NCBI RefSeq assembly: GCF_015218165.1
Contig: NZ_CP048659.1
Span: 3,410,001-3,474,000 of the forward strand
DNA length: 64,000 nucleotides
Direction of reading: 5' to 3'
Source of the DNA: Acinetobacter piscicola
Lineage (GTDB): Bacteria; Pseudomonadota; Gammaproteobacteria; Pseudomonadales; Moraxellaceae
A program made the position numbers and the translations under genes. Below are positions 1 through 64,000 of the stretch, piece after piece. Position 1 is the stretch's first letter. Each line of letters begins with the position of its first letter. The notes under the pieces are model-generated. The model was not told where the DNA came from and did no database searches. It was given only the letters and a program-made list of their open reading frames with translations.

Positions 1-3000
1 GTCGATGCGTGAAATTGCCAACTCTTACTACAAAGCAGATCCTCGCCAAACTTCAAACATTCGTGAACTCATTACTGAAGGTACTGAGCTTCTTGTCCAA
101 GTAGAAAAAGAAGAACGCGGCAACAAAGGTGCAGCACTTTCCACTTATATTTCGCTTGCAGGTCGTTATTTGGTCTTGATGCCAAACAATCCAAAAGGTG
201 GTGGTATCAGTCGTCAAATTTCAGGTTCAGTCCGTGAAGAACTGAAAGAAATGTTGGCTTCATTAAATACCCCACGTGGTATGAGTGTGATTGTTCGTAC
301 CGCAGGCATTGGACGCTCACAAGAAGAACTACAACTCGACTTACAACATTTATTAGACCTTTGGGCACAGATTCAAGGCACTGCGAATTCAGGTCCATCT
401 CCGATGTTAGTACACCAAGAAGCAGGTGTAGTAACACGTGCCATTCGTGACTATCTACGTGATGATGTTGCCGAAATTTTAATTGATTCTGAGCAAGCGT
501 ATAACGAAGCGTATAACTTTGTTAAAGCCGTGATGCCGAACCAACTCGACAAACTCAAAACCTACACCATCAATGAGCCTCTATTTGCCCATTTCGGGAT
601 TGAAAGCCAAATTCAAACAGCCTATGAGCGTGAAGTAAAACTTCCTTCTGGTGGTTCAATTGTCATTGACCAAACTGAAGCGTTGGTTTCGATTGATATT
701 AACTCAGCAAAATCGACACGTGGTCATGACGTAGAGGAAACTGCGTTAAGTACTAACTTAGAAGCGGCTGAAGAAATTTCTCGTCAACTGCGTTTACGTG
801 ATATTGGCGGTCTAGTGGTGATTGATTTTATCGACATGACCAAAGAGCGCAACCAACGTATGGTTGAAGCGAAACTGCGTGAAGCAACACAAAGCGACCG
901 TGCACGTATTCAATTCGGTCAGTTATCACGCTTTGGTTTGATGGAAATGAGCCGTCAACGCTTACGCCCTTCTCTTGAAGAAGCAACAGGTTATGTCTGC
1001 CCTCGCTGTCATGGCACAGGCATGGTACGTGACTTACGTTCACTTTCACTTTCAATCATGCGTAAAGTAGAAGAAATTGCGCTTCGTGAACGTCATGGTG
1101 AAGTTCAAGTTGAAGTTCCTGTTGAAATTGCAGCATTCTTATTGAATGAAAAACGTCATAGCCTTGTCTACTTAGAACAAACTTCAAATGTACGTGTGAC
1201 TGTATTGCCACATCCACATTTAGAAACGCCTCATTACGAAATTTCATATAACCCTGAAGGCTTTGCACCAACCAGTTATGAACGGACTGAAGCAACTCGT
1301 TCAAGCGAAAAAGAGTTAGGTTATGAGTCTTCTGAATGGCATTTAGAAGAAGAACAGCAACAAGCTGCTCAACTCAACCCAGCTGCGCCTGCTCAACAGC
1401 AAAATCAAAAGCAAGGCAACAGCAATAGAAAGCAAAATGCAGCACAAGCGCAACAACAAAAACCACAACAAGTGGTGCAAGCACAAGTTGCACAACCTTC
1501 ATCTAGCCCATGCGCATGGTTAGAAAACTTGTTTGTACAAAAACAAGCAACAACTATTGATCAATCACGTACTGCAAACAATGCAGCAGCTGCGATTGAA
1601 CAAATGATCAATGGTGGTGCAGTCAGTCGTGGTCAGTTTGGCCAAGTGAATACAAACGTTGTCGCTGCGCCAGTACCAACAACAGCACCTCAACGTCCAG
1701 TCGCAGACACCAATGCTTATTTAAGTCACACGCCTGTTCAAAAAAATGAACAACGTGATTACGCTGAAAAAACGCTTGAGAAAGATGAAAAATCTCAACG
1801 TAACAACAAAAAACGTAATAACAATAATAAGCACAAAGAAGCGCGCGAACAGTCACATGAACAAAATCAAGTGATTGAAGAAGTTGTGCAAGCGCCACGT
1901 CATGAACAGCGTGAACCACGTCAAGAGCAACGCCGTCAACAGAAACAACAGCGTCCTCAACACGATCAGCAACAGCAGCATGCAGATGTAAATCATCACG
2001 CTGAACCTGCAGTTCCACGCCGTGATCGTAACAACCATCAACGTCCAAACCGTCCAAATCGCCACCGCGATGCAAGCGTGTTTAATGATGAGCAAAATCC
2101 AACTGCACAAGCACAGGTCACTGCACCTGTTGAAGCAAAAGCAGTAGAGAAAACTGCAAGCATTAAAGTGGACTTGGTTGATGCTCCACGCAATGACACA
2201 TTGACCACTGCACTTGTGGTGAATGTAGATCAATCAAAAAGTGAAATCATCGCTTTAGCACCACAACAAAAAGCTGTGCCAACCTCAAAAGAAGTGACAG
2301 TGCCTGTTGTCGCTAAAACTGAAGTTGAAGCACTGGTGAGCCAAGATATCGCTCAGCCTGTGGCAAAAAAAGTTGAGGTTACATCTGTACCTGAGCAGCA
2401 GCTTGAAGCGCCAAGCCAACCTGTAAAACGTGCAAGCAATGATCCACGCCAACGCCGCCGTCAACAACGTGAAGCAACAAAAGCTACACCTGTTGCAGCA
2501 CCAAGGCTAACACCGTCACAAGTGCCAACTTTAGGTCAATACACCATTGGCAGCTTAATTCGTCATGTATATGGTGAAGACTGTGCGGTATTGATTGAAC
2601 AATTTGGACTGATTCCAACCTTCAATCGTGCACTACAAAAGTTCACAGATGAGTATGCATCTACACTTCAAATTGAAAAATCTGAAGTCGCAGTAGAGAA
2701 AAAAGCAGTCACTCGTGATGTGGAAATTAGCAAGGCTGCACCTGAAGCTGAACCTGCGCCAGTGTTAGACTTAACACCGCCAAAACCTGTTTCAGACAAA
2801 CGTGTTGCTAACGATCCTCGCGAACGTCGCCGTTTAGCAAAGCTTGCTGCTGAACAAGCAAAACAAGCACATGTGGAACAAAAGCATGCGACTGAAACAA
2901 TAACTCCTGTTCAAGCCGTAGCTGCAGCACCTACTGTTGAAGTAGCGATCGTCGAAACAGCAGCAACACAAAATGATGCTGTACACACTGAAAACCCTTC

Positions 3001-3286
3001 TGACACAGCAACTGAAACTACGGTTGAAATAACACCAAAAGTTGAAGTACACGCTGAGCCACAAGCTGTTGAAGCAAAGGTAGAAACAACTGAAAAACCG
3101 CAAAGCAAAGCAAAAGCACAACAAGACTTAGTACTTGATACTGCAACATCTACACCAGTAGAAAAAACCAGTAAAAAAGCTGAGACAAATGCAGATGCTG
3201 ACAAAGCTGATGGTGAAAAACCAGCGCGCCCACGCCGTCCTCGTGGTCGCCCACCAAAAAAAGCGACACCGCCTGCAGCTGACTAA
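1..3286 (+). CDS. rne: Ribonuclease E, 5'-truncated by the window edge
   Basis: This is the endoribonuclease that starts mRNA decay and processes rRNA and tRNA, and it scaffolds the degradosome. The reading frame is already open at base 2; by comparison with the E. coli enzyme roughly 60-70 N-terminal residues lie outside the window. The DNase I-like catalytic part is clear: [12 protein letters not shown] near 692-722 and VVIDFIDM near 817-840 carry the two metal-binding aspartates, and the zinc-link motif CPRCHGTG is at 997-1020. After about 1350 the protein becomes a long low-complexity tail rich in Gln, Ala, Pro and Glu with arginine-rich blocks, typical of the degradosome-scaffold half. 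NDPR-(Q/E)-RRR occurs twice (about 2438 and 2810), flanking a more ordered segment at about 2530-2660. A strong terminator follows. Confidence 0.96.
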
Positions 3287-3308
3287 TTTGCTGAATTGCG
3301 GGTAATTT

Positions 3309-3346
3309 AAAAAAACCTAGTCATTTCGATGGCTAGGTTTTTTTGC
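3309..3346 (+). terminator. Rho-independent terminator after rne
   Basis: An A-rich run, then AAACCTAG (3313-3320) pairing with CTAGGTTT (3333-3340), followed by a run of T. It lies just after the rne stop codon. Confidence 0.85.
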
Positions 3347-3493
3347 TATTTTTAATACTATTTTGATGAGTTTTGTCAAATTAGGTTGATTGCTCTAGCA
3401 CTATACCCTAAAAAGGACAACTGTAAAATTTACGTAAAGTTACTCGCAAACAAAATAGACTTTATTGGATTACGAAAAATAAATAGGATGCTT

Positions 3494-5335
3494 ATGAGCG
3501 CAAATATACAAAATGATCTTATTGGGATTACTGATGTCGCAGCACGATTACCTCAGTTTCTCAGTAAAGTACCCAATTTACTCACAGGACTAAAACAAGC
3601 CTATTTACGTACACCCAATACGCCTTCGGGTTTAGGTCTAGCATTTGAACGTGCAGTGAAACGTAACCCTTATGGCGATGCTTTGATTTTTGAAGAGCAA
3701 CGTTTTAGCTATAAAGAACTTAACAATTGGGCAAACCAAATTGCACACTACTATTTGTCGATTGGTGCAAGCAAAGGTGATGTCATCACGGTGATGATTG
3801 AAAACCGCCCTGAATTAATTGCAACAGTTATTGCTTTAGCAAAAATTGGGGTAACCTCTGCACTGGTCAATACCTCTCAAGTCGGCAAAGTACTTGCCCA
3901 TAGCATTAACCTCGTAAATCCTATCGCAATTATTGTTGGTGAAGAATGTCGTGCAGCAGTGGATGACATCCGCCAAGATCTTAATATTGCACAAGATCGC
4001 TTCCACTGGTTTGCTGACCAAGAAACACAAAAAGATGTAGGTCAAGCACCTAAAAACTATGTCAACATTGCAGAAGTCATTGATCGTTTCCCTAAATTCA
4101 ATGTCCCAACGACCCATAAAGTCACAGGCAAAGATGGCTTATTTTACATCTATACCTCAGGGACGACAGGTTTACCCAAAGCAGTTATCTTTACCAATAG
4201 CCGTTGGATGCTCGCTTTTGGAACCTATGGGCATGTACTCAATTTAAATGAAGATGATGTCTTGTACTGCACCCTACCCCTCTATCATGCAACAGGTATG
4301 GTGGTGTGTTGGTGTGGAGTAATCGCAGGCGCAGCTACACTTGCAATTCGCCGAAAATATTCAACTTCTAGTTTCTGGACTGATGTACAGAAATTTAATG
4401 CATCTGCCATTGGTTATGTCGGTGAACTCTGCCGCTATTTAATGGATGCACCACCATCAGACAATGATCGCAAACATCGTGTCACCAAAATGATCGGCAA
4501 TGGGATGCGCCCGAATATTTGGAGCAAATTCAAACAACGCTTTGGTATTAAAGAAATTTTAGAATTGTATGCATCAAGCGAAGGTAATGTCGGTTTTAGC
4601 AACATCTTCAACTTTGATAATACAGTCGGTTTTTCACCAGTCCCTTATGCAATCATCCAGTTTGACAAAGAAAAGAACGAAGCTGTACGTGATAAAAAAG
4701 GTTATTGCATTAAAGTTAAAAAAGGTGAAGTTGGCTTACTGCTGGGTAAAATCACGAAACGCTCACCTTTTGATGGCTATACTGACCCTGAAAAAAATAA
4801 ATCTGTGATCATGCATGATGTTTTTACTCAAGGTGACTCTTACTTTATTACCGGTGACTTAGTCCGTGATATTGGCTTCCGTCATGCACAATTCGTTGAC
4901 CGTCTAGGCGATACATTCCGTTGGAAAGGTGAAAACGTATCGACCACTGAAGTTGAAAATATTGTCAGTGAATACCAAAAAATCACTGAAGCGGTGGTTT
5001 ATGGAGTCGAAATTCCAAACACCAATGGACGTGCAGGTATGGCAGCCATCACGTTAAATGATGGTGCTGAACTTAGCGAACAAGACTTAACCAATATGGT
5101 CACTGAGTTCAAAAAAGGTTTACCTTCTTATGCAGTACCTGTATTTTTACGTATTCAAGAAGCCGTAGAAACCACGGGTACTTTTAAATACCAAAAAAAT
5201 AAACTCAAAGAACAAGGCTACGATCCGAAAAAAACCACAGATCGTTTATATGTTCTTTTACCAGGTGCAAATCATTATTGTGAAATTAACGATGAAATTT
5301 GCCAAAATATAGAAGCATATAAGTATCGTTTCTAA
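3494..5335 (+). CDS. Long/very-long-chain fatty acyl-CoA synthetase (FATP/VLACS type)
   Basis: Adenylate-forming enzyme that activates a fatty acid to acyl-AMP and then acyl-CoA. The ATP-binding motif YIYTSGTTGLPK lies near residues 218-229, and the C-terminal DRLGDTFRWKGENVSTTEVE block is the signature of the fatty-acid-transport-protein branch. The frame is open from a TTG at 3386, but I choose ATG 3494 because AGGA lies 5 nt upstream and the preceding 36 residues look like untranslated sequence; an ATG at 3488 is the alternative. About 613 residues is normal for the family. The gene stands alone, with a perfect 13-bp inverted repeat just downstream. The family assignment is firm; the preferred chain length cannot be read from the sequence. 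Confidence 0.9.
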   Translation: MSANIQNDLIGITDVAARLPQFLSKVPNLLTGLKQAYLRTPNTPSGLGLAFERAVKRNPYGDALIFEEQRFSYKELNNWANQIAHYYLSIGASKGDVITVMIENRPELIATVIALAKIGVTSALVNTSQVGKVLAHSINLVNPIAIIVGEECRAAVDDIRQDLNIAQDRFHWFADQETQKDVGQAPKNYVNIAEVIDRFPKFNVPTTHKVTGKDGLFYIYTSGTTGLPKAVIFTNSRWMLAFGTYGHVLNLNEDDVLYCTLPLYHATGMVVCWCGVIAGAATLAIRRKYSTSSFWTDVQKFNASAIGYVGELCRYLMDAPPSDNDRKHRVTKMIGNGMRPNIWSKFKQRFGIKEILELYASSEGNVGFSNIFNFDNTVGFSPVPYAIIQFDKEKNEAVRDKKGYCIKVKKGEVGLLLGKITKRSPFDGYTDPEKNKSVIMHDVFTQGDSYFITGDLVRDIGFRHAQFVDRLGDTFRWKGENVSTTEVENIVSEYQKITEAVVYGVEIPNTNGRAGMAAITLNDGAELSEQDLTNMVTEFKKGLPSYAVPVFLRIQEAVETTGTFKYQKNKLKEQGYDPKKTTDRLYVLLPGANHYCEINDEICQNIEAYKYRF

Positions 5336-5342
5336 TGCCAGC

Positions 5343-5402
5343 TTCGGTTATAAATGGAATTTTTAGAAAATAACCCCTAAAATTGTGTTATTTATAACCG
5401 AA
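5343..5402. repeat. Perfect 13-bp inverted repeat, 34-nt loop
   Basis: TTCGGTTATAAAT (5343-5355) is the exact reverse complement of 5390-5402. It sits between the acyl-CoA synthetase and the tRNA cluster. There is no clear T-run after it, so it is not a classical terminator, although it may still protect or end the upstream transcript. Confidence 0.7.
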
Positions 5403-5427
5403 CGCTGCAAACTTTATTAATTTTTAC

Positions 5428-5455
5428 TTGCGCTCTATCAATAAATTGCTAAAAT
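5428..5455 (+). promoter_or_regulatory. Putative sigma70 promoter of the tRNA-Lys cluster
   Basis: TTGCGC (5428-5433) and TAAAAT (5450-5455) are spaced 16 nt apart, about 70 nt upstream of the first tRNA-Lys gene. Predicted from consensus only. Confidence 0.5.
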
Positions 5456-5527
5456 ACGCTCCATCAAAACAAAGTAGTGTTTAAATTTATTTTACACTAC
5501 GTATTTAAGTGAAAACTTAGATATAGT

Positions 5528-5603
5528 GGGTCGTTAGCTCAGCTGGTAGAGCAGCGGACTTTTAATCCGTTGGTCCCGCGTTCGAATCGCGGACGACCCA
5601 CCA
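5528..5603 (+). tRNA. tRNA-Lys (anticodon TTT), copy 1
   Basis: A 76-nt cloverleaf: the acceptor stem GGGTCGT pairs with ACGACCC, the D-arm is TTAGCTCAGCTGGTAGAG, the anticodon loop is CTTTTAA (anticodon TTT), the T-loop is TTCGAAT, and CCA is encoded at 5601-5603. It is identical to the next two copies, which suggests a single transcript and recent homogenisation. Confidence 0.97.
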
Positions 5604-5625
5604 CTTATTTTGATCATCTTTAGAT

Positions 5626-5701
5626 GGGTCGTTAGCTCAGCTGGTAGAGCAGCGGACTTTTAATCCGTTGGTCCCGCGTTCGAATCGCGGACGACCCACC
5701 A
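5626..5701 (+). tRNA. tRNA-Lys (anticodon TTT), copy 2
   Basis: Identical 76-nt tRNA to the copy 22 nt upstream, with encoded CCA (5699-5701). The short spacer points to cotranscription. Confidence 0.97.
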
Positions 5702-5757
5702 TCTTATTGTAAAAGCTAATTTTACAATACCTGCTCAGGATCGCTTATCCTTGCTCA

Positions 5758-5833
5758 GGGTCGTTAGCTCAGCTGGTAGAGCAGCGGACTTTTAATCCGT
5801 TGGTCCCGCGTTCGAATCGCGGACGACCCACCA
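5758..5833 (+). tRNA. tRNA-Lys (anticodon TTT), copy 3
   Basis: Third identical copy, with encoded CCA (5831-5833), 56 nt after copy 2. The 260 bp between it and the next tRNA hold AT-rich sequence in which I see no gene. Confidence 0.97.
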
Positions 5834-6093
5834 TTCTTTCTTAGGGCTTCTTTCTATACCAGATTGGTATATAATGAATAGAAACCTACAAGTTCCGACC
5901 AAGACTAAACATCTTCTTCAGATGCTTCGCCATTCTCGAAATTTTGTTAATTTTATCTGTTAAAGCTATAAATTTGATATTATATATCAATTATTTAACT
6001 TAAAAACAGTTAGATGGTATTGTGGTCTAGTATTAAAAATCAGACACGGCGTTTTCTTGTAAAATTTTAAAATGATATTTTAAAGTTTTTTCA

Positions 6094-6169
6094 GGGTTGT
6101 TAGCTCAGTTGGTAGAGCAGTAGACTCTTAATCTATTGGTCGTGGGTTCGAACCCCACACAACCCACCA
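6094..6169 (+). tRNA. tRNA-Lys (anticodon CTT)
   Basis: A 76-nt cloverleaf with acceptor GGGTTGT/ACAACCC, anticodon stem GTAGA/TCTAT, loop CTCTTAA (anticodon CTT, reading AAG), T-arm GTGGG-TTCGAAC-CCCAC and encoded CCA (6167-6169). It differs clearly from the three TTT copies upstream. A degenerate copy of its last 26 nt occurs at 8961-8984, so it may have served as an integration site. Confidence 0.93.
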
Positions 6170-6248
6170 TATATTTCAACAACTTATAGAAAATAAAATA
6201 AAAACAAAATTAGCTATTTATGAATAGGTAGCAAATAGGCAGCGAAAA

Positions 6249-6866
6249 ATGAATAATTTGATTGATGGATTAAGAAATCTAGAATATGAAAACAAGAGAC
6301 AAGCTGAAAGACTTAATTCTGAAATTCAAAAAATCTTAGAAGCTGAAGACAATCGTATTACTAGAAATCTCGATACAAAAATCAATCTTCAAATTTGTAT
6401 TAATCTTATAGTATGCAAATTACATACAAATAAGCAAATACTTAAATTCGGAGAATAGACTATTGTCAAAAAATTCATTAATAGTCTCGATGTCATTCTA
6501 AGTAAAGTGCTTCACCCACCTAGACCATTTTCCATAGAAAATGAAACATACCTTACAAATATCTCTCCAATTTTCATTAAAGAAATACAGCCCCACGAGT
6601 ATAGAAATTTCCGTACTTTTAATGACTGGTATACATTACATTCAATACTAAATTATTTTTTTATAGATTCCGCTAAATTTAAACAATTTATCTATCATCT
6701 TGAAACAAGATCAGCTCCTACAAAATCTATGACTGAGCAAGCTTGCGATTATCTAATAAAAATTTTTGAATCATTAAGCGAAGAAGACAAAAATAAACTG
6801 CATGAAAAGAACAGTGGTAAAAGTGGCATTAAATCGCTCATAAAAAGCCAAATTAACAAGGAAATA
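6249..6866 (+). pseudogene. Hypothetical gene with in-frame amber stop, 3' end cut by IS5-family element
   Basis: I do not recognise this protein. Two open stretches, 6249-6458 (69 aa, starting MNNLIDGLRNLEYENK) and 6459-6866, lie in exactly the same frame and are separated only by TAG at 6456-6458; the sequence between is also open. The first part is charged and likely coiled-coil. The second is a lysine-rich, mostly helical domain. The last ten codons of the open frame (to 6896) are not gene sequence, because they read into the terminal inverted repeat of the insertion sequence starting at 6867. So this is either one gene with a nonsense mutation and a truncation, or two genes of which the second (GTG 6507) is truncated. 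It is AT-rich and unlike its neighbours, consistent with acquired DNA beside the tRNA. Confidence 0.65.
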
Positions 6867-7071
6867 GGCTTTGTCGCACAAACATTCAAAAGCTAAACTT
6901 TCCCCAAGTTATCCAAATTTAGGTGATAACTCGGGTGTGAGGTCAACCCAACGCCGTAAATGTATTTAATACTGCCACACGTGCATGCATCTCGTTGACT
7001 TGGCTTTGGAAGTTTGTCGAACTGAGTTTATCACCTGAGATACCGTCTTGGTAGTCAATCAGGTTTTGAGA

Positions 7072-8058
7072 TTATTCGACCAATAAATAATCTCTTTGAT
7101 AGGCAGTCTGATGTTTTAAAACGCCATAACACAGATGTATAAGCTTGCGCATTGCAGCACCTAAAGCACACATTTTATTTTTACCCTGGCTTAATAATCG
7201 TTGATATAAAGCTTCAATGTGTGGATTATATTTAATCGCTGTTAATGCTGACATATACAATACTGAGCGTATTTTACTGTCACCTGCTTTTGATAAGTGA
7301 CTTTGCTTGTTGACTGAACTGCCAGACAACTGATGTACTGGAACCAAACCTACATATGCAGCAGCTTGACTTGCTTTTTCAAACTTGTGCGAATGAAATA
7401 ACCCCAACAGTAATAAGCCTGATCGTTCACCGATTGAAGGAATAGTTTGCAGTAATTTCAAATCCTGTTTCAATGTTGGATCTTGATCTATGTGATCATT
7501 TATTAACTTATCAATATGTTCAAGTTGCTGATTTAAATACTCAATATTTTTTTCAAGTAATTTAATCACAACAACAGAGGTATGAGTGGACTGTGCCTTT
7601 TCAAGTCGATTCTTTTCCTGCAATAGACTACCTAGATAGACATCTCGTCTGCCTAGTAAAGCTTTTAATAATCTGACATTTTCAGGTTCAGGCTGCCATA
7701 TGATTAACTTTGCGGTGTAACCATAACGTGAAAGAGCTTCACTATCAGCTTTATCCGTTTTATTTAGCATGGACATGCCTTTGGCAAAGGCTCTTACTCG
7801 TGAAGGATTAGCCACACAAACCTTTACACCTGCATCATATAGATAATATCCCAAATTCTCATGATAAACCGAAGTCGCTTCCATGATTGCTGTCACTTGA
7901 TCAGGTTCAATTTTAAGAGTGATGAGCCATTTGAGCAGACTGCCAAAGCCACTTTCTGTATTAGTAAATATTTTATTTTTTCTTTTTCCAGTCAAACCTT
8001 GAGGGAAAATGCAACAATCTATTTTGGTTTTACTGACATCAATACCTAGCATAATCAT
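7072..8058 (-). CDS. IS110-family transposase (DEDD RuvC-like + Transposase_20)
   Basis: A 328-aa recombinase of the IS110 family. The N-terminal RuvC-like DEDD domain begins MIMLGIDVSKTKIDCCIF, with the first Asp of the tetrad at residue 6, and NKTDKADSEAL carries the later acidic residues. A coiled linker follows. The C-terminal Transposase_20 domain has the LLQTIPSIGERSGLLLLG and AAAYVGLVP blocks and the serine-containing HQLSGSSVNKQSHLSKAGDS segment expected to hold the catalytic serine. Length and domain order are normal and the frame is uninterrupted. Known IS110 enzymes work as RNA-guided recombinases without leaving long target duplications. The start at ATG 8058 leaves 234 nt of non-coding element upstream. 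Confidence 0.93.
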   Translation of the reverse strand: MIMLGIDVSKTKIDCCIFPQGLTGKRKNKIFTNTESGFGSLLKWLITLKIEPDQVTAIMEATSVYHENLGYYLYDAGVKVCVANPSRVRAFAKGMSMLNKTDKADSEALSRYGYTAKLIIWQPEPENVRLLKALLGRRDVYLGSLLQEKNRLEKAQSTHTSVVVIKLLEKNIEYLNQQLEHIDKLINDHIDQDPTLKQDLKLLQTIPSIGERSGLLLLGLFHSHKFEKASQAAAYVGLVPVHQLSGSSVNKQSHLSKAGDSKIRSVLYMSALTAIKYNPHIEALYQRLLSQGKNKMCALGAAMRKLIHLCYGVLKHQTAYQRDYLLVE

Positions 8059-8292
8059 GGTGATATTCCTTGAGTTTAAGCTATGATTTTTATCCCATTA
8101 ACCATCATCTTACCTTGTGAATACAGCATCAAAGTGCTTAGTTACCGTTCAGAGTTGTATGAGGGATAAGGGCAAATTGTAGGTTTTATCTCAGGTTCAA
8201 ATTTAAGATTTTAGCAGCACTCCAAACTCTACAATTTGCGTATAGTGGTAGCTAATCACTATATCAATCAAGATACAAGAAGCACTGCTTCG
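8059..8292 (-). ncRNA. Candidate bridge RNA of the IS110-family element
   Basis: Reading the minus strand toward the transposase, three helices follow one another. The 5' hairpin pairs 8263-8257 with 8247-8241 (7 bp). An 11-bp perfect stem pairs 8239-8229 with 8182-8172 and extends 4 bp past a bulge. A 7-bp stem pairs 8169-8163 with 8096-8090. The loop of the 11-bp stem contains AAATCTTA (complement of 8204-8211), equal to the left junction of the element, and ACCTGAGATA (complement of 8187-8196), complementary to the right junction. The second loop contains ACGGTA (8148-8143), equal to the element's own right end. This matches the target-binding and donor-binding loops known from IS110 bridge RNAs. 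Transcription is not shown. Confidence 0.65.
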
Positions 8293-8960
8293 TAAGATTT
8301 GATGCAATGCATCTTGGTTTCGACCAAACTTCGGCGATGATAGCCTGACCATTTTTTCCATAATGTCCTGCCTAAACGTTTAACTCTTCAAAGTCATTCA
8401 TTTCGCTCTAACGAGCTGGTCTTTGTATCTTTCCAAGGTTTCGCATTTTTCTTGGTGGAACCACCGCATGCGCTTGTCGCTCTGCGATGACCTGACGGCA
8501 TTGCTTGGTATCATAAGCCCCATCAGTATAGACCGAGTCTATCTGTTCTTCTTGTGGAATCTGATCCAGTAAATCACCAAGCACCTGTGAATCACTCATA
8601 TTGTTGGTTGTGAGCTGAATAGCGCGTATTTGAAGGGTTTCAGCATCGATACCAATATGTAATTTACGCCATTGGCGACGATATTCAGGCTGATGTTTTT
8701 TAGGTTTCCATTCGCCTTTACCTAAAAACTTTAAGCCAATAGAATCAACGAATAGAAATATTTCCTCGATTTATTAATGCTCTGTTATAAGAAGACCAAT
8801 GGGTTGTACGATAGATTTTAGGTGTGGGCTTATTCATTTGAGAATTATAATACCGAATAAGCCTTTAACGGTAGTTTTGTGCAACAAAGCCCTTTAAATC
8901 CAATAATTACCCCCATTTATAAATACACGTACGTCCTAAGCGATTCAGCAAGTGGATTAG

Positions 8961-8984
8961 GGGTTCGCCCCACATAACCTATCA
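8961..8984 (+). repeat. Degenerate copy of the tRNA-Lys(CTT) 3' end (possible att remnant)
   Basis: Aligned to 6144-6169, the block keeps GGGTTCG, loses AA, keeps CCCC, and then reads ACATAACCTATCA against ACACAACCCACCA: three differences, all C to T, plus a 2-bp gap. The same orientation and the position at the far edge of the AT-rich patch fit an old integration duplicate of the tRNA end. Chance similarity or a decayed tRNA cannot be excluded. Confidence 0.5.
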
Positions 8985-8997
8985 ATTTATTTTTGTT

Positions 8998-9654
8998 TTA
9001 ATTTTCTTCTTCGCTTATCAACTTTTTCAATACATATTCCTGCGTTGGAACATATGTACCGTCAATAAATCGACCATTTTCTATCTCATTATTTGAATAA
9101 ATGTTTTTTAAATCAATAACTAAATCACCATTTTCATTAACGTTATAATAAAAATATACACCTTCTATACGACGTATTTCGATTTGCCGTGTTTGGGGAT
9201 TAAATCGCCATGTATTTTGTTGATATACGCGAGTTGCTTGGTTAGATTTCTTTTCATAGCTCATTTTCCCCAAATAAATTAAGGTTCGATGTGAAGTACC
9301 ATCTTTAAGTAAATTAATCATAAACTCAGCTTTACCTTGTGCACATAATGCGAATTTTTCCCTGCAATCAACAATTACATGATAACGCCCAACATAAGGT
9401 CGCGACTGTGTAGAGACAATTTCTTGAGCAGCAGATTCAGAAGATTGTGCATGTGGCAATGCTGTTCTGCCTGCAACTTCGGTTAGACGTTTACCCTCTT
9501 GTTGTGCATCCTGTTTCTGCTCCCCAAGATTTGTACTATTTGCTGCTATTTGATCCGCAGATTGCTTCGGGAAATCACACGCTGTAAGAAAACTACATAT
9601 TCCAACCGTGATAATTTTAGCGAGATAGGATTGAAAATTTAGAGATAACTTCAT
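8998..9654 (-). CDS. Hypothetical lipoprotein
   Basis: Unrecognised 218-aa protein with a lipoprotein signal peptide: a basic start, the hydrophobic stretch IITVGICSFLTAC, and the lipobox LTAC with the modified Cys at residue 26. The mature part starts with a Gln/Glu/Ser-rich linker of about 65 residues. A compact domain follows, with two cysteines (VDCREKFALC) and alternating strand-like segments (FMINLLKDGTSHRTLIYLGK, TWRFNPQTRQIEIRR). This pattern resembles small outer-membrane or periplasmic beta proteins of the NlpE/META kind, which I offer only as a suggestion. It is the first intact gene after the degenerate patch and is transcribed alone. The start at ATG 9654 puts the signal peptide at the N-terminus. 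Confidence 0.75.
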   Translation of the reverse strand: MKLSLNFQSYLAKIITVGICSFLTACDFPKQSADQIAANSTNLGEQKQDAQQEGKRLTEVAGRTALPHAQSSESAAQEIVSTQSRPYVGRYHVIVDCREKFALCAQGKAEFMINLLKDGTSHRTLIYLGKMSYEKKSNQATRVYQQNTWRFNPQTRQIEIRRIEGVYFYYNVNENGDLVIDLKNIYSNNEIENGRFIDGTYVPTQEYVLKKLISEEEN

Positions 9655-9944
9655 ATTTCATATCTATAAAACGATCTTTGAGCTTAAAATTCAAATTTTG
9701 TAATAATCGCTCTATAGTAATTTATTTTTATATAAACTATAAATTGATCAACCGCAATTGTTACAAAAAGACACAACTATTCAAATCATTAGCACACATT
9801 TTTATCTCAAATTTATCACTATGGATGAGATCAATATCTGCTTGTTATTTACAGAAAATACACAATCGCAATAAGATTTCCTCTTTAAAACCATTCAACT
9901 CGCCCAATATATATTTTAAAGGTATTTTCCTTTTTAAATTTTTT
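9655..9944. other. Intergenic region without recognisable gene
   Basis: About 300 bp of AT-rich sequence between two divergent genes. A 107-residue frame on the plus strand here is low-complexity, overlaps pspC in another frame and is not convincing. Promoters for both neighbours are expected here, but I cannot place them with confidence. Confidence 0.4.
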
Positions 9945-9958
9945 AGGAGAAACAATTC

Positions 9959-10225
9959 ATGGCCAAATCTGGTTTATATCGTTCTAGCCGACATAATATG
10001 ATCGCCGGTGTCATGGGCGGTATTGCTGAACGTTTTGGTTGGAATGTCACATTATTACGCATCATTTTCGTTATCGTTTCATGTATGAGTGCGGCTTTTC
10101 CAGGAATTTTAGTTTATCTGGTGCTTTGGTTATTGATTCCTAAACAGGATTTGCAATTGCAGTCCCCATACTCAAATGGTTATCAACAACCCATTCGTAC
10201 TGTGCAAAACGAAAAATTTAAATAA
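9959..10225 (+). CDS. PspC-domain small membrane protein
   Basis: An 88-aa protein consisting of one PspC domain. It starts LYRSSRHNMIAGVMGGIAER, the conserved cytoplasmic loop, followed by a hydrophobic segment at about residues 30-60 (LLRIIFVIVSC...YLVLWLLIP). PspC proteins sense or respond to inner-membrane stress in the phage-shock response. Here no pspA/B genes lie next to it, so the role is inferred from the domain alone. AGGAG at 9945-9949 sits 9 nt before the ATG, which fixes the start. The C-terminal 20 residues are polar and poorly conserved in character. Confidence 0.88.
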   Translation: MAKSGLYRSSRHNMIAGVMGGIAERFGWNVTLLRIIFVIVSCMSAAFPGILVYLVLWLLIPKQDLQLQSPYSNGYQQPIRTVQNEKFK

Positions 10226-10316
10226 TCTTTCACTCATTGTTTTAATACACTGTTTCATTTTCACCGCTACGACAAAGTATCCCCTAAACTGTCGTAGCGT
10301 TTTTTATATCCAAATT

Positions 10317-11429
10317 TTAATTTTTTAAACTTTTCAAGCTATTGATCTGTTGTTGTAAGGCAGCAATCATATCTGCACGACTAATAATACCCACCAATCG
10401 ATGTTGCTCAACCACAGGAATATAGTTAAAAGAACGTTCTACAAAATAAGGCACTAAATCTTGAATGTCTTGCTGTGGTTGCACCGTAACGACTTTCCGA
10501 TTCATAATTTGTTTGACCATATGTTCCCATGATGCTCGTGGATCGGCAGCTCGTTTAAACCACTCAACGACATCATATAAAGCCAACGTTCCAACCAATT
10601 CTTGTTGTACATTAATGACGGGTAAGCTCATCAAATTCACTTTTTTAAACTGATCTAAAGCATGATGAATATTATCATTTTCCTGCAAACTCATCACATC
10701 TTTCGACATAATGTCTTCACAGAGAAACTGTGTCACTACACGCGCACTGGCTTTTTCTTGTGCCTGTAAAATAATTTTTTGCAGGTCATATTCGCTAATA
10801 TCTAACAACTGAGTTTGTTGCTCTAAAACCTCTTGAATATCTTGCGGTTGAATGGTGACTTTTTGTGTCGGTGTGGGATCTTTAGAACGTGTATTGACTT
10901 GAGCCACTTGTGGATATTGCTTGCCAAGTAAACGGTTAAAAATAATTGCCACAGCCAAAAGCAAAACAGAATTTAATAAAACAGGATAGAAAATAAAGTT
11001 GTAGCCCAATTGATGAATCGAATCTCCGCCTAACACGGCCGTAATTGCAACTGCCCCACTCGGTGGATGTAGCGAATCTGTGGTCATCATCAAGAAAATA
11101 GCCGTAGCAACTGCAATACTAAATGCTTCTGTTTGATTGGAAATAAACATCGCACAAGTCACCCCTATCACCCCTGCAATGATATTGCCCACCACCATAT
11201 TCCACGGTTGTGCTAAGGGACTTGCAGGAACGGCAAAGAGTAAAACTGACGATGCGCCCATCGGGGCGATATACCATGCATTAAAATCACCCAACACATA
11301 CCAACTGATGAGCGATGAGATTGCTAAACCTAGTAATGCGCCAACACCACATAACAATCGGTCTTTGAGGGGTAAAACTTTAAAATTGGGTTTTAGGGTA
11401 TTAAGCCATTCAAGTTGAGTATGAAACAC
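10317..11429 (-). CDS. HPP-family membrane protein with two C-terminal CBS domains
   Basis: A 370-aa inner-membrane protein. Residues about 25-170 form the HPP domain with four to five membrane segments. The hallmark DSLHPPSGAVAITAVLGG contains the HPP motif, and an upstream PMGASSVLLFAVP segment is also typical. From about residue 240 two CBS modules follow (SKDVMSLQENDNIHHALDQF and NRKVVTVQPQQDIQDLVPYF), ending in VEQHRLVGIISRADMIAALQ. Related proteins have been linked to nitrite transport in chloroplasts and cyanobacteria, and CBS domains usually bind adenine nucleotides, so a gated permease is plausible; the substrate is not known. The gene stands alone and divergent from nothing close by. 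Confidence 0.85.
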   Translation of the reverse strand: MFHTQLEWLNTLKPNFKVLPLKDRLLCGVGALLGLAISSLISWYVLGDFNAWYIAPMGASSVLLFAVPASPLAQPWNMVVGNIIAGVIGVTCAMFISNQTEAFSIAVATAIFLMMTTDSLHPPSGAVAITAVLGGDSIHQLGYNFIFYPVLLNSVLLLAVAIIFNRLLGKQYPQVAQVNTRSKDPTPTQKVTIQPQDIQEVLEQQTQLLDISEYDLQKIILQAQEKASARVVTQFLCEDIMSKDVMSLQENDNIHHALDQFKKVNLMSLPVINVQQELVGTLALYDVVEWFKRAADPRASWEHMVKQIMNRKVVTVQPQQDIQDLVPYFVERSFNYIPVVEQHRLVGIISRADMIAALQQQINSLKSLKN

Positions 11430-11540
11430 GTCGTTCCTTGATTTTACCGATTTGAGTATAATTATACGTCGTTGTAGTCATAAGATATATTTAATATCCA
11501 TCTTATGAAAAAAATTATGGTTTGAAGATTAAGTTTTGAT

Positions 11541-11906
11541 TTATGCTGCTAATATCCACCCCACACTCAATACATATCGTGCAGAACCACTGACTTTCGT
11601 GACTGAATGTGTATATACATCTGAACGAAATAATTTGATTCGGTCTAAATTTAAAATAGGCTTTTCACAGATAAACTCACCGCCTTTCTTTGATTTTTTA
11701 ATGATGATATTTAAACGAAAATGTCGCGCTGCTTTGACAATATCCCGATGAGGTGGAATTTCTGAGCCTATCGGAAAGCGCAATAAAAATAGATCTACTT
11801 TAATACCCATTGGAATATAGGCTAAGAGCAGTTTGTCATAGCCTGATTGTTGTCGACCTTTTTGCCAAACTAACCATTTCTGGTCAAACAAAGCTAATTT
11901 CATCAT
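11541..11906 (-). CDS. Small 2-oxoglutarate/Fe(II) oxygenase-like protein
   Basis: A 121-aa protein with the spaced residues of a 2OG-Fe(II) dioxygenase core: IPPHRDIV (HxD at residues about 53-55), a distal His in FRSDVYTHSV, and an Arg in the following GSARYVLSVGW that would bind 2-oxoglutarate. It is much shorter than usual for prolyl or aspartyl hydroxylases and seems to be only the minimal double-stranded beta-helix. The substrate cannot be deduced. It lies 28 bp downstream of the two hypothetical genes on the same strand and may be cotranscribed with them. Confidence 0.6.
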   Translation of the reverse strand: MMKLALFDQKWLVWQKGRQQSGYDKLLLAYIPMGIKVDLFLLRFPIGSEIPPHRDIVKAARHFRLNIIIKKSKKGGEFICEKPILNLDRIKLFRSDVYTHSVTKVSGSARYVLSVGWILAA

Positions 11907-11934
11907 CCACCTAAATCATTTTAAGTTATTGTGA

Positions 11935-12447
11935 TCAATCTATCATTAGTTTTGATTGAAATTGATGTATCATTTTTAAAATATAAGCATCTGTATTTAA
12001 ATGGTTAAATTCATAATGATAAATTGAAGATTCATCCATAGAAAACATATATAAATCCTCACTTAACTGATACCAGACTGTCATTGCTGGATGATAAATT
12101 TCTTTTAATTCTGGGCTTAAATTTATATTTTCACAAATCTCCGTTAATTCACTGACAGCCTTTTCAGGTTTAATTTTCCCAAGAATCACTTCATCACAAT
12201 AAAACTGCAAATATGCATAAATTGCTGCTTTATCACTTGGATGAACTAAACCAATTTCGTCAATAGACTGAGTAAAAAAGTGTTCAGCAATATTCAACTC
12301 AGGAAAAACTTCCAACATCAAAGACACTAAAGCAATAATCGACTCTGTTTCAAAACCTTGCTCAAGTTTCAAAATTGCCCAATCAATATAATCTTCCACA
12401 CTTCTTTCATGAACTAAATTTTTGCCAATAATTTCTAAATGATTCAT
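11935..12447 (-). CDS. Hypothetical protein, second gene of a coupled pair
   Basis: Unrecognised 170-aa, mostly helical, acidic protein (starting [20 protein letters not shown]), with no signal peptide or membrane segment. Its ATG at 12447 overlaps the last 4 bp of the preceding gene (ATGA type), which indicates translational coupling. The amino-acid content (many Glu, Ile, Tyr) resembles small cytosolic immunity or accessory proteins, but no motif supports a specific call. Confidence 0.65.
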   Translation of the reverse strand: MNHLEIIGKNLVHERSVEDYIDWAILKLEQGFETESIIALVSLMLEVFPELNIAEHFFTQSIDEIGLVHPSDKAAIYAYLQFYCDEVILGKIKPEKAVSELTEICENINLSPELKEIYHPAMTVWYQLSEDLYMFSMDESSIYHYEFNHLNTDAYILKMIHQFQSKLMID

Positions 12448-12917
12448 CTATTTTCCATCGAATAAAAATTCATGACTTGATCATGATGAACTTCTAACAT
12501 CCAGCTTCTTGTACGATCAACAATATTTAAACTAAACCCGACTAACCAACTAAAAACATCCCAATGTTTTACAAAAACTCTCCATTTGGTTTTTATAACA
12601 TTTTCATCATAAAGCATGTAAATATCTTGATCGAAAGGAATTTTTAGCTCAAATAACCATTCACGAACATTGGCAATATCTTGTTCAGAATTCCAGCTAT
12701 CTACAATATTTAAAAATTTCTCATACTTAAAAGACTTTGGCATTTCTTTAAAAAACAGTCGAGAAAACTCAGTTGCCTCGAATCCCTTTAAAAAAGTTGT
12801 CCGCTCAGCAAGATAATTCTCTATTTCATATTCATCATCTAAAAAAGACAATCCAAATGGCAAGTCTTTAAAACTTGTCCAACTTTTGAATTTATTTTCA
12901 TAATCGGTTAGATACAT
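12444..12917 (-). CDS. Hypothetical protein, first gene of a coupled pair
   Basis: Unrecognised 157-aa protein rich in Phe, Trp, Glu and Lys (starting [20 protein letters not shown]), with no signal peptide and no membrane segment. It begins at ATG 12917, only 121 bp from the glyQ start and facing away from it, so the two share a divergent promoter region. Its stop overlaps the start of the next gene by 4 bp. The pair looks like an accessory cassette beside housekeeping genes; the function is unknown. Confidence 0.65.
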
Positions 12918-13038
12918 GTTTTGCTTTAATTCTGATCACCATGAAAAACAGTATAACTTGATCTATAACCTTTGCCACTCTCCCCCAAAATCCTTATACT
13001 TAGAACCAATTTTTTCTAATACTTATAGTGGATGCTGC

Positions 13039-14022
13039 ATGAGTCGCGCCATATCGCATATTGATACATTCCAAGGCTTAATTCTTGCCTTACAAAACTA
13101 CTGGGCTGAACAAGGTTGTGTGGTGTTACAACCTTACGATATGGAAATGGGTGCAGGGACATTCCACACAGCAACCTTCCTTCGTGCGCTTGGTCCTGAA
13201 ACATGGAACGCAGCATACGTTCAACCATCACGTCGCCCAAAAGACGGACGTTATGGCGAAAACCCAAACCGTTTACAGCATTATTACCAATTCCAAGTGG
13301 TGCTTAAGCCAAACCCAGACAATATCCAACAGTTATACCTTGACTCGTTAAAAGCGATTGGGATCGACACGTTGACTCACGACATTCGTTTCGTAGAAGA
13401 CAACTGGGAATCTCCAACACTTGGTGCATGGGGCTTAGGTTGGGAAGTTTGGCTCAACGGTATGGAAGTGACTCAGTTCACTTACTTCCAACAAGTCGGT
13501 GGTGTTGAGTGTTACCCAGTTACGGGTGAAATCACATACGGTTTAGAACGTTTAGCCATGTACCTCCAAGGTGTAGATTCTGTTTACGATCTTGTTTGGA
13601 CTAAGGGTCAATTCGGTACTGTGACTTATGGCGATGTGTTCCATCAAAACGAAGTAGAACAATCGACTTATAACTTTGAATATGCCAACGTTGAAAAAAT
13701 GTTTGAGCTGTTCGACTTCTACGAAGCTGAAGCAACACGTTTAATGGAAGCTGAACTTCCACTGCCTGCATATGAACAAGTCATCAAAGCATCACATAGC
13801 TTTAACTTGCTCGATGCGCGTGGCGCAATCTCTGTAACTGAACGTCAACGCTATATTTTACGTGTACGTACATTGGCCCGTTCAATCGCACAAAGTTATG
13901 TAGCTGCTCGTGCAAAACTTGGTTTCCCAATGGCTGAACCACACTTACGTGATGAGGTATTGGCACAGTTAAAAGCACAAGTTGAAGCTGAAGCAAATGC
14001 TGAATCTAAGGAGAGCAAATAA
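13039..14022 (+). CDS. glyQ: Glycyl-tRNA synthetase alpha subunit
   Basis: Catalytic subunit of the alpha2beta2 bacterial glycyl-tRNA synthetase, which charges tRNA-Gly. It begins [20 protein letters not shown] and contains the class II core: [39 protein letters not shown], and the later [16 protein letters not shown] motif 3 region. The frame is open upstream to 12916, but the conserved N-terminus and family length (about 303-320 aa) set the start at ATG 13039, giving 327 residues. The stop TAA overlaps the ATG of glyS by one base (TAATG), so the subunits are translationally coupled. Confidence 0.98.
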
Positions 14023-16091
14023 TGTCTAAACATACAGTATTGTTCGAATTAGGCTGTGAAGAACTTCCACCAAAAAGCTTAAAAACTTTACGTGATGCAT
14101 TACAAGCTGAAACGGTTAAAGGTTTAAAAGATGCAGGCTTAGCATTTGATTCTATCGAAGCTTATGCAGCACCACGTCGTTTGGCATTGAAAATTGTCAA
14201 TGTTGACGGTGCTCAAGCAGACACTCAAAAACGTTTTGATGGTCCTGCAAAACAAGCCGCTTTTGATGCTGAAGGCAAACCAACTAAAGCACTTGAAGGC
14301 TTTATGCGTGGTCAAGGCATCACCGTCGATCAAGTTTCAACTTTCCAAGCAGGTAAAGTTGAAAAAGTGTGTTATTTGAAAGATGTCAAAGGTCAAAGCC
14401 TTGACGTTTTACTTCCACAAATTCTACAAACTGCGTTGGACAATCTACCAATTGCAAAACGTATGCGTTCAGCGGCAAGCCGTACTGAATTCGTTCGTCC
14501 TGTAAAATGGGTTGTATTGCTGAAAGACAATGATGTGGTTGATGCAACCATTCAGGATCATAAAGCGGGCAATGTGACGTATGGTCACCGTTTCCATGCA
14601 CCTGAAGCGATTACATTAGCAAATGCAGATGATTATTTACCAAAATTAAAAGCAGCGCATGTTGTTGCTTCTTTTGAAGAACGCCAAGCACTCATTGACA
14701 GTCAAGTTAAAGCACTTGCAGATGAAGTGAATGCGATTGCGATTGTACCAAGCGACCTTCGTGATGAAGTGACTGCTTTGGTTGAATGGCCTGTTGCGCT
14801 TCGTGCAAGTTTTGAGGAACGTTTCCTTGCTGTTCCACAAGAAGCGTTAATCACTACCATGCAAGACAACCAAAAGTATTTCTGTTTGGTGAATGCTGAC
14901 AATAAACTTCAACCATACTTCATAACTGTGTCAAACATTGAGTCGAAAGACCCGACTCAAATCATTGAAGGGAATGAAAAAGTTGTGCGTCCACGTTTGT
15001 CGGATGCTGAATTCTTCTTCTTGCAAGACCAAAAACAACCGCTTGCTTCTCGTAAAGAGAAACTTGCGAACATGGTGTTCCAAGCTGAATTGGGTACTTT
15101 ATGGAACAAATCTGAACGTATTGCCAAACTTGCTGTGGCTTTAGCGCCAATTACAGGTGCAAATCCTGCCGATGCTGAAAAAGCGGCACTGCTTGCCAAA
15201 TGCGACTTAACCTCTGAGCTTGTGGGTGAATTCCCTGAACTTCAAGGGATCGCGGGAACTTACTATGCGCGCATTGAAGGCGAAAATGATGAAGTAAGCG
15301 AGGCTTTAGGTGAGCAATATCTGCCTAAATTCGCGGGTGATGTTTTACCGAAAACTAAGACAGGTACGACTATTGCCCTTGCAGATCGTTTAGATACGCT
15401 CACAGGTATTTTCGGTATCGGTCAAGCACCGACAGGTTCGAAAGACCCGTTTGCACTTCGCCGTTCTGCGATTGGTATCTTGCGTTTAGTGACTGAAAAC
15501 AATCTTGATGTTTCAATTGAAGAATTGATCAAGCTTGCTTTGGCTGCCTATGGCGATGTGATTAAAGATCATGCGAAGACTTTAAATGATGCGGTTGCAT
15601 TCCTTGAAGGTCGTTATCGTGCGAAGTATGAAGATCAAGGCGTTGCGGTTGATGTGATCCAAGCGGTTCAAGCGCTTTCTCCAAAATCTCCTTTAGATTT
15701 TGATAAGCGTGTAAATGCGGTAAATCATTTCCGTGACTTGCCTGAAGCTGCTGCACTTGCTGCTGCCAATAAGCGTGTTGCGAATATCTTGGCGAAAGAA
15801 GCTGCGCCTACAGGTGAAATCGTTGAATCTAAACTGGTTGAGGATGCTGAAAAAGCACTTTATGCCGAGATTCAAAAGTTGCTTCCTGTGGTTCAACCAC
15901 TTTTGGCTGCGAAAGATTATACTGAAGCGCTTTCTAAGTTGGCTGCTTTACGTGCGCCGATTGATGCGTTCTTTGACAATGTTATGGTCATGGCTGAAGA
16001 TGCTGAATTGAAAGCCAACCGTTTACGCATCCTTGCGCAGTTGCGTGGTTTGTTTACGGCTGTGGCGGATATTTCGGTGTTGCAGCACTAA
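14022..16091 (+). CDS. glyS: Glycyl-tRNA synthetase beta subunit
   Basis: A 689-aa beta subunit of glycyl-tRNA synthetase, needed for tRNA binding and activity together with GlyQ. The N-terminal [20 protein letters not shown], the internal [10 protein letters not shown] and [19 protein letters not shown] blocks and the HD-like [20 protein letters not shown] segment are all characteristic; the C-terminus has the anticodon-binding domain. The length equals that of the E. coli protein. It is translated from an ATG overlapping the glyQ stop and followed at once by a strong terminator, so glyQS is a two-gene operon. Confidence 0.98.
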
Positions 16092-16107
16092 GTCAAATTA
16101 TTAAAAT

Positions 16108-16131
16108 AACCCGCTTTTAAGCGGGTTTTTT
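16108..16131 (+). terminator. Rho-independent terminator after glyS
   Basis: AACCCGCTT (16108-16116) pairs perfectly with AAGCGGGTT (16119-16127) around a 2-nt loop, followed by T residues. It also lies 13 bp from the 3' end of the convergent gene. Confidence 0.92.
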
Positions 16132-16143
16132 ACTACTTACTAA

Positions 16144-16866
16144 TTAAGCCTTATTATTCTCATGTAAATAGCTAATTATTTGGTCATGATAAATTCTTAA
16201 ATCCTCAGAATGATACGCTGTATTAAGTACATAACGTTCAAACTCTTCATTACTGGTATCTAAATAGTGCGATTGATATTCATGTAATATTATTTGTCCA
16301 AGATTCTTAATTTTATAACTGATCTCCATATATTGTTGTATTGTTTTAATTTCATAATGATATGTTCCTGTCTCTTTATCATATTTTTTAAAACTATTAT
16401 GAAAACTATTCAAAGCAACATCTAAAGCAGATGTAGACATATAAAAACTTTTTATATAGTCATGAAAACTACTATCTACTCTTAAAAATAATTGTGGATT
16501 AATTGTTTCAGGAATTTTATCGCATTCTTTTGGATTGATTTCAGAATTACTGAAAAGGTTTAATATAAAACAGTCTAGTTGAACACGACAAAAATTTAAC
16601 TCATTAATAGCAGTTTGGATAATTTCATTTTGAATATGCTTGTTATGTTGATTTTTCCATGATAGAAAACCTATGATAGCAACTAAAGGAGTTAAGATGT
16701 AACTAACAACAGTCAGAAAATTTAGAAGTTTTTGTTCATTAAAATTACATGTAAATCCGTTCATATCCGTACAAACGTAATAATTTTGCAAAACTCCATA
16801 ACCAATAACCATGACTACATAAATTAAAAGATAAATTAAGATATATTTTATGACATCTGTTTTCAT
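16144..16866 (-). CDS. Hypothetical inner-membrane protein
   Basis: Unrecognised 240-aa protein. Two membrane helices are clear, at about residues 8-28 (ILIYLLIYVVMVIGYGVLQ) and 48-67 (LLNFLTVVSYILTPLVAIIG), with a short periplasmic loop between them that carries two cysteines. The remaining 170 residues are cytoplasmic, helical and polar. The layout resembles phage-associated or defence-related two-helix proteins of unknown role, without any diagnostic motif. It is AT-rich and monocistronic, and points towards glyS. The 232 bp upstream contain no gene. Confidence 0.7.
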   Translation of the reverse strand: MKTDVIKYILIYLLIYVVMVIGYGVLQNYYVCTDMNGFTCNFNEQKLLNFLTVVSYILTPLVAIIGFLSWKNQHNKHIQNEIIQTAINELNFCRVQLDCFILNLFSNSEINPKECDKIPETINPQLFLRVDSSFHDYIKSFYMSTSALDVALNSFHNSFKKYDKETGTYHYEIKTIQQYMEISYKIKNLGQIILHEYQSHYLDTSNEEFERYVLNTAYHSEDLRIYHDQIISYLHENNKA

Positions 16867-17098
16867 TTAAAATATTTTATTACAATTATTAAAAAACAAT
16901 ATAATATAAATTAAATAAGTTTCCAAGCAAGTAAAGATAATGCTTACTTCTAAAAATCAAATTAAGATTTTTTATCATAATTAAACTAGAAAAGTACAAT
17001 CAGATCTTCAATTTTAAATAGCAAGCTTATCATCTATAGCCAATTTTCATCCAATTCCCTATACTCAAAGATAACAACACTCAACAAGAAAGAGCCTA

Positions 17099-17476
17099 AT
17101 GAAATTCAAAGGACTTATTTGGGTTGCTCTTACAACCCTCACCGCCTGCTCAACCACACCTACAAATCCAAACTTACCTGTTGTTTTAGAACAACACAAA
17201 AACATCTCTGCTGAACCGACAACCAAACACAACCTTGCTCGTCTCATTAAGCAAAAAGACAACTGCGTAATCGAATTTACAGGCAACTTTGAAACAGGCA
17301 AAGCCACAGAACATTGGATCTTTAAAGGTGATCAACTCATTTCCGCATTTTCAAATGTAAATGCCGAAGTAGAAAATAAACAAACCGTTTTCGACATTCA
17401 AGATACTGAAAAACTGAAAAATTTTGCAGCCTTACAAAAGAATTTTAAAGCAACAAACTTAGAAAAATGCCAATAA
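17099..17476 (+). CDS. Small hypothetical lipoprotein
   Basis: A 125-aa protein with a clean lipoprotein signal: MKFKGLIWVALTTLTAC, with the lipobox LTAC and modified Cys17. The mature part is a small domain with two cysteines (NCVIEF, and LEKCQ at the C-terminus) that could form a disulfide. It is similar in design to the 149-aa secreted protein at 21988, which also has a CKIEALF...EYRSLF...NKCR pattern, so the two may be distant paralogues. Function unknown. It ends in a shared bidirectional terminator. Confidence 0.75.
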   Translation: MKFKGLIWVALTTLTACSTTPTNPNLPVVLEQHKNISAEPTTKHNLARLIKQKDNCVIEFTGNFETGKATEHWIFKGDQLISAFSNVNAEVENKQTVFDIQDTEKLKNFAALQKNFKATNLEKCQ

Positions 17477-17483
17477 TCATGAC

Positions 17484-17522
17484 AGAACTACTTTAAATTA
17501 AAGCTTTGAAGTAGTTCTTTTT
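17484..17522. terminator. Bidirectional terminator between convergent genes
   Basis: AGAACTACTT (17484-17493) pairs with AAGTAGTTCT (17509-17518), followed by T on the plus strand. It serves the lipoprotein gene and overlaps the end of the minus-strand gene. Confidence 0.75.
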
Positions 17523-17926
17523 CCATTCATCTTTAAAACATAAAGAATTGGATAGAACCACAAAAATAGCGCAAATATTCCCACGACAAAAATCACAAAA
17601 AATGGGGGTATAACATCTCGAATTTGATCATAAATTTTCATTAACCCCAAAGTATCTGTATTAAGTAATACCCCAATCATTAAAAATAAAATCATATGAG
17701 GAACAATAAGATGAACTATTCTTAATAATAAAAACTGATAAAATTTTACAAACCACAAGCTCGGTATTAAATAAATGAATAGGACGATCAACCTGATCAT
17801 CCACGTTAAAATTTGATGACCAAGACTTAAAGAATATTCCCCACCACAACCACAGGCAAAGCTCGGTTGTAAAAATAAAATCGGGAGAATTAGCCAAAAT
17901 ATATTTAAATATTTAATTTTTATCAT
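17498..17926 (-). CDS. Hypothetical multi-pass membrane protein with a Cys-Gly-Cys-Gly-Gly motif
   Basis: A 142-aa hydrophobic protein. The N-terminal segment WLILPILFLQPSFA could be a signal peptide and is followed directly by CGCGGEYS, which places two cysteines next to the predicted cleavage site. Three more membrane segments follow (about residues 38-58, 75-95 and 110-132). I do not recognise the family. The gene is single and ends inside the terminator it shares with its convergent neighbour. Confidence 0.65.
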   Translation of the reverse strand: MIKIKYLNIFWLILPILFLQPSFACGCGGEYSLSLGHQILTWMIRLIVLFIYLIPSLWFVKFYQFLLLRIVHLIVPHMILFLMIGVLLNTDTLGLMKIYDQIRDVIPPFFVIFVVGIFALFLWFYPILYVLKMNGKRTTSKL

Positions 17927-18087
17927 TTTTAATTTCTCGATGATCTTCTTCTACATGTAGACTATACAATATCTTTGTTTTTACTCTGTATTACTTTGCG
18001 TACAGAGCCGATGTCACTACTTTTTTCACAGTATGATGCTGAGTAAACACGTTATTGATCTACACATATATGAAGGAATGAGTCATA

Positions 18088-18720
18088 ATGAAAAGTATTA
18101 AAATTTTGTCTTTTGCTACTGCCATTTTGGCAACATCTTCAATTTATGCAGAAACAAAAACACCCGCACCTTATGGTGACAACCCAAATATTTTCAAAGT
18201 ATTAGCACATAAAACAGGTGAAAAAATTCAAAATACTGCTGAGCGTGTAGGTGCTGCTGCTGAACGTGGTGTAGAAAAAATTAAGCCGAAAGTAGACAAT
18301 GCATGGGAAGAAACAAAAACCTTTACAGAACAACAGACTGAACGTGCAAAAACAGGTGTACAAAAAGGTGCGGAAAAAGTGACAGAGACCGCCAATAACA
18401 CCCGTGACGCTATAGTGGGAACAAATCAGGGCACAGTTCCTATTGAACGTGGTCGTTTGAGTCAATCCTCATCAACGACCACGACCCAACAAGCAACATC
18501 AACACAAGTTGCAAATACAACCGCTCAAACAACACCCTTAGAAACAACGACATCTACTGTGCCTGTTGCTCATGTTGCAAAGACCATAGATCCAACCCAA
18601 CAAAATGGAACAGCACCTGAAGAACCAGAGATTTCTTTTAAATCACTGCCACTACCACAGGCAAGCAACACAACAGACTCAACTCAACCTTCAGCCCAAA
18701 AAGAAGATATTCCACAATAA
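18088..18720 (+). CDS. Secreted helical protein with apolipoprotein/LEA-like segment
   Basis: A 210-aa protein with a Sec signal peptide (MKSIKILSFATAILATSSIYA, cleavage after about residue 21). Residues about 45-110 form an amphipathic helix with quasi-repeated Glu/Lys/Thr/Ala periodicity (GEKIQNTAERVGAAAERGVE, KTFTEQQTERAKTGVQKGAE). The remaining C-terminal part is Thr/Gln/Ser-rich and probably disordered. This composition resembles late-embryogenesis-abundant and apolipoprotein-like bacterial proteins linked to desiccation or surface properties. The same design recurs in the repeat protein 380 bp downstream. GGA before the ATG fits as a ribosome-binding site. Confidence 0.7.
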   Translation: MKSIKILSFATAILATSSIYAETKTPAPYGDNPNIFKVLAHKTGEKIQNTAERVGAAAERGVEKIKPKVDNAWEETKTFTEQQTERAKTGVQKGAEKVTETANNTRDAIVGTNQGTVPIERGRLSQSSSTTTTQQATSTQVANTTAQTTPLETTTSTVPVAHVAKTIDPTQQNGTAPEEPEISFKSLPLPQASNTTDSTQPSAQKEDIPQ

Positions 18721-19103
18721 ACGTGCACGCTAAATTTGGGCTTGGAGCATCAGTCATATTCATTCACCAAGCCCTGATCTGTGCAGCATATAATGACGAT
18801 ATATCATGATGAAAATTTCTGTGTAGAACTTGGCCATTTTCACTGCTTTTATTTTAATCATATTGTAATTTTATGTAATATAAATATAACAAATAGACTA
18901 TAAAAATAAAAAAAAACATTTGAAATATAAAAGTTATTTTTTAAAAACAATGCTTTAACTATAATGTCTATTTTTGTGGTCTTGTTGTATCCAAGATGTA
19001 TAACTTTCATTTCTTTTTTACATTTATCAATAACTTAGTTTTAATATTTCGGCCTTATTACTGGGGTACAATCGGTACTCCTCACCTTTGAGGAATGTCA
19101 TTT
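18721..19103. other. Intergenic region; weak stem-loop and promoter region of the repeat protein
   Basis: About 380 bp without a credible gene. GGGCTTGG (18738-18745) can pair with CCAAGCCC (18767-18774) just after the upstream stop codon but lacks a T-run. The rest is very AT-rich and probably holds the promoter of the downstream gene. Confidence 0.5.
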
Positions 19104-19922
19104 ATGAAAACCATAAAAACAACGATCATCGCTGCAAGTATTTTGGCTTGTACACCTGTTTTTGCTGAAACAACTGCTGTAACTCAAGTAAAAGTAGACG
19201 CTGTGGCTAAAGCGGATGCTGCGGCTAAAGCAAAAGATACCGTAATCACTAAAACGGTTGAAACTAAAGATGTGGCAAAAGATAAAATTGTGCATGCAAC
19301 CGATGCGACTGCAACTAAAGCGACTGAAGTAAAAGATGCTGTCGTGGCTAAAACGGTTGAAACTAAAGATGTGGCAAAAGATAAAATTGTGCATGCAACC
19401 GATGCAACTGCAACTAAAGCGACTGAAGTAAAAGATGCAGTCGTGGCTAAAACAGTTGAAACTAAAGATGTGGCAAAAGATAAAATTGCACATGCAACCG
19501 ACGCAACTGCAACAAAAGCGACTGAAGTAAAAGATGCTGTCGTGGCTAAAACAGTTGAAACTAAAGATGTGGCAAAAGATAAAATTGCGCATGCAACCGA
19601 CGCAACTGCAACAAAAGCGACTGAAGTAAAAGATGCTGTCGTGGCTAAAACAGTTGAAACTAAAGATGTGGCAAAAGATAAAATTGCGCATGCAACCGAT
19701 GCAACTGCAACGAAAGCAACTGAAGTAAAAGATGCTGCTGTTGAAAAGTCTGTTGAAGCAAAAGAGTTTGTTGTAGAAAAAGCAGAACAGACCAAAGACG
19801 TCGTCAAAGAACAATCTGAAAAAACTCAAGGTTTTTTCTCTAGAACATGGGAAAAAACTAAAAATTTCTTCCGTGGTGAAGAAACAAAAGCTGCTGAACA
19901 TACAACAAAAACAGGTGCTTAA
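19104..19922 (+). CDS. Secreted LEA-like protein with five 33-residue tandem repeats
   Basis: A 272-aa protein. The signal peptide MKTIKTTIIAASILACTPVFA is followed by an Ala/Lys/Asp-rich helix, then five near-identical 33-aa units (consensus VETKDVAKDKI.HATDATAT with KATEVKDAVVAKT between) and a diverged C-terminal region ending GFFSRTWEKTKNFFRGEETK, a likely amphipathic helix. The repeats have the 11-residue periodicity (33 = 3 x 11) of group 3 LEA proteins, which stabilise cell components during drying. I infer a periplasmic or surface stress-protection role. ATG 19104 is chosen because GAGGA (19090-19094) lies 9 nt upstream; ATG 19095 has no spacing. A terminator follows. Confidence 0.75.
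   Translation: MKTIKTTIIAASILACTPVFAETTAVTQVKVDAVAKADAAAKAKDTVITKTVETKDVAKDKIVHATDATATKATEVKDAVVAKTVETKDVAKDKIVHATDATATKATEVKDAVVAKTVETKDVAKDKIAHATDATATKATEVKDAVVAKTVETKDVAKDKIAHATDATATKATEVKDAVVAKTVETKDVAKDKIAHATDATATKATEVKDAAVEKSVEAKEFVVEKAEQTKDVVKEQSEKTQGFFSRTWEKTKNFFRGEETKAAEHTTKTGA
19233..19727 (+). repeat. Five tandem 99-bp repeats within the LEA-like gene
   Basis: The units start at 19233, 19332, 19431, 19530 and 19629. They differ by few substitutions, many synonymous (for example GTGCATGC versus GCGCATGC, giving Val or Ala). The near-identity predicts copy-number variation between strains. Confidence 0.9.
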
Positions 19923-19951
19923 TGTTTAGCAATCTATTTTAAATACTTTTT

Positions 19952-19980
19952 AAATCCCTCATTGATTGAGGGATTTTTTA
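19952..19980 (+). terminator. Rho-independent terminator after the repeat protein
   Basis: AAATCCCTCA (19952-19961) pairs with TGAGGGATTT (19967-19976), followed by T. It also lies near the 3' end of the convergent dehydrogenase gene. Confidence 0.9.
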
Positions 19981-20000
19981 TGATTAATGCGAATAAAAAA

Positions 20001-20954
20001 TTAATTCACTTGTCGAATTACATTGCCATTTATAAATGCTTTTAAATTTTCAGTCAGTTGACTCACGATGCGCTGCCTTGCATCCACACTGCCCCATGCA
20101 CTATGTGGGGTAATTATTAAATTTGGAATGTCTTCTCCCAACAAAACATTGCCTTGTGTTGGTGGTTCAACAGTTAAAACATCCGTTGCCGCCCCTGCGA
20201 TTTGCCCTTGTCGCAGTGCATTTGCCAAAGCCTGTTCATTAACAATACCACCACGAGCACAATTAATTAGAAAAGCAGAATTTTTCATTAATTCAAACTC
20301 TTTTGCCCCAATTAAATCACGGGTTTGTTCGGTTAAAGGGCAATGTAAAGTTAAAAAATCTACCTGTGGCAATAATTCAGCCAAGGCAATACGACTTGCA
20401 TCCATCTTACGATTAGGCAATGCAGCGAGTAAAACACGCATGCCAAATGCTTCTGCTAAACGTGCAACAGCTTGACCCAGTTCACCATAGCCCACGATCC
20501 CTAAGGTTTTACCTGATAATTCAACAATAGGAAAATCCAACAAACAAAAAATTGGGGAATTATTCCACTGACCTTGCTTAACTGCACGATCATATTGAAT
20601 TAAAGAAGTTGCCAATGCCAGCATCAGCGCAAGTGTATGTTGTGCTACAGCAGCAGTGCCGTAACCCTGACAATTACACACCACAATGCCGTGTTGTTTC
20701 GCTTGCACAAGGTCAACATTGTTTGTCCCTGTCGCAGAGATCAAAATTAATTTCAAATTTTTAGCTTGTTGAATATGCTCAGCCGCAAGCACCACTTTGT
20801 TACTGATCACTACATCGACATCTTGAATACGTTCAAGCAGTTGTTCAGGTGTCGTCGATGTATATAATTTAAAATCATCAAAATAGGACTTTAAATCATT
20901 AAAATTTAAGTCATTTTTATCTAATGATGAATAATCTAAAAATACACCTTTCAT
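20001..20954 (-). CDS. D-2-hydroxyacid dehydrogenase (glycerate/hydroxypyruvate reductase type)
   Basis: A 317-aa NAD(P)-dependent dehydrogenase that interconverts a 2-ketoacid and a D-2-hydroxyacid. The Rossmann motif GIVGYGELG is at residues 152-160. The catalytic Arg, Glu and His are visible as NCARGG (R234), TVEPPTQ (E263) and ITPHSAWG (H284). The overall sequence is closest in character to the HprA/glycerate dehydrogenase branch; unlike SerA it lacks an ACT domain. The substrate is therefore likely hydroxypyruvate or glyoxylate, but this is inference. It is monocistronic, with the TetR-family gene transcribed in the same direction 79 bp upstream. Confidence 0.9.
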   Translation of the reverse strand: MKGVFLDYSSLDKNDLNFNDLKSYFDDFKLYTSTTPEQLLERIQDVDVVISNKVVLAAEHIQQAKNLKLILISATGTNNVDLVQAKQHGIVVCNCQGYGTAAVAQHTLALMLALATSLIQYDRAVKQGQWNNSPIFCLLDFPIVELSGKTLGIVGYGELGQAVARLAEAFGMRVLLAALPNRKMDASRIALAELLPQVDFLTLHCPLTEQTRDLIGAKEFELMKNSAFLINCARGGIVNEQALANALRQGQIAGAATDVLTVEPPTQGNVLLGEDIPNLIITPHSAWGSVDARQRIVSQLTENLKAFINGNVIRQVN

Positions 20955-21033
20955 GGCTATCCCTGCACAAATTAATCAATAAACGATTGAAATTTACCAT
21001 AATTTATCTATAAAAACTGCTTTATTCATATGA

Positions 21034-21729
21034 CTATGGTCGCTCTGCGTCTAATACAAAGTCATTATTTTTTAAGGAAAATAAATAGCTAATCGCAATA
21101 CGATAAGCTTCTTGAATAATGGCTTCAGAAATATAATTTTCTGTGTAATACCCATGCTTCATACAGGTAAACACCAATTCCATCAGAATAGTCAAAGCAT
21201 CAGGTTCTTGGGGTACATAACTATCGACTTGAATCATTTCCAATGCCTTACGTACACTGGCACTGACCTTTTTTAGCTCAACTTGATATTCCATATAAGC
21301 TTGACGAGTAAAAGGTCCACTTAAAATAATTAAACTCGCCACTTCAGAGTCATTAAAAAAATCGGCGGTGGTTCGGATCATACTCGCAGAAAGTTTTTTG
21401 CCATAGTCTTCAATGGAAGATTGCGGATGTTCACTCAGCACTGAGATTGCGGCCTGCCCAATTCTTGTTACTAACTCATTTAAATGCAGCAATGCAATAT
21501 GTCGAAGTAGATCATATTTGCTGGGAAAGAACTGATAAATACTGGTACGAGGAATACCCACCGCATTGGCAATTTCAGGAATCGAAATCCGCTCAATGCC
21601 GACTGCAAGTAATAATTCTTGGGTTTTTTCAATCACCATCTGCATACGTTTCTGGGTACGCTCTTGCTTAGGCTGCACTGCTTTTTTTCTTATTTTTTTC
21701 AAAACTGATGTCGCCTGTGCCTTAATCAT
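21034..21729 (-). CDS. TetR/AcrR-family transcriptional regulator
   Basis: A 231-aa repressor-type regulator. After a basic N-terminal tail (KKIRKKAVQPKQERTQKRMQ) the TetR helix-turn-helix is at about residues 35-75, with RISIPEIANAVGIPRTSIYQ followed by FFPSKYDLLRHIA. The C-terminal ligand-binding part is helical and variable. It lies 79 bp upstream of the dehydrogenase gene in the same direction, so it may be cotranscribed with it or regulate it. Ligand and target operator cannot be read here. Confidence 0.88.
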   Translation of the reverse strand: MIKAQATSVLKKIRKKAVQPKQERTQKRMQMVIEKTQELLLAVGIERISIPEIANAVGIPRTSIYQFFPSKYDLLRHIALLHLNELVTRIGQAAISVLSEHPQSSIEDYGKKLSASMIRTTADFFNDSEVASLIILSGPFTRQAYMEYQVELKKVSASVRKALEMIQVDSYVPQEPDALTILMELVFTCMKHGYYTENYISEAIIQEAYRIAISYLFSLKNNDFVLDAERP

Positions 21730-21987
21730 ACTTAGCCCTTATTTTATCATCTCAATATCAACACATTTATGTTGAATATCGAACAGCCAATCCCTGACTT
21801 GTATTTCACATCATTCTCTATTTTTCATTTTGTAACGATTGAAATTGCAATAAAAATTTAAATGAATTTGATGAAATATAACACAGTATCTGAACAATAA
21901 GAGACTTTTCATCAGTATCAAACTTAAATTTGTTTTTGTGCCTGATTTATTGCATATTTAAATCTTCATTTGTTGGGTCAGACAAAA

Positions 21988-22419
21988 ATGTTCAATGTAC
22001 ACTGTTTTGCAAAGATTCAGTTTGGATTCAGCATGTGCTGTATGTATCTATTCAGTTCTTTTTGTCAGGCTGATACCACACTACAAATAATTGAAAATGT
22101 TGAACAATACTCATCAACTGAAGGAAATGCTATACGACTTTCCAAACTCAAACAAGGCTGTAAAATCGAAGCGCTATTTTTTGGTGAAACAGGCAAAATT
22201 AAAGAAAATTATCTGTTTCAACAGCAACAATTAAATTATGCAGCACGTTATGAATATCGCTATACCGATGGTGGTTTAACCAATCTATCGGAAAATAAAG
22301 GTCATTTTACAACTCAACACCAGCGTATTGAGTTAAACCCTCAAGCACCGCAAACACTCGCCGACTTTCAGGAATATCGATCTTTATTTTCACGCATGGA
22401 ATTAAACAAATGTCGCTAG
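21988..22419 (+). CDS. Small secreted hypothetical protein
   Basis: About 143 aa, probably exported: the N-terminus CFAKIQFGFSMCCMYLFSSF is hydrophobic and ends in a possible cleavage site before QADTT. The mature part has two cysteines (GCKIEALFFG and the C-terminal NKCR) and a charged beta-type domain, as in the lipoprotein at 17099. The frame is open from a TTG at 21970, but ATG 21988 is the more likely start. The stop overlaps the convergent hydrolase gene by 4 bp. Function unknown. Confidence 0.65.
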   Translation: MFNVHCFAKIQFGFSMCCMYLFSSFCQADTTLQIIENVEQYSSTEGNAIRLSKLKQGCKIEALFFGETGKIKENYLFQQQQLNYAARYEYRYTDGGLTNLSENKGHFTTQHQRIELNPQAPQTLADFQEYRSLFSRMELNKCR

Positions 22420-23678
22420 ATAATGCTGTATTTTTCAGTCTCTTGCACACTTTCAGCATCAAAATAACAATTTCCAGCTTCATCACAACGCATATATAAA
22501 TTTTTATAGCTCAACACATAAAAATCTGCACATTTTTTAATGACAATTGGGTTCATATCCATCGACAAAGCATCATCACATTTGAATAATTTGGTCACAC
22601 GGCGATCATTCATACAGATCAAATAGGTCTGTTTTTTCACTTCGATTTCAACTAAACCCGTGTGTTCAACACTCAAAGGAATAATATATTTTCCATTTAT
22701 ATCAATCACTTGCTGATTATAGCTTTCAAGTTTTTGGGTAATAACATTAAATACAATGATATTGCCAAAACAGTCCTGTAACTGAGTTTTTTCTTCAAAA
22801 GGCAAGTTCACTTGAATGCCAAGCTTTTGTAAATCTTGCTCATCGACACGTTTATTCGTCAGTAAAATACGGGTGATGGTCTGTTTTAAATTGGTATCAA
22901 AAAAAGTGCTATCGAGTTGTAAATCAACCCCTTTTAATATTTTTCCTAACGCTTCATTATGCGTACCTAACAAATGCGCAATCACACTGCGATAGTAAAA
23001 TTTACTGTTCTTTTTGACTTCACGAATTTGCTTATAAAAATAAGTCTGATCATAAGGATGTTCAATAAAGTCATGTAATAAAGCAGAGTTTGCTAAAACC
23101 GCAATGGCATCATGTCCTGTATAAGGCAAATGCAAGGTATGTAATTGTGGAATCAGTGGTTTTATTTTTAAATAATGCTCTTTGTCATTTTCAAAATACG
23201 GATCGTAAACAATAATATATTCACAATTTTCGACAATATCCTGTGGCTGAATCCGCATATCTGCATTTAATTTGGCATCATAAAAGTCGGTATAACGTTT
23301 ATCTTCAACTTCATTCGGGTCGATTGAATATTGTGGCACCATCGCCACGACACGTGTCATTTGTAATGGTTTTGAATATTTAATTGCAGCATAGCCACCC
23401 ATTGAGCCGCCATACCCCACGATTTTTTTAAATTGTTTTAAAATCGGTTGTAACTGTTCAAGTAAAGCCAACATGCTTGACATAGGAAACCATGACTTTT
23501 GTTTTGGCATGATGCCAACCATACTATAGTCATATTTCATCAATGATTTTTCAGCATTAATCGACAAGCCTTTGGCACGTGTAATCAAATCACCAAATGA
23601 CAAAACCAAAGTGTCAGTTGTGCCTTGTAAGTAAATTGCTCGAATATGATCGTCTTCAAAAATGATTTGCTTGTCCAT
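22416..23678 (-). CDS. Alpha/beta-hydrolase-fold protein of unknown substrate
   Basis: A 420-aa protein. The nucleophile elbow GYGGSMGGYAAIKYS puts the catalytic Ser at residue 92. An acid in YIIVYDPYFENDKEHYLK and a His in LPYTGHDAIAVL (near residue 200) would complete the triad. The remaining 200 residues form an extra C-terminal domain without a clear match, ending in several Cys-containing strands. There is no signal peptide, so it is cytoplasmic. Similar proteins occur near polysaccharide or surface-modification genes, but nothing in the neighbourhood supports that here. Confidence 0.75.
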   Translation of the reverse strand: MDKQIIFEDDHIRAIYLQGTTDTLVLSFGDLITRAKGLSINAEKSLMKYDYSMVGIMPKQKSWFPMSSMLALLEQLQPILKQFKKIVGYGGSMGGYAAIKYSKPLQMTRVVAMVPQYSIDPNEVEDKRYTDFYDAKLNADMRIQPQDIVENCEYIIVYDPYFENDKEHYLKIKPLIPQLHTLHLPYTGHDAIAVLANSALLHDFIEHPYDQTYFYKQIREVKKNSKFYYRSVIAHLLGTHNEALGKILKGVDLQLDSTFFDTNLKQTITRILLTNKRVDEQDLQKLGIQVNLPFEEKTQLQDCFGNIIVFNVITQKLESYNQQVIDINGKYIIPLSVEHTGLVEIEVKKQTYLICMNDRRVTKLFKCDDALSMDMNPIVIKKCADFYVLSYKNLYMRCDEAGNCYFDAESVQETEKYSII

Positions 23679-23798
23679 TGCAATACCGAAAAACGGCTCT
23701 CTTATCTTTCGTTAAAATTAAATAAATAGATAACTTGCCTATTCATCGTATCAAGTGTCATATTTTATAGAGTCTGCACAGATAAAAAAGCGCAAAAT

Positions 23799-24578
23799 AT
23801 GACACATTCTCTACATCCTGCTGCACAGAAAGGCTTTAGTTCTGCTGCTGAACTATATCAACAAGTACGTCCAAATTATCCATCTGAAATTGTTAATTGG
23901 CTAATTGATGAGCTGAAAATTCAATCCAACTCGACTGTGGTTGATTTAGGTGCAGGAACAGGTAAGTTTTTGCCTTATTTAAAGCAAGCAAGCTCGCAAA
24001 TTATTGCAGTAGAACCTGTGGCAGAAATGCTTACTCAGTTACATCTTGCTCATCCCGATGTCCAAACATTACAAGCAAAAAGTGATGAGATCGCACTGGC
24101 TTCAGAAAGTGTTGATGCCATTTTATGTGCTCAATCCTTTCATTGGTTTGCCAATATCGAGAGCTTGAATGAAATTTACCATATCCTAAAACCCGAAGGA
24201 CATTTAGGCTTAGTGTGGAATCAGCGCGATGAAAATGTACCATGGGTTAAAGCATTAGCCGACTTAATTGCTCCCTTTGAAGGAAATACACCTCGTTATC
24301 ATCGTGGCGATTGGCAACACGTCTTTGAACATCAATTTTTATTTCAGCTCGAAAGTTTAAAATTATTTTCACAAATTCATAAAGGAACAGTTGAAAATGT
24401 GGTCAGTAAACGATTATTGTCAACTAGCTTTATTGCTGCTATGCCTTCCACACAACAGCAACAGCTAAAACAACAATTTGAAGCTATTATATTAGAACAT
24501 ACAGGCAAATATGCAGATGACGAAATCGAGTTTCCTTACGTCACTTATGCTTATCACTTTAAAAAGCAAACCCGATGA
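23799..24578 (+). CDS. Class I SAM-dependent methyltransferase
   Basis: A 259-aa methyltransferase. Motif I VVDLGAGTGKFLPYL is at residues 47-61, the acidic end of strand 2 is in IIAVEPVAEML, and motif III/IV has VDAILCAQSFHWFANIES, of the Methyltransf_11 type seen in UbiE/BioC-like enzymes. The substrate is unknown. Its stop overlaps the frame of the next lipoprotein gene (ATGA at 24575), so the two are probably cotranscribed. Confidence 0.88.
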   Translation: MTHSLHPAAQKGFSSAAELYQQVRPNYPSEIVNWLIDELKIQSNSTVVDLGAGTGKFLPYLKQASSQIIAVEPVAEMLTQLHLAHPDVQTLQAKSDEIALASESVDAILCAQSFHWFANIESLNEIYHILKPEGHLGLVWNQRDENVPWVKALADLIAPFEGNTPRYHRGDWQHVFEHQFLFQLESLKLFSQIHKGTVENVVSKRLLSTSFIAAMPSTQQQQLKQQFEAIILEHTGKYADDEIEFPYVTYAYHFKKQTR

Positions 24579-24601
24579 ATATCTTAAGGAGTTTTAGTTT
24601 C

Positions 24602-25153
24602 ATGCACCTCTTACGTCCCTTGGCTTATATTTCAGTCCTCCTAAGCGCTGTTCTGATTGGTGCATGTTCATCACAAAATGATAAGAATGCAGAACAATCA
24701 ACACATAAAACCCAACAAAGTTCTGAAGCGGTCATGAAAGAACTCAAAACTAAGCCGATTCAAAATTTTCCAAGTACACCTAAAGATGCAGCCGACATTA
24801 CTTTACTTGATGAATATCAAGAAAAGTTCGATGCCATGAATGAAGCTTTAGAGGCTGATTTAGAAAAAATGGATGCTGAAGGCACATTGACTGAGGAAAT
24901 TGACCAACAACGTAAACGAGATAGCATCCAATCTGCTTTAAATATGCTCAAAGAGTTAGATTTAAAAACTGAACAAGGTCGCTATATTCAAGGTTTGCTC
25001 TATCAATATTGGGAAAATCAAGCCAAAGCCTTTGACAGTAAAATGCAAACGAAGGATCAAGCGAATAATCCTGCTGAATCTGTCCGTGGTATGAGTGATT
25101 TGCTGAGTGCAGAAGCACAGTTAGATCATTGGAAAACCAAAACAACCCCATAA
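24602..25153 (+). CDS. Hypothetical lipoprotein
   Basis: About 183 aa. The signal MHLLRPLAYISVLLSAVLIGAC ends in the lipobox IGAC, with modified Cys22. The mature protein is acidic and helical, likely a coiled coil (EKFDAMNEALEADLEKMDAE). The frame is open from ATG 24575, which overlaps the methyltransferase stop, but AAGGAG at 24586-24591 lies 10 nt before ATG 24602 and this start gives a normal lipoprotein signal, so I prefer it. Function unknown. Confidence 0.72.
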   Translation: MHLLRPLAYISVLLSAVLIGACSSQNDKNAEQSTHKTQQSSEAVMKELKTKPIQNFPSTPKDAADITLLDEYQEKFDAMNEALEADLEKMDAEGTLTEEIDQQRKRDSIQSALNMLKELDLKTEQGRYIQGLLYQYWENQAKAFDSKMQTKDQANNPAESVRGMSDLLSAEAQLDHWKTKTTP

Positions 25154-25289
25154 ACATTTAATAAGAGATTGAAAATTTGCTTTCAAGAGCAAGCTGCTGA
25201 GATCGATCCCAGCAGCTTTATGTTATGTATTTCAGAAATACGCAGGATATTGAACTTTCTACCCAGTTCTCCCATCATTTTTTTTGATT

Positions 25290-25850
25290 TTAAATATTCT
25301 GCTTTTCAACCCACTGAATTGAGTCGACTCGAATCAATTTACATGCGCCATCGCCAATTCCAGTCCAATCTAGGGCTGACTTCCAAACCAAGTCTTTATC
25401 ATTAATCTGCACTAAATCTCCCGTTAAACGGACGAGATCACCTCGTTTAACTTTCTTAATTTCTTGGGCAATTTTGGGATTGGCAGGAATAATATGCATA
25501 TTACTCACCATTTGCGTTGCCAGTTTTGGCGGCACAGGTGGACGTGCCATTTTCCAATTCAAATAACGATCATATTGGTTAATTGAAATCTGCCGAGCAA
25601 TTTCAGGTTCAGTAAAAATGCCACGTGTGACTGCATAATCGATGGGTGAAAATTTGGCTTGTTCATCATCTTGATATTCTTTCGAACCTAAAATACGAAA
25701 CTCACCATGAAAGGGTTCAAGTACAGAGATGCGTTGATCTTTAATAATCGGCGCTAATCCATTAGCAATATTATATTCAGCAGATTGAGATGCATTCACA
25801 GATGCTGAACATAATGCCAAAACTGCTGCGCACCATAAATTCCGTGTCAT
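25290..25850 (-). CDS. Hypothetical periplasmic protein
   Basis: About 186 aa with a Sec signal peptide (MTRNLWCAAVLALCSASVNA). The mature domain contains FHGEFRILGSKEY and VKRGDLVRLTGDLVQINDKD, the latter resembling an OB-like barrel, then the conserved-looking WKSALDWTGIGDGACKLIRV near the end. ATG 25850 is preferred over ATG 25868 because AAGGTG precedes it and the signal then starts at the N-terminus. I cannot assign a function. Confidence 0.7.
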   Translation of the reverse strand: MTRNLWCAAVLALCSASVNASQSAEYNIANGLAPIIKDQRISVLEPFHGEFRILGSKEYQDDEQAKFSPIDYAVTRGIFTEPEIARQISINQYDRYLNWKMARPPVPPKLATQMVSNMHIIPANPKIAQEIKKVKRGDLVRLTGDLVQINDKDLVWKSALDWTGIGDGACKLIRVDSIQWVEKQNI

Positions 25851-26026
25851 ATTCTTCACCTTCAACATCTCTTTTGAACGATTTCTTCAGTATCAGTATC
25901 GCTGATGAAAATTAAAATAAAATCAAGTTTAAGTAACAAAATATAGAAATTTTGTCACTTGTTTGTCTTATATTTAAGTCTATATTTTCGTTACACTATT
26001 TTTTTAATAATAAAACTGTGAAAGCA

Positions 26027-26647
26027 ATGATTTATAAATTTTATCAACAACGTATTTTTCCATATTTACTCAATCACATTATGCAAACCCCAAGTATGAT
26101 GGAAGCACGTGCAGAGCTACTCAGAAAAGTGCATGGCCGTGCTTTAGAAATTGGTTTTGGGACAGGTCTAAATTTACCCTTTTACCAAGTCGAAGAACTC
26201 ATCGCCTTAGAACCCAATGCTGATATTTATCAGTTGGCACAAAAACAGGTTTTAAATACTCCTTTTCATGTCCAGCACATTCAAGCCAGTGCTGAAAAAC
26301 TACCTTTTGCTGACCATTCTTTAGATCATATTGTCAGTACATGGACGATGTGTAGTATTGCCCATTTAGAACAAGCTTTAGCTGAAATTTATAGGGTGCT
26401 GAAACCTGAGGGAACTTTTCATTTGGTTGAACATGTGCAATATCACGATCATCCAACCCTGAAAAAATTGCAAAACTTACTCACCCCTGTACAAAAAGTC
26501 ATTGCAGATGGTTGTCATTTAAACCGCAATATTGAACTGTATTTATCCAATGCAAACTTTAAATTTGTCGAAAAATATTATTTTGATGCCGATGACCTAC
26601 CCAAAGTGGGATGCCGTATGTTGTTGGCACGTGTACAAAAAGCCTAG
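26027..26647 (+). CDS. Class I SAM-dependent methyltransferase
   Basis: About 206 aa. Motif I ALEIGFGTGLNLPFY is at residues 39-53, followed by LIALEPNADIYQLA and the VSTWTMCSIAHLEQALAEIY and VLKPEGTFHLVEH blocks, typical of the UbiE-like/Methyltransf_11 family and related to eukaryotic METTL7-type enzymes. The frame runs upstream to a TTG at 25952; ATG 26027 gives the standard N-terminus MIYKFYQQRIFPYLL. The substrate may be a lipid or thiol, but this is not shown. Confidence 0.85.
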   Translation: MIYKFYQQRIFPYLLNHIMQTPSMMEARAELLRKVHGRALEIGFGTGLNLPFYQVEELIALEPNADIYQLAQKQVLNTPFHVQHIQASAEKLPFADHSLDHIVSTWTMCSIAHLEQALAEIYRVLKPEGTFHLVEHVQYHDHPTLKKLQNLLTPVQKVIADGCHLNRNIELYLSNANFKFVEKYYFDADDLPKVGCRMLLARVQKA

Positions 26648-26663
26648 CTCAATTGATATTTTT

Positions 26664-27131
26664 TTAATCATCAAAATCGATACGAATGGTTTCAAAACGC
26701 ACTCGCCCTGCTCGGATGGCTTGGGCAATAGCGTGTTGCCCCTTTGTCAAACGTGCGCCCCCACTTTTGATATCAATCAGTACGATTTCAATATCTTCAG
26801 CCGCACCTTCATCATCACGAAATGCGCTATACCCATCAAAGACGACATAATCGATGGGATCGCCTAAGAACTTGGCATCACTGGGTAAATATTGAAACTG
26901 TGGCATGATGGGTGCGAGTTGCTCTGCCATTTTCCCTTTTAAAACTGCACGACTGGTATTTACACTGCGTTTTTTTGCCTCAGCTAAAGCGTGCTGATGT
27001 TCAAGTTCTAACTCGGCAATATAACGCTCATATTCTGCTTTGATTTTTCCATTTCGTGTACTGGACAGCACCCATGTTGTTAAAACAATGCCGATACATG
27101 CACCAAGCAACATTGCCATCCACAGCGACAT
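26664..27131 (-). CDS. Membrane-anchored Holliday-junction-resolvase-related nuclease domain protein
   Basis: A 155-aa protein. A single N-terminal membrane helix (residues about 4-22) is followed by a short coiled coil rich in Glu/Lys and then a domain with PD-(D/E)XK features: LGDPIDYVVFDG, then EIVLIDIKSGGARLTKGQ, where the D-I-K is the likely metal site. This matches the family described as endonuclease related to archaeal Holliday junction resolvase. The membrane anchor puts the domain in the cytoplasm at the membrane. It is divergent from the ParA-like gene 150 bp away. Confidence 0.78.
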   Translation of the reverse strand: MSLWMAMLLGACIGIVLTTWVLSSTRNGKIKAEYERYIAELELEHQHALAEAKKRSVNTSRAVLKGKMAEQLAPIMPQFQYLPSDAKFLGDPIDYVVFDGYSAFRDDEGAAEDIEIVLIDIKSGGARLTKGQHAIAQAIRAGRVRFETIRIDFDD

Positions 27132-27284
27132 AATGAGTTCCTATCTATCATTCATTGGGCTTAAAATTAAGCTTAGGTTTTGTAAAATAATTTTCAATGT
27201 AAACAACTCTAAGACTTTTGTCATCTGTAACCTATCACTTTAAAAATAATGCTAAGCTAGTGGCAGGACGGGTTGGGTGAATCA

Positions 27285-27938
27285 ATGAAAACTATGAAAA
27301 CAATTCTCATTGCAAATCAAAAAGGTGGCTGCGGAAAAACCATTACTGCGATTACACTCGCATCTGCGCTTGCACAAAAAGGCTATAGCGTGGCACTTGC
27401 CGATGCAGACAATCAAAAATCTGCCTTGCAGTGGTTAAAACAGCGACCAAACGATGCCAATGAAATTCAAAGCTTAGATTGGCGTCATGAAAAGTCGATT
27501 GGAGATGCGCCAAAAAATTTACAATATTTAATTATTGATGCGCCTGGGGCTTTGACAGGTGCACATGCTGAACAACTCATTAGTGGATGTCATGCCATCG
27601 TCACGCCCTTACAACCCTCCTTTTTCGACATCGACAGCACCAAACGCTTTTTAAAGCATATTCAAGAGATTAAGCGTATTCGTAAGGGTAAAGTTGATAT
27701 TTTACTGCTTGCCAATCGTGTTAAACCCAACAGTGCTAGTGCTAAAGATATTCAACAGTTTTTTGAAAAAATCGAACAGCAACCTGTGGCTTGGATCTCT
27801 GAACGCAGTGCTTATGGGCAACTGGCCATGCAAGGCTTATCTATTTTTGATAAAAATCAAAAGAATTTTGTCCAAATTCAAATGCAATGGCAACCGCTGT
27901 TGGATGCCTTAATTGATGATCCGAGTGATTGGTTCTAA
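27285..27938 (+). CDS. Orphan ParA-family ATPase
   Basis: About 217 aa. The deviant Walker A motif KGGCGKT is at residues 13-19, VALADADNQKSALQWLKQR carries the switch I region, and LQYLIIDAPGALTG is the Walker B block. It belongs to the short ParA/VirC1-like branch without an N-terminal DNA-binding domain. No parB or parS-like gene is next to it, so it is probably not the chromosome-partition ParA (normally beside gidB/parB) but a cargo-positioning or orphan member. The frame opens at TTG 27273; ATG 27285 or 27294 are the plausible starts. Confidence 0.85.
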   Translation: MKTMKTILIANQKGGCGKTITAITLASALAQKGYSVALADADNQKSALQWLKQRPNDANEIQSLDWRHEKSIGDAPKNLQYLIIDAPGALTGAHAEQLISGCHAIVTPLQPSFFDIDSTKRFLKHIQEIKRIRKGKVDILLLANRVKPNSASAKDIQQFFEKIEQQPVAWISERSAYGQLAMQGLSIFDKNQKNFVQIQMQWQPLLDALIDDPSDWF

Positions 27939-28054
27939 ATAGATCATGGTCAGCATTTTCAAAAATAATATTTCAGGCGGTGCATTTAACATTGCCTGAG
28001 GCTATTTTTCAGTTAATATGAACTATACGATAATTAATTAATTTCGAGAAATTC

Positions 28055-29173
28055 GTGTCCGATTTCACTTCCACTTTACAGCGTGTGCTTTTATTTGGTT
28101 TATTATTTATCCTGGTTTTTTTAGGTTTTGATATTCTCAAATACTTTATTGTTCCTGTGTTATGGGCATGTATTATTGCCTATATGACATGGCCGCTGTA
28201 TAAACGCATTTTGCGTATGTGTGGTGAAAACCGTCCGAGTCTGAGCGCCTCAATCATGATCACTATGGTGGTTTTGGTGATTGGTATTCCTTTGATTTTT
28301 GGTATTTTCATGTTGCAACATGAAGGTCGAAATTTATATTTTGATATTCAACGTCAACTATCTTCAGGACATCTTGATGTGCCTGATGTCTTACGTCAAC
28401 TACCAATTATTGGTAAAGAAATTTCTCGCATCGTCCGTGATATCAATGAAAATCCAAGCAGCATTTCACAAAATATCGGCGTTTGGATTCAGGGGCATCT
28501 TAATTACGGTAAATTTGTTCTGAGTGAAATTTCGAAAAATTTGGTGAAACTCTGTTTTGCCATTATGTCGTTATTCTTCTTTTATCGTGACGGACAAACC
28601 ATTTTACAACAAGTCAGTAAAGCCTTAGAAATGGTCATCGGTCCACGTATCCATCATTATTTAGATACGATTTCTGAAACCACACGTGCGGTTGTCTATG
28701 GGGTAGGTTTAACTGCGGTTGCTCAATCCTTACTTGCAGGCGTAAGCTATTTTGTAGCGGGTGCACCCAACCCGATGGTATTGACCATTATCACCTTTTT
28801 AATGGCACTCATTCCTTTTGGTCCACCGTTGGCGTATGGAGCCGTCTCACTTTGGCTGTTCTCTAAAGGCATGACCATTGAAGCAATTGGGGTCATGGCA
28901 TGGGGAGTGTGTATTGTGAGTACAGCAGATAATGTCATCCGTCCTTTGGTTATCTCTGGTGCAACCCAAATTCCTTTTTTATTGATCATGTTTGGTGTTT
29001 TAGGTGGCTTAGCGAGTTTCGGTTTGGTTGGTTTATTTATCGGCCCTGTGATTTTAGCGGTGTTATTGGCGATTTGGCGTGAATGGTTACATGAAACCCA
29101 TGAAGCACAACAAGTCCCTGATGCAACCATGGCCTATGACATTGAGAACAATGATTTCAAAGCACCGAAGTAA
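28055..29173 (+). CDS. AI-2E/PerM family membrane permease
   Basis: A 372-aa inner-membrane protein of the AI-2E transporter (PerM) family with about eight membrane segments. The N-terminal pair is at residues about 10-60. The central soluble part (residues 85-150) is followed by the conserved VYGVGLTAVAQSLLAGVSYF, IITFLMALIPFGPPLAYG and ADNVIRPLVISG blocks. Members include autoinducer-2 exporters and Na+/H+ antiporters, so the substrate is uncertain. The start is GTG 28055. It is monocistronic. Confidence 0.88.
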   Translation: MSDFTSTLQRVLLFGLLFILVFLGFDILKYFIVPVLWACIIAYMTWPLYKRILRMCGENRPSLSASIMITMVVLVIGIPLIFGIFMLQHEGRNLYFDIQRQLSSGHLDVPDVLRQLPIIGKEISRIVRDINENPSSISQNIGVWIQGHLNYGKFVLSEISKNLVKLCFAIMSLFFFYRDGQTILQQVSKALEMVIGPRIHHYLDTISETTRAVVYGVGLTAVAQSLLAGVSYFVAGAPNPMVLTIITFLMALIPFGPPLAYGAVSLWLFSKGMTIEAIGVMAWGVCIVSTADNVIRPLVISGATQIPFLLIMFGVLGGLASFGLVGLFIGPVILAVLLAIWREWLHETHEAQQVPDATMAYDIENNDFKAPK

Positions 29174-29282
29174 ATATTTTTCATTTATAAATATTTACAT
29201 TCAAACACTTATTTTCTACTGTGCAATACACCGTATTTTGTTTGAATAATGCAATAAACAACAAAACATAGGATGCTTGTGC

Positions 29283-29840
29283 ATGTTATCTCATCAGATT
29301 TTTAAATTCACGGCGTTATCTGTATTGCTTAGTTTGACTACTGTTGCTTGTACAACCACATCAATCACTTCTGCAAAAAAGGCAGCACATGAAACTGTGG
29401 ATGTACATGCCGTCAGTGCGGAAGGAATTGGTGAAAAAATTGGTACTATTCAATTAGAAGACAGCACGCAAGGTTTAAAAATTTCAACCGATCTCACGCA
29501 ACTTCCTTCCGGCTTTCATGGTTTCCATATTCATGAAAAAGGTTCATGTGAAGCTGCCGAAAAAGATGGGAAAATGGCTGCTGCATTGGCTGCGGGTGGG
29601 CATTTTAATCCAACACAAGCCACCGGTCATGGCACACCCAATGATGGGCATTTAGGGGACTTACCTGTGCTTAATGTCGATACAGAAGGTCATGCTAAAA
29701 CCACGGTCTATGCGCCTCGTTTAAAACTTGCAGACGTTCAAGGCTTAGCCATTATGGTTCATGCAGGGGGTGACAATTATTCTGATCATCCTAAACCATT
29801 AGGCGGTGGTGGTGATCGTATTGCTTGTGGGGTGATTTAA
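29283..29840 (+). CDS. sodC: Superoxide dismutase [Cu-Zn], lipoprotein form
   Basis: About 185 aa, converting superoxide to hydrogen peroxide and oxygen in the periplasm. A lipoprotein-like signal (FTALSVLLSLTTVAC) precedes the mature enzyme. The metal ligands are seen in GFHGFHIHEKGSC, GGHFNPTQATGHG, DGHLGDLP and VHAGGDNYSD, and the second disulfide Cys lies in DRIACGVI at the C-terminus. ATG 29283 is selected because AGGA lies 9 nt upstream; the frame is open from TTG 29277. The length is normal for bacterial SodC. Confidence 0.95.
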   Translation: MLSHQIFKFTALSVLLSLTTVACTTTSITSAKKAAHETVDVHAVSAEGIGEKIGTIQLEDSTQGLKISTDLTQLPSGFHGFHIHEKGSCEAAEKDGKMAAALAAGGHFNPTQATGHGTPNDGHLGDLPVLNVDTEGHAKTTVYAPRLKLADVQGLAIMVHAGGDNYSDHPKPLGGGGDRIACGVI

Positions 29841-30039
29841 GATTTTTTAAATCTACAAACACAATAGCGCAACTGTGGATAAATTCAGATTTATTCACAG
29901 TAGCTCAAACTTATCCTCAGAAGCAATCTTCCCATCAAATCTGCACATTTTTGTAGTGAATCGTTCTTAGAAATTGACAATAAATTAAAATAATATCACG
30001 CTAATCCTTACCCTTTCTCTTCAATGTCAGTCTATTCCT

Positions 30040-32190
30040 GTGAATCATTTTTCAATCCATCTACACGCTTTTAAATCAAATTCGATTCTGATCTATTGCC
30101 TACAGATGTTGATTGTATTAAGTGGAACAACGCTAGGATTATATTTTTTAGATTTGAAATATTTAATTGTGCCTGTGACCTTAGGTGCAATTGCAACGGC
30201 ACTCACCGATTTTGATGATCGACTCAGTATTCGTCTCAGAAATTTGGTCTATGTAGCGATTTTATTTTTTAGTGTGAGCAGTATTTTAGAATTTTTATAT
30301 CCGTATAAATTCCTCTTTTTAATTTATTTATCGCTTTCGAGTGGGCTATTTATACTCATGGGTGCATTGGGGCAACGTTATGCCACCATTTCATTTGGCA
30401 CTGTACTTTTGTCCATCTACACCATGTTCGGTTTGGGGGAATACGATCAATGGTACGATCAGCCTAGCTATTTTGTATTAGGGGTTGCATGGTATGGCAT
30501 GAGCTCGATTATTTTTTATTTACTCAAACCCACACAAGCTTTACAAGATAATTTAGCCAATAATTTTCAATCGCTTGCGAACTTACTTTTGGCAAAATCT
30601 AAACTCTTTGACCCAGACAATCAAGACAATGTCGAACAGCTCTTATATGATTTATCCTTACAAAACAGCATTGTTGTACAACAACTGAATTTTACCAAAG
30701 CCTCTTTACTCACACGCTTAAAAGCCTCTCGTGCCAATAAAAATACAATTTATTGTTTAAATTTATACTTTTTAGCACAAGATATTCATGAGCAAGCAAC
30801 CTCGAATTATTTGCATTATGAACATATTCAGCGCAATTTTAGTCGTACAGATTTAATTTATCGGATTCAGAAAAATATTGTCTTGCATGCAGAAAATTGT
30901 CAACGCTTGGCACATGCTATTGTTCAACAAGAAAATTTTTCAATTACGCCTAAAAACACCACCGCCCTACACAATCTAGAACACTCTATGCATGAATGGA
31001 TTGTGGAAAATCCACGTAATCTTGAAGTGAAAAATCTACAACTTATCCTGCGCAATTTAAAAAATGTCCAAGAACAATTTCATAATTTAAGTATTGAGCA
31101 AGGTAATTATCAGCAAAGTTATAGTGAACATCAGGATAATTTAAATTTATTGGATGATGATATTCATGGCATGCATGATTTATGGTTGAAACTTCAACCT
31201 CATTTCACGCCGAATTCTGCCCTATTTCGACATGCAGTACGGATCGCCTTTGTCTTTGCTGTCGGCTATAGCATTTCACTGTTACCCTTTGCTAAAAATG
31301 GCTATTGGATTTTATTGACCAGTTTATTCGTCTGTCAAATCAGTTATTTTGCCACCAAAAGCCGTTTGCAACTGCGCACCTTAGGTACTGTTTTAGGTGT
31401 GCTTTTAGGCATTCCAATTTTATATTTTGTACCTAGTGTTGAAGGTCAATTGGTGCTTACCATCATTTTTGGTGTGTATTTCTTTTATTTACGTTCCAAA
31501 AAATATGCCATAGCCACTTTAATGGCAACCTTAATGGTGTTATTGATTTTTAATCTCAAAGGTGCAGGCTATGCGATTATTTTACCGCGTATCATCGATA
31601 CGATTTTAGGTTGTTTAATCGCATGGTTTGCAGTCAGTTTTATTTGGCCGGATTGGAATTTTCGTAATATTTCCAACAATATCCGCAAAAGTAGTCAGGC
31701 AACATTGAACTATTTTGATGCAATCGTGGCACAGTACCAACACGGTAAAAATAACAGTGTGGAATACCGTCAAGCTCGGCGCTTTGCACATAATGCACAA
31801 ATCGAACTGTCGAGTATGATTTCAAGTTTAAGTACTGAACCTAATCCCAATCAGGACTTGATCCACACCGCTTTTCGGTATTTGGTTTATAGTCATAGCC
31901 AACTCAGCTATGTATCTGCATTGGGTACACATCGCACACAGGTCAATGATGCACAAGTTTTAGAGCTCATGTTATGGTGTAAAGCTACCTTACATCATGC
32001 CTTAATTCAACAACACCCCTTAGATGAGCTGATCATTCAAGAGAAATTACAAGAAATTAAACAATTCACTGAACAAGAAAACCTATCCGATGATTTATTA
32101 TTGGCACTGAAACAAATCAGTTTGTTATTGGAAACTTTACCTGAATTATTGAAGCTCAAAATGACGTTATTAAAACTTGAAATTAAATAA
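30040..32190 (+). CDS. YccS/YhfK-type FUSC-family membrane protein
   Basis: A 716-aa inner-membrane protein with the two-half layout of the YccS family. There are six membrane segments in residues about 20-160, a cytoplasmic helical domain of about 230 residues, and a second six-segment block at about 395-535 with FAKNGYWILLTSLFVCQISY and LRTLGTVLGVLLGIPILYF. A C-terminal helical domain follows. FUSC proteins are related to aromatic-acid and fusaric-acid efflux components (AaeB); the actual substrate is unknown. The start is GTG 30040. A terminator-like hairpin follows at 32257. Confidence 0.88.
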   Translation: MNHFSIHLHAFKSNSILIYCLQMLIVLSGTTLGLYFLDLKYLIVPVTLGAIATALTDFDDRLSIRLRNLVYVAILFFSVSSILEFLYPYKFLFLIYLSLSSGLFILMGALGQRYATISFGTVLLSIYTMFGLGEYDQWYDQPSYFVLGVAWYGMSSIIFYLLKPTQALQDNLANNFQSLANLLLAKSKLFDPDNQDNVEQLLYDLSLQNSIVVQQLNFTKASLLTRLKASRANKNTIYCLNLYFLAQDIHEQATSNYLHYEHIQRNFSRTDLIYRIQKNIVLHAENCQRLAHAIVQQENFSITPKNTTALHNLEHSMHEWIVENPRNLEVKNLQLILRNLKNVQEQFHNLSIEQGNYQQSYSEHQDNLNLLDDDIHGMHDLWLKLQPHFTPNSALFRHAVRIAFVFAVGYSISLLPFAKNGYWILLTSLFVCQISYFATKSRLQLRTLGTVLGVLLGIPILYFVPSVEGQLVLTIIFGVYFFYLRSKKYAIATLMATLMVLLIFNLKGAGYAIILPRIIDTILGCLIAWFAVSFIWPDWNFRNISNNIRKSSQATLNYFDAIVAQYQHGKNNSVEYRQARRFAHNAQIELSSMISSLSTEPNPNQDLIHTAFRYLVYSHSQLSYVSALGTHRTQVNDAQVLELMLWCKATLHHALIQQHPLDELIIQEKLQEIKQFTEQENLSDDLLLALKQISLLLETLPELLKLKMTLLKLEIK

Positions 32191-32256
32191 AAACATTGAA
32201 TTTCAAGCGCATCAAATTCACTTTATACTGAACAAGTTAAGTCAATTTTCGGATTA

Positions 32257-32285
32257 AAACCAAGCCAATAGCTTGGTTTTATTTT
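32257..32285 (+). terminator. Rho-independent terminator after the YccS-like gene
   Basis: AAACCAAGC (32257-32265) pairs with GCTTGGTTT (32271-32279) around CAATA, followed by TTATTTTC. Confidence 0.8.
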
Positions 32286-32388
32286 CAATAAATTCAATTA
32301 TTTAATATATTTTATTATTGATGTTTTATTTTGCTTTCAAGCATTAATCCGTTACACTGAATATTCATTCTCATTTTATGCAGTGACC

Positions 32389-32673
32389 ATGAATATCAAA
32401 ACCTTAAGACTTGTTGGACTTCTCGAAGGCATTTCATTTTTATTGTTATTATTCATTGCAATGCCGATGAAATATATGTTTGATAACCCTATTTTAGTGA
32501 AATATGTCGGAATGGGGCATGGCGTACTGTTCATTTTATTTTTAGTGGTTTTATTTGTGGTCTGTGAAAAGCAAAAATGGTCGATTAAAATGTTTATTTT
32601 AGGACTAATTGCTTCGATTTTACCGTTTGGACCTTTTGTCTTTGATCATAAACTAAAGAAATTAGCGCAATAA
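32389..32673 (+). CDS. DUF3817 small membrane protein
   Basis: About 94 aa with three membrane segments. It begins MNIKTLRLVGLLEGISFLLL and contains KYVGMGHGVLFILF and ASILPFGPFVFDHKL, the family-defining LRxxGxxEGxS..., GxxHG and PFGPF-D blocks of DUF3817. These are integral membrane proteins without a known function, sometimes fused to transporters. ATG 32389 is chosen; the upstream GTG 32383 in the same frame is less likely. Confidence 0.85.
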   Translation: MNIKTLRLVGLLEGISFLLLLFIAMPMKYMFDNPILVKYVGMGHGVLFILFLVVLFVVCEKQKWSIKMFILGLIASILPFGPFVFDHKLKKLAQ

Positions 32674-32802
32674 AATCCTTTCTTCCTTGAATTTTCTCTG
32701 CTTAAACGATCTAAAAAATCTCTCTTCAAAATATCCCTTCTCACAGGAGGGATGAAAGAGAGCTCATTTTAAAAACCCTCTCCCTAAAACTAAAATAAGC
32801 TT

Positions 32803-34056
32803 TTAAAACTCACCTTTTGCCTGACGTTGTTGCATGATTTCTTTTAATAATTTACGCGGAATGGTAAACCATAACGCGATCAAGATAAAACATGCCAAAG
32901 CATATGCCCATAAATTAAAATGTGCATACATGATACGAATAAACTCAATCACAAAGAAAAAGATAAACATCATCAACACTGAAACTGCCGCAGCAACCGT
33001 TCCTTTAGACACATCTGATGCCATCAATGCAAAACGGTAGAGTACTGAAAAGCTAATCCCTTCACCAAAGCTAACCAAAGTCATGCCTAAAATGACACAG
33101 TAGAGAAAATATTCACGCCAAATCACTCCCAGTAAGATGATTGCAGTTCCTAACAGCATCAGCGGTAAGCCCATTAAAACTGTTTTACCTAAGGCTAAAC
33201 GGTCAATGATTTTAATCAGGACAAGATTACCCACAATTAAACCGCCCAACACAGGAAACTGAGCCAAGCCATATTGCAGACTACTGAGTCCTAACTCCTC
33301 AACCAACATGACAGGTGAAAGCGCAATCCATAACATCAATGGCATCGCTACCATAGGCAAACCTAAAGTCATGCCAATAAAGGTTCTATTTTTCAGGACT
33401 TTTTTATAATCATCCCAAATATAACGCAAAGGCTGCTTAGGAATACTCACTTTTGACTCAGGCATTTTGGCTTTTAAACCAAACCAACTCAAACATGCAA
33501 AAAAGGCAATCCCAATAAAACCCCAGTGCCAAGACACATGGTCAATCAGAAAAGCCCCTAAAACAGGTCCAATTAAAGGTGCAAGCAAAGAGATATTTGC
33601 CATAAGTGCCATGACTTTAATCGCATCACGTTCTTCAAAGGTTTCTTGAATTGCGGCATAACCCACTGCTGCAATGACCGATAAACCAAAACCCTGTAAA
33701 AAGCGTAGGGCTAAAAAGCTTTCAATATGATGTGTGAATAAAATGAGTACGCAGGTCATCACAAAGAAAATTACACCTGCCAACAGGACTTTTTTACGTC
33801 CTAAACGGTCTGATAAGGGACCCAATAACCATGCGACACAGGCCCCTCCCAACAAATAAAAAGACATGGATGAAGGTGCCCAAGTGCTGCTGACACCAAA
33901 CTCTTTGGTAATCGCTAACATCGCAGGTTGTACTAAATCATTACCGATATAGACTGAAAATTCGAACAAAACTAACGCCAATGGGAACATGAATGTTGCA
34001 CGGCTCAAAGTCGTCATCTGCTCTTTTTGCATTACGTTGTGTGCATTATTTTGCAT
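32803..34056 (-). CDS. CraA/MdfA-like MFS multidrug efflux transporter
   Basis: A 417-aa major facilitator with 12 membrane segments, of the DHA1 MdfA type. SVYIGNDLVQPAMLAI is the TM1 region carrying the acidic residue known to be essential in MdfA. The motif A loop is LGPLSDRLGRKKVLLAG, and the segment FLQGFGLSVIAAVGYAAIQE carries motif C-like glycines. It closely resembles Acinetobacter CraA, which exports chloramphenicol and other compounds, so a similar drug:H+ antiport role is likely; the substrate range must be tested. It is single, and the 300 bp upstream hold no gene. Confidence 0.88.
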   Translation of the reverse strand: MQNNAHNVMQKEQMTTLSRATFMFPLALVLFEFSVYIGNDLVQPAMLAITKEFGVSSTWAPSSMSFYLLGGACVAWLLGPLSDRLGRKKVLLAGVIFFVMTCVLILFTHHIESFLALRFLQGFGLSVIAAVGYAAIQETFEERDAIKVMALMANISLLAPLIGPVLGAFLIDHVSWHWGFIGIAFFACLSWFGLKAKMPESKVSIPKQPLRYIWDDYKKVLKNRTFIGMTLGLPMVAMPLMLWIALSPVMLVEELGLSSLQYGLAQFPVLGGLIVGNLVLIKIIDRLALGKTVLMGLPLMLLGTAIILLGVIWREYFLYCVILGMTLVSFGEGISFSVLYRFALMASDVSKGTVAAAVSVLMMFIFFFVIEFIRIMYAHFNLWAYALACFILIALWFTIPRKLLKEIMQQRQAKGEF

Positions 34057-34355
34057 TGTTTTCTACAGATCATAATGGCTTGTAGGTCTACGCTTATTTT
34101 TCAGTAAATAAACGTCAGCCCAATGACAAGCACTGAGAATTTAAAATAAATTGAGATTTGCTTTAATCAAGCGAGATCAACACCGTATTCACAAGGTGTC
34201 TAAATCAAGTCAAAATAGAAAATAGAGTGAGATAAGTCTGCGTCAATGTTCACTTGAGTCCTACAGACTCACGTTGAAACAGAGTACAACCAAACGCAGA
34301 ATGTTGAGTGTAACACAGGCTTTTTTTGAGTGAAAGTTATCCATTTGTTATGAAG
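34057..34355. other. Intergenic region upstream of the CraA-like gene
   Basis: About 300 bp without an open reading frame of note. It includes a short inverted repeat TGAGTC (34255-34260)/GACTCA (34266-34271) that could be an operator or hairpin. No regulator gene is adjacent. Confidence 0.4.
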
Positions 34356-34701
34356 CTAGCGTATTGACGATTGCTGAATAAATCTCCCATTTTTCAGATC
34401 GTCATAAGCCTGTAAAATTTCTGTGTAAGTATTCATCAAAAAAAACCTTTAGCCTTGACCGGTTCATTTATAGTAATGGTGCAGCACTGAGCAATAAAAA
34501 TTTACTGTCATCCAAGGCGGTCACCTGAACCTGCTCACTATGGCTACAAGTGCCTGATCTTCTAATATGTCATCATCCAATGCCCCATTTTATTGCTAAA
34601 ATTGCAGTCGCCCTGTTCTGGAGAAAAATAGTTTTAGCAGGATGAAAATCCCCAAACCGAAAGTATCGTGTCATTACAGTGGATAAAAGCGTTTTTTTCA
34701 T
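34356..34701 (-). pseudogene. Pirin-family gene remnant (C-terminal half)
   Basis: On the minus strand the pieces add up to the C-terminal cupin of a pirin: DDDILEDQALVA, then after a frameshift HSEQVQVTALDDSKFLLLSA, then NEPVKAKGFF in another frame, then MNTYTEILQAYDDLKNGRF, ending at TAG 34356-34358. Intact pirins read LLLxGxPLNEPxxxxGPFVMNTxxEI at this point. At least three frameshifts and the lack of the N-terminal half show a dead gene. An ATG at 34701 starts a short frame (FHPAKTIFLQNRATAILAIK) that probably belongs to the same gene. Confidence 0.75.
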
Positions 34702-34740
34702 GATGTTATATTCCTATTTTTAATTTCTATTTTTAAAGTA

Positions 34741-35505
34741 TCACCCATAAAAATGTTGTTTTAAATGAAAGTTATATTCGGTTAAATATTGCTGAAGCTG
34801 TGCCACATCATTGGTTGGCTCAATTACACGCAAATTTAAAGCTTCAATTTTATCATCTAACAATTTTAAAATCTGTGCCTGTTCAGGTGCAGGAACCTGA
34901 GCTTTTTCTTTCTGTTGTTTTTTAATTTCCAAGTAATCTTCTGCCCAATGGCGCAGTGGATCATTTTCATCAATTTGGGCAAATAAGTGGGTGATCAGGA
35001 GTTCAGGCATGATTTCCTGAGTTGCAAGTTCGGCTGACATTAGACCTCGAATCGAGTAAAACACTTTTTTGTAGGTAAAGTTATCTGCTGTCTGCATCAC
35101 ATGCATACCGCCTTTGGCAAGCGACAAATAATGATAATACAGAGCCTTATAATCGATACGCTCCAGCAATCCATCTCTAAATTTTTCCCATTCAGGAAAT
35201 TGATTAAAGTAAACAATATGTGCACGTACCCATTCCAAAACAGTGGGATTGCTTTTAGCAAGTAGACCAAACATTTTATTAAGGTCAAAAGAAACAAAGT
35301 CAAAATCACCATCCATAATTTCAATTAAATCACGATGCTTTCGATAGTCGTAATATTGGGCTTTGCAAGGCAGGTGAAAACCACGTACATCATAGTCACT
35401 GTCAGGGCTTGCCATACCCCATAAACGGCTGCCACTTTCAATATAAAACAGCGGATGCTCATCTCGGTTTTGAAATAGATTTTGGATTTCTTGTTGGATA
35501 TTCAT
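34741..35505 (-). CDS. Predicted nucleotidyltransferase (RlaP/YcgL-type, pol-beta superfamily)
   Basis: About 254 aa. The nucleotidyltransferase signature is FYIESGSRLWGMASPDSDYD: the GS motif and the D-x-D pair that bind ATP-Mg at residues about 23-42, followed by VRGFHLP and the second acidic site in FDFVSFDLNKMFGLLAKSNP. A helical C-terminal part follows. Members of this family include RlaP-type RNA or substrate nucleotidyltransferases; the substrate here is unknown. ATG 35505 is preferred to GTG 35514. It lies just upstream of the dead pirin gene in the same direction, suggesting a former operon. Confidence 0.85.
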   Translation of the reverse strand: MNIQQEIQNLFQNRDEHPLFYIESGSRLWGMASPDSDYDVRGFHLPCKAQYYDYRKHRDLIEIMDGDFDFVSFDLNKMFGLLAKSNPTVLEWVRAHIVYFNQFPEWEKFRDGLLERIDYKALYYHYLSLAKGGMHVMQTADNFTYKKVFYSIRGLMSAELATQEIMPELLITHLFAQIDENDPLRHWAEDYLEIKKQQKEKAQVPAPEQAQILKLLDDKIEALNLRVIEPTNDVAQLQQYLTEYNFHLKQHFYG

Positions 35506-35687
35506 TATTTTCACGTTTGAGGTAAGACTACAGGTTTTATATCATTAATTTTGGCAATGTTAGGATTTTTTGCATCTCTTTAAAATTATATTTTCCAAGC
35601 ATTTAAAATTTACTCAACTTAACACAGTTTAAAAGCTATTTTTGCTATAAATACTTAACGAAATTCAATCACATATTTTAACTAGAA

Positions 35688-37010
35688 ATGAAAAAACCAC
35701 TTCTCACCCTAAGCCTTTGCACCGCAATTTTAATGCCTTTTATACCATTTCAAAATGTATTGGCAAGTACAACACCAAACAGCATAAAACATAATTCACC
35801 ATCCTCTGTGCAACACACACCGATCTTTGCTGAATTCCATCAACGCAATGACATGGAAAAATTCAATCTTGCGCTTTGGAATGAATATCTCATAGACCCA
35901 ACACGTCCACAGCAAAAAATACAACAAATGCTGGCAAAAGCACTCGGTATGGATCCTGCTGAAATCAATATCGGAACATCAAATCAAACAGTGGATGCAA
36001 CTACTCAAAATATGCCCGAAGTCGATGAAAATGATTTGAAAATCTATAAAAAACTTCTCGAAGCTAAAAAGTACGATTTGGGCGATGGTGTAAAAAAAGA
36101 CCAAAGCAAAGCCAATGATTTAATCTATGAAGCAACAGAGCTCGGTAGTTCTCAAGCACTCGAATTACTTGGTATTCGATTCATACATCAAATTGGTCAT
36201 GTTGGACTACAAAAAAATGCCATTGATTATTTTAGTTTTTTTGCAGATGAACCTAGCAATGCCGATTACCCTGCTGCATTTTGGGCATATATTGCTTATA
36301 GCTATGCTTATGGCGTTGGGCGGCCTGAAGATCAAGAAAAAGCACTGCAATATTGGAAAAAAGCCAATCATTTATATTCTATACAAATTGACCCGACAGG
36401 CTTTATTGCCTATATGATGGGGAAAATGATTGAAGATAAAAATATGAATAATCAACCCATTGAAGATGCAATGCAATATTACAAAATGTCTGCTCATAAA
36501 GATAATATTGCAGCACAACAAGCCGTTTTAAAGCTATTAAATAGCAATAAAAAATTTGAAGAATTAACCTATGAACCTGAGTTATTTATGGCAGAACATA
36601 AAGCTGCAAAAAAAGAAAAAGATGCGTTCTATACACTCTCACAACTTTACGCACAAAAAGAGTGGAAAATTTATGACCCTAAAAAATCTATTGCCTCTCT
36701 AAATCAAGCCATTGCACTTGGACATGATCGGGCATTACTAGATTTAGCACGTTATTATGAACATGGCTATTTAGTAAAAGCAGACCCTGCCAAAGCCGCA
36801 GAACTTTATAAAAAATCGCTACAACAAGGTAACCCAACTGCGGGCATTTTGCTGGTGAACTTGTATGAAAATGGCAACAAAGCTTTTAAAGCTGATGCCA
36901 AACAAGCCAAAATTTGGCGAGCTAAAGCGACAGCATTGTACAAAGAACTGGGTTATGGTGATGTTTTACCAAAAGCAGATGAAATACGTTTATTCCAACG
37001 CATGTACTAA
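35688..37010 (+). CDS. Exported Sel1-like repeat protein
   Basis: A 440-aa protein with a signal peptide (PLLTLSLCTAILMPFIPFQN, cleavage after VLAS). It has at least six Sel1/TPR-like helical repeats from residue about 110 onward, visible as KKLLEAKKYDLGDGVKKDQS, YIAYSYAYGVGRPEDQEKAL, ALLDLARYYEHGYLVKADPA and GILLVNLYENGNKAFKADAK. Such solenoids mediate protein-protein contacts in the periplasm or envelope. No neighbouring gene suggests its partner. A second Sel1 protein, cytoplasmic, lies at 42954. Confidence 0.85.
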   Translation: MKKPLLTLSLCTAILMPFIPFQNVLASTTPNSIKHNSPSSVQHTPIFAEFHQRNDMEKFNLALWNEYLIDPTRPQQKIQQMLAKALGMDPAEINIGTSNQTVDATTQNMPEVDENDLKIYKKLLEAKKYDLGDGVKKDQSKANDLIYEATELGSSQALELLGIRFIHQIGHVGLQKNAIDYFSFFADEPSNADYPAAFWAYIAYSYAYGVGRPEDQEKALQYWKKANHLYSIQIDPTGFIAYMMGKMIEDKNMNNQPIEDAMQYYKMSAHKDNIAAQQAVLKLLNSNKKFEELTYEPELFMAEHKAAKKEKDAFYTLSQLYAQKEWKIYDPKKSIASLNQAIALGHDRALLDLARYYEHGYLVKADPAKAAELYKKSLQQGNPTAGILLVNLYENGNKAFKADAKQAKIWRAKATALYKELGYGDVLPKADEIRLFQRMY

Positions 37011-37061
37011 ATTCAACTTACGAGATCGCTCATCTCGTAAGTTCACTCAACGACACCGAAA

Positions 37062-37436
37062 TTAAGAGCATAAATTTGACTGAAACTCTTTCGAATGACC
37101 ACGTCTACATTGATAAGTCTTTTTCGTTTCTTGTAGTTTCCATTCATTTTCTACGCGTTTAAAAATATAATCTGTACGAATCGCACTCACAGAATCATCC
37201 AATAAGTTTGAATCAATCACTGCGATTTGTGCTGCTGTTGGATTTTCCACACGATTAAATACTTGACGAACAGACAGACTATTTTGGTTTTTTAGGATGG
37301 ATGGCTGAGCTTTAATCACCTGTTGCATCGGTGTATCTGCCCCACCAAAACTTACTTTACTTACTAATTTTTCAGTTGTCGCACAGCCTGTCAATACTGC
37401 AAAACACAGTGCAGAAATAGAAAATAAACGAATCAT
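37062..37436 (-). CDS. Small hypothetical lipoprotein
   Basis: About 124 aa. The signal MIRLFSISALCFAVLTGC ends in the lipobox LTGC. The mature domain (QVIKAQPSILKNQNSLSVRQ, VFNRVENPTAAQIAVI) has the mixed look of a small periplasmic fold, and ends in a Cys-containing tail (YQCRRG, NLCS). ATG 37436 is used; the frame opens at TTG 37445. No function can be assigned. Confidence 0.72.
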   Translation of the reverse strand: MIRLFSISALCFAVLTGCATTEKLVSKVSFGGADTPMQQVIKAQPSILKNQNSLSVRQVFNRVENPTAAQIAVIDSNLLDDSVSAIRTDYIFKRVENEWKLQETKKTYQCRRGHSKEFQSNLCS

Positions 37437-37615
37437 AATACTCAACCAAATCTTTTATCCATAAAACCATCATGCCTGTTTTTAGCTCAGGATACTACTT
37501 AAGCAATGTAACAAATCAAAAAATTAATTTATTTAAACAATTAAAATCAATTAGATAAGTTAAACAAAAAAATAAATAGACCGATAAAACACGCTTATAA
37601 AAATGAAAAATTGAG

Positions 37616-38104
37616 TTACAAGGGTCTGCCCGTAATTAAATATTGATCATCTTTTTGTGTAAAATTAAAAATAAAATTAACTTTTTCACTGTTATTCAGC
37701 ATCAATTGCGAATGACAACTCAAAGCGCTACCATCCTCAGTTGCCACTTTCTGCGTCTCAATTGAAATGACTTTTAAGCTATTTGCTAAAGCATATTGGC
37801 TTTGGTCAAAAGCAGATCTCATCTGTGCTTGTGCACCATTTGAACTACACGAACGGATATCTGACTCTGCAATGACATTCACATCAGGTTTAAAAAAACG
37901 AATGATGTCAATAAATCCACTCGGATTTACACTATAAAAGCCTATCGCAACACAAATTGCCGCCCCGATCCAACCTAAAAAAGATGAACTTTCACTTTTT
38001 GTTGCAACAGACTGCATATCATCATTCGGTGCACCACAATGAATACAGGCAGGCGCTCGCAAACTATAATCTTGTCCACAATCTGTACATTTTTTTAGAT
38101 TCAT
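37616..38104 (-). CDS. Zinc-ribbon membrane protein
   Basis: A 162-aa protein. An N-terminal zinc ribbon has CTDCG and CIHCGAPN (Cys 6, 9, 20 and 23), followed by a linker, one membrane helix at about residues 41-58 (FLGWIGAAICVAIGFYSV) and a C-terminal periplasmic domain of about 95 residues with two Cys (IRSCSSNG, SALSCHSQ). The layout matches the widespread 'zinc ribbon plus one helix' proteins of unknown function. It is monocistronic. Confidence 0.78.
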   Translation of the reverse strand: MNLKKCTDCGQDYSLRAPACIHCGAPNDDMQSVATKSESSSFLGWIGAAICVAIGFYSVNPSGFIDIIRFFKPDVNVIAESDIRSCSSNGAQAQMRSAFDQSQYALANSLKVISIETQKVATEDGSALSCHSQLMLNNSEKVNFIFNFTQKDDQYLITGRPL

Positions 38105-38179
38105 ATTTTCCCCGTTTCAATTATTTATTATTTCAGTTATTAATCAATATATTACATTATTTAAAAAATTTTATATAAA

Positions 38180-38211
38180 AAAACGCTCCCGAAAGAGCGT
38201 TTTAATTTTAC
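38180..38211 (-). terminator. Terminator of the FAD-dehydrogenase gene
   Basis: AAAACGCTC (38180-38188) pairs with GAGCGTTTT (38195-38203). Read on the minus strand, it is followed by a T-run (38187 downwards). Confidence 0.85.
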
Positions 38212-38220
38212 TTTAAATAG

Positions 38221-39630
38221 TTAAAGATCAAATAATTTACCCGGATTCATAATCCCGTTTGGATCGAATACTTTTTTCAAGGCCTTCATATATTCAATTT
38301 CTTCAGCTGTACGTGTGTAGTCTAAATATGGCTTTTTGGTCATGCCTACGCCATGTTCAGCTGAAATTGAACCATCATATTTTTTCACAGTTTCAAACAC
38401 ATATTTGTTTACAACCTGACATTTTGCAAAGAATTCATCTTTACTTAAATCCGCAGGTTTTAAGATATTTAAGTGTAAGTTACCGTCACCAATATGACCG
38501 AACCAGCAAATTTCAAAGTCAGGATAGTTTTCTTCCACAATTGCATCAATTTCTTTAATGAATGCAGGAACATGTGTAATGAGTACAGAAATATCATTTT
38601 TGTATGGAATAAATGGCGCGATAGATTCTGAAATATCTTCACGTAAACGCCATAAATTATGAACTTGCTCAAGGCTTTGGCTCATCACACCATCAAGCAC
38701 CCAGCCTTGTTCCATACAATGCTCGAAGATTTCCATCGCCGCATCCATGATAGGCTCATATGGCGCTTCAAACTCAAGCAAAACATAGAATGGACATTGT
38801 GTTTCAAATGGACGTTGTACATGACCATTATCTAACACTTTTTGCATTGCCAATTCACCAAAGAATTCAAATGCAGTAAGGTCAATTTTCTTTTGGAATG
38901 CATGTAACACAGGCATAATGGCATCAAAATCAGGCACACCAAGGACTAAAACCTGTAAATCATGCGGTTGGCGCTCAAGCTTAATTTCCGCTTCAGTCAC
39001 TAAACCTAAAGTCCCTTCACCCCCGATAAATAAGTGCTGCATTGCATAGCCAGTGGCATTTTTGATCATGCCTTTATTTAAACGCAACACATCGCCTTTA
39101 CCTGTCACAACAGTCAAACCTAACACCCAGTTACGCGTCATGCCATATTTAATGACTTTGATCCCGCCTGCATTGGTTCCGATATTCCCACCGATTTGTG
39201 ATGAACCAGAAGATGCAAAATCGACTGGATAATACATGCCTTGTTCTTCAGCATAATTTTGTAATTGTTCAGTCACGACACCTGCTTGTACACGAACCAT
39301 ACGATCGGCAGGGAAGAATTCCAAAATTTGGTTCATCTTGTCCATGCTCATCACGATTTCGCCATTGGCAGCCACTGCGCCTGCAGATAAACCTGTACGA
39401 CCACCTGATGGCGTAATTGCAACATTAAATTGATTAGCAAGTTTTACAATGGCTTGAACTTGTTCTGTGCTTGATGGAAAAACGATGACCGATGGATTTG
39501 GATCAAAATGTTTGGTGTGATCACGTCCCCAATTTTCGAGACTATCCGCATCTGTTTTAATGCGGTTTTCACCGACAATTGCAGTTAGTTGGGTTAATAA
39601 CTCAGGTGTTAAAGCGACTGGAGCGTTCAT
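38221..39630 (-). CDS. FAD-linked dehydrogenase, probable D-2-hydroxyglutarate dehydrogenase
   Basis: A 469-aa flavoprotein of the GlcD/D-lactate dehydrogenase family. The N-terminal FAD-binding PCMH domain has TPSGGRTGLSAGAVAANGEI near residue 75 and GGNIGTNAGGIKVIKYGMTR near 148. The C-terminal domain has CWFGHIGDGNLHLNI with the metal-binding histidines and SAEHGVGMTKKPYL. It is divergent from serA with 338 bp between. In Pseudomonas an enzyme of this type beside serA oxidises D-2-hydroxyglutarate that SerA makes from 2-oxoglutarate, so the same pairing is the best interpretation here. D-lactate or glycolate oxidation cannot be excluded from sequence alone. Confidence 0.85.
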   Translation of the reverse strand: MNAPVALTPELLTQLTAIVGENRIKTDADSLENWGRDHTKHFDPNPSVIVFPSSTEQVQAIVKLANQFNVAITPSGGRTGLSAGAVAANGEIVMSMDKMNQILEFFPADRMVRVQAGVVTEQLQNYAEEQGMYYPVDFASSGSSQIGGNIGTNAGGIKVIKYGMTRNWVLGLTVVTGKGDVLRLNKGMIKNATGYAMQHLFIGGEGTLGLVTEAEIKLERQPHDLQVLVLGVPDFDAIMPVLHAFQKKIDLTAFEFFGELAMQKVLDNGHVQRPFETQCPFYVLLEFEAPYEPIMDAAMEIFEHCMEQGWVLDGVMSQSLEQVHNLWRLREDISESIAPFIPYKNDISVLITHVPAFIKEIDAIVEENYPDFEICWFGHIGDGNLHLNILKPADLSKDEFFAKCQVVNKYVFETVKKYDGSISAEHGVGMTKKPYLDYTRTAEEIEYMKALKKVFDPNGIMNPGKLFDL

Positions 39631-39968
39631 CGTTTGCAGACCTAGCAGAAGTAAACAAGTAAAAAGTGTCTAAAAATAAATCAATCAAATCGTGTGATTT
39701 CTAGACCAATGTGAATATAAAAGCAGCACCGTAGAGACAGGCTATTTTCACGAAGGCTCATTATAAGGCATTTTTCAATAAAACCCTTAAAAAAACTATT
39801 TCCATAATGTCACTATGGAAATTACACATTTAAATAGACCATATACGACAAGTTATGTCTTATATTTTGCAAAAATACCTACAATCATCGCCATAAAGGA
39901 AATGTATATCGGTCGCTGTCCTATGCTATTATATCGCCACTAAATTTGGCCTTTGTAGCGGAGCCGTA
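39631..39968. promoter_or_regulatory. Divergent promoter region of the FAD dehydrogenase and serA
   Basis: A 338-bp region without a gene. On the plus strand TG-C-TATTAT (39924-39932) is an extended -10 element placed about 37 nt before the serA start. The AT-rich remainder should hold the opposite promoter. No obvious operator palindrome was seen. Confidence 0.5.
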
Positions 39969-41201
39969 ATGAGCCAACATCTTTCACTGCCTAAAGATAA
40001 AATTCGTTTCTTGTTGTTAGAAGGCGTTCATCAAAATGCAATCGACACATTAAATGCTGCTGGATATACCAACATCGACTATCGTAAAACTGCGCTTGAG
40101 GGTGAAGCGTTGAAAGAAGCGATTAAGGATGCACACTTTATTGGTATTCGTTCCCGTACTCAATTGACTGAAGAAGTCTTTGAAGCAGCACAAAAACTCA
40201 TTGCTGTCGGTTGTTTCTGTATTGGTACAAACCAAGTGAACTTAAATGCTGCCATGGTTCGTGGTATTCCAGTATTTAATGCTCCTTATTCAAATACACG
40301 TTCTGTTGCAGAGCTTGTACTTGCTGAAGCAATTCTCCTTCTTCGCCGTGTGCCTGAAAAATCTACAGACACACATGCAGGTGGTTGGAACAAATCTGCT
40401 GTCGGTTCATTTGAAACACGTGGTAAAACTTTAGGCATCGTGGGTTACGGCTCTATCGGTTCTCAACTTTCTGTCCTTGCAGAAAGTATGGGCATGCATG
40501 TCATTTATTATGATGCTGTGACTAAATTGCCTTTAGGTAATGCACGTCAAGTCGGTTCTATGGGTGAACTTCTTGCCAATGCTGACGTAGTATCGATCCA
40601 TGTACCTGACGTTCCTTCTACACGTAACTTCATGGGCAAAGAACAATTTGCACAAATGAAAGAAGGTTCTATCTTCATCAATGCTGCACGTGGCACATGT
40701 GTGGTGATTGAAGATCTTGCTGATGCATTAAAATCAGGTCATATCGCAGGTGCTGCGGTTGACGTATTCCCGAAAGAACCAAAAGCAAACGGTGAAGAAT
40801 TCGTTTCTCCACTTCGCAACATTCCTAACGTGATTTTAACACCGCACGTAGGTGGTTCAACCATGGAAGCGCAAGCGAACATCGGCTTAGAAGTTGCTGA
40901 GAAATTCGTTGCTTACTCTGATAAAGGTATGACTTTATCTGCAGTAAACTTCCCTGAAATTGCGTTGCCATTGACTGAAGGTAAACACCGTTTACTACAC
41001 ATTCATAAAAACGTACCAGGCGTTTTATCTAAAATCAACAACTTATTTGCTGAACATGGCATCAACATCTCTGGTCAATCTTTAATGACCAAAGGTGATG
41101 TCGGCTATTTAGTGATGGATGTAGATGCAACTGCATCAAAAGAAGCACTTGATACGCTACATGAAGTTGAAGGCACAATTCGTGTACGTGTATTGTTCTA
41201 A
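39969..41201 (+). CDS. serA: D-3-phosphoglycerate dehydrogenase
   Basis: A 410-aa enzyme that oxidises 3-phosphoglycerate in the first step of serine synthesis. The NAD motif GIVGYGSIGSQLSVLAESMG is near residues 157-176. The catalytic residues are in NAARGT, VDVFPKEP and ILTPHVGGSTMEAQ, and a C-terminal ACT domain (LLHIHKNVPGVLSKINNLFA) would bind serine for feedback control. The length is identical to E. coli SerA. GGAG is at 39960-39963. The extended -10 upstream and the terminator downstream make it a single-gene unit. Confidence 0.97.
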   Translation: MSQHLSLPKDKIRFLLLEGVHQNAIDTLNAAGYTNIDYRKTALEGEALKEAIKDAHFIGIRSRTQLTEEVFEAAQKLIAVGCFCIGTNQVNLNAAMVRGIPVFNAPYSNTRSVAELVLAEAILLLRRVPEKSTDTHAGGWNKSAVGSFETRGKTLGIVGYGSIGSQLSVLAESMGMHVIYYDAVTKLPLGNARQVGSMGELLANADVVSIHVPDVPSTRNFMGKEQFAQMKEGSIFINAARGTCVVIEDLADALKSGHIAGAAVDVFPKEPKANGEEFVSPLRNIPNVILTPHVGGSTMEAQANIGLEVAEKFVAYSDKGMTLSAVNFPEIALPLTEGKHRLLHIHKNVPGVLSKINNLFAEHGINISGQSLMTKGDVGYLVMDVDATASKEALDTLHEVEGTIRVRVLF

Positions 41202-41216
41202 GTTTTAGCGTATTGT

Positions 41217-41247
41217 AAAACCACAGCTTTCGGGCTGTGGTTTTTTT
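41217..41247 (+). terminator. Rho-independent terminator after serA
   Basis: AAAACCACAGC pairs with GCTGTGGTTTT around TTTCGG, followed by T7. Confidence 0.93.
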
Positions 41248-41322
41248 ATGCTTTTCATTTTCTACGGTTTCAATCAAATCATTGATAAAAGCTGAATCAC
41301 TTATACCTATTTAGTCTACTCA

Positions 41323-42213
41323 ATGCCAAATTTAAAAAATGCGCCTCATCTACATGCACTGATTTTATTGTTCATTGCCATGATCAGTATGCAAAGTAGT
41401 GGTTCACTTGCCAAAATATTATTTGATCAGTTCCCCATTCTCACGGTTTCCGCTATGCGTTTGTTATTGGGTTCAGCAATTTTGGCGGTGATTTTTAAAA
41501 TTTGGCAGGTCAATTTTAAACAAATCAATTGGCCCGCAGTCATTCGCTATGGCATTGCCTTAGCTGGCATGAATGCGTTGTTTTATCTATCTATTGATCG
41601 TTTACCATTGGGTATTGCTGTTTCTTTTGAGTTTATTGGTCCACTTAGCGTGGCACTGTTTTATGCACGACAAAAATTTGATTTCATTTGGGTTGGACTT
41701 GCAATTTTAGGTTTAATTTTGCTTTTCCCCTTTGATCAAAGTCAACACCGCTTAGACCCCTTAGGCATTGCTTTCGCTTTAGGTGCAGGTGCATGTTGGG
41801 CAATGTATATCATTTTTGGACAAAAACCTTCGGGTATTTCGGGCAATCATACCGTATGTTTAGGTATGTTTATTGGCATGTGTTTTTTGATGCCCATTGC
41901 GATTTTTGCTGGCATGCCACTCGCCACGTTCCATGCTGACAACTTACTGTTATTGATGATTTTGGCAATTCTTGCGAGTGCATTACCCTTTAGTTTGGAG
42001 ATGGTTGCCCTTCGCACATTATCCCCTTTTGTTTTTGGTACGCTGACCAGTTTAGAGCCAGCCATTGCCGCACTTTCGGGCTTTATATTTTTACATGAAC
42101 AATTATTATGGACACAATGGTTGGCTTTAATGGTCATTATTGTGGCATCGATTGGCTGTACCTACACCACACAACAAGCAAAGCAAGCCATTGAAGACAA
42201 ATTAAAAAAGTAA
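41323..42213 (+). CDS. EamA-family transporter (RhtA-like), copy 1
   Basis: A 296-aa protein with ten membrane segments in two EamA repeats. It is of the RhtA type (threonine/homoserine exporter): GSLAKILFDQFPILTVSAMR near the N-terminus, GIAVSFEFIGPLSVALFYAR, and SALPFSLEMVALRTLSPFVF in the second half. The physiological substrate is probably an amino acid, but this is not shown. It is a clear paralogue of the gene at 44636, sharing the block order SxEFxGPLxxAL and AIPY/ALPFSLxxxALxTLS. Confidence 0.87.
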   Translation: MPNLKNAPHLHALILLFIAMISMQSSGSLAKILFDQFPILTVSAMRLLLGSAILAVIFKIWQVNFKQINWPAVIRYGIALAGMNALFYLSIDRLPLGIAVSFEFIGPLSVALFYARQKFDFIWVGLAILGLILLFPFDQSQHRLDPLGIAFALGAGACWAMYIIFGQKPSGISGNHTVCLGMFIGMCFLMPIAIFAGMPLATFHADNLLLLMILAILASALPFSLEMVALRTLSPFVFGTLTSLEPAIAALSGFIFLHEQLLWTQWLALMVIIVASIGCTYTTQQAKQAIEDKLKK

Positions 42214-42239
42214 GTTTTAAATGTTGCTCAAAGATCTAT

Positions 42240-42941
42240 TTAGACAACTGTCACTTGTTTTTCGATAGGTAAATCAGCATGGATTTGCAATACCGTTAGA
42301 TGCATACCAAATACAGCGCCCGTATCAATAAAATAACAGTTATGTCGCCTAGTCACGAAATCGACCACCGTATGCCCAAGAAAAACGGTATCAATGCCTT
42401 GAATGCTTTGAAAGTTTTTCTTGCTAGCATTTCTAATGCGAGAACGCCCCCACAATGCAATTTCACGCTGCTTTTCATCATGAATCATGGCTTTAAATGC
42501 ATCCCAATCATGATGCTTAATATCACCATGCACAAAGCCATACTTTTTCCCTTGATACTCAACCTCTAAGAGAATCGGCATTTTTTGGCACAACTCAACC
42601 ACCTGATTTCGATCAGCTTCTGATAAAGCATAAAACCATTCACCGCCATGTTGTGCATGTAAGCGTGCCATTATCGGATCAATCGCAGAATGCAAACACA
42701 TCTCTTCATGATTACCTATAATACTTTTAAACCAAGGTGCCTCAATCAACTTCAGACATTTTAAACTGTCAGCACCTCGATCTACCAAATCACCCACACA
42801 AACCAAGACATCCTGTTGAAAATCAAATTGAATTCGGGTGAGCTTTTGCATTAATTGATCATAACAACCATGCAGATCTCCCACCACAAATAAGCGACCG
42901 TGTCGGTGATGATAGTATTCAATTGGGTTGTTAAACTGCAT
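42240..42941 (-). CDS. Serine/threonine protein phosphatase (PPP family, PrpA-like)
   Basis: A 233-aa metallophosphatase with all three PPP signatures: GDLHG (residues 21-25), GDLVDRG (50-56) and GNHE (76-79), then the HGDI and GHT motifs that complete the metal site. The size matches the phage lambda/PrpA class of protein or bis(5'-nucleosyl)-tetraphosphate-related phosphatases. It lies 12 bp downstream of the Sel1-repeat gene in the same direction and is probably cotranscribed with it. The protein target is unknown. Confidence 0.9.
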   Translation of the reverse strand: MQFNNPIEYYHHRHGRLFVVGDLHGCYDQLMQKLTRIQFDFQQDVLVCVGDLVDRGADSLKCLKLIEAPWFKSIIGNHEEMCLHSAIDPIMARLHAQHGGEWFYALSEADRNQVVELCQKMPILLEVEYQGKKYGFVHGDIKHHDWDAFKAMIHDEKQREIALWGRSRIRNASKKNFQSIQGIDTVFLGHTVVDFVTRRHNCYFIDTGAVFGMHLTVLQIHADLPIEKQVTVV

Positions 42942-42953
42942 CTAACTGCTCAA

Positions 42954-44402
42954 TTACAATGCGATTGCACAGGCTTCAATATGTTGATTTTGCTGTGCCA
43001 AAGCCAAATATTTTTCAGCATTTTTCTTATTTTTTCGAATGCCTAAACCTTGTGAATATGCCTGATACAACTCAAAATATGCATCAACATCTCCCCCTTC
43101 AGCAGCTTGTTGCAACAACGTCACCACATGTTTTAGATCAACATCCACCCCTTGCCCAGCACGATACATACGTGCCAATAAATAAGAAGCACGGGCTGAT
43201 TTTGCTTGCTGTGCAAGATCTAACCACTGAATTGCTTGCCCAAATTGTTGCTTTTGCTGTTCATAAATAGCCATGCATAACATTGCTTGGACATGAGCAT
43301 TTTTTGCAGCTGCACTTAATAAAGCCACATGACGAGGATCTTCAGGATTTAATAACATCGCCAATTCAAATTGTGCATCTGTATTGCCTTGTTGCGCTGC
43401 CTGATCCAACCACTGTATACCCTCGTCAGGATTTTTCTCTATACCGATTCCCATACGTAAACACTGTCCATAATAAAATTTTGCGGCAACATCTCCATGT
43501 AATGCTGCAACTTGAAGAAATTGACACGCGCGTTGATTGAGCTGCAATGTCTCTGCTTCATCCTGTGCTCTTTCAGCTTTACGTAAAGTCTCGATTCCGT
43601 ACCAATAGCATGCTTCAATATGCCCTAACTGTGCAGCTTTGCCTAAAAATTCATAAGCTACATCTGGGTCACCTTTGGGGTCTTTTTCTTCAATTAATGC
43701 ACGTACATAGCAACCATATGCATCATTGTGCTCTTGTGCTTTTTGTGCGTATTTAAACGCTTTTTTGTCATTACCTTGTTTAAAATACTGAAAAGCAACC
43801 AAAGCACTCGCAAAGTGATCGTTTTGCGCCAAATTTTCCAATTGCTCAATGACTACATTTGGATCAAATGCAAGATTTTCAATACAAGTTTTTAAACTCA
43901 TTTCATGTTGATGCTGTTGGTAATTATTCAATAATAAATTTAAAGCAGCCTCAGCATCATTTTGCAAAATATTTAATGCAGACATATAGATTGCTTCAGG
44001 ATGCTTTAAATCCAGAGCTTGTTGTAAATAATTTAAACCTTCTTCAGCACTGACATTTGCACTTAAAGCTTGTCGTCCAATATGCGCTAACTCAACCATC
44101 GCCAAAGCATCGCCAAGTTTCGCAGCATGTTTAAAAAATAACACAGCCGATTCAATATTTTGTTCGACATAATGCCCCAAGAAATGCCATTGCCCTAACA
44201 GCATACTCGCTGCGGCAAAATTGTCATTGGAAGCATTCACTAAAATATCCACGCGTTGCTGCGCATCTTGATCTGTTTTTGCCGCACCTTGTTTTTCTAA
44301 ATATAAGATATGCTGATAATTTACAGCATGATCATCCCCATAGTGCACCACATCTTTCGATTGTAAAGATTTTTTATTTTCTATTTTAATGTCTGACATC
44401 AT
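42954..44402 (-). CDS. Cytoplasmic Sel1-repeat protein
   Basis: A 482-aa protein without a signal peptide, built almost entirely from Sel1-like repeats: for example ASMLLGQWHFLGHYVEQNIE, GYGIETLRKAER-like units, KFYYGQCLRMGIGIEKNPDE, ASYLLARMYRAGQGVDVDLK and YFELYQAYSQGLGIRKNKKN. It probably acts as a binding scaffold. It is encoded immediately upstream of the PPP phosphatase, which could be its functional partner. The start may be the first or second Met (MMSD). Confidence 0.85.
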   Translation of the reverse strand: MMSDIKIENKKSLQSKDVVHYGDDHAVNYQHILYLEKQGAAKTDQDAQQRVDILVNASNDNFAAASMLLGQWHFLGHYVEQNIESAVLFFKHAAKLGDALAMVELAHIGRQALSANVSAEEGLNYLQQALDLKHPEAIYMSALNILQNDAEAALNLLLNNYQQHQHEMSLKTCIENLAFDPNVVIEQLENLAQNDHFASALVAFQYFKQGNDKKAFKYAQKAQEHNDAYGCYVRALIEEKDPKGDPDVAYEFLGKAAQLGHIEACYWYGIETLRKAERAQDEAETLQLNQRACQFLQVAALHGDVAAKFYYGQCLRMGIGIEKNPDEGIQWLDQAAQQGNTDAQFELAMLLNPEDPRHVALLSAAAKNAHVQAMLCMAIYEQQKQQFGQAIQWLDLAQQAKSARASYLLARMYRAGQGVDVDLKHVVTLLQQAAEGGDVDAYFELYQAYSQGLGIRKNKKNAEKYLALAQQNQHIEACAIAL

Positions 44403-44635
44403 ATTACCTATTCATAAATTTACAATTTTCAAGGACTTCATTTTTCTATTCTTTCAAGCATATTTTCAATTTTATTTGAGCTAAAAACGACCAATATTGA
44501 TAAAAGAATCAAAGCCATTCAAATTTTAAAAACTTTCAAGCTAAGCTATTCTAAGATATTTATATATAAATGAGAATATGCCTTTTTGAAATAATAAAAT
44601 GTTAGAATTGCACAATATTTCTTCTTGTCTGCACT

Positions 44636-45505
44636 ATGCAAAACTCTCAATTTCTTGCTGTATTTTACATGATCATGTCGATGGTGGCATATCAGATCAG
44701 TGCCTCATTTGCCAAACAACTCTTTCAAGTTTTAGACCCGTTAACTGTCGTTACATTACGCTTGTGTTTTGCCTCTATTTTAATTTTTATGATGTTCCGT
44801 TCGTGGAAAATCATCAAACGTTTGCCCCATTTAAAATGGAAAGACTTATTATTTTATAGCGCTTCAGTGTGCTTAATGAATGTCTTGTTTTATGCATCTT
44901 TGGGTAAATTACCACAAGGCATTGCTGTAGGTTTAGAATTTTTAGGACCCTTAACACTGGCACTCCTGTCGATCCAACGCAAAATCGATTATATCTGGGT
45001 CGTTCTTGCCATGATCGGTATTGCTTTAATGGTGCCTTGGCAAGATACCCAGCAAGATCATTTTTCCTACGTGGGTGCAGCTTTTGCGCTCGGTGCGGGT
45101 ATATGTTGGGCATTTTATATTTATTTTGGGCAAAAAGTGGTACGGCAAAATATTGGTATGCATGCGCTGACGATTGCCATCACCTTGTCTGCGCTAGTGA
45201 TGCTCCCCATCAGTGCGGTACATAACCCAACTGCATTAATGCAAACTCAGTATTGGGGACAAGCACTCATCATAGCACTATTAGCGACAGCAATTCCTTA
45301 TGCTTTAGATTTAATGGCACTCAAAACCTTAAGCAAACTAAGCTACGGAACACTATCCAGCCTCTCTCCTGCTTTAGCTGCCATAGCAGGCATGGTACTG
45401 CTCAAAGAACACATTAGCCTTGGGCAAAGTATCGCTTTACTATGCATTATGATTGCTTCGATTGGGGTAACATTCAAACCCAAATCAACTGTGATTGAAA
45501 ATTAA
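44636..45505 (+). CDS. EamA-family transporter (RhtA-like), copy 2
   Basis: A 289-aa, ten-segment EamA exporter. SASFAKQLFQVLDPLTVVTL lies near the start and GIAVGLEFLGPLTLALLSIQ at about residue 90. The second half has TAIPYALDLMALKTLSKLSY and SSLSPALAAIAGMVLLKEHI. It is paralogous to the gene at 41323 and of the same RhtA type. It faces the opposite direction from the phosphatase/Sel1 pair between the two copies. A short hairpin follows (45521-45547). Confidence 0.87.
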   Translation: MQNSQFLAVFYMIMSMVAYQISASFAKQLFQVLDPLTVVTLRLCFASILIFMMFRSWKIIKRLPHLKWKDLLFYSASVCLMNVLFYASLGKLPQGIAVGLEFLGPLTLALLSIQRKIDYIWVVLAMIGIALMVPWQDTQQDHFSYVGAAFALGAGICWAFYIYFGQKVVRQNIGMHALTIAITLSALVMLPISAVHNPTALMQTQYWGQALIIALLATAIPYALDLMALKTLSKLSYGTLSSLSPALAAIAGMVLLKEHISLGQSIALLCIMIASIGVTFKPKSTVIEN

Positions 45506-45520
45506 AACCACTTTAATAAA

Positions 45521-45550
45521 AATGGGCTGATTATGCATCTGCCCATTCTT
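45521..45550. terminator. Hairpin between convergent genes
   Basis: AATGGGC (45521-45527) pairs with GCCCATT (45541-45547), with a 13-nt loop, between the EamA and hemerythrin genes. It is a weak terminator candidate for either strand. Confidence 0.5.
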
Positions 45551-45559
45551 GTGTGTTCA

Positions 45560-46018
45560 CTAAACCAAACTGTCCTTTTCTTTCGCTTTATATTTTTTAT
45601 ACTCAGCTAAATATTGCTTAGCTAAGCTTTCTTTTTGCTTATCCTCTAAAATTTTACCTGCTTGCTGAAAGAAACCATGCTCTTCTTCTTGTAAGTGATG
45701 ATGCACAGTTTCAGACAGTTTTTTAGCAATAGCTAACCAACCAGGATTACTAAATTCAGTTTCACTGAGTTGTTCCAAAAGCTCATCCATTTTGTGATGT
45801 TCAGACAAAGCATGACGAGTAATATTCAAACCCGAATCTGTCATCATCAGAGGAATATAAAAATAGCGGTCTTCGCCTACAGCGTGTGCAAACAATTCAT
45901 TTTTTAATTGCTCAAATAAAGTTCTGCGTTCAGGTGTATCCCCTGAAGTTTTTAATAATTTTTCAGATAATTCTCTTTGAATGTCGTGACTTTCTCTTAA
46001 AGCTTCAAATATATTCAT
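45560..46018 (-). CDS. Hemerythrin HHE cation-binding domain protein
   Basis: A 152-aa four-helix bundle with the histidine/acid pattern of a hemerythrin-like diiron site: ESHDIQRELSEKLL, the HAVGEDRYFYIP block, ALSEHHKMDELLEQLSE, and TVHHHLQEEEHGFFQQAGKI. Such proteins bind oxygen or nitric oxide, or serve in iron and stress responses. The gene is single and not linked to ytfE or nitrosative-stress genes. The C-terminus is lysine-rich. Confidence 0.88.
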   Translation of the reverse strand: MNIFEALRESHDIQRELSEKLLKTSGDTPERRTLFEQLKNELFAHAVGEDRYFYIPLMMTDSGLNITRHALSEHHKMDELLEQLSETEFSNPGWLAIAKKLSETVHHHLQEEEHGFFQQAGKILEDKQKESLAKQYLAEYKKYKAKEKDSLV

Positions 46019-46089
46019 GATGATTTTCCTTTTATCCTAAAAGATTTCAAACATTTTTTGATCAGAGCGTTATCATCATAGAAAATAAA

Positions 46090-46112
46090 AAGCGCTGATA
46101 TTGTCAGCGCTT
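46090..46112 (-). terminator. Terminator of the TSUP permease gene
   Basis: AAGCGCTGA (46090-46098) pairs with TCAGCGCTT (46104-46112). On the minus strand it is followed by T-rich sequence. Confidence 0.8.
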
Positions 46113-46151
46113 GCAATCATTTGTATAAGAAATTTTAGTAATGAGAATGAC

Positions 46152-46919
46152 TTACATCCAAAACATTTGATAAGCAAGACGACAAATTAAGATACTGACC
46201 AAAATCAAAAATAAAATACGGATAAAACCACTACCATATTTTAATGCCATTTTCACGCCGACCAATGAACCACAAACATTCGCAACAGCCATCATCAAAC
46301 CCAACTGAAACAGGACATGTCCTGTCGGAATAAAAAAACTTAAAGCTGCAAAATTGGTCATAAAGTTCCCGATTTTCGACAATGCTGAAGCATGTAAAAA
46401 ATCGACTTTTAAATAACGAATAAAGTAGAAAATAAAAAAACTACCCGTACCTGGACCAAAAATACCATCATAAAAACCAATCAACAAACCACCTATGCCT
46501 GCAAGAATCAAAACTTTCCGTGTGATCTCTTGCTGGATATGCACCTGCCCAAATTGCTTTTTAACCAAAGTATAAATGGCGATTACAATCAGCATAAACA
46601 GAACAAATGGGCGTAAAATGTCTTGTGGAATCATGGATACACAAGCCGCACCACCAAAGGCACTGATAAAAGCCGTGATCGCAATCACAGCCAATAATTT
46701 CCACTGAATTTTAACCTGACGTAAATAAGAAAATGCCGCAGATGCTGTACCGCAAATAGAAGCCAGTTTATTGGTACCAAAGATCGTTGCTGTCGATGAA
46801 TGTGGCAACGCACCCATCAAAGCAGGAATTTGAATCAAGCCTCCACCGCCGACTGCTGCATCAATCGCACCTGCACAAAAGGCAAAAAATACTAAACTCA
46901 GAATCAGTTCGAGTTCCAT
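46152..46919 (-). CDS. TSUP-family (TauE/SafE) sulfite/anion permease
   Basis: A 255-aa membrane protein of the TSUP family with about seven to eight helices. The hallmark start AGAIDAAVGGGGLIQIPALM and the repeated second half FYDGIFGPGTGSFFIFYFIR show the two symmetrical units. These transporters carry sulfite, sulfoacetate or other sulfur-containing anions, and the true substrate is unknown. It lies 25 bp downstream of truB on the same strand but is not functionally related to it. Confidence 0.88.
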   Translation of the reverse strand: MELELILSLVFFAFCAGAIDAAVGGGGLIQIPALMGALPHSSTATIFGTNKLASICGTASAAFSYLRQVKIQWKLLAVIAITAFISAFGGAACVSMIPQDILRPFVLFMLIVIAIYTLVKKQFGQVHIQQEITRKVLILAGIGGLLIGFYDGIFGPGTGSFFIFYFIRYLKVDFLHASALSKIGNFMTNFAALSFFIPTGHVLFQLGLMMAVANVCGSLVGVKMALKYGSGFIRILFLILVSILICRLAYQMFWM

Positions 46920-46944
46920 GGACGTTCCTTTTACATCGGGTGGA

Positions 46945-47850
46945 TTACAAGTTCAAGACACGTTTGGGCACCAAACGTTTTTTCTCAGTAATTTCTGCCA
47001 AGCCTAAACATTTTTCCCCATCAAATACCACTGCGTGCGCTGCCGCAACATGATCAATATTACTTTCCATACCTCGACAAAAATATTCTGCACGCCCTTC
47101 AGGCACTTGCACTTTTGGAAAGTGGTCAATCGGTGCATACACAGGCAGCAACAAAGCTTCACGTTCTTGCTCAGTTAAACTTTCTAAATATTCAATGGTC
47201 CATTCAGCATTCAGTTCAAACTGCCCTGTTTGAATTCGATGTAAATAAGTTAAATGCCCATATGTACCCAATGCTTGCGCAATATCTTCACCTAAAACAC
47301 GAATGTACGTTCCTTTTGAACACGTGACATCTAAAGTGATAGAATCTGCCGTAAAAGATAATAATTGAATATTTTCAATAACAATAGGACGTGCTTCACG
47401 TTCAATCTCAATCCCCTTACGTGCCAACTCATATAAAGGACGACCCTCTTTTTTCAATGCTGAATACATCGGAGGAACTTGGAGGAGATCACCTGTAAAC
47501 TGTGTCAGTACCTTCTGAATTTGCGCTTGAGTCAGTTCAGGTACGGCTTGTTCAAGTAAGACTTCACCTTCGACATCACCTGTAGTTGTACTATGACCTA
47601 AATGAATAGTGGTCTGATAACGTTTAGTTGAGTCGAGTAAAAAATGAGAAAATTTAGTTGCCTCACCTAAACAAATGGGCAATAGTCCAGAAGCAAGTGG
47701 GTCTAATGCACCCGTATGCCCTCCCTTTTCTGCACGAAATAACCATCGTACACGTTGTAAAGCAGCATTTGAGCTAATACCAAGTGGTTTATTTAATAAA
47801 AAAACGCCACTAATGGGACGACGCTGGATTTTGGGTGATTTGACAGACAT
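46945..47850 (-). CDS. truB: tRNA pseudouridine(55) synthase
   Basis: About 301 aa, making pseudouridine 55 in the T-loop of nearly all tRNAs. The catalytic motif [16 protein letters not shown] has the nucleophilic Asp at about residue 50. [20 protein letters not shown] and [20 protein letters not shown] are typical, and the C-terminus has a PUA domain. ATG 47850 gives a normal N-terminus; the frame is open to 47877. The gene is in the same direction as TSUP and clearly functional. Confidence 0.95.
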
Positions 47851-47988
47851 AACAAGGGGATCAAAATAATGTGTCACTATTCTAACAAATCCATTTATCT
47901 ATTTTTATAAATTTGCATTGTACAAATTCAAATCCCATATTAGATTATTTTTCAACCATAAAAATAATATTGATGAAAAGGATTTAAA

Positions 47989-49014
47989 ATGAAGCGCGTA
48001 CACAAAAGTATATTAGGGATGTGTGCAGTATGCACCGTCCTCATTATTTTTTGGCTCAAACCTCAAAATCAGCCAATAGATACTACAGCATTTCATCACT
48101 TTTCTGCCTCTAATATGGGACAAGTACCATCTCACATAGTGAATTCAAATAAAGATATAGCATCATTTTCAAGTCCAAGCCAACAAGATACCCAAATCAA
48201 CTGTCAAATTCGCACTGATACCGCACATCAGCTCATCGTCAATGAACAAACAAAAAATTGCTTTGAATACTTTTTAACACAATTAGGTGAAAAAAATCTA
48301 AACACCATCAAAAGTGATTTTTTTAAATTTACCGAAGTCACTTATCAAAACCCTTTACGTGCTCAACTCAATGAACTTTGGACACGATATCTGCGATATA
48401 GAGAGCAACTTGGACAACTTCAGTCCGCGAAAACATCAAAAGACAGCGTTAATTATTATCAAGAGATCCAACAAAACATCCAGCACTTAAGAAAAAATAT
48501 TTTCTCCAATCAAGAAATGGTTGGCTTGTTTGGTCAACAAGACCTCTATGATCAATACACCGTACAACGCATGGCGATCATGGAAAATCAACAGCTTTCA
48601 GCTATAGAAAAAGCCTCTCAAATCAATCAGCTCTTTCAACAACTGCCAAGAGATTGGCAAGAAAATTTAAAACAACTAAATCAACTTGCAGACCTACACC
48701 AACTTACTGCTGAAATAAAAGCACATCATGGCTCTGATGCAGAACTACACCAAATGCGAGTTAATCTAGTGGGAATTGAAGCAACACAACGGCTAGAAGA
48801 TTTAGATATTCAACACAATAATTGGCAAAATAAAGTCAATAGTTACCTCACAGAACGCGATCAGATTATCAAAAGTTCAATGCCTTACGAGACTCAAAGT
48901 CATGCAATAATTCAATTAAAAAATCAATATTTTCAAAATCCCCAAGAAAAATTACGCCTTCAAACATTTGAAACCGTTCACGATCAAGGAGGCAAGTTAC
49001 CCTTTACTCAGTAA
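47989..49014 (+). CDS. lifO: Lipase-specific foldase (lipase chaperone)
   Basis: A 341-aa periplasmic foldase anchored by one N-terminal helix (KSILGMCAVCTVLIIFWLKP). It is followed by a variable linker and the helical lipase-binding domain, with FTEVTYQNPLRAQLNELWTR YLRYR-type segments. Known Lif proteins contain RxxFDY-type motifs; the equivalent here is less clear. Such foldases activate the lipase encoded next to them, and lipA follows 53 bp downstream, which makes the assignment firm. AAAGGA is before the ATG. Confidence 0.85.
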   Translation: MKRVHKSILGMCAVCTVLIIFWLKPQNQPIDTTAFHHFSASNMGQVPSHIVNSNKDIASFSSPSQQDTQINCQIRTDTAHQLIVNEQTKNCFEYFLTQLGEKNLNTIKSDFFKFTEVTYQNPLRAQLNELWTRYLRYREQLGQLQSAKTSKDSVNYYQEIQQNIQHLRKNIFSNQEMVGLFGQQDLYDQYTVQRMAIMENQQLSAIEKASQINQLFQQLPRDWQENLKQLNQLADLHQLTAEIKAHHGSDAELHQMRVNLVGIEATQRLEDLDIQHNNWQNKVNSYLTERDQIIKSSMPYETQSHAIIQLKNQYFQNPQEKLRLQTFETVHDQGGKLPFTQ

Positions 49015-49067
49015 AAAATAATTCATCTTGCGTTAAAAACAAAAATAAGGTTTAAAAGGACAATCCA

Positions 49068-50027
49068 ATGAAATTAAAAACATTATTCGTCGGGTTATTG
49101 ACTTCATTGTGTATCAATCAAGTCAATGCAACTGCTGGGCTTCAAAAAGCCAATACGCTCTATACGATAGACAATTATGCGCAAACCAAATATCCGCTTG
49201 TTTTTGTACATGGCATGTTTGGTTTCAATCGATTAGGCAATGCTGTCTTTGGTCTAGATTATTGGTATCAAATTTTACCTGATCTGGCTCGCCATAATGC
49301 AACTGCTTATGCTGCTCAAGTTTCTCCTTTAGAGTCAACCGAAGTACGTGGAGAACAACTTCTCACCCAAGTAGAAGAAGTGCTCGCACTCACAGGACAG
49401 TCTAAAGTGAACCTGATTGGACATAGTCATGGTGGTCCTACGGCTCGTTATATTGCTGGTGTACGCCCTGACCTTGTTGCCTCTGTAAGCTCTGTCGCGG
49501 GTACAAACGATGGCTCACCTGTAGCAGACTTAGTACAAAATACACCTGTACTCAATGGTGTGCTGGCTATCGTGATGGATGCACTCATGACACCTGTTAT
49601 TAACTTTGCACAGCAATCCAATCTACCCTCAAATTTTAAAGCCTCTATTTACAGCATGTCTCAACCAGGTGTTCAAGCATTTAACCATAAATTTCCACTA
49701 GGTTTACCTAGCACGAAATGTGCCGATGGTCCTCAAAAAGCCAATGGTATTGCTTTTTATTCATGGACAGGAATCTCTAACGCCACGAATCCACTTGATC
49801 CTGACACATTATTAACAGCTATGGGTCCAATCGCATTCAATGGTCAAGCCAATGATGGTTTAGTTAGTGTATGTAGCAGTAAACTTGGCAAAACGATCCG
49901 AGATAATTACCAATGGAATCATTTTGATGAAGTTAACCAAGTACTTGGACTTAAAGGATTATTTGCACCAGACCCTGTAGATATCTTTCGCCAACATGCA
50001 AACCGTTTGAAATTACAAGGCTTATAA
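49068..50027 (+). CDS. lipA: Secreted triacylglycerol lipase
   Basis: A 319-aa lipase with a signal peptide (KTLFVGLLTSLCINQVNA). The oxyanion motif FVHGMFGFNRLG is near residue 47, and the nucleophile elbow LIGHSHGGPTARY puts Ser at residue 120. The acid is in ANDGLVSVCSS and the catalytic His in YQWNHFDEVNQVLG. This is the Pseudomonas/Burkholderia family I.1/I.2 type, which needs the foldase encoded just upstream and is exported by the type II system. It acts on lipids outside the cell. A bidirectional terminator follows. Confidence 0.95.
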   Translation: MKLKTLFVGLLTSLCINQVNATAGLQKANTLYTIDNYAQTKYPLVFVHGMFGFNRLGNAVFGLDYWYQILPDLARHNATAYAAQVSPLESTEVRGEQLLTQVEEVLALTGQSKVNLIGHSHGGPTARYIAGVRPDLVASVSSVAGTNDGSPVADLVQNTPVLNGVLAIVMDALMTPVINFAQQSNLPSNFKASIYSMSQPGVQAFNHKFPLGLPSTKCADGPQKANGIAFYSWTGISNATNPLDPDTLLTAMGPIAFNGQANDGLVSVCSSKLGKTIRDNYQWNHFDEVNQVLGLKGLFAPDPVDIFRQHANRLKLQGL

Positions 50028-50053
50028 AATGCCATAAGCAAAATACATCCATA

Positions 50054-50082
50054 AAAAAATGCGCCACAAGGCGCATTTTTTA
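50054..50082. terminator. Bidirectional terminator between lipA and rplS
   Basis: AAAAATGCGCC pairs with GGCGCATTTTT around a short loop, with T and A runs on the respective sides, so it can end both convergent transcripts. Confidence 0.9.
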
Positions 50083-50097
50083 GTCACGTAAAACGTA

Positions 50098-50469
50098 TTA
50101 TTTCGCTTTACGAGCTGGCAATTTTTCACGAATACGTGCAGCTTTACCAGACAATTCACGTAGGTAGTAAAGTTTAGCACGACGAACGTCACCACGACGT
50201 TTCACTTCGATACCAGCAACGATTGGTGAATGAGTTTGGAAAACACGCTCAACACCAACACCGCTAGAAATTTTACGTACTGTGAACGCAGAGTTCAAAC
50301 CACGGTTTTTCTTAGCGATTACAACACCTTCAAATGCTTGAAGACGTTCACGATCACCCTCTTTTACTTTTACTTGAACAACAACTGTGTCACCAGGTGC
50401 AAAAGCAGGGATGTCTTGTTTAAGCTGAGCATTTTCTACAGCTTGTACTAAAGGATGCTTACCGCTCAT
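50098..50469 (-). CDS. rplS: Ribosomal protein bL19
   Basis: A 123-aa large-subunit protein at the interface of the 30S and 50S subunits. It begins [20 protein letters not shown] and contains [20 protein letters not shown] and the conserved [21 protein letters not shown]-terminal part. The frame extends upstream to 50514, but the family N-terminus sets ATG 50469. It is the last gene of the rpsP-rimM-trmD-rplS operon, 172 bp after trmD. Confidence 0.97.
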
Positions 50470-50641
50470 GGGGTATCTCCAATATGTGTGGGTCAGAAGA
50501 GGTCTGAATTCCACAGGGGCTAGAGGCTAAGGCGCATAGACCCGTTTAGCTTTCCCTTCATGCTTGACCGCTTCAATGCATAAAGAGCCTATTAATGACT
50601 CTAAACAAAATGCTTAGAGCAAATCTGCTTAAACAAATGAA

Positions 50642-51391
50642 CTAATTCTTTTGTTCTTGCGAATCTTTTAGCCATTTTTTTTGCTGCTTGGTCAATTCCA
50701 CTTTTTCAACCAATTCAGGTCGACGTTCAAGTGTTCGTTGATAACGCTGCAAAAACCGCCATTTTTCAATATTTGCATGATGCCCAGATTTAAGTACTGT
50801 AGGCACATCCAAACCTTCAAAATGATCTGGCTTGGTATATTGTGGGCAGTCTAAAAGACCATCCACAAATGAATCTTGCACATGGGATTGCTCATCGGAC
50901 ATGGCACCCGGAAGTCTCCGAATAATACTGTCCAATAAAACCATCGCAGGGAGTTCACCACCCGATAAAACGTAATCACCAATCGACCATTCCTGATCAA
51001 CATAAGTTTGGATCAAACGCTCATCAACCCCTTCATAACGTCCACACAACACAATCAATCCGTCATAATCGACAAATTTTTGTACTGCATTTTCATTCAA
51101 GGTTTTTCCTTGTGGTGACATATACACCACAGGAACGTTCACTGCACCCGCTTGTATTGCAAGTTGTTTGGCACGATGGATTGCTTTTGCCAACGGCTCA
51201 GCCATCATCACCATACCAGGACCACCACCAAATGGACGTTCATCCACTCGCTTGTAGTTGCCCTCAGCAAATTCACGTGGATTGATACAATGAACTTGGA
51301 TCAAATCACGTTTTTCTGCACGTCCGCTAATACCGTAGGCTGTAATCGCTTCAAACATTTCAGGAAAAAGCGTAATGACTGCAAAAAACAT
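50642..51391 (-). CDS. trmD: tRNA (guanine-N1)-methyltransferase
   Basis: A 249-aa SPOUT enzyme that methylates G37 of tRNAs with SAM. It begins [20 protein letters not shown]; the knot region contains [20 protein letters not shown] and [20 protein letters not shown], both diagnostic. The frame opens at 51451, but ATG 51391 gives the family start. It follows rimM in the conserved operon. The C-terminal region is lysine/Gln-rich. Confidence 0.97.
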
Positions 51392-51432
51392 CGCAGACTC
51401 CTCTATTTTCCTACTGCGTTTATCCTTTCGGA

Positions 51433-51981
51433 TTAATAATCTACGCCCCAATTTACGTAGATACGACCAGCTTCGAGATCAACACGCTGTACTACATCTT
51501 TATGCCATGGAATCATGCGCTCTTCACCATCAATGCTATTTGGTGTTGCACGAACAACCATCACATCATTGGCGCCTGTTTCAAACAGTTCATGGATTTG
51601 ACCGAGATTCACTTCTTGTTCTTCATCGTCTAGACCTAACACGGTTAAGCCTTTCAAATCTGACCAATAATACTCGTCCACGCCCGCTTGAGGCAGTTGA
51701 GACTTTGAAATCCAAACATTTGCGCCAACTAAATTATCCGCTGCGGTACGATCAATTACACCTTTGAGCGAAACAACTAAGCCTTTGCCATGTGGTTTCC
51801 AACGTTTTACATCAACCATTTGCCAACCTGCTTTGGTTTCAATGTACCAAGGCAGATAGTCAAAAATATTGCTCATGGGTTCTGTATTGGAATAGACCCA
51901 GAGCCACCCATTTAATCCATATGCTGAACGTAGCTGTCCAATCTGAATACGATCTTCGGGCACATTCTGTGTTGGTGTCAT
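51433..51981 (-). CDS. rimM: 16S rRNA maturation factor RimM
   Basis: A 182-aa factor for 30S subunit maturation. The N-terminal barrel starts [20 protein letters not shown], and the C-terminal PRC-barrel has [20 protein letters not shown] and [20 protein letters not shown]. The TTG at 51987 is in frame, but ATG 51981 is more likely. It is preceded by rpsP by 28 bp and followed by trmD, as in the standard operon. Confidence 0.96.
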
Positions 51982-52009
51982 GGGCAATCTACTACTTAAT
52001 TTTCAAAAA

Positions 52010-52267
52010 TTATGCAGCAGCTGCAGCTTTCTTAGCTTGAGCAGCTAAAGAAGCAACACGTTCAGAAGGTTGCGCACCTTGTGAAACCCAATGTGCAAAA
52101 CGGTCAGCGTCTAAACGAAGTTTTTCTGCTTTACCTTGAGCTGTAGGGTTAAAGAAACCAATACGTTCGATGAAACGACCATCACGTGCATTACGGCTAT
52201 CAGTCACAATGATTTGATAGAATGGACGTTTTTTAGCACCACCGCGTGCAAGACGAATAACAACCAT
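52010..52267 (-). CDS. rpsP: Ribosomal protein bS16
   Basis: An 85-aa small-subunit protein. It begins [20 protein letters not shown] and contains [20 protein letters not shown], diagnostic of the family. It is the first gene of the rpsP-rimM-trmD-rplS operon. The 146 bp upstream, up to the end of the pilin genes, contain its promoter and a perfect DnaA-box-like 9-mer at 52388-52396 that is probably accidental. Confidence 0.97.
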
Positions 52268-52413
52268 GATAGAACCTTATAGTTTTTACGGATTATCCGT
52301 GTTTCGACCATCGAAACATTTCAAACCCCTTTCATAGAGGGCGGTATTTTACGTTAAATTTACTGCGAAATAAAGATCAATTTCTGTTTATCCACAGTTT
52401 TGAATTTAACCTC

Positions 52414-52836
52414 CTATTTGCCATCCCAGTCTGTGCTACTTGATGGAGTACAAGAGGTGCCTTTCGTCCAACATTTTTCTCCATCACTGGTTAAAACAAT
52501 ATCGCCATTATTTTGCATCAATGTTCCGCTTATGGGTTGCGCTGTTAAAATCCATGTCGCAGCTGTTGTTTGTAAATCTAACTCATATAATGCTTCACCA
52601 TGATTTGGTATTAAATTTCCGCCATACATTTGACTTATCGTTGCATTGGTATAATGACCATTTGTTATTTTATATTGACTGAGCATATGTGCTATAGCCA
52701 TCATTTCAGCTTGGGCATCCGTTCTATTCACTTTCACTTTATAATGAATATAAGAGGGATAAGCAATTGCAGCCAAAATAGCAATAACAGCAACGACGAT
52801 CATGAGTTCAATTAAAGTAAATCCTGTTTTTCTCAC
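52414..52836 (-). CDS. Type IV minor pilin (PilE-like), last gene of the cluster
   Basis: About 140 aa. It has a short type IV prepilin leader and the cleaved segment TG-FTLIELMIVVAVIAILAA, with Glu5, followed by the pilin helix AYPSYIHYKVKVNRTDAQAE and a globular domain with two cysteines near the end (GEKCWTKGTSCTPSS) forming the D-region loop. GTG 52836 is preferred to GTG 52845 because GAGGA lies 9 nt before it. It overlaps the stop of the broken pilin upstream by coupling, so it may be expressed poorly now. It is a probable minor pilin or pseudopilin of type IV pili used for twitching and DNA uptake. Confidence 0.88.
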   Translation of the reverse strand: MRKTGFTLIELMIVVAVIAILAAIAYPSYIHYKVKVNRTDAQAEMMAIAHMLSQYKITNGHYTNATISQMYGGNLIPNHGEALYELDLQTTAATWILTAQPISGTLMQNNGDIVLTSDGEKCWTKGTSCTPSSSTDWDGK

Positions 52837-52838
52837 CC

Positions 52839-53215
52839 TTACCACTCCTCAAAACCTGCATCACCACACGAGTCATAGTCCATATTTTTCTGTGTGATAT
52901 TTTTACAATGTACACCTGCACTGGTTAATAATAATGAGTAATTCGCAGGATCTTGGCTTATGGCTTTAATTGACCAGCCTTGCCCACTTGAAGACGAGTC
53001 TGTCAACAGTGGATTTCCAGTCATACTATCGACCAAAGTAATCGTATATTTTGAGTTTAAATTTAAAGTTTGTGATGACACATCAAATACAGAGTTACTT
53101 GGGTACAGATAATTGGCATTAAACCCTTTAAAACTAAAATTCCGAGCCTTATAACGCTCTAATTGCTCTGCAATTTTCTGCATTTCTTGTTGCGCTTGAG
53201 CAACATTGGCTCGCC
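52839..53215 (-). pseudogene. Type IV pilin gene lacking its start, cut by an IS30 element
   Basis: From the IS30 end at 53216 the minus strand reads GRANVAQAQQEMQKIAEQLE and RYKARNFSFKGFNANYLYPS, continuing to GVHCKNITQKNMDYDSCGDA at the C-terminus. This is a pilin like that at 54774 (RSNASLAEAEMQRIAQDLER at the same place). The leader, the FTLIE helix and about 35 codons are missing, and no such sequence is on the other side of the IS. An in-frame ATG-like start inside the IS (53267) would not give a functional pilin. So it is inactivated. Confidence 0.88.
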
Positions 53216-54263
53216 CTTGGATTCTCAAATGAAGTGCAACAGAGATTAAATTATTGGAAGGAAGCAAGATGAGCTAGCATTTTGCTTCCGACCGACCAAA
53301 GTCAAAGTTGCATCATGAACTATACTCATCTTACTCAAGAAGAAAGATATCAGATTTCCACATTGTTACGTGAAGGTTTTTCTAAACGTTATATCGCCTG
53401 GAGGCTAAATCGTTCACCTTCCACTATTTCTAGAGAAATAGCACGCAATCGAGCAAGGAATGGTTATTTCGCTCAACATGCCCATAAATTAGCTTGCAGA
53501 CGGCATTGTCCTAATCCTAAAAGAATCTCTCGAGAGGTTTGGGCACAAGTTATGGCTTACCTTGAACTTCAGTGGAGCCCCGAACAGATTGCTTCTCATG
53601 TTTCAGTCAGCCTGCATTCCATATACAGGTTTATACAGCAGGATAAAAGCAGAGGTGGTGTGCTCTTCCGCAACTTACGTTTCAGAAATCAAAGAAAGAG
53701 AAAATATGGCTCCATTGAGACTCGTGGCCAACTGACAAACCGCAAAAGCATTCACGATCGACCTGCTGAGATTGAGCAGCGCTCCCGTTTCGGTGATTTG
53801 GAAATAGATACGATTGTTGGCAAGAATCACCAACAATCCCTGGTTTCAATTGTAGATCGGAAGACAGGTTATCTTTGGCTGAAAAAGTGCAGCACGCGCA
53901 AGGCTGAGGAAGTTTGCCAGGCTACGATCAGATTATTGGAACCGATCAAAGCACACCTAAAAACAATTACCGCGGACAATGGTAAAGAATTCAGCCTGCA
54001 TGAGTATGCTGCTCAGGAATTAGATATAGATTGGTATTTCGCTGATCCCTATAGCGCCTGGCAGCGTGGAACAAATGAAAATACGAATGGATTGATCAGA
54101 CAATATATTAGAAAAGGCAGTGACTTGAATGACTATACGGATGCATATATTGCAGAAATTACTCAACGCTTGAATCATCGTCCAAGAAAAAGACTCGGCT
54201 TTAAAAGTCCGAGTCAGGTATTATGGCAACAACATGGTGTTGCACTTCAAATGCTAATCTAAG
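53216..54263 (+). mobile_element. IS30-family insertion sequence
   Basis: The terminal repeats (53216-53241 and 54238-54263) match at 21 of 26 positions and share TGAAGTGCAACA. The element is 1,048 bp and holds one intact transposase. The flanks (TCGCC on the left, TTTAT on the right) show no 2-3-bp duplication, which together with the missing pilin start indicates a deletion next to the insertion or recombination between two copies. Confidence 0.88.
53315..54262 (+). CDS. IS30-family transposase
   Basis: A 315-aa DDE transposase. The N-terminal HTH region is YTHLTQEERYQISTLLREGF, with WRLNRSPSTISREIARNRAR, followed by the catalytic core: GDLEIDTIVGKNHQQSLVSI (first Asp), TITADNGKEF (second Asp) and AWQRGTNENTNGLIRQYIRK (Glu), as in IS30. 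ATG 53315 is preferred over TTG 53282. The stop codon lies inside the right inverted repeat. The frame is intact, so the element is potentially mobile. Confidence 0.93.
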   Translation: MNYTHLTQEERYQISTLLREGFSKRYIAWRLNRSPSTISREIARNRARNGYFAQHAHKLACRRHCPNPKRISREVWAQVMAYLELQWSPEQIASHVSVSLHSIYRFIQQDKSRGGVLFRNLRFRNQRKRKYGSIETRGQLTNRKSIHDRPAEIEQRSRFGDLEIDTIVGKNHQQSLVSIVDRKTGYLWLKKCSTRKAEEVCQATIRLLEPIKAHLKTITADNGKEFSLHEYAAQELDIDWYFADPYSAWQRGTNENTNGLIRQYIRKGSDLNDYTDAYIAEITQRLNHRPRKRLGFKSPSQVLWQQHGVALQMLI

Positions 54264-54283
54264 TTTATAGAAGATTACTTTAT

Positions 54284-54793
54284 TTATCTATCTTCCCATT
54301 GATTACTACAAGTTGTAGCTGGAACAGGATTACCTTTATTATCAATTGTTGCTGTGACATTGGCATTATCGTTATTTTTATACCAACATTTTACACCTGC
54401 TGAATTTAAAGAAATAGCTCCTGTACCTTTTTGTCTTCCTGTGGCTATTGGTCTTGCAACCAATAACCATGATTGTAGATTCGCCTGTGCATTAGTAAAA
54501 GCAACACCAGACATATCTGTTAAAGTTAATTGATAATATGGATTATTAAGAGGATATGTGGCGCCACCCAATTGAGTTAAATTAGCCCCAAAGAAACTAT
54601 GATTCACCAACCGATAAGTTTCCAAATTTTGTGCAACATTCATAATATGGGTTTGCACATCTACCCTATTCCCTCTTTTAACATATTCTGAATAATTAGG
54701 AATCGCTATCGCAGCCAAAATAGCGACTACAGCGACTATAATCATCAGCTCCAATAATGTAAAACCAATTTGCTTACCAATCTTCACTTCCAT
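54284..54793 (-). CDS. Type IV minor pilin
   Basis: A 169-aa prepilin. The leader MEVKIGKQIG is cleaved before FTLLELMIIVAVVAILAA, with Glu5 present, then AIPNYSEYVKRGNRVDVQTH. The C-terminal region holds VKCWYKNNDNANVTATIDNK and TTCSNQWEDR, with cysteines for a disulfide. It overlaps the end of the pilin at 54774 by 20 bp, so it is translated with it. Its stop is 21 bp from the IS30 element, which lies downstream in transcription. Confidence 0.9.
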   Translation of the reverse strand: MEVKIGKQIGFTLLELMIIVAVVAILAAIAIPNYSEYVKRGNRVDVQTHIMNVAQNLETYRLVNHSFFGANLTQLGGATYPLNNPYYQLTLTDMSGVAFTNAQANLQSWLLVARPIATGRQKGTGAISLNSAGVKCWYKNNDNANVTATIDNKGNPVPATTCSNQWEDR

Positions 54794-55208
54794 CTGCTAT
54801 TGCCCCACAATCTGTAAATGTTACTTTAGACGCCACCTTATTTTTACACCTAAGCCCCTGATTATTAAATAAATATGTGAAATTTTTCACATCTTGTGGA
54901 ACAGCTTTCATTACCCATGCAGAACCATCTGTGGCTAAATTGGTGGTCGCTGTTGCTTGAACAGTAATTGTATATTTAAGTGGATCTCCAACATTTATTG
55001 AAATAGGGGTATACAATCTGTAGCTAAAATTTCTAGATTTATAACGTTCCAAATCCTGGGCTATGCGTTGCATTTCCGCCTCAGCCAATGAAGCATTGCT
55101 TCTGAGTATGTATTGCTGATAACTTGGGTAAGCAATTGCAGCAAGTACTGCAATCATAACGACCACAATCATCAACTCAATAAGTGTAAAACCATTTTTT
55201 AAATTCAT
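54774..55208 (-). CDS. Type IV minor pilin (PilE/ComE-like)
   Basis: A 144-aa prepilin. The leader MNLKNG is cleaved before FTLIELMIVVVMIAVLAA, followed by AYPSYQQYILRSNASLAEAE and a globular domain ending RCKNKVASKVTFTDCGA, with a Cys pair. In Acinetobacter pilins of this type lie directly after pilY1 and are needed for pilus assembly and natural transformation. It starts 7 bp after the pilY1 stop and overlaps the next pilin by 20 bp. Confidence 0.9.
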   Translation of the reverse strand: MNLKNGFTLIELMIVVVMIAVLAAIAYPSYQQYILRSNASLAEAEMQRIAQDLERYKSRNFSYRLYTPISINVGDPLKYTITVQATATTNLATDGSAWVMKAVPQDVKNFTYLFNNQGLRCKNKVASKVTFTDCGAIADGSEDW

Positions 55209-55215
55209 TTTTCAC

Positions 55216-58200
55216 CTATTTAGCATACCAATTCATTGGTTTTGTTTGGGCGATACATTTCCATTCGCCCGTACCTTGAAGATTATCTGCCAACTGTAAA
55301 CCACCACAATTTCCATCTGAATCTTTTGGTGCAAATGTACTTCCTAAAATCCCCTGCCCGACAGGTGGGCTAACAGTCTCGCCAGAGACCTTATCTGAGT
55401 CTCGTCCTGGACGATAACCTGTTTTATTTTCTACAGTATTGTTAAGTGTTACATTCGTACCAGTTCCTGTTATACAGACACCAAATGGCAAACAATAATA
55501 TTGACGGTAAGTTTCTCCAATAACTCGAACCTGACATGGATCTGGATTTGGATTAATAATTTCGCTTTCTGGATCATAAACTGTCGCGACCAAAGTGTTA
55601 GCTATCGCAATTAATGGTTCAAAAGCTTTAATCCCACCTAATTGTCGATAACTATTATTTGCTCTTTCTGTGCCTTGCGAATTACTCGATAAAGAACGAT
55701 ACCAACCATAACGAGTTGCTGTCGTTACCGTAGCCACATAAGGAATGAGTTGATTCTTTAATGTAGAAAAACTACTATTTCGAACAATAACTTGAGGATT
55801 TTGTATAAGACTTGCTAAAGTCAAATCTTTAATCGCCAATGCATAATCAGTTGCATAATTTGTATTTAAATCTTTTTTCAGAGCATCCGTATCCATAATG
55901 GCATAAATATTATTTGCCAATTGACCCGTTAATGCCGTAGGTAATGATGAGGGACGTGCACGCCCTAAAGGTGCAACATCTAATGGTGAACTACGATCAC
56001 CAGATGCAGCCGTCATTAATACAAACCTTTTCCCTTGCTCACGATGCATGGTTAATGTAGGTGCTTCGTAAAAACGTGGATTATTACCATTCGTAATATT
56101 TGTACCTGCTGCATTTGTCGCTAAATTTGCAACTTTAACAACACGTACACCAAAACTTTCATTATTTGATGTTTTATTTTTATTATTTAAATCAACACGG
56201 AAAACTTGCCCTCCAAGATCTCCAAAATATAAATGATCTACTAAGCCATCAGCATCTGTATCTAATGTAGAGATATCACTTACAATACTATGTTTCATAT
56301 CTGCATTATTTTTATCCGCATTCGTATTACTCACCCAGAATAAGCGGTCTCCTGTTTCAGCATCAACAACATAAACTGCATTACCTTTTGCCTCTGTTCT
56401 GTTTGAACATTGTGCTTGGAAAGTCGGACTTTTTGATGCATCTGCTGTGTAATCTGTACCAAGTTTAAATCGTGGATCTTCATAACATGTGTCATAACCA
56501 CCACTAATAAACATAACTCGCTTAATCACACCATTAATTCGAATATTCCCTAGTACCGGTTTCGACCAAGATTGCCCCATACGACTATATGCCGATTGAT
56601 CAGCACTAATTCTAAATAAAAACTTCGGTGAAGTTTTTGTCGTAATATCTAGGCCGTAGTAACTACTACCACCCATACGTAAACCGCCATACACATACAT
56701 TTTCTCAGCAACAATCTTTGTTACAGCGGTATCCCCTGAACCCACCTGCTCATATTTATATGTTGGATCAGCGACCCAAGCCGCATCTGTGCCTGCTGCA
56801 ACACCGACTGTAGATGTTTCATCCTTTTTCAAAGCTAAAGATTGTACTGGGTCAGATAAAATATCCGATGGAATAAATGCAAATTGTTCCGCTCCAGTAT
56901 CTGCATCTACTAAATGTAGCCCCCCCTCCATTGTTCCAAATAAGATTGATTGACTACGTGCAGACTGTAATTCGCCATCACTATTTAATACCCCTGCATA
57001 AGTGACTTGCACGGGTAGTGAATGAGAAATCCCTCCTAAGCTATTCCATTCTTTTCCTTGTTCTTGCAAAGGCACAGTGGTTAAATCTGTTGGTAAAGCA
57101 GTATCATTTAAATCAATTTTAAAACCTAAATAGTTAAGTATTTTACGTTTTAATAAATTAGTAAATTTTGAGGTTACTGCATTTTCATTTAGATTTGTTA
57201 TTGTCGTTGCTAAAGTAGAGTTTGCCACTTCTGGTAAACGCAATAAATTAGCCCCTTTAGATAATTGGGAAGTTAAATTATCATTCGTATCTAATTTAAA
57301 ATTGGTATAAAGATTACGTACTTGAGTTGGTGCACTAACAATCGGCATTGGGATGTTTTTATAAGCACCACCTTTATAGACACTTCCTCCTTCATCAGCA
57401 CCTACATTTCCCCAAAGATCATTAATCCCTGTATTAAACTTACCTTTATTATCTAATACTAATGAAGAGGTGGTGGATGTACCTTCAGCTAAAGCACCAT
57501 TCACAATATCATATTTTTTTAAATTCCCAGCCCACAATACATCTGTGCTACCTGGTCTTGGTTGAAATGCTCGAACATAACCATACGATGTAACTCCCGT
57601 TGGATTTAAATCATCAATAGGTACAGACCAAGCACCTGTCGTTAATGGCTCAATTGTTCCTGTATCTAAATTATTTAAAGCAGCCAATACACTATTTGTA
57701 ACATCTACAGCATCTTTTGCTTGGAAAAATCCACCATTACCAAAACCAGTCATACTATTCCGAAATATTGTATTTGGTTTTTCGGTTTTATCCTTATTAT
57801 AGAATGAACAATCATCACCCTCTTTAGCTGAACCAAGCTGACATGCATTACGTGTGTCTACTGACAAACTAGAAGACATCGCTCCTTCAAATTCTTTACC
57901 AAAACCAACGAAAGCTGTCTGTATCGGGCGCTGCTTAGGATTAGTTTCTGCATATAGGCTTCTTGCAAAAGCCCCCATACACTTCCAACCACTCCCCGAA
58001 TGACTATTCATTAAACCATTAGAGACGTCGCATGAAAAAGAGCTTTGATTTAAGGCTTTTGCCATAATATTGGCAGAGTTAGTATCACTTGTATTATTTG
58101 GCTGCCCATCAGATAAAATATATACCCCTTGCCCATCACAAGTTGCAGCAGTCGTAGGTAAGGGACTGCTATAAGCTGTTCTCCCTAAATTTTTTGCTGT

Positions 58201-58884
58201 ATCAGTGGATTTAGAAAAGCCACTATTATTACCAACATTTGTACTTACTGTTGTTGTGCCTAACAAATAAGCTGCTGCTTCAGCATAGGCATGTGAAGTC
58301 GGTGTGGACCATCCTGCAGACAACGCAGCAATCGCTTTTTTTAGATCCTTACGATGAGCTGAATTAACAGCACCTAAGGGTTTTGCTGGTACTTTAATAA
58401 CTCCGGATACACTATCTTCCGCAGAGTAATAACCCAAGCCAATATAGGCTTTTTCCAATTTGGCATCTGTACTATTTAAAAGCGCAAACATGCCATCTTT
58501 TAAACGAGATAATCGATCATAATAAAATTTGGGGTTATTACGCTGTTTACAGTAAACTCGTGTATAAGAAATATCACTAAACACGCTATCTGTTACTGTC
58601 TCTGTACTATATTTTGTCCTCCCATAAACCCCAGAACTACATGTTTGATAAGTAAAAATATCTGGATAATCTGCAACAATTGAATGGTTTGCTGAGTTAT
58701 CTGCAAGAACACCCATACTCCCTGAACGATCTAGCATCATAATTAATGTTTTTTGACCTGCTGTACCAGGGCCTGCATAAATTTGTAAATCTGATGCTTG
58801 CAATAAAGATGGTACGGCAACCAGGATGCTACCACTCATCATTACTTTTAATAGGTAACTTAGATATGTTTTTTTCATTTCCAT
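55216..58884 (-). CDS. pilY1: PilY1/ComC type IV pilus tip adhesin
   Basis: A 1,222-aa exported protein. A signal peptide (YLLKVMMSGSILVAVPSLLQ) is followed by a von Willebrand A-like domain with the MIDAS start MMLDRSGSMGVLADNS (residues about 49-64). The C-terminal half is the PilY1 beta-propeller, with the calcium-loop-like DTDADGLVDHLYFGDLGGQV segment. Known PilY1 proteins sit at the pilus tip and control extension, attachment and, in Acinetobacter (as ComC), DNA uptake. It lies between pilX and the pilins in the operon. The Asn/Thr-rich central part is likely variable. Confidence 0.93.
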   Translation of the reverse strand: MEMKKTYLSYLLKVMMSGSILVAVPSLLQASDLQIYAGPGTAGQKTLIMMLDRSGSMGVLADNSANHSIVADYPDIFTYQTCSSGVYGRTKYSTETVTDSVFSDISYTRVYCKQRNNPKFYYDRLSRLKDGMFALLNSTDAKLEKAYIGLGYYSAEDSVSGVIKVPAKPLGAVNSAHRKDLKKAIAALSAGWSTPTSHAYAEAAAYLLGTTTVSTNVGNNSGFSKSTDTAKNLGRTAYSSPLPTTAATCDGQGVYILSDGQPNNTSDTNSANIMAKALNQSSFSCDVSNGLMNSHSGSGWKCMGAFARSLYAETNPKQRPIQTAFVGFGKEFEGAMSSSLSVDTRNACQLGSAKEGDDCSFYNKDKTEKPNTIFRNSMTGFGNGGFFQAKDAVDVTNSVLAALNNLDTGTIEPLTTGAWSVPIDDLNPTGVTSYGYVRAFQPRPGSTDVLWAGNLKKYDIVNGALAEGTSTTSSLVLDNKGKFNTGINDLWGNVGADEGGSVYKGGAYKNIPMPIVSAPTQVRNLYTNFKLDTNDNLTSQLSKGANLLRLPEVANSTLATTITNLNENAVTSKFTNLLKRKILNYLGFKIDLNDTALPTDLTTVPLQEQGKEWNSLGGISHSLPVQVTYAGVLNSDGELQSARSQSILFGTMEGGLHLVDADTGAEQFAFIPSDILSDPVQSLALKKDETSTVGVAAGTDAAWVADPTYKYEQVGSGDTAVTKIVAEKMYVYGGLRMGGSSYYGLDITTKTSPKFLFRISADQSAYSRMGQSWSKPVLGNIRINGVIKRVMFISGGYDTCYEDPRFKLGTDYTADASKSPTFQAQCSNRTEAKGNAVYVVDAETGDRLFWVSNTNADKNNADMKHSIVSDISTLDTDADGLVDHLYFGDLGGQVFRVDLNNKNKTSNNESFGVRVVKVANLATNAAGTNITNGNNPRFYEAPTLTMHREQGKRFVLMTAASGDRSSPLDVAPLGRARPSSLPTALTGQLANNIYAIMDTDALKKDLNTNYATDYALAIKDLTLASLIQNPQVIVRNSSFSTLKNQLIPYVATVTTATRYGWYRSLSSNSQGTERANNSYRQLGGIKAFEPLIAIANTLVATVYDPESEIINPNPDPCQVRVIGETYRQYYCLPFGVCITGTGTNVTLNNTVENKTGYRPGRDSDKVSGETVSPPVGQGILGSTFAPKDSDGNCGGLQLADNLQGTGEWKCIAQTKPMNWYAK

Positions 58885-58931
58885 TCTCCACCTTCCGGCT
58901 AGTGAGAAAATCTATTTAATTAAAATATGCT

Positions 58932-59741
58932 TTATTCAGGTTTAGAAACTTCGATGAGCGTATTTGCCAATACAAATTCTTGCGTTTGCGATACCACCGG
59001 AATTCCATAATCAGATATACAATCTTTTAAAGTTCGTAATGATGGATGTTCAGTATTATCATTTAATCTTGGTTTAGATGTACTTAAACACTCACTTTGG
59101 ACTGTGCTTATAGAAGCAGTTGAATATGCAGGTAACATCGAAGTTGTAGTAATCCTTACACGTTGACTACCTGTAATTTGTGCACCTAAATGAGCTGCTC
59201 CACTTGCATTAGTTCCTTCGGGTAAATATTCACCTTTCTCTGTCTCACCGGCACTCTCTGTAATCAATGAAATTGCAACTTGAGTCACAACACCTGTTCT
59301 TGCGCTCCCAAAATCGGCATTCAGATCACAAAAACTACTATTTGTACCAGAAATTAAACGCATAACATCACTTGTAATGGCTGTTCCCGTCGTACTATAG
59401 GGTGAGATTTGCGCAACATTATTAATAGGGGCAAAATTTTTCTGTGATTGTGGACGATAACAAAATATATATTCTCGATCGGGCAAACTATTATTAATCG
59501 CTAAACCCACTACATTATCCAAACGTCGCAATACCACAGGTGACTTATTACGCATAATATATAAGGGTAAATCGGATGACTGAGTAAGTAGCTGACGTAC
59601 TTGACTATTGCTTGCAATTCGCAAACTTGTTATAGAATATTTTACTGCTAATGCACCGATTCCAGTGACTAAAAGTAAAATAATCATAATTGTAATCAGT
59701 GTCATACCGTTTTGTTGTGCTAATGATTGGGTAGTTCTCAT
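58932..59741 (-). CDS. pilX: PilX-like minor pilin assembly protein
   Basis: A 269-aa protein with a prepilin-like start (LAQQNG before MTLITIMIILLLVTGIGALA). Glu5 is replaced by Thr, as is usual in PilX/GspK-type initiator pilins. The globular part contains two Cys pairs (YIFCYR, SSFCDLNADF, SECLSTS, LKDCIS). It overlaps pilW by 4 bp and is followed by pilY1 after 47 bp, the conserved order in this operon. It should form part of the pilus-priming tip complex with PilV, PilW, FimT and PilY1. Confidence 0.88.
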   Translation of the reverse strand: MRTTQSLAQQNGMTLITIMIILLLVTGIGALAVKYSITSLRIASNSQVRQLLTQSSDLPLYIMRNKSPVVLRRLDNVVGLAINNSLPDREYIFCYRPQSQKNFAPINNVAQISPYSTTGTAITSDVMRLISGTNSSFCDLNADFGSARTGVVTQVAISLITESAGETEKGEYLPEGTNASGAAHLGAQITGSQRVRITTTSMLPAYSTASISTVQSECLSTSKPRLNDNTEHPSLRTLKDCISDYGIPVVSQTQEFVLANTLIEVSKPE

Positions 59742-60700
59742 AGTTTATCTCCCAAAGCATTACGCAAAGCTATTGTAGTGACATATACATTGCGTACAAA
59801 TTTATTCGTTACACCTTTTGTAGTTGGTGTATTTAAAGTGACGGCTCTTCCGAAAATTTCATATGTCGATAGCGTAATGGGTGCTGTTCTCACTTCATTT
59901 TGTGAGCGAATTAGCACTGCCATTTTAATCATTTCAATCGAAGGTACTTCCTGAGCAGGTTGTGCATTTCTTGCTGCTGCGGCTGCTGCTATATATTCAT
60001 CTACTGTATAATAACGATAATTATTACCTGTACGTGCACCCAATAGAAAACCAAAATAATCTACATTAGGAATAATAATTTCACCTATGTTAGTCGTCCC
60101 AAACCCTGTCAAAAACGTCGGGTTTGCATTTGGAATATCTAATGGAGTATTGGCTACACAGGCTAAACCTAAGCTTGTAATATTTGTATCATGATCCGTT
60201 TTATTATTTTCTTGACGTAAGAAGTATCTCTGTACAACTCTATCGCCTTTGCGAACATTCTCACCTACGCAATTTTGCATATCTGTTGGTGCAACAAATT
60301 GTATTGTTAATTGATCACTCGCAAGACTTACATTACTTAAACCACTAGATCTCGTGACAATTGTATTTGCAAAAGCAGTTGTCGCATTTGCATTACCTAT
60401 AGCCAAATTAATATTGGTTTGTGTGGGCAAACCTGTTGTAAAAACAACTCCCCCTTTTACAGTTTGATCATTTAAGTTTCGATTTTCGACATTACCATAA
60501 TTCGCCAACCTCACATGATTTGCTATATATTCGAGACCAAAAATTCCCCCATCCTGAACTTGTGCTACACTTTGTTGTAAACGAGAATTTTTCAAACTGT
60601 TTAAAAAAATAGCTAAACCAGCAGCTACAATTAATAAGCCTAGTGCAATAGCAACCATCAACTCAACTAATGTGAAACCTTTTTGTTTTTTAATTATCAT
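59738..60700 (-). CDS. pilW: PilW-like minor pilin
   Basis: A 320-aa prepilin. The leader MIIKKQKG is cleaved before FTLVELMVAIALGLLIVA, then AAGLAIFLNSLKNSRLQQSV and a large globular domain with YFLRQENNKTDHDTN and MQNCVGENVRKGDRVVQRYF segments typical of PilW. The length is normal for PilW. Its end overlaps the start of pilX by 4 bp and it starts 2 bp after pilV, so the genes are tightly coupled. Confidence 0.9.
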   Translation of the reverse strand: MIIKKQKGFTLVELMVAIALGLLIVAAGLAIFLNSLKNSRLQQSVAQVQDGGIFGLEYIANHVRLANYGNVENRNLNDQTVKGGVVFTTGLPTQTNINLAIGNANATTAFANTIVTRSSGLSNVSLASDQLTIQFVAPTDMQNCVGENVRKGDRVVQRYFLRQENNKTDHDTNITSLGLACVANTPLDIPNANPTFLTGFGTTNIGEIIIPNVDYFGFLLGARTGNNYRYYTVDEYIAAAAAARNAQPAQEVPSIEMIKMAVLIRSQNEVRTAPITLSTYEIFGRAVTLNTPTTKGVTNKFVRNVYVTTIALRNALGDKL

Positions 60701-60702
60701 TT

Positions 60703-61248
60703 TTAATAGCTCTCCATCATCAAGCAGTTTGAAGAAGCAACATAAACACCTGTATTACTCATACAGCTAGTCACATTTAAATTTGCTGCAGTTCCAGTCA
60801 GTGTCGTATCTTTCCAAACACTAAAAATACATAAACGTCTATCTGCAACAGGTGTATTTGTAGCAATTCCTGGACAAGTTGCTATACCTAAACTCAACCC
60901 CTGTATAGCCGCTTGTCGTGCTATGGCATAGGACTCAAAAGTTGAAAGTTGTGCAGGAGTACAAACCGTAGTATTGCAATTTACTGTCGCTGTCGGTTTT
61001 GAAGATGCCAAAAGATAAGTATTTACATCAGTCACATAATTTGCTTTAGCTGTATTATTTACACGAATACTTTCAGAGAGTGACTGCATTAAATGCACAG
61101 CTTGTGTTTTAAAAACAGAATCTTGAGAAGCTTCAATAGCTCTGACTTGTAAAGCAACAAAACCCAGAACTGCAATAACCAAAATAACCAAAGCAACTAT
61201 TACTTCTATTAATCCAACACCTTTTTGTATTTGTAAATTCATCAACAT
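60703..61248 (-). CDS. pilV: PilV-like minor pilin
   Basis: A 181-aa prepilin. The leader ends in QKG before VGLIEVIVALVILVIAVLGF, followed by the PilV signature VALQVRAIEASQDSVFKTQA and QSLSESIRVN, then a Cys-rich domain (TVNCNTTVC, LCIFSVW, SCMSNTG, NCLMMESY). The start overlaps the end of fimT by 7 bp. It is one of the priming minor pilins. Confidence 0.9.
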   Translation of the reverse strand: MLMNLQIQKGVGLIEVIVALVILVIAVLGFVALQVRAIEASQDSVFKTQAVHLMQSLSESIRVNNTAKANYVTDVNTYLLASSKPTATVNCNTTVCTPAQLSTFESYAIARQAAIQGLSLGIATCPGIATNTPVADRRLCIFSVWKDTTLTGTAANLNVTSCMSNTGVYVASSNCLMMESY

Positions 61249-61679
61249 GTCCCCTCAGCCAACGTAGTAATAGAGCCCATACGAGTAAGCTGTAAACGCC
61301 TAGAAATACCTAAATCTGCATGACAAATAGAAAAAGACATCGTGGTCTGATTAAAGTTTTTTACACCTCCAGTTGGCTCAAAAACAATATTCGTTACACT
61401 CCCACTTTCTAAAGAAACTTCGCTTATATTAGAATTCCAATTCAGTAAAGTAGCTGTATTAGCATCATTAGAATTGAGTTTTAACTCAACATCTTGTCGT
61501 ATATTCACTGCCTGACTTCTTGCATCAGTTATTGCAAGTGAAAGCTCTCTAAAGGCTGTATCTAATTGTCGTTGCTTAATTGTATTCACAAAAGATGGCA
61601 TAGCCAGTGCAGCAATAATCGCTAAAACAGCAAGCGTAACCATAAGCTCTATTAAGGTGAATCCCCTGTTTTTTTGCAT
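61242..61679 (-). CDS. fimT: FimT/FimU (GspH-type) minor pilin
   Basis: A 145-aa prepilin. The leader MQKNRG is cleaved before FTLIELMVTLAVLAIIAALA, followed by MPSFVNTIKQRQLDTAFREL and a GspH-like domain with SQAVNIRQDVELKLN and a C-terminal Cys pair (SFSICHADLG and AEGTC). FimT in related bacteria is required for natural transformation, with DNA-binding reported. It is the first gene of the minor pilin operon; the 136 bp upstream to ispH contain no gene. Confidence 0.88.
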   Translation of the reverse strand: MQKNRGFTLIELMVTLAVLAIIAALAMPSFVNTIKQRQLDTAFRELSLAITDARSQAVNIRQDVELKLNSNDANTATLLNWNSNISEVSLESGSVTNIVFEPTGGVKNFNQTTMSFSICHADLGISRRLQLTRMGSITTLAEGTC

Positions 61680-61815
61680 TCTTCCTTCACCGACAAAACT
61701 TTATTATTATCTATATTTTAATAACAATTTATACAAAACCAATACATAGTAGACAAATGGCACAAAAAAACCGATAACTGTTTAATAATTATCGGCAATA
61801 AAGGTGAGTTAAATT

Positions 61816-62766
61816 CTAAGCCTGTGTAACTTGAATTCTTAATTCTTTAGGTAAACTAAACGTAATATTTTCTTCACGCCCATCTAATTCTTGTGGTGCT
61901 TCTGCGCCCCAGTCCTGTAAACGTTGAATAACCTGCTTAATTAAAATTTCTGGTGCCGATGCGCCTGCCGTCACACCAATTTTCTCAATGCCAGCAAACC
62001 ATTCTTTTTTTAATTCATCTGCATTGTCAACTAAATACGCATGTTTCCCCATACGTTGTGCCAACTCACGTAAACGGTTAGAGTTGGATGAGTTTGGTGA
62101 ACCCACCACAAGTACAACATCACATTGCTGTGCCAAATCTCGAACAGCATCTTGACGATTTTGTGTGGCATAACAAATGTCGTCTTTGCGTGGCCCTTGA
62201 ATATTGGGGAATTTTCCACGCAATGCGTCAATTACTTTTGCTGTATCGTCAATGGATAAAGTCGTTTGAGTAACAAATGCAACTTTATTCGGATTTTCTA
62301 CCTGTAGAGACTCAACGTCGTCTTCATCTTCAACCAGATAAATATGTCCACCATTTTTGGTGTCATATTGTCCCATTGTGCCTTCAACCTCAGGATGTCC
62401 TTCATGACCAATCAGAATCGCTTCCGTACCTTCACGTGCGTACTTGGTCACTTCAATATGAACCTTGGTAACTAAGGGACAGGTTGCATCAAAGACTTTT
62501 AAGCCACGGCGCTCAGCTTCTTGTTGTACAGCCTTAGATACCCCATGTGCACTAAAAATAACAATATTATTATCAGGGACTTCATCAAGCTCATCAACAA
62601 AGATTGCGCCTCGCTGACGCAAGTCATCCACCACAAATTTGTTATGTACCACTTCATGACGGACATAAATCGGCGGGTTAAAACATTCAAGTGCACGATT
62701 GACGATCGCAATTGCACGGTCTACACCTGCACAAAAACCACGTGGATTGGCCAATACAATTTTCAT
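61816..62766 (-). CDS. ispH: 4-hydroxy-3-methylbut-2-enyl diphosphate reductase
   Basis: A 316-aa [4Fe-4S] enzyme that makes isopentenyl and dimethylallyl diphosphate in the last step of the MEP pathway. The three conserved cysteines are in [13 protein letters not shown] (residue 12), [12 protein letters not shown] (about 96) and [14 protein letters not shown] (about 197), and [15 protein letters not shown] and [11 protein letters not shown] are typical. The frame is open to 62784, but ATG 62766 gives the family N-terminus. It is divergent from gmk and upstream of the pilin operon, the known Acinetobacter arrangement. Confidence 0.97.
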
Positions 62767-62900
62767 AACACCCTCAAGGCTCACTCAAAGTTTCAATAAA
62801 ATTTATTCAGAAAATGACAAACAATATTCAAAAGCTATTTTGTTTGTGCGCACTCTACTCTAAAATAGAGAAGATATTTTATCATATCAGGAAAAATATC

Positions 62901-63524
62901 ATGTCGGGTCTATTGTTTGTCGTTTCTGCTGCATCAGGAACAGGCAAAACATCTCTCGTGAAAGCCCTGCTTGAGCGTGTAAGTAATTTGCACGTTTCTG
63001 TTTCTCACACTACACGTGGTCAACGTGTGGGTGAACTCGAAGGCGTTCATTACCATTTCACCAGTAAAGAAATTTTTCTTGAGCAGGTCAATCAAGGCGG
63101 TTTCATCGAATATGCTGAAGTTTTTGGTAATTATTATGGTACGTCTCAAGCGACTGTACGAGAACAATTGACCAAAGAACATGATGTTTTACTTGAAATT
63201 GATTGGCAAGGCGCTGAGCAAGTTCGTAAACTTTTTCCTGAATCAAAACAAATTTTTATTCTCCCTCCCACTCAATTTGATTTACGTCAACGCTTGTCAA
63301 ATCGTGGCACAGACTCGGTAGAAGTGATTGAGCATCGCTTAAGCTGCGCCGTAGAAGATATGCAACAATATGTCAATTTTGATTATATTATTATCAATGA
63401 TGACTTTAATAAAGCACTGCATGACCTTGAATCTGTGATCAATGCCAATCGCCTTAAACTCAGTCAACAAGCAAATCGTCATCAAGCTTTAATTGAGAAA
63501 TTAATTACACCTGAACCTAAATGA
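62901..63524 (+). CDS. gmk: Guanylate kinase
   Basis: A 207-aa enzyme that phosphorylates GMP to GDP with ATP. The P-loop SAASGTGKTSLVKALL starts near residue 9, followed by SVSHTTRGQRVGELEGVHYH (GMP-binding Ser/Arg/Tyr region) and EIDWQGAEQVRKLFP. ATG 62901 is the family start; the frame is open from 62814. It is in the same direction as rpoZ, 84 bp downstream, a conserved pair. Confidence 0.97.
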   Translation: MSGLLFVVSAASGTGKTSLVKALLERVSNLHVSVSHTTRGQRVGELEGVHYHFTSKEIFLEQVNQGGFIEYAEVFGNYYGTSQATVREQLTKEHDVLLEIDWQGAEQVRKLFPESKQIFILPPTQFDLRQRLSNRGTDSVEVIEHRLSCAVEDMQQYVNFDYIIINDDFNKALHDLESVINANRLKLSQQANRHQALIEKLITPEPK

Positions 63525-63608
63525 GTGTGTGATTAAACTTGAGTATAAAGTTAAAGCATTTTATACTTAACAGTCTATTTAAAAATTTACATTCATACGA
63601 GAACTCTT

Positions 63609-63890
63609 ATGGCACGCGTAACCGTTGAAGATTGTTTAGACCATGTAGACAACCGCTTTGAGCTTGTACTAGTGGCAAGCAAACGCGCGCGTCAATTGGC
63701 ACGTCAAGGCATTGAACCAACTTTAGAGTGGGACAATGACAAACCGACTGTTGTTGCTTTACGTGAAATTGCAGCAGGACATGTAACCAAAGACATTTTG
63801 AAACAACGTGATCAAGACTATCAAACCTCAAGTCTTGACCTTGCACTTTCAGTGAATAACTTAAACTTAGAAGGCTTTTCTTTCCAATAA
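63609..63890 (+). CDS. rpoZ: RNA polymerase omega subunit
   Basis: A 93-aa subunit that supports RNA polymerase assembly and, in many proteobacteria, (p)ppGpp binding. It begins [20 protein letters not shown], contains [12 protein letters not shown] and [15 protein letters not shown], and has a C-terminal tail as usual. A strong terminator follows, closing the gmk-rpoZ unit. Confidence 0.97.
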
Positions 63891-63903
63891 GTTGAGCTTT
63901 CTA

Positions 63904-63933
63904 AAAAAGCCTAGTATTTACTAGGCTTTTTTA
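63904..63933 (+). terminator. Rho-independent terminator after rpoZ
   Basis: AAAAAGCCTAG (63904-63914) pairs with CTAGGCTTTTT (63921-63931) around TATTTA, with a T-run. Confidence 0.93.
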
Positions 63934-64000
63934 TTGCAATTTATTTAGATAAGTAATCGACAAAATTCAAAATATTTGTTAAAAAAAATAAAGGTTTTTA

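Follow-up and report, generated by a model that had tools for sequence, protein, structure and literature searches.

The window, the whole 64-kb stretch of DNA that was analysed, carries an IS5 transposase gene, annotated as ISAha1-like in plasmid relatives, that is split into two parts (about 6868-7033 and 8278-8890). The genome holds further copies of this gene, some with and some without a short palindrome. Four plus-strand tRNA genes, three of them sharing one score, lie at 5528-5830 and 6094-6166, and a YrlA-like match under the family threshold covers two of them. Between the two parts of the IS5 gene is an insertion sequence with the following features:

7038..8277, minus strand: IS110-group element, 1240 bp counting one core CT, placed by alignment of copies and relatives and by unoccupied sites
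8278-8279: core CT, left
7038-7039: core CT, right
7072..8058, minus strand: recombinase of the DEDD/serine type, 328 aa, from PF01548, PF02371, NF033542 and PDB matches and alignment
8278..8295, minus strand: landing site, left half TTACGAAGCAGTGCTTCT of a dispersed palindrome outside the element, recognised from unoccupied palindromes; the right part, CAGGT, is 7033-7037

The product of 7072-8058 contains the DEDD_Tnp_IS110 (PF01548, 3.5e-24) and Transposase_20 (PF02371, 1.4e-18) domains and matches NF033542 at 3.7e-62, exceeding the cut-off. A PDB search returned IS621 (7.7e-49) and ISCro4 (PDB 9t56; 1.4e-53 over residues 3-318), the latter being the closest solved recombinase, likened here by recombinase sequence alone. 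Residues D7, E60, D102, D105 and S245 are unchanged across 10 aligned sequences. The catalytic serine of IS621 is named as S241 (PMC11208158), and S245 would be its counterpart, assuming that the deposited chain has two extra N-terminal residues. As the earlier note had stated, 8059-8292 is non-coding and upstream of the transposase. The non-coding left end spans 219 nt from 8277 to the start codon, and only 32 nt lie between the stop codon and the right core. This long left end upstream of the transposase places the element in the IS110 group, unlike IS1111, in which the long non-coding end is at the right.

A second copy is present in the same genome (C1:532721-533976), and at least 9 of the 175 genomes from this genus carry near-full-length copies, at 14 places, own genome included; these counts are lower bounds, two first-look candidates per genome having been scored among the matches listed. 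Matching plasmid records are all from Acinetobacter: 30 match in any part, and in 15 of them a single place covers 80% or more. Of the 30, 11 were retrieved, and some duplicate genome DNA. Among more distant sequences, the best 80 of 323 relatives were kept, and 64 of these 80 were examined for the start motif described below, which 43 possess with at most one mismatch. Several loci represent the same place (L018/L047, L021/L043, L023/L039, L024/L041, L027/L048 and L030/L049).

Comparison of these sequences places the boundaries. CT followed by TGTATCTT marks the start of near-identical copies and of relatives with 76-80% identity in the left end, and the same start is found in Bordetella, Yersinia, Pectobacterium, Gallionella and other relatives (the 43 of 64 loci). 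One locus, L051, in which part of the left end is 69% identical, lacks the start motif under the criterion applied. The right end reads GACGGTAT-CT, after which the flank begins. The left boundary of the earlier note, which took the 5' hairpin GAAGCAGTGCTTC into the element, is thus wrong; this hairpin is target DNA, beyond the element start.

An unoccupied site is expected to carry the flanks without the element and with a single core. IS5 copies without insertion (L205, L206 and L207 in the same genome, L176 elsewhere) read AAATCTTACGAAACAGTGTTTCTC(A/G)GGCGATAAACTC, also given as AAATCTTACGAAACAGTGTTTCTC(A/G)GGCGATAAA; in all four a palindrome variant (GAAACAGTGTTTC), not letter-identical to the palindrome of the window, adjoins the right flank directly. 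At a second IS5 position, L210 is empty (GTTAATCTTGCGAAGCAGTGCTTCTCAGGCAGGACA) and L004, L010, L060 and L061 carry the element. Occupied IS5 sites have two CTs and empty sites one, which identifies CT as the core, by comparison of the two states. Neither palindrome nor element is present in 28 of the 30 listed IS5 loci, which mostly read AAATTATTAGG; the remaining two are the window itself and L176.

These sites bear on a different reading, that of the earlier note, in which AAATCTTA is the left guide, TA is the core, the hairpin belongs to the element and the empty site would be AAATCTTATCTCAGGT. Its letter matches at this single site are perfect (8/8 and 10/10), but the palindrome-bearing IS5 copies without insertion read AAATCTTACGAAACAGTGTTTCTC(A/G)GGCGATAAA and not AAATCTTATCTCAGGT, by which it already counts as refuted, and the pattern GCATCAAATCTN{0,5}CAGGTGATAAA, in its exact form, occurs in 0 of 175 genomes. 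We give this reading almost no chance of being correct.

It is also conceivable that the CT core is right and the boundary lies farther out, with the 17-bp hairpin having become part of the element in this lineage and being moved at each insertion. A hairpin with TTGYG, TTACG or TAGCG indeed precedes the element in 20 of 23 flank pairs of near-identical copies, beyond which the sequence differs; the exceptions are L035, L056/L063 and L011 (altered TTGCAC). However, the palindrome is dispersed without the element: TTGYGNARCARTGYTNCTC, searched in a form unable to match a site occupied by the element, is present in 119 of 175 Acinetobacter genomes (the reversed control gave zero), and a stricter form has 79 sites in 23 of 58 genomes, with none in 21 genomes of other genera. 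IS5 loci likewise have the palindrome and no element, and relatives with other guides show unrelated flanks at this position. We therefore regard the outer boundary as very unlikely.

The two ends also carry promoter elements:

7053..7058, minus strand: -35 box TTGACT, right end; 17-nt spacing in 32/42 elements
8270..8275, minus strand: -10 box TATCTT, left end; 17-nt spacing in 32/42 elements

Over the joined ends, 32 of 42 elements, counted with near-duplicates, have a spacing of exactly 17 nt between TTGAC and TATCT. By arithmetic, this distance would be 29 nt with the ends of the earlier note and 34 nt with the outer CT, and both figures count against the respective readings. With the boundaries adopted here, the layout that emerges from the comparison is that of an IS621-type promoter, predicted to be rebuilt at the circle junction.

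The non-coding left end is predicted to encode a structured RNA:

8104..8264, minus strand: bridge RNA body, from the 5' stem-loop to the donor-binding loop (covariance model R1)
8241..8263, minus strand: true 5' stem-loop of the RNA (helix 1; 6/7 pairs change on both sides in 28 relatives)
8172..8239, minus strand: target-binding loop with its closing stem, 8229-8239 / 8172-8182 (helix 2; 6/6 pairs change on both sides)
8199..8211, minus strand: stem-loop within the target loop, containing AAATCTTA (helix 4; 3/4 pairs change on both sides)
8090..8169, minus strand: donor-binding loop with its outer stem, 8163-8169 / 8090-8096 (fold, and comparison of own with swapped stems)

The covariance model was trained on a 28-member alignment from which this element and its near-identical copies were left out. 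Applied to the window, it gave a sole match in 64 kb (132.3 bits, E 2.5e-34), although the training set includes Acinetobacter relatives that are about 80% identical here, so that the model tests membership and not very distant homology. A whole-genome scan recovered both IS110 copies and nothing else among the 150 of 671 first-look candidates that were scored. The alignment contains 31 pairs, with 94.6% of cells paired and 21 pairs changing on both sides; 0 of 500 shuffles were as good, and slid controls reached 35-48%. Folded singly, the sequence shows no unusual stability (z -0.83; 42 of 200 shuffles equally good), so that the fold by itself is uninformative; the comparison of relatives carries the signal.

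Two stems that had been proposed from the single sequence, of 11 bp (8239-8229/8182-8172) and 7 bp (8169-8163/8096-8090), are both present in the minimum-energy fold. For the latter, own partners form 7.0 bp versus 6.0 bp for swapped partners (0/5000; 28 family members including this element). A search of 8059-8294 against 4227 Rfam families gave no match at E up to 1. By comparison of relatives, the structure follows the IS621-type layout, with a 5' stem-loop, a target loop, a donor loop and internal stem-loops.

The loops of such an RNA are expected to contain guides for target and donor. The following assignments were made:

8213..8221, minus strand: left target guide AGUGCUGCU, which contains the core CU and has the sense of the left target; 8/9 match here
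8190..8196, minus strand: right target guide ACCUGAG, the antisense of 7033-7039 (CTCAGGT); from own-flank permutations
8188-8189, minus strand: handshake guide AU, the next two bases after the right target guide
8140..8148, minus strand: left donor guide ACGGUAACU; 8/9 match with the element end ACGGTATCT (7038-7046)
8114..8122, minus strand: candidate right donor guide AUUCACAAG; from its sequence, with a 2+5 pattern as in IS621

The target guides were compared with the flanks in 44 elements, namely 37 of the 43 relatives with the start motif (six Acinetobacter copies being removed), the window and six Acinetobacter loci. The left guide occupies the nine bases shortly before the target-loop hairpin. 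It matches its own flank at 5.72 of 7 positions versus 3.15 for other flanks (29 distinct guides, core excluded; 0/10000 permutations), and the own guide is best or tied in 20 of 29. For the right guide the values are 3.89 of 5 versus 1.62 (28 distinct guides; 0/10000 permutations), and in 19 of 28 no guide scores above the own one. Each distinct guide entered the count a single time, and real as well as swapped pairs could be offset by -1 to +1, since the alignment shifts some left guides by one column. The left-guide test omits L109 and L110 (N in the flank), L118 and L140 (short flank) and L155 (start motif missed by the script); the right-guide test omits elements without a sufficiently long right end.

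Near-identical copies provide 23 distinct flank pairs, of which 22 are usable (L020 has no right end and a partial RNA). Identical flank pairs were merged beforehand, and the pairs are partly non-independent, several sharing one IS3 or IS5 locus. The left guide matches at 9/9 positions in four pairs, 8/9 in sixteen, 6 in one and 5 in one, that is, at 8 or more in 20 of 22. The right guide matches at 7/7 in eight, 6 in six, 5 in four, 4 in two and 3 in two, that is, at 6 or more in 14 of 22.

The same check on copies in other sites separates this left guide from AAATCTTA. It is the refuting condition that the earlier note had set, and its outcome speaks against the left guide of that note and for the one assigned here. 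AAATCTTA is indeed present both within the first loop and in the left flank, matching here at 8/8 positions, yet the other 22 flank pairs average 3.7/8 with a maximum of 6, which counts against it as a left guide. AAATCTTA instead forms the stem of a hairpin that co-varies across 28 relatives (helix 4): AAATCTTAAATTT becomes AAAC...GTTT, AGAC...GTCT or AAGG...CCTT in relatives, which marks it as a stem and not a guide. The other target guide of the earlier note, ACCTGAG(ATA), was confirmed as complementary to the right junction.

An RNA directly 5' of a start codon might also be a mere mRNA leader or a regulator of the transposase that guides nothing, and small RNAs are described as regulating transposase expression in ISPpu9 (PMC8450116). 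This would leave the match between loop bases and each element's own flanks unexplained, and we consider it extremely improbable. By contrast, the proposal of an IS110 bridge RNA, in which a target loop and a donor loop carry site-matching guides, is strongly supported by the covariance match (E 2.5e-34) and the guide permutations. The target guides match the left-bottom and right-top strands of the target, as in an IS621-type RNA, with exceptions.

Among near-identical copies, these exceptions are L056/L063 (5/9) and L059 (6/9) for the left guide and L011 and L055 (3/7) for the right. In the family set the left guide is low in L130 (2/7) and L096 (3/7), and the right guide in L117, L121, L123, L124 and L148 (each 2/5). 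Some of these poor matches may reflect later changes of loop or flank. L018 (the same as L047), which like other Acinetobacter copies is outside the 44-element permutation set, has a target loop of one type (GTACTAGC...) at a site of another type (TTAGACCT followed by CTTTCAT), one that would suit a different kind of guide. L018 and the pair L038 and L048 have nearly the same target loop at two types of site; re-targeting or loop exchange is possible. At the second left-guide position, L002 and L011 have A (AATGCTGCT) and A at the corresponding site position, and L055 and L059 have A in the site and G in the guide.

For the donor, the left guide matches the element's own end at 5 or more of 7 positions in each of the 42 elements whose right end was located. 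Where the end of a relative is ATGGTAT or ACGGTTA, its left donor guide is the matching one, and across 10 distinct donor/guide pairs 59 of 5000 permutations were as good. ACGGTA, placed by the earlier note both in the second loop and at the end of the element, was confirmed there and makes up most of this guide; the full guide is ACGGUAACU. By match or co-variation, three of the four guides can be assigned through comparison. The candidate for the right donor guide, which the earlier note had left unclear, is AUUCACAAG. It can pair as A-U plus A-C-A-A-G with CTTGTAT, made up of the left core and 8273-8277, leaving two bases looped out. Here every one of the 7 positions is paired, and both guide and partner are near-invariant across the family. 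Such a discontiguous guide, nine bases on seven, is described for IS621 (PMC11208160, PMC11208158).

Donor position 7 is complementary to the base that directly follows the right target guide in 40 of 41 elements, counted with duplicates, and four of these handshake pairs are reversed (donor A, guide U). The corresponding base of the donor loop does not track target position 7 (19 of 36 pair, 1834/5000 permutations as good).

We consider it very probable, from sequence comparison, that this is an IS110-group insertion sequence moving by bridge-RNA-guided recombination. The element would first be excised as a circle holding one CT core. Joining of the ends would recreate the promoter TTGACT-17-TATCTT, from which the left end would be transcribed. 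The circle junction, ACGGTAT-CT-TGTAT (expected GGTATCTTGTATC), would then be bound by the donor loop (ACGGUAACU / AUUCACAAG), and the target, GCAGTGCTNCT-CAGGT (also written GCAGTGCTGCT-CAGGT), by the target loop (AGUGCUGCU / ACCUGAG). The recombinase would join donor and target at CT, the landing site being a short Acinetobacter palindrome, here within the ISAha1-like IS5 transposase gene. Transcription, RNA binding and catalysis are steps that we infer.

The closest known counterpart in these respects is IS621 of E. coli. Shared features, as described for IS621, are the DEDD and serine recombinase family, an RNA in the left end with a 5' stem-loop, a target loop and a donor loop, the CT core and the order and sense of the guides; the candidate right donor guide would add the discontiguous pairing (PMC11208160, PMC11208158). 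The right donor CTTGTAT corresponds to dC8, dT9, dT10, dG11, dT12, dA13 and dT14 of IS621 (PMC11208158). A promoter split across the circle junction and a dispersed palindromic repeat as landing site are also described for IS621. The target sequence, the guides and the host genus differ, and the landing palindrome is another sequence, of about 19 bp here. The right target guide is about 7 nt here versus 4 in IS621, longer ones being reported for other orthologues. The seekRNA of ISEc21, an IS110-type element, is described as an upstream non-coding RNA in which the bottom-strand match precedes the top-strand match, as here, with an abundant form of 74 nt (PMC11187229).

Landing of IS110-family elements in palindromic repeats is already known (PMC1525189, PMC11187229). 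ISPpu9, ISPpu10, ISPa11 and IS621 are described as selecting REP palindromes, and thus share with the present element the family and a dispersed palindrome, although host and palindrome sequence differ (PMC1525189); ISPa11 is treated as IS1111 type (PMC11187229). The element appears to be an ordinary yet complete IS621-type bridge-RNA element, its mechanism known from a related element and its parts mapped here base by base.

What had been read from one site held for the RNA, for the right target guide and for most of the left donor guide. It failed for the left target guide and the core, for the left boundary, for where the hairpin belongs and for the empty site. A one-site reading can therefore be plausible but wrong, and comparing copies tells a guide from an internal hairpin. 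The result is a guide map, complete and checkable, of a bridge-RNA element from an important genus. Tolerance can be measured with the naturally occurring guides and targets, among which are mismatched pairs and others that may have been re-targeted.

The analysis also draws attention to the dispersed Acinetobacter palindrome. Its flanks, read by eye, place it in IS5, IS3 and IS66 transposase genes, besides intergenic palindromes. The outer stem bases are complementary in 72 of the 79 listed palindromes, by our own count. Literature searches by topic, on IS110 and on dispersed palindromes in Acinetobacter and covering few subscription journals, returned no recognisable description of this palindrome; one on ISAha1 gave nothing useful.

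One locus, L035 (G149:C9:1867142-1872398), has a complete element that abuts, to the base, the left-guide sequence of another copy, itself truncated (GAGTTTGGAGTGCTGCT followed by TGTATC); the right flank of the element is IS5-like. This single case suggests recombination at guide-coding DNA, that is, with that DNA serving as left target. We tentatively raise the possibility, which we think rather less likely than its contrary, of an RNA-guided Acinetobacter lineage specialised on a genus-wide dispersed hairpin. The hairpin itself would enter IS5, IS3 and IS66 transposase genes, which, being multi-copy, would then serve as landing pads and take it with them, and the recombinase of the lineage could also target its own guide-coding DNA, as in L035.

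How the palindrome itself reached the IS5 genes was also considered. Arrival by CT-core recombination was rejected, since native IS5 at both places (AAATTATTAGG, GTTAAACGTTTAGG) is without CT there. The palindrome is 19-20 bp long (TTGYGNARCARTGYTNCTC; L064-L093, L205-L210), and changes in its stem are compensated. Within IS5 it replaces about 4 to 6 native bases and is no clean insertion.
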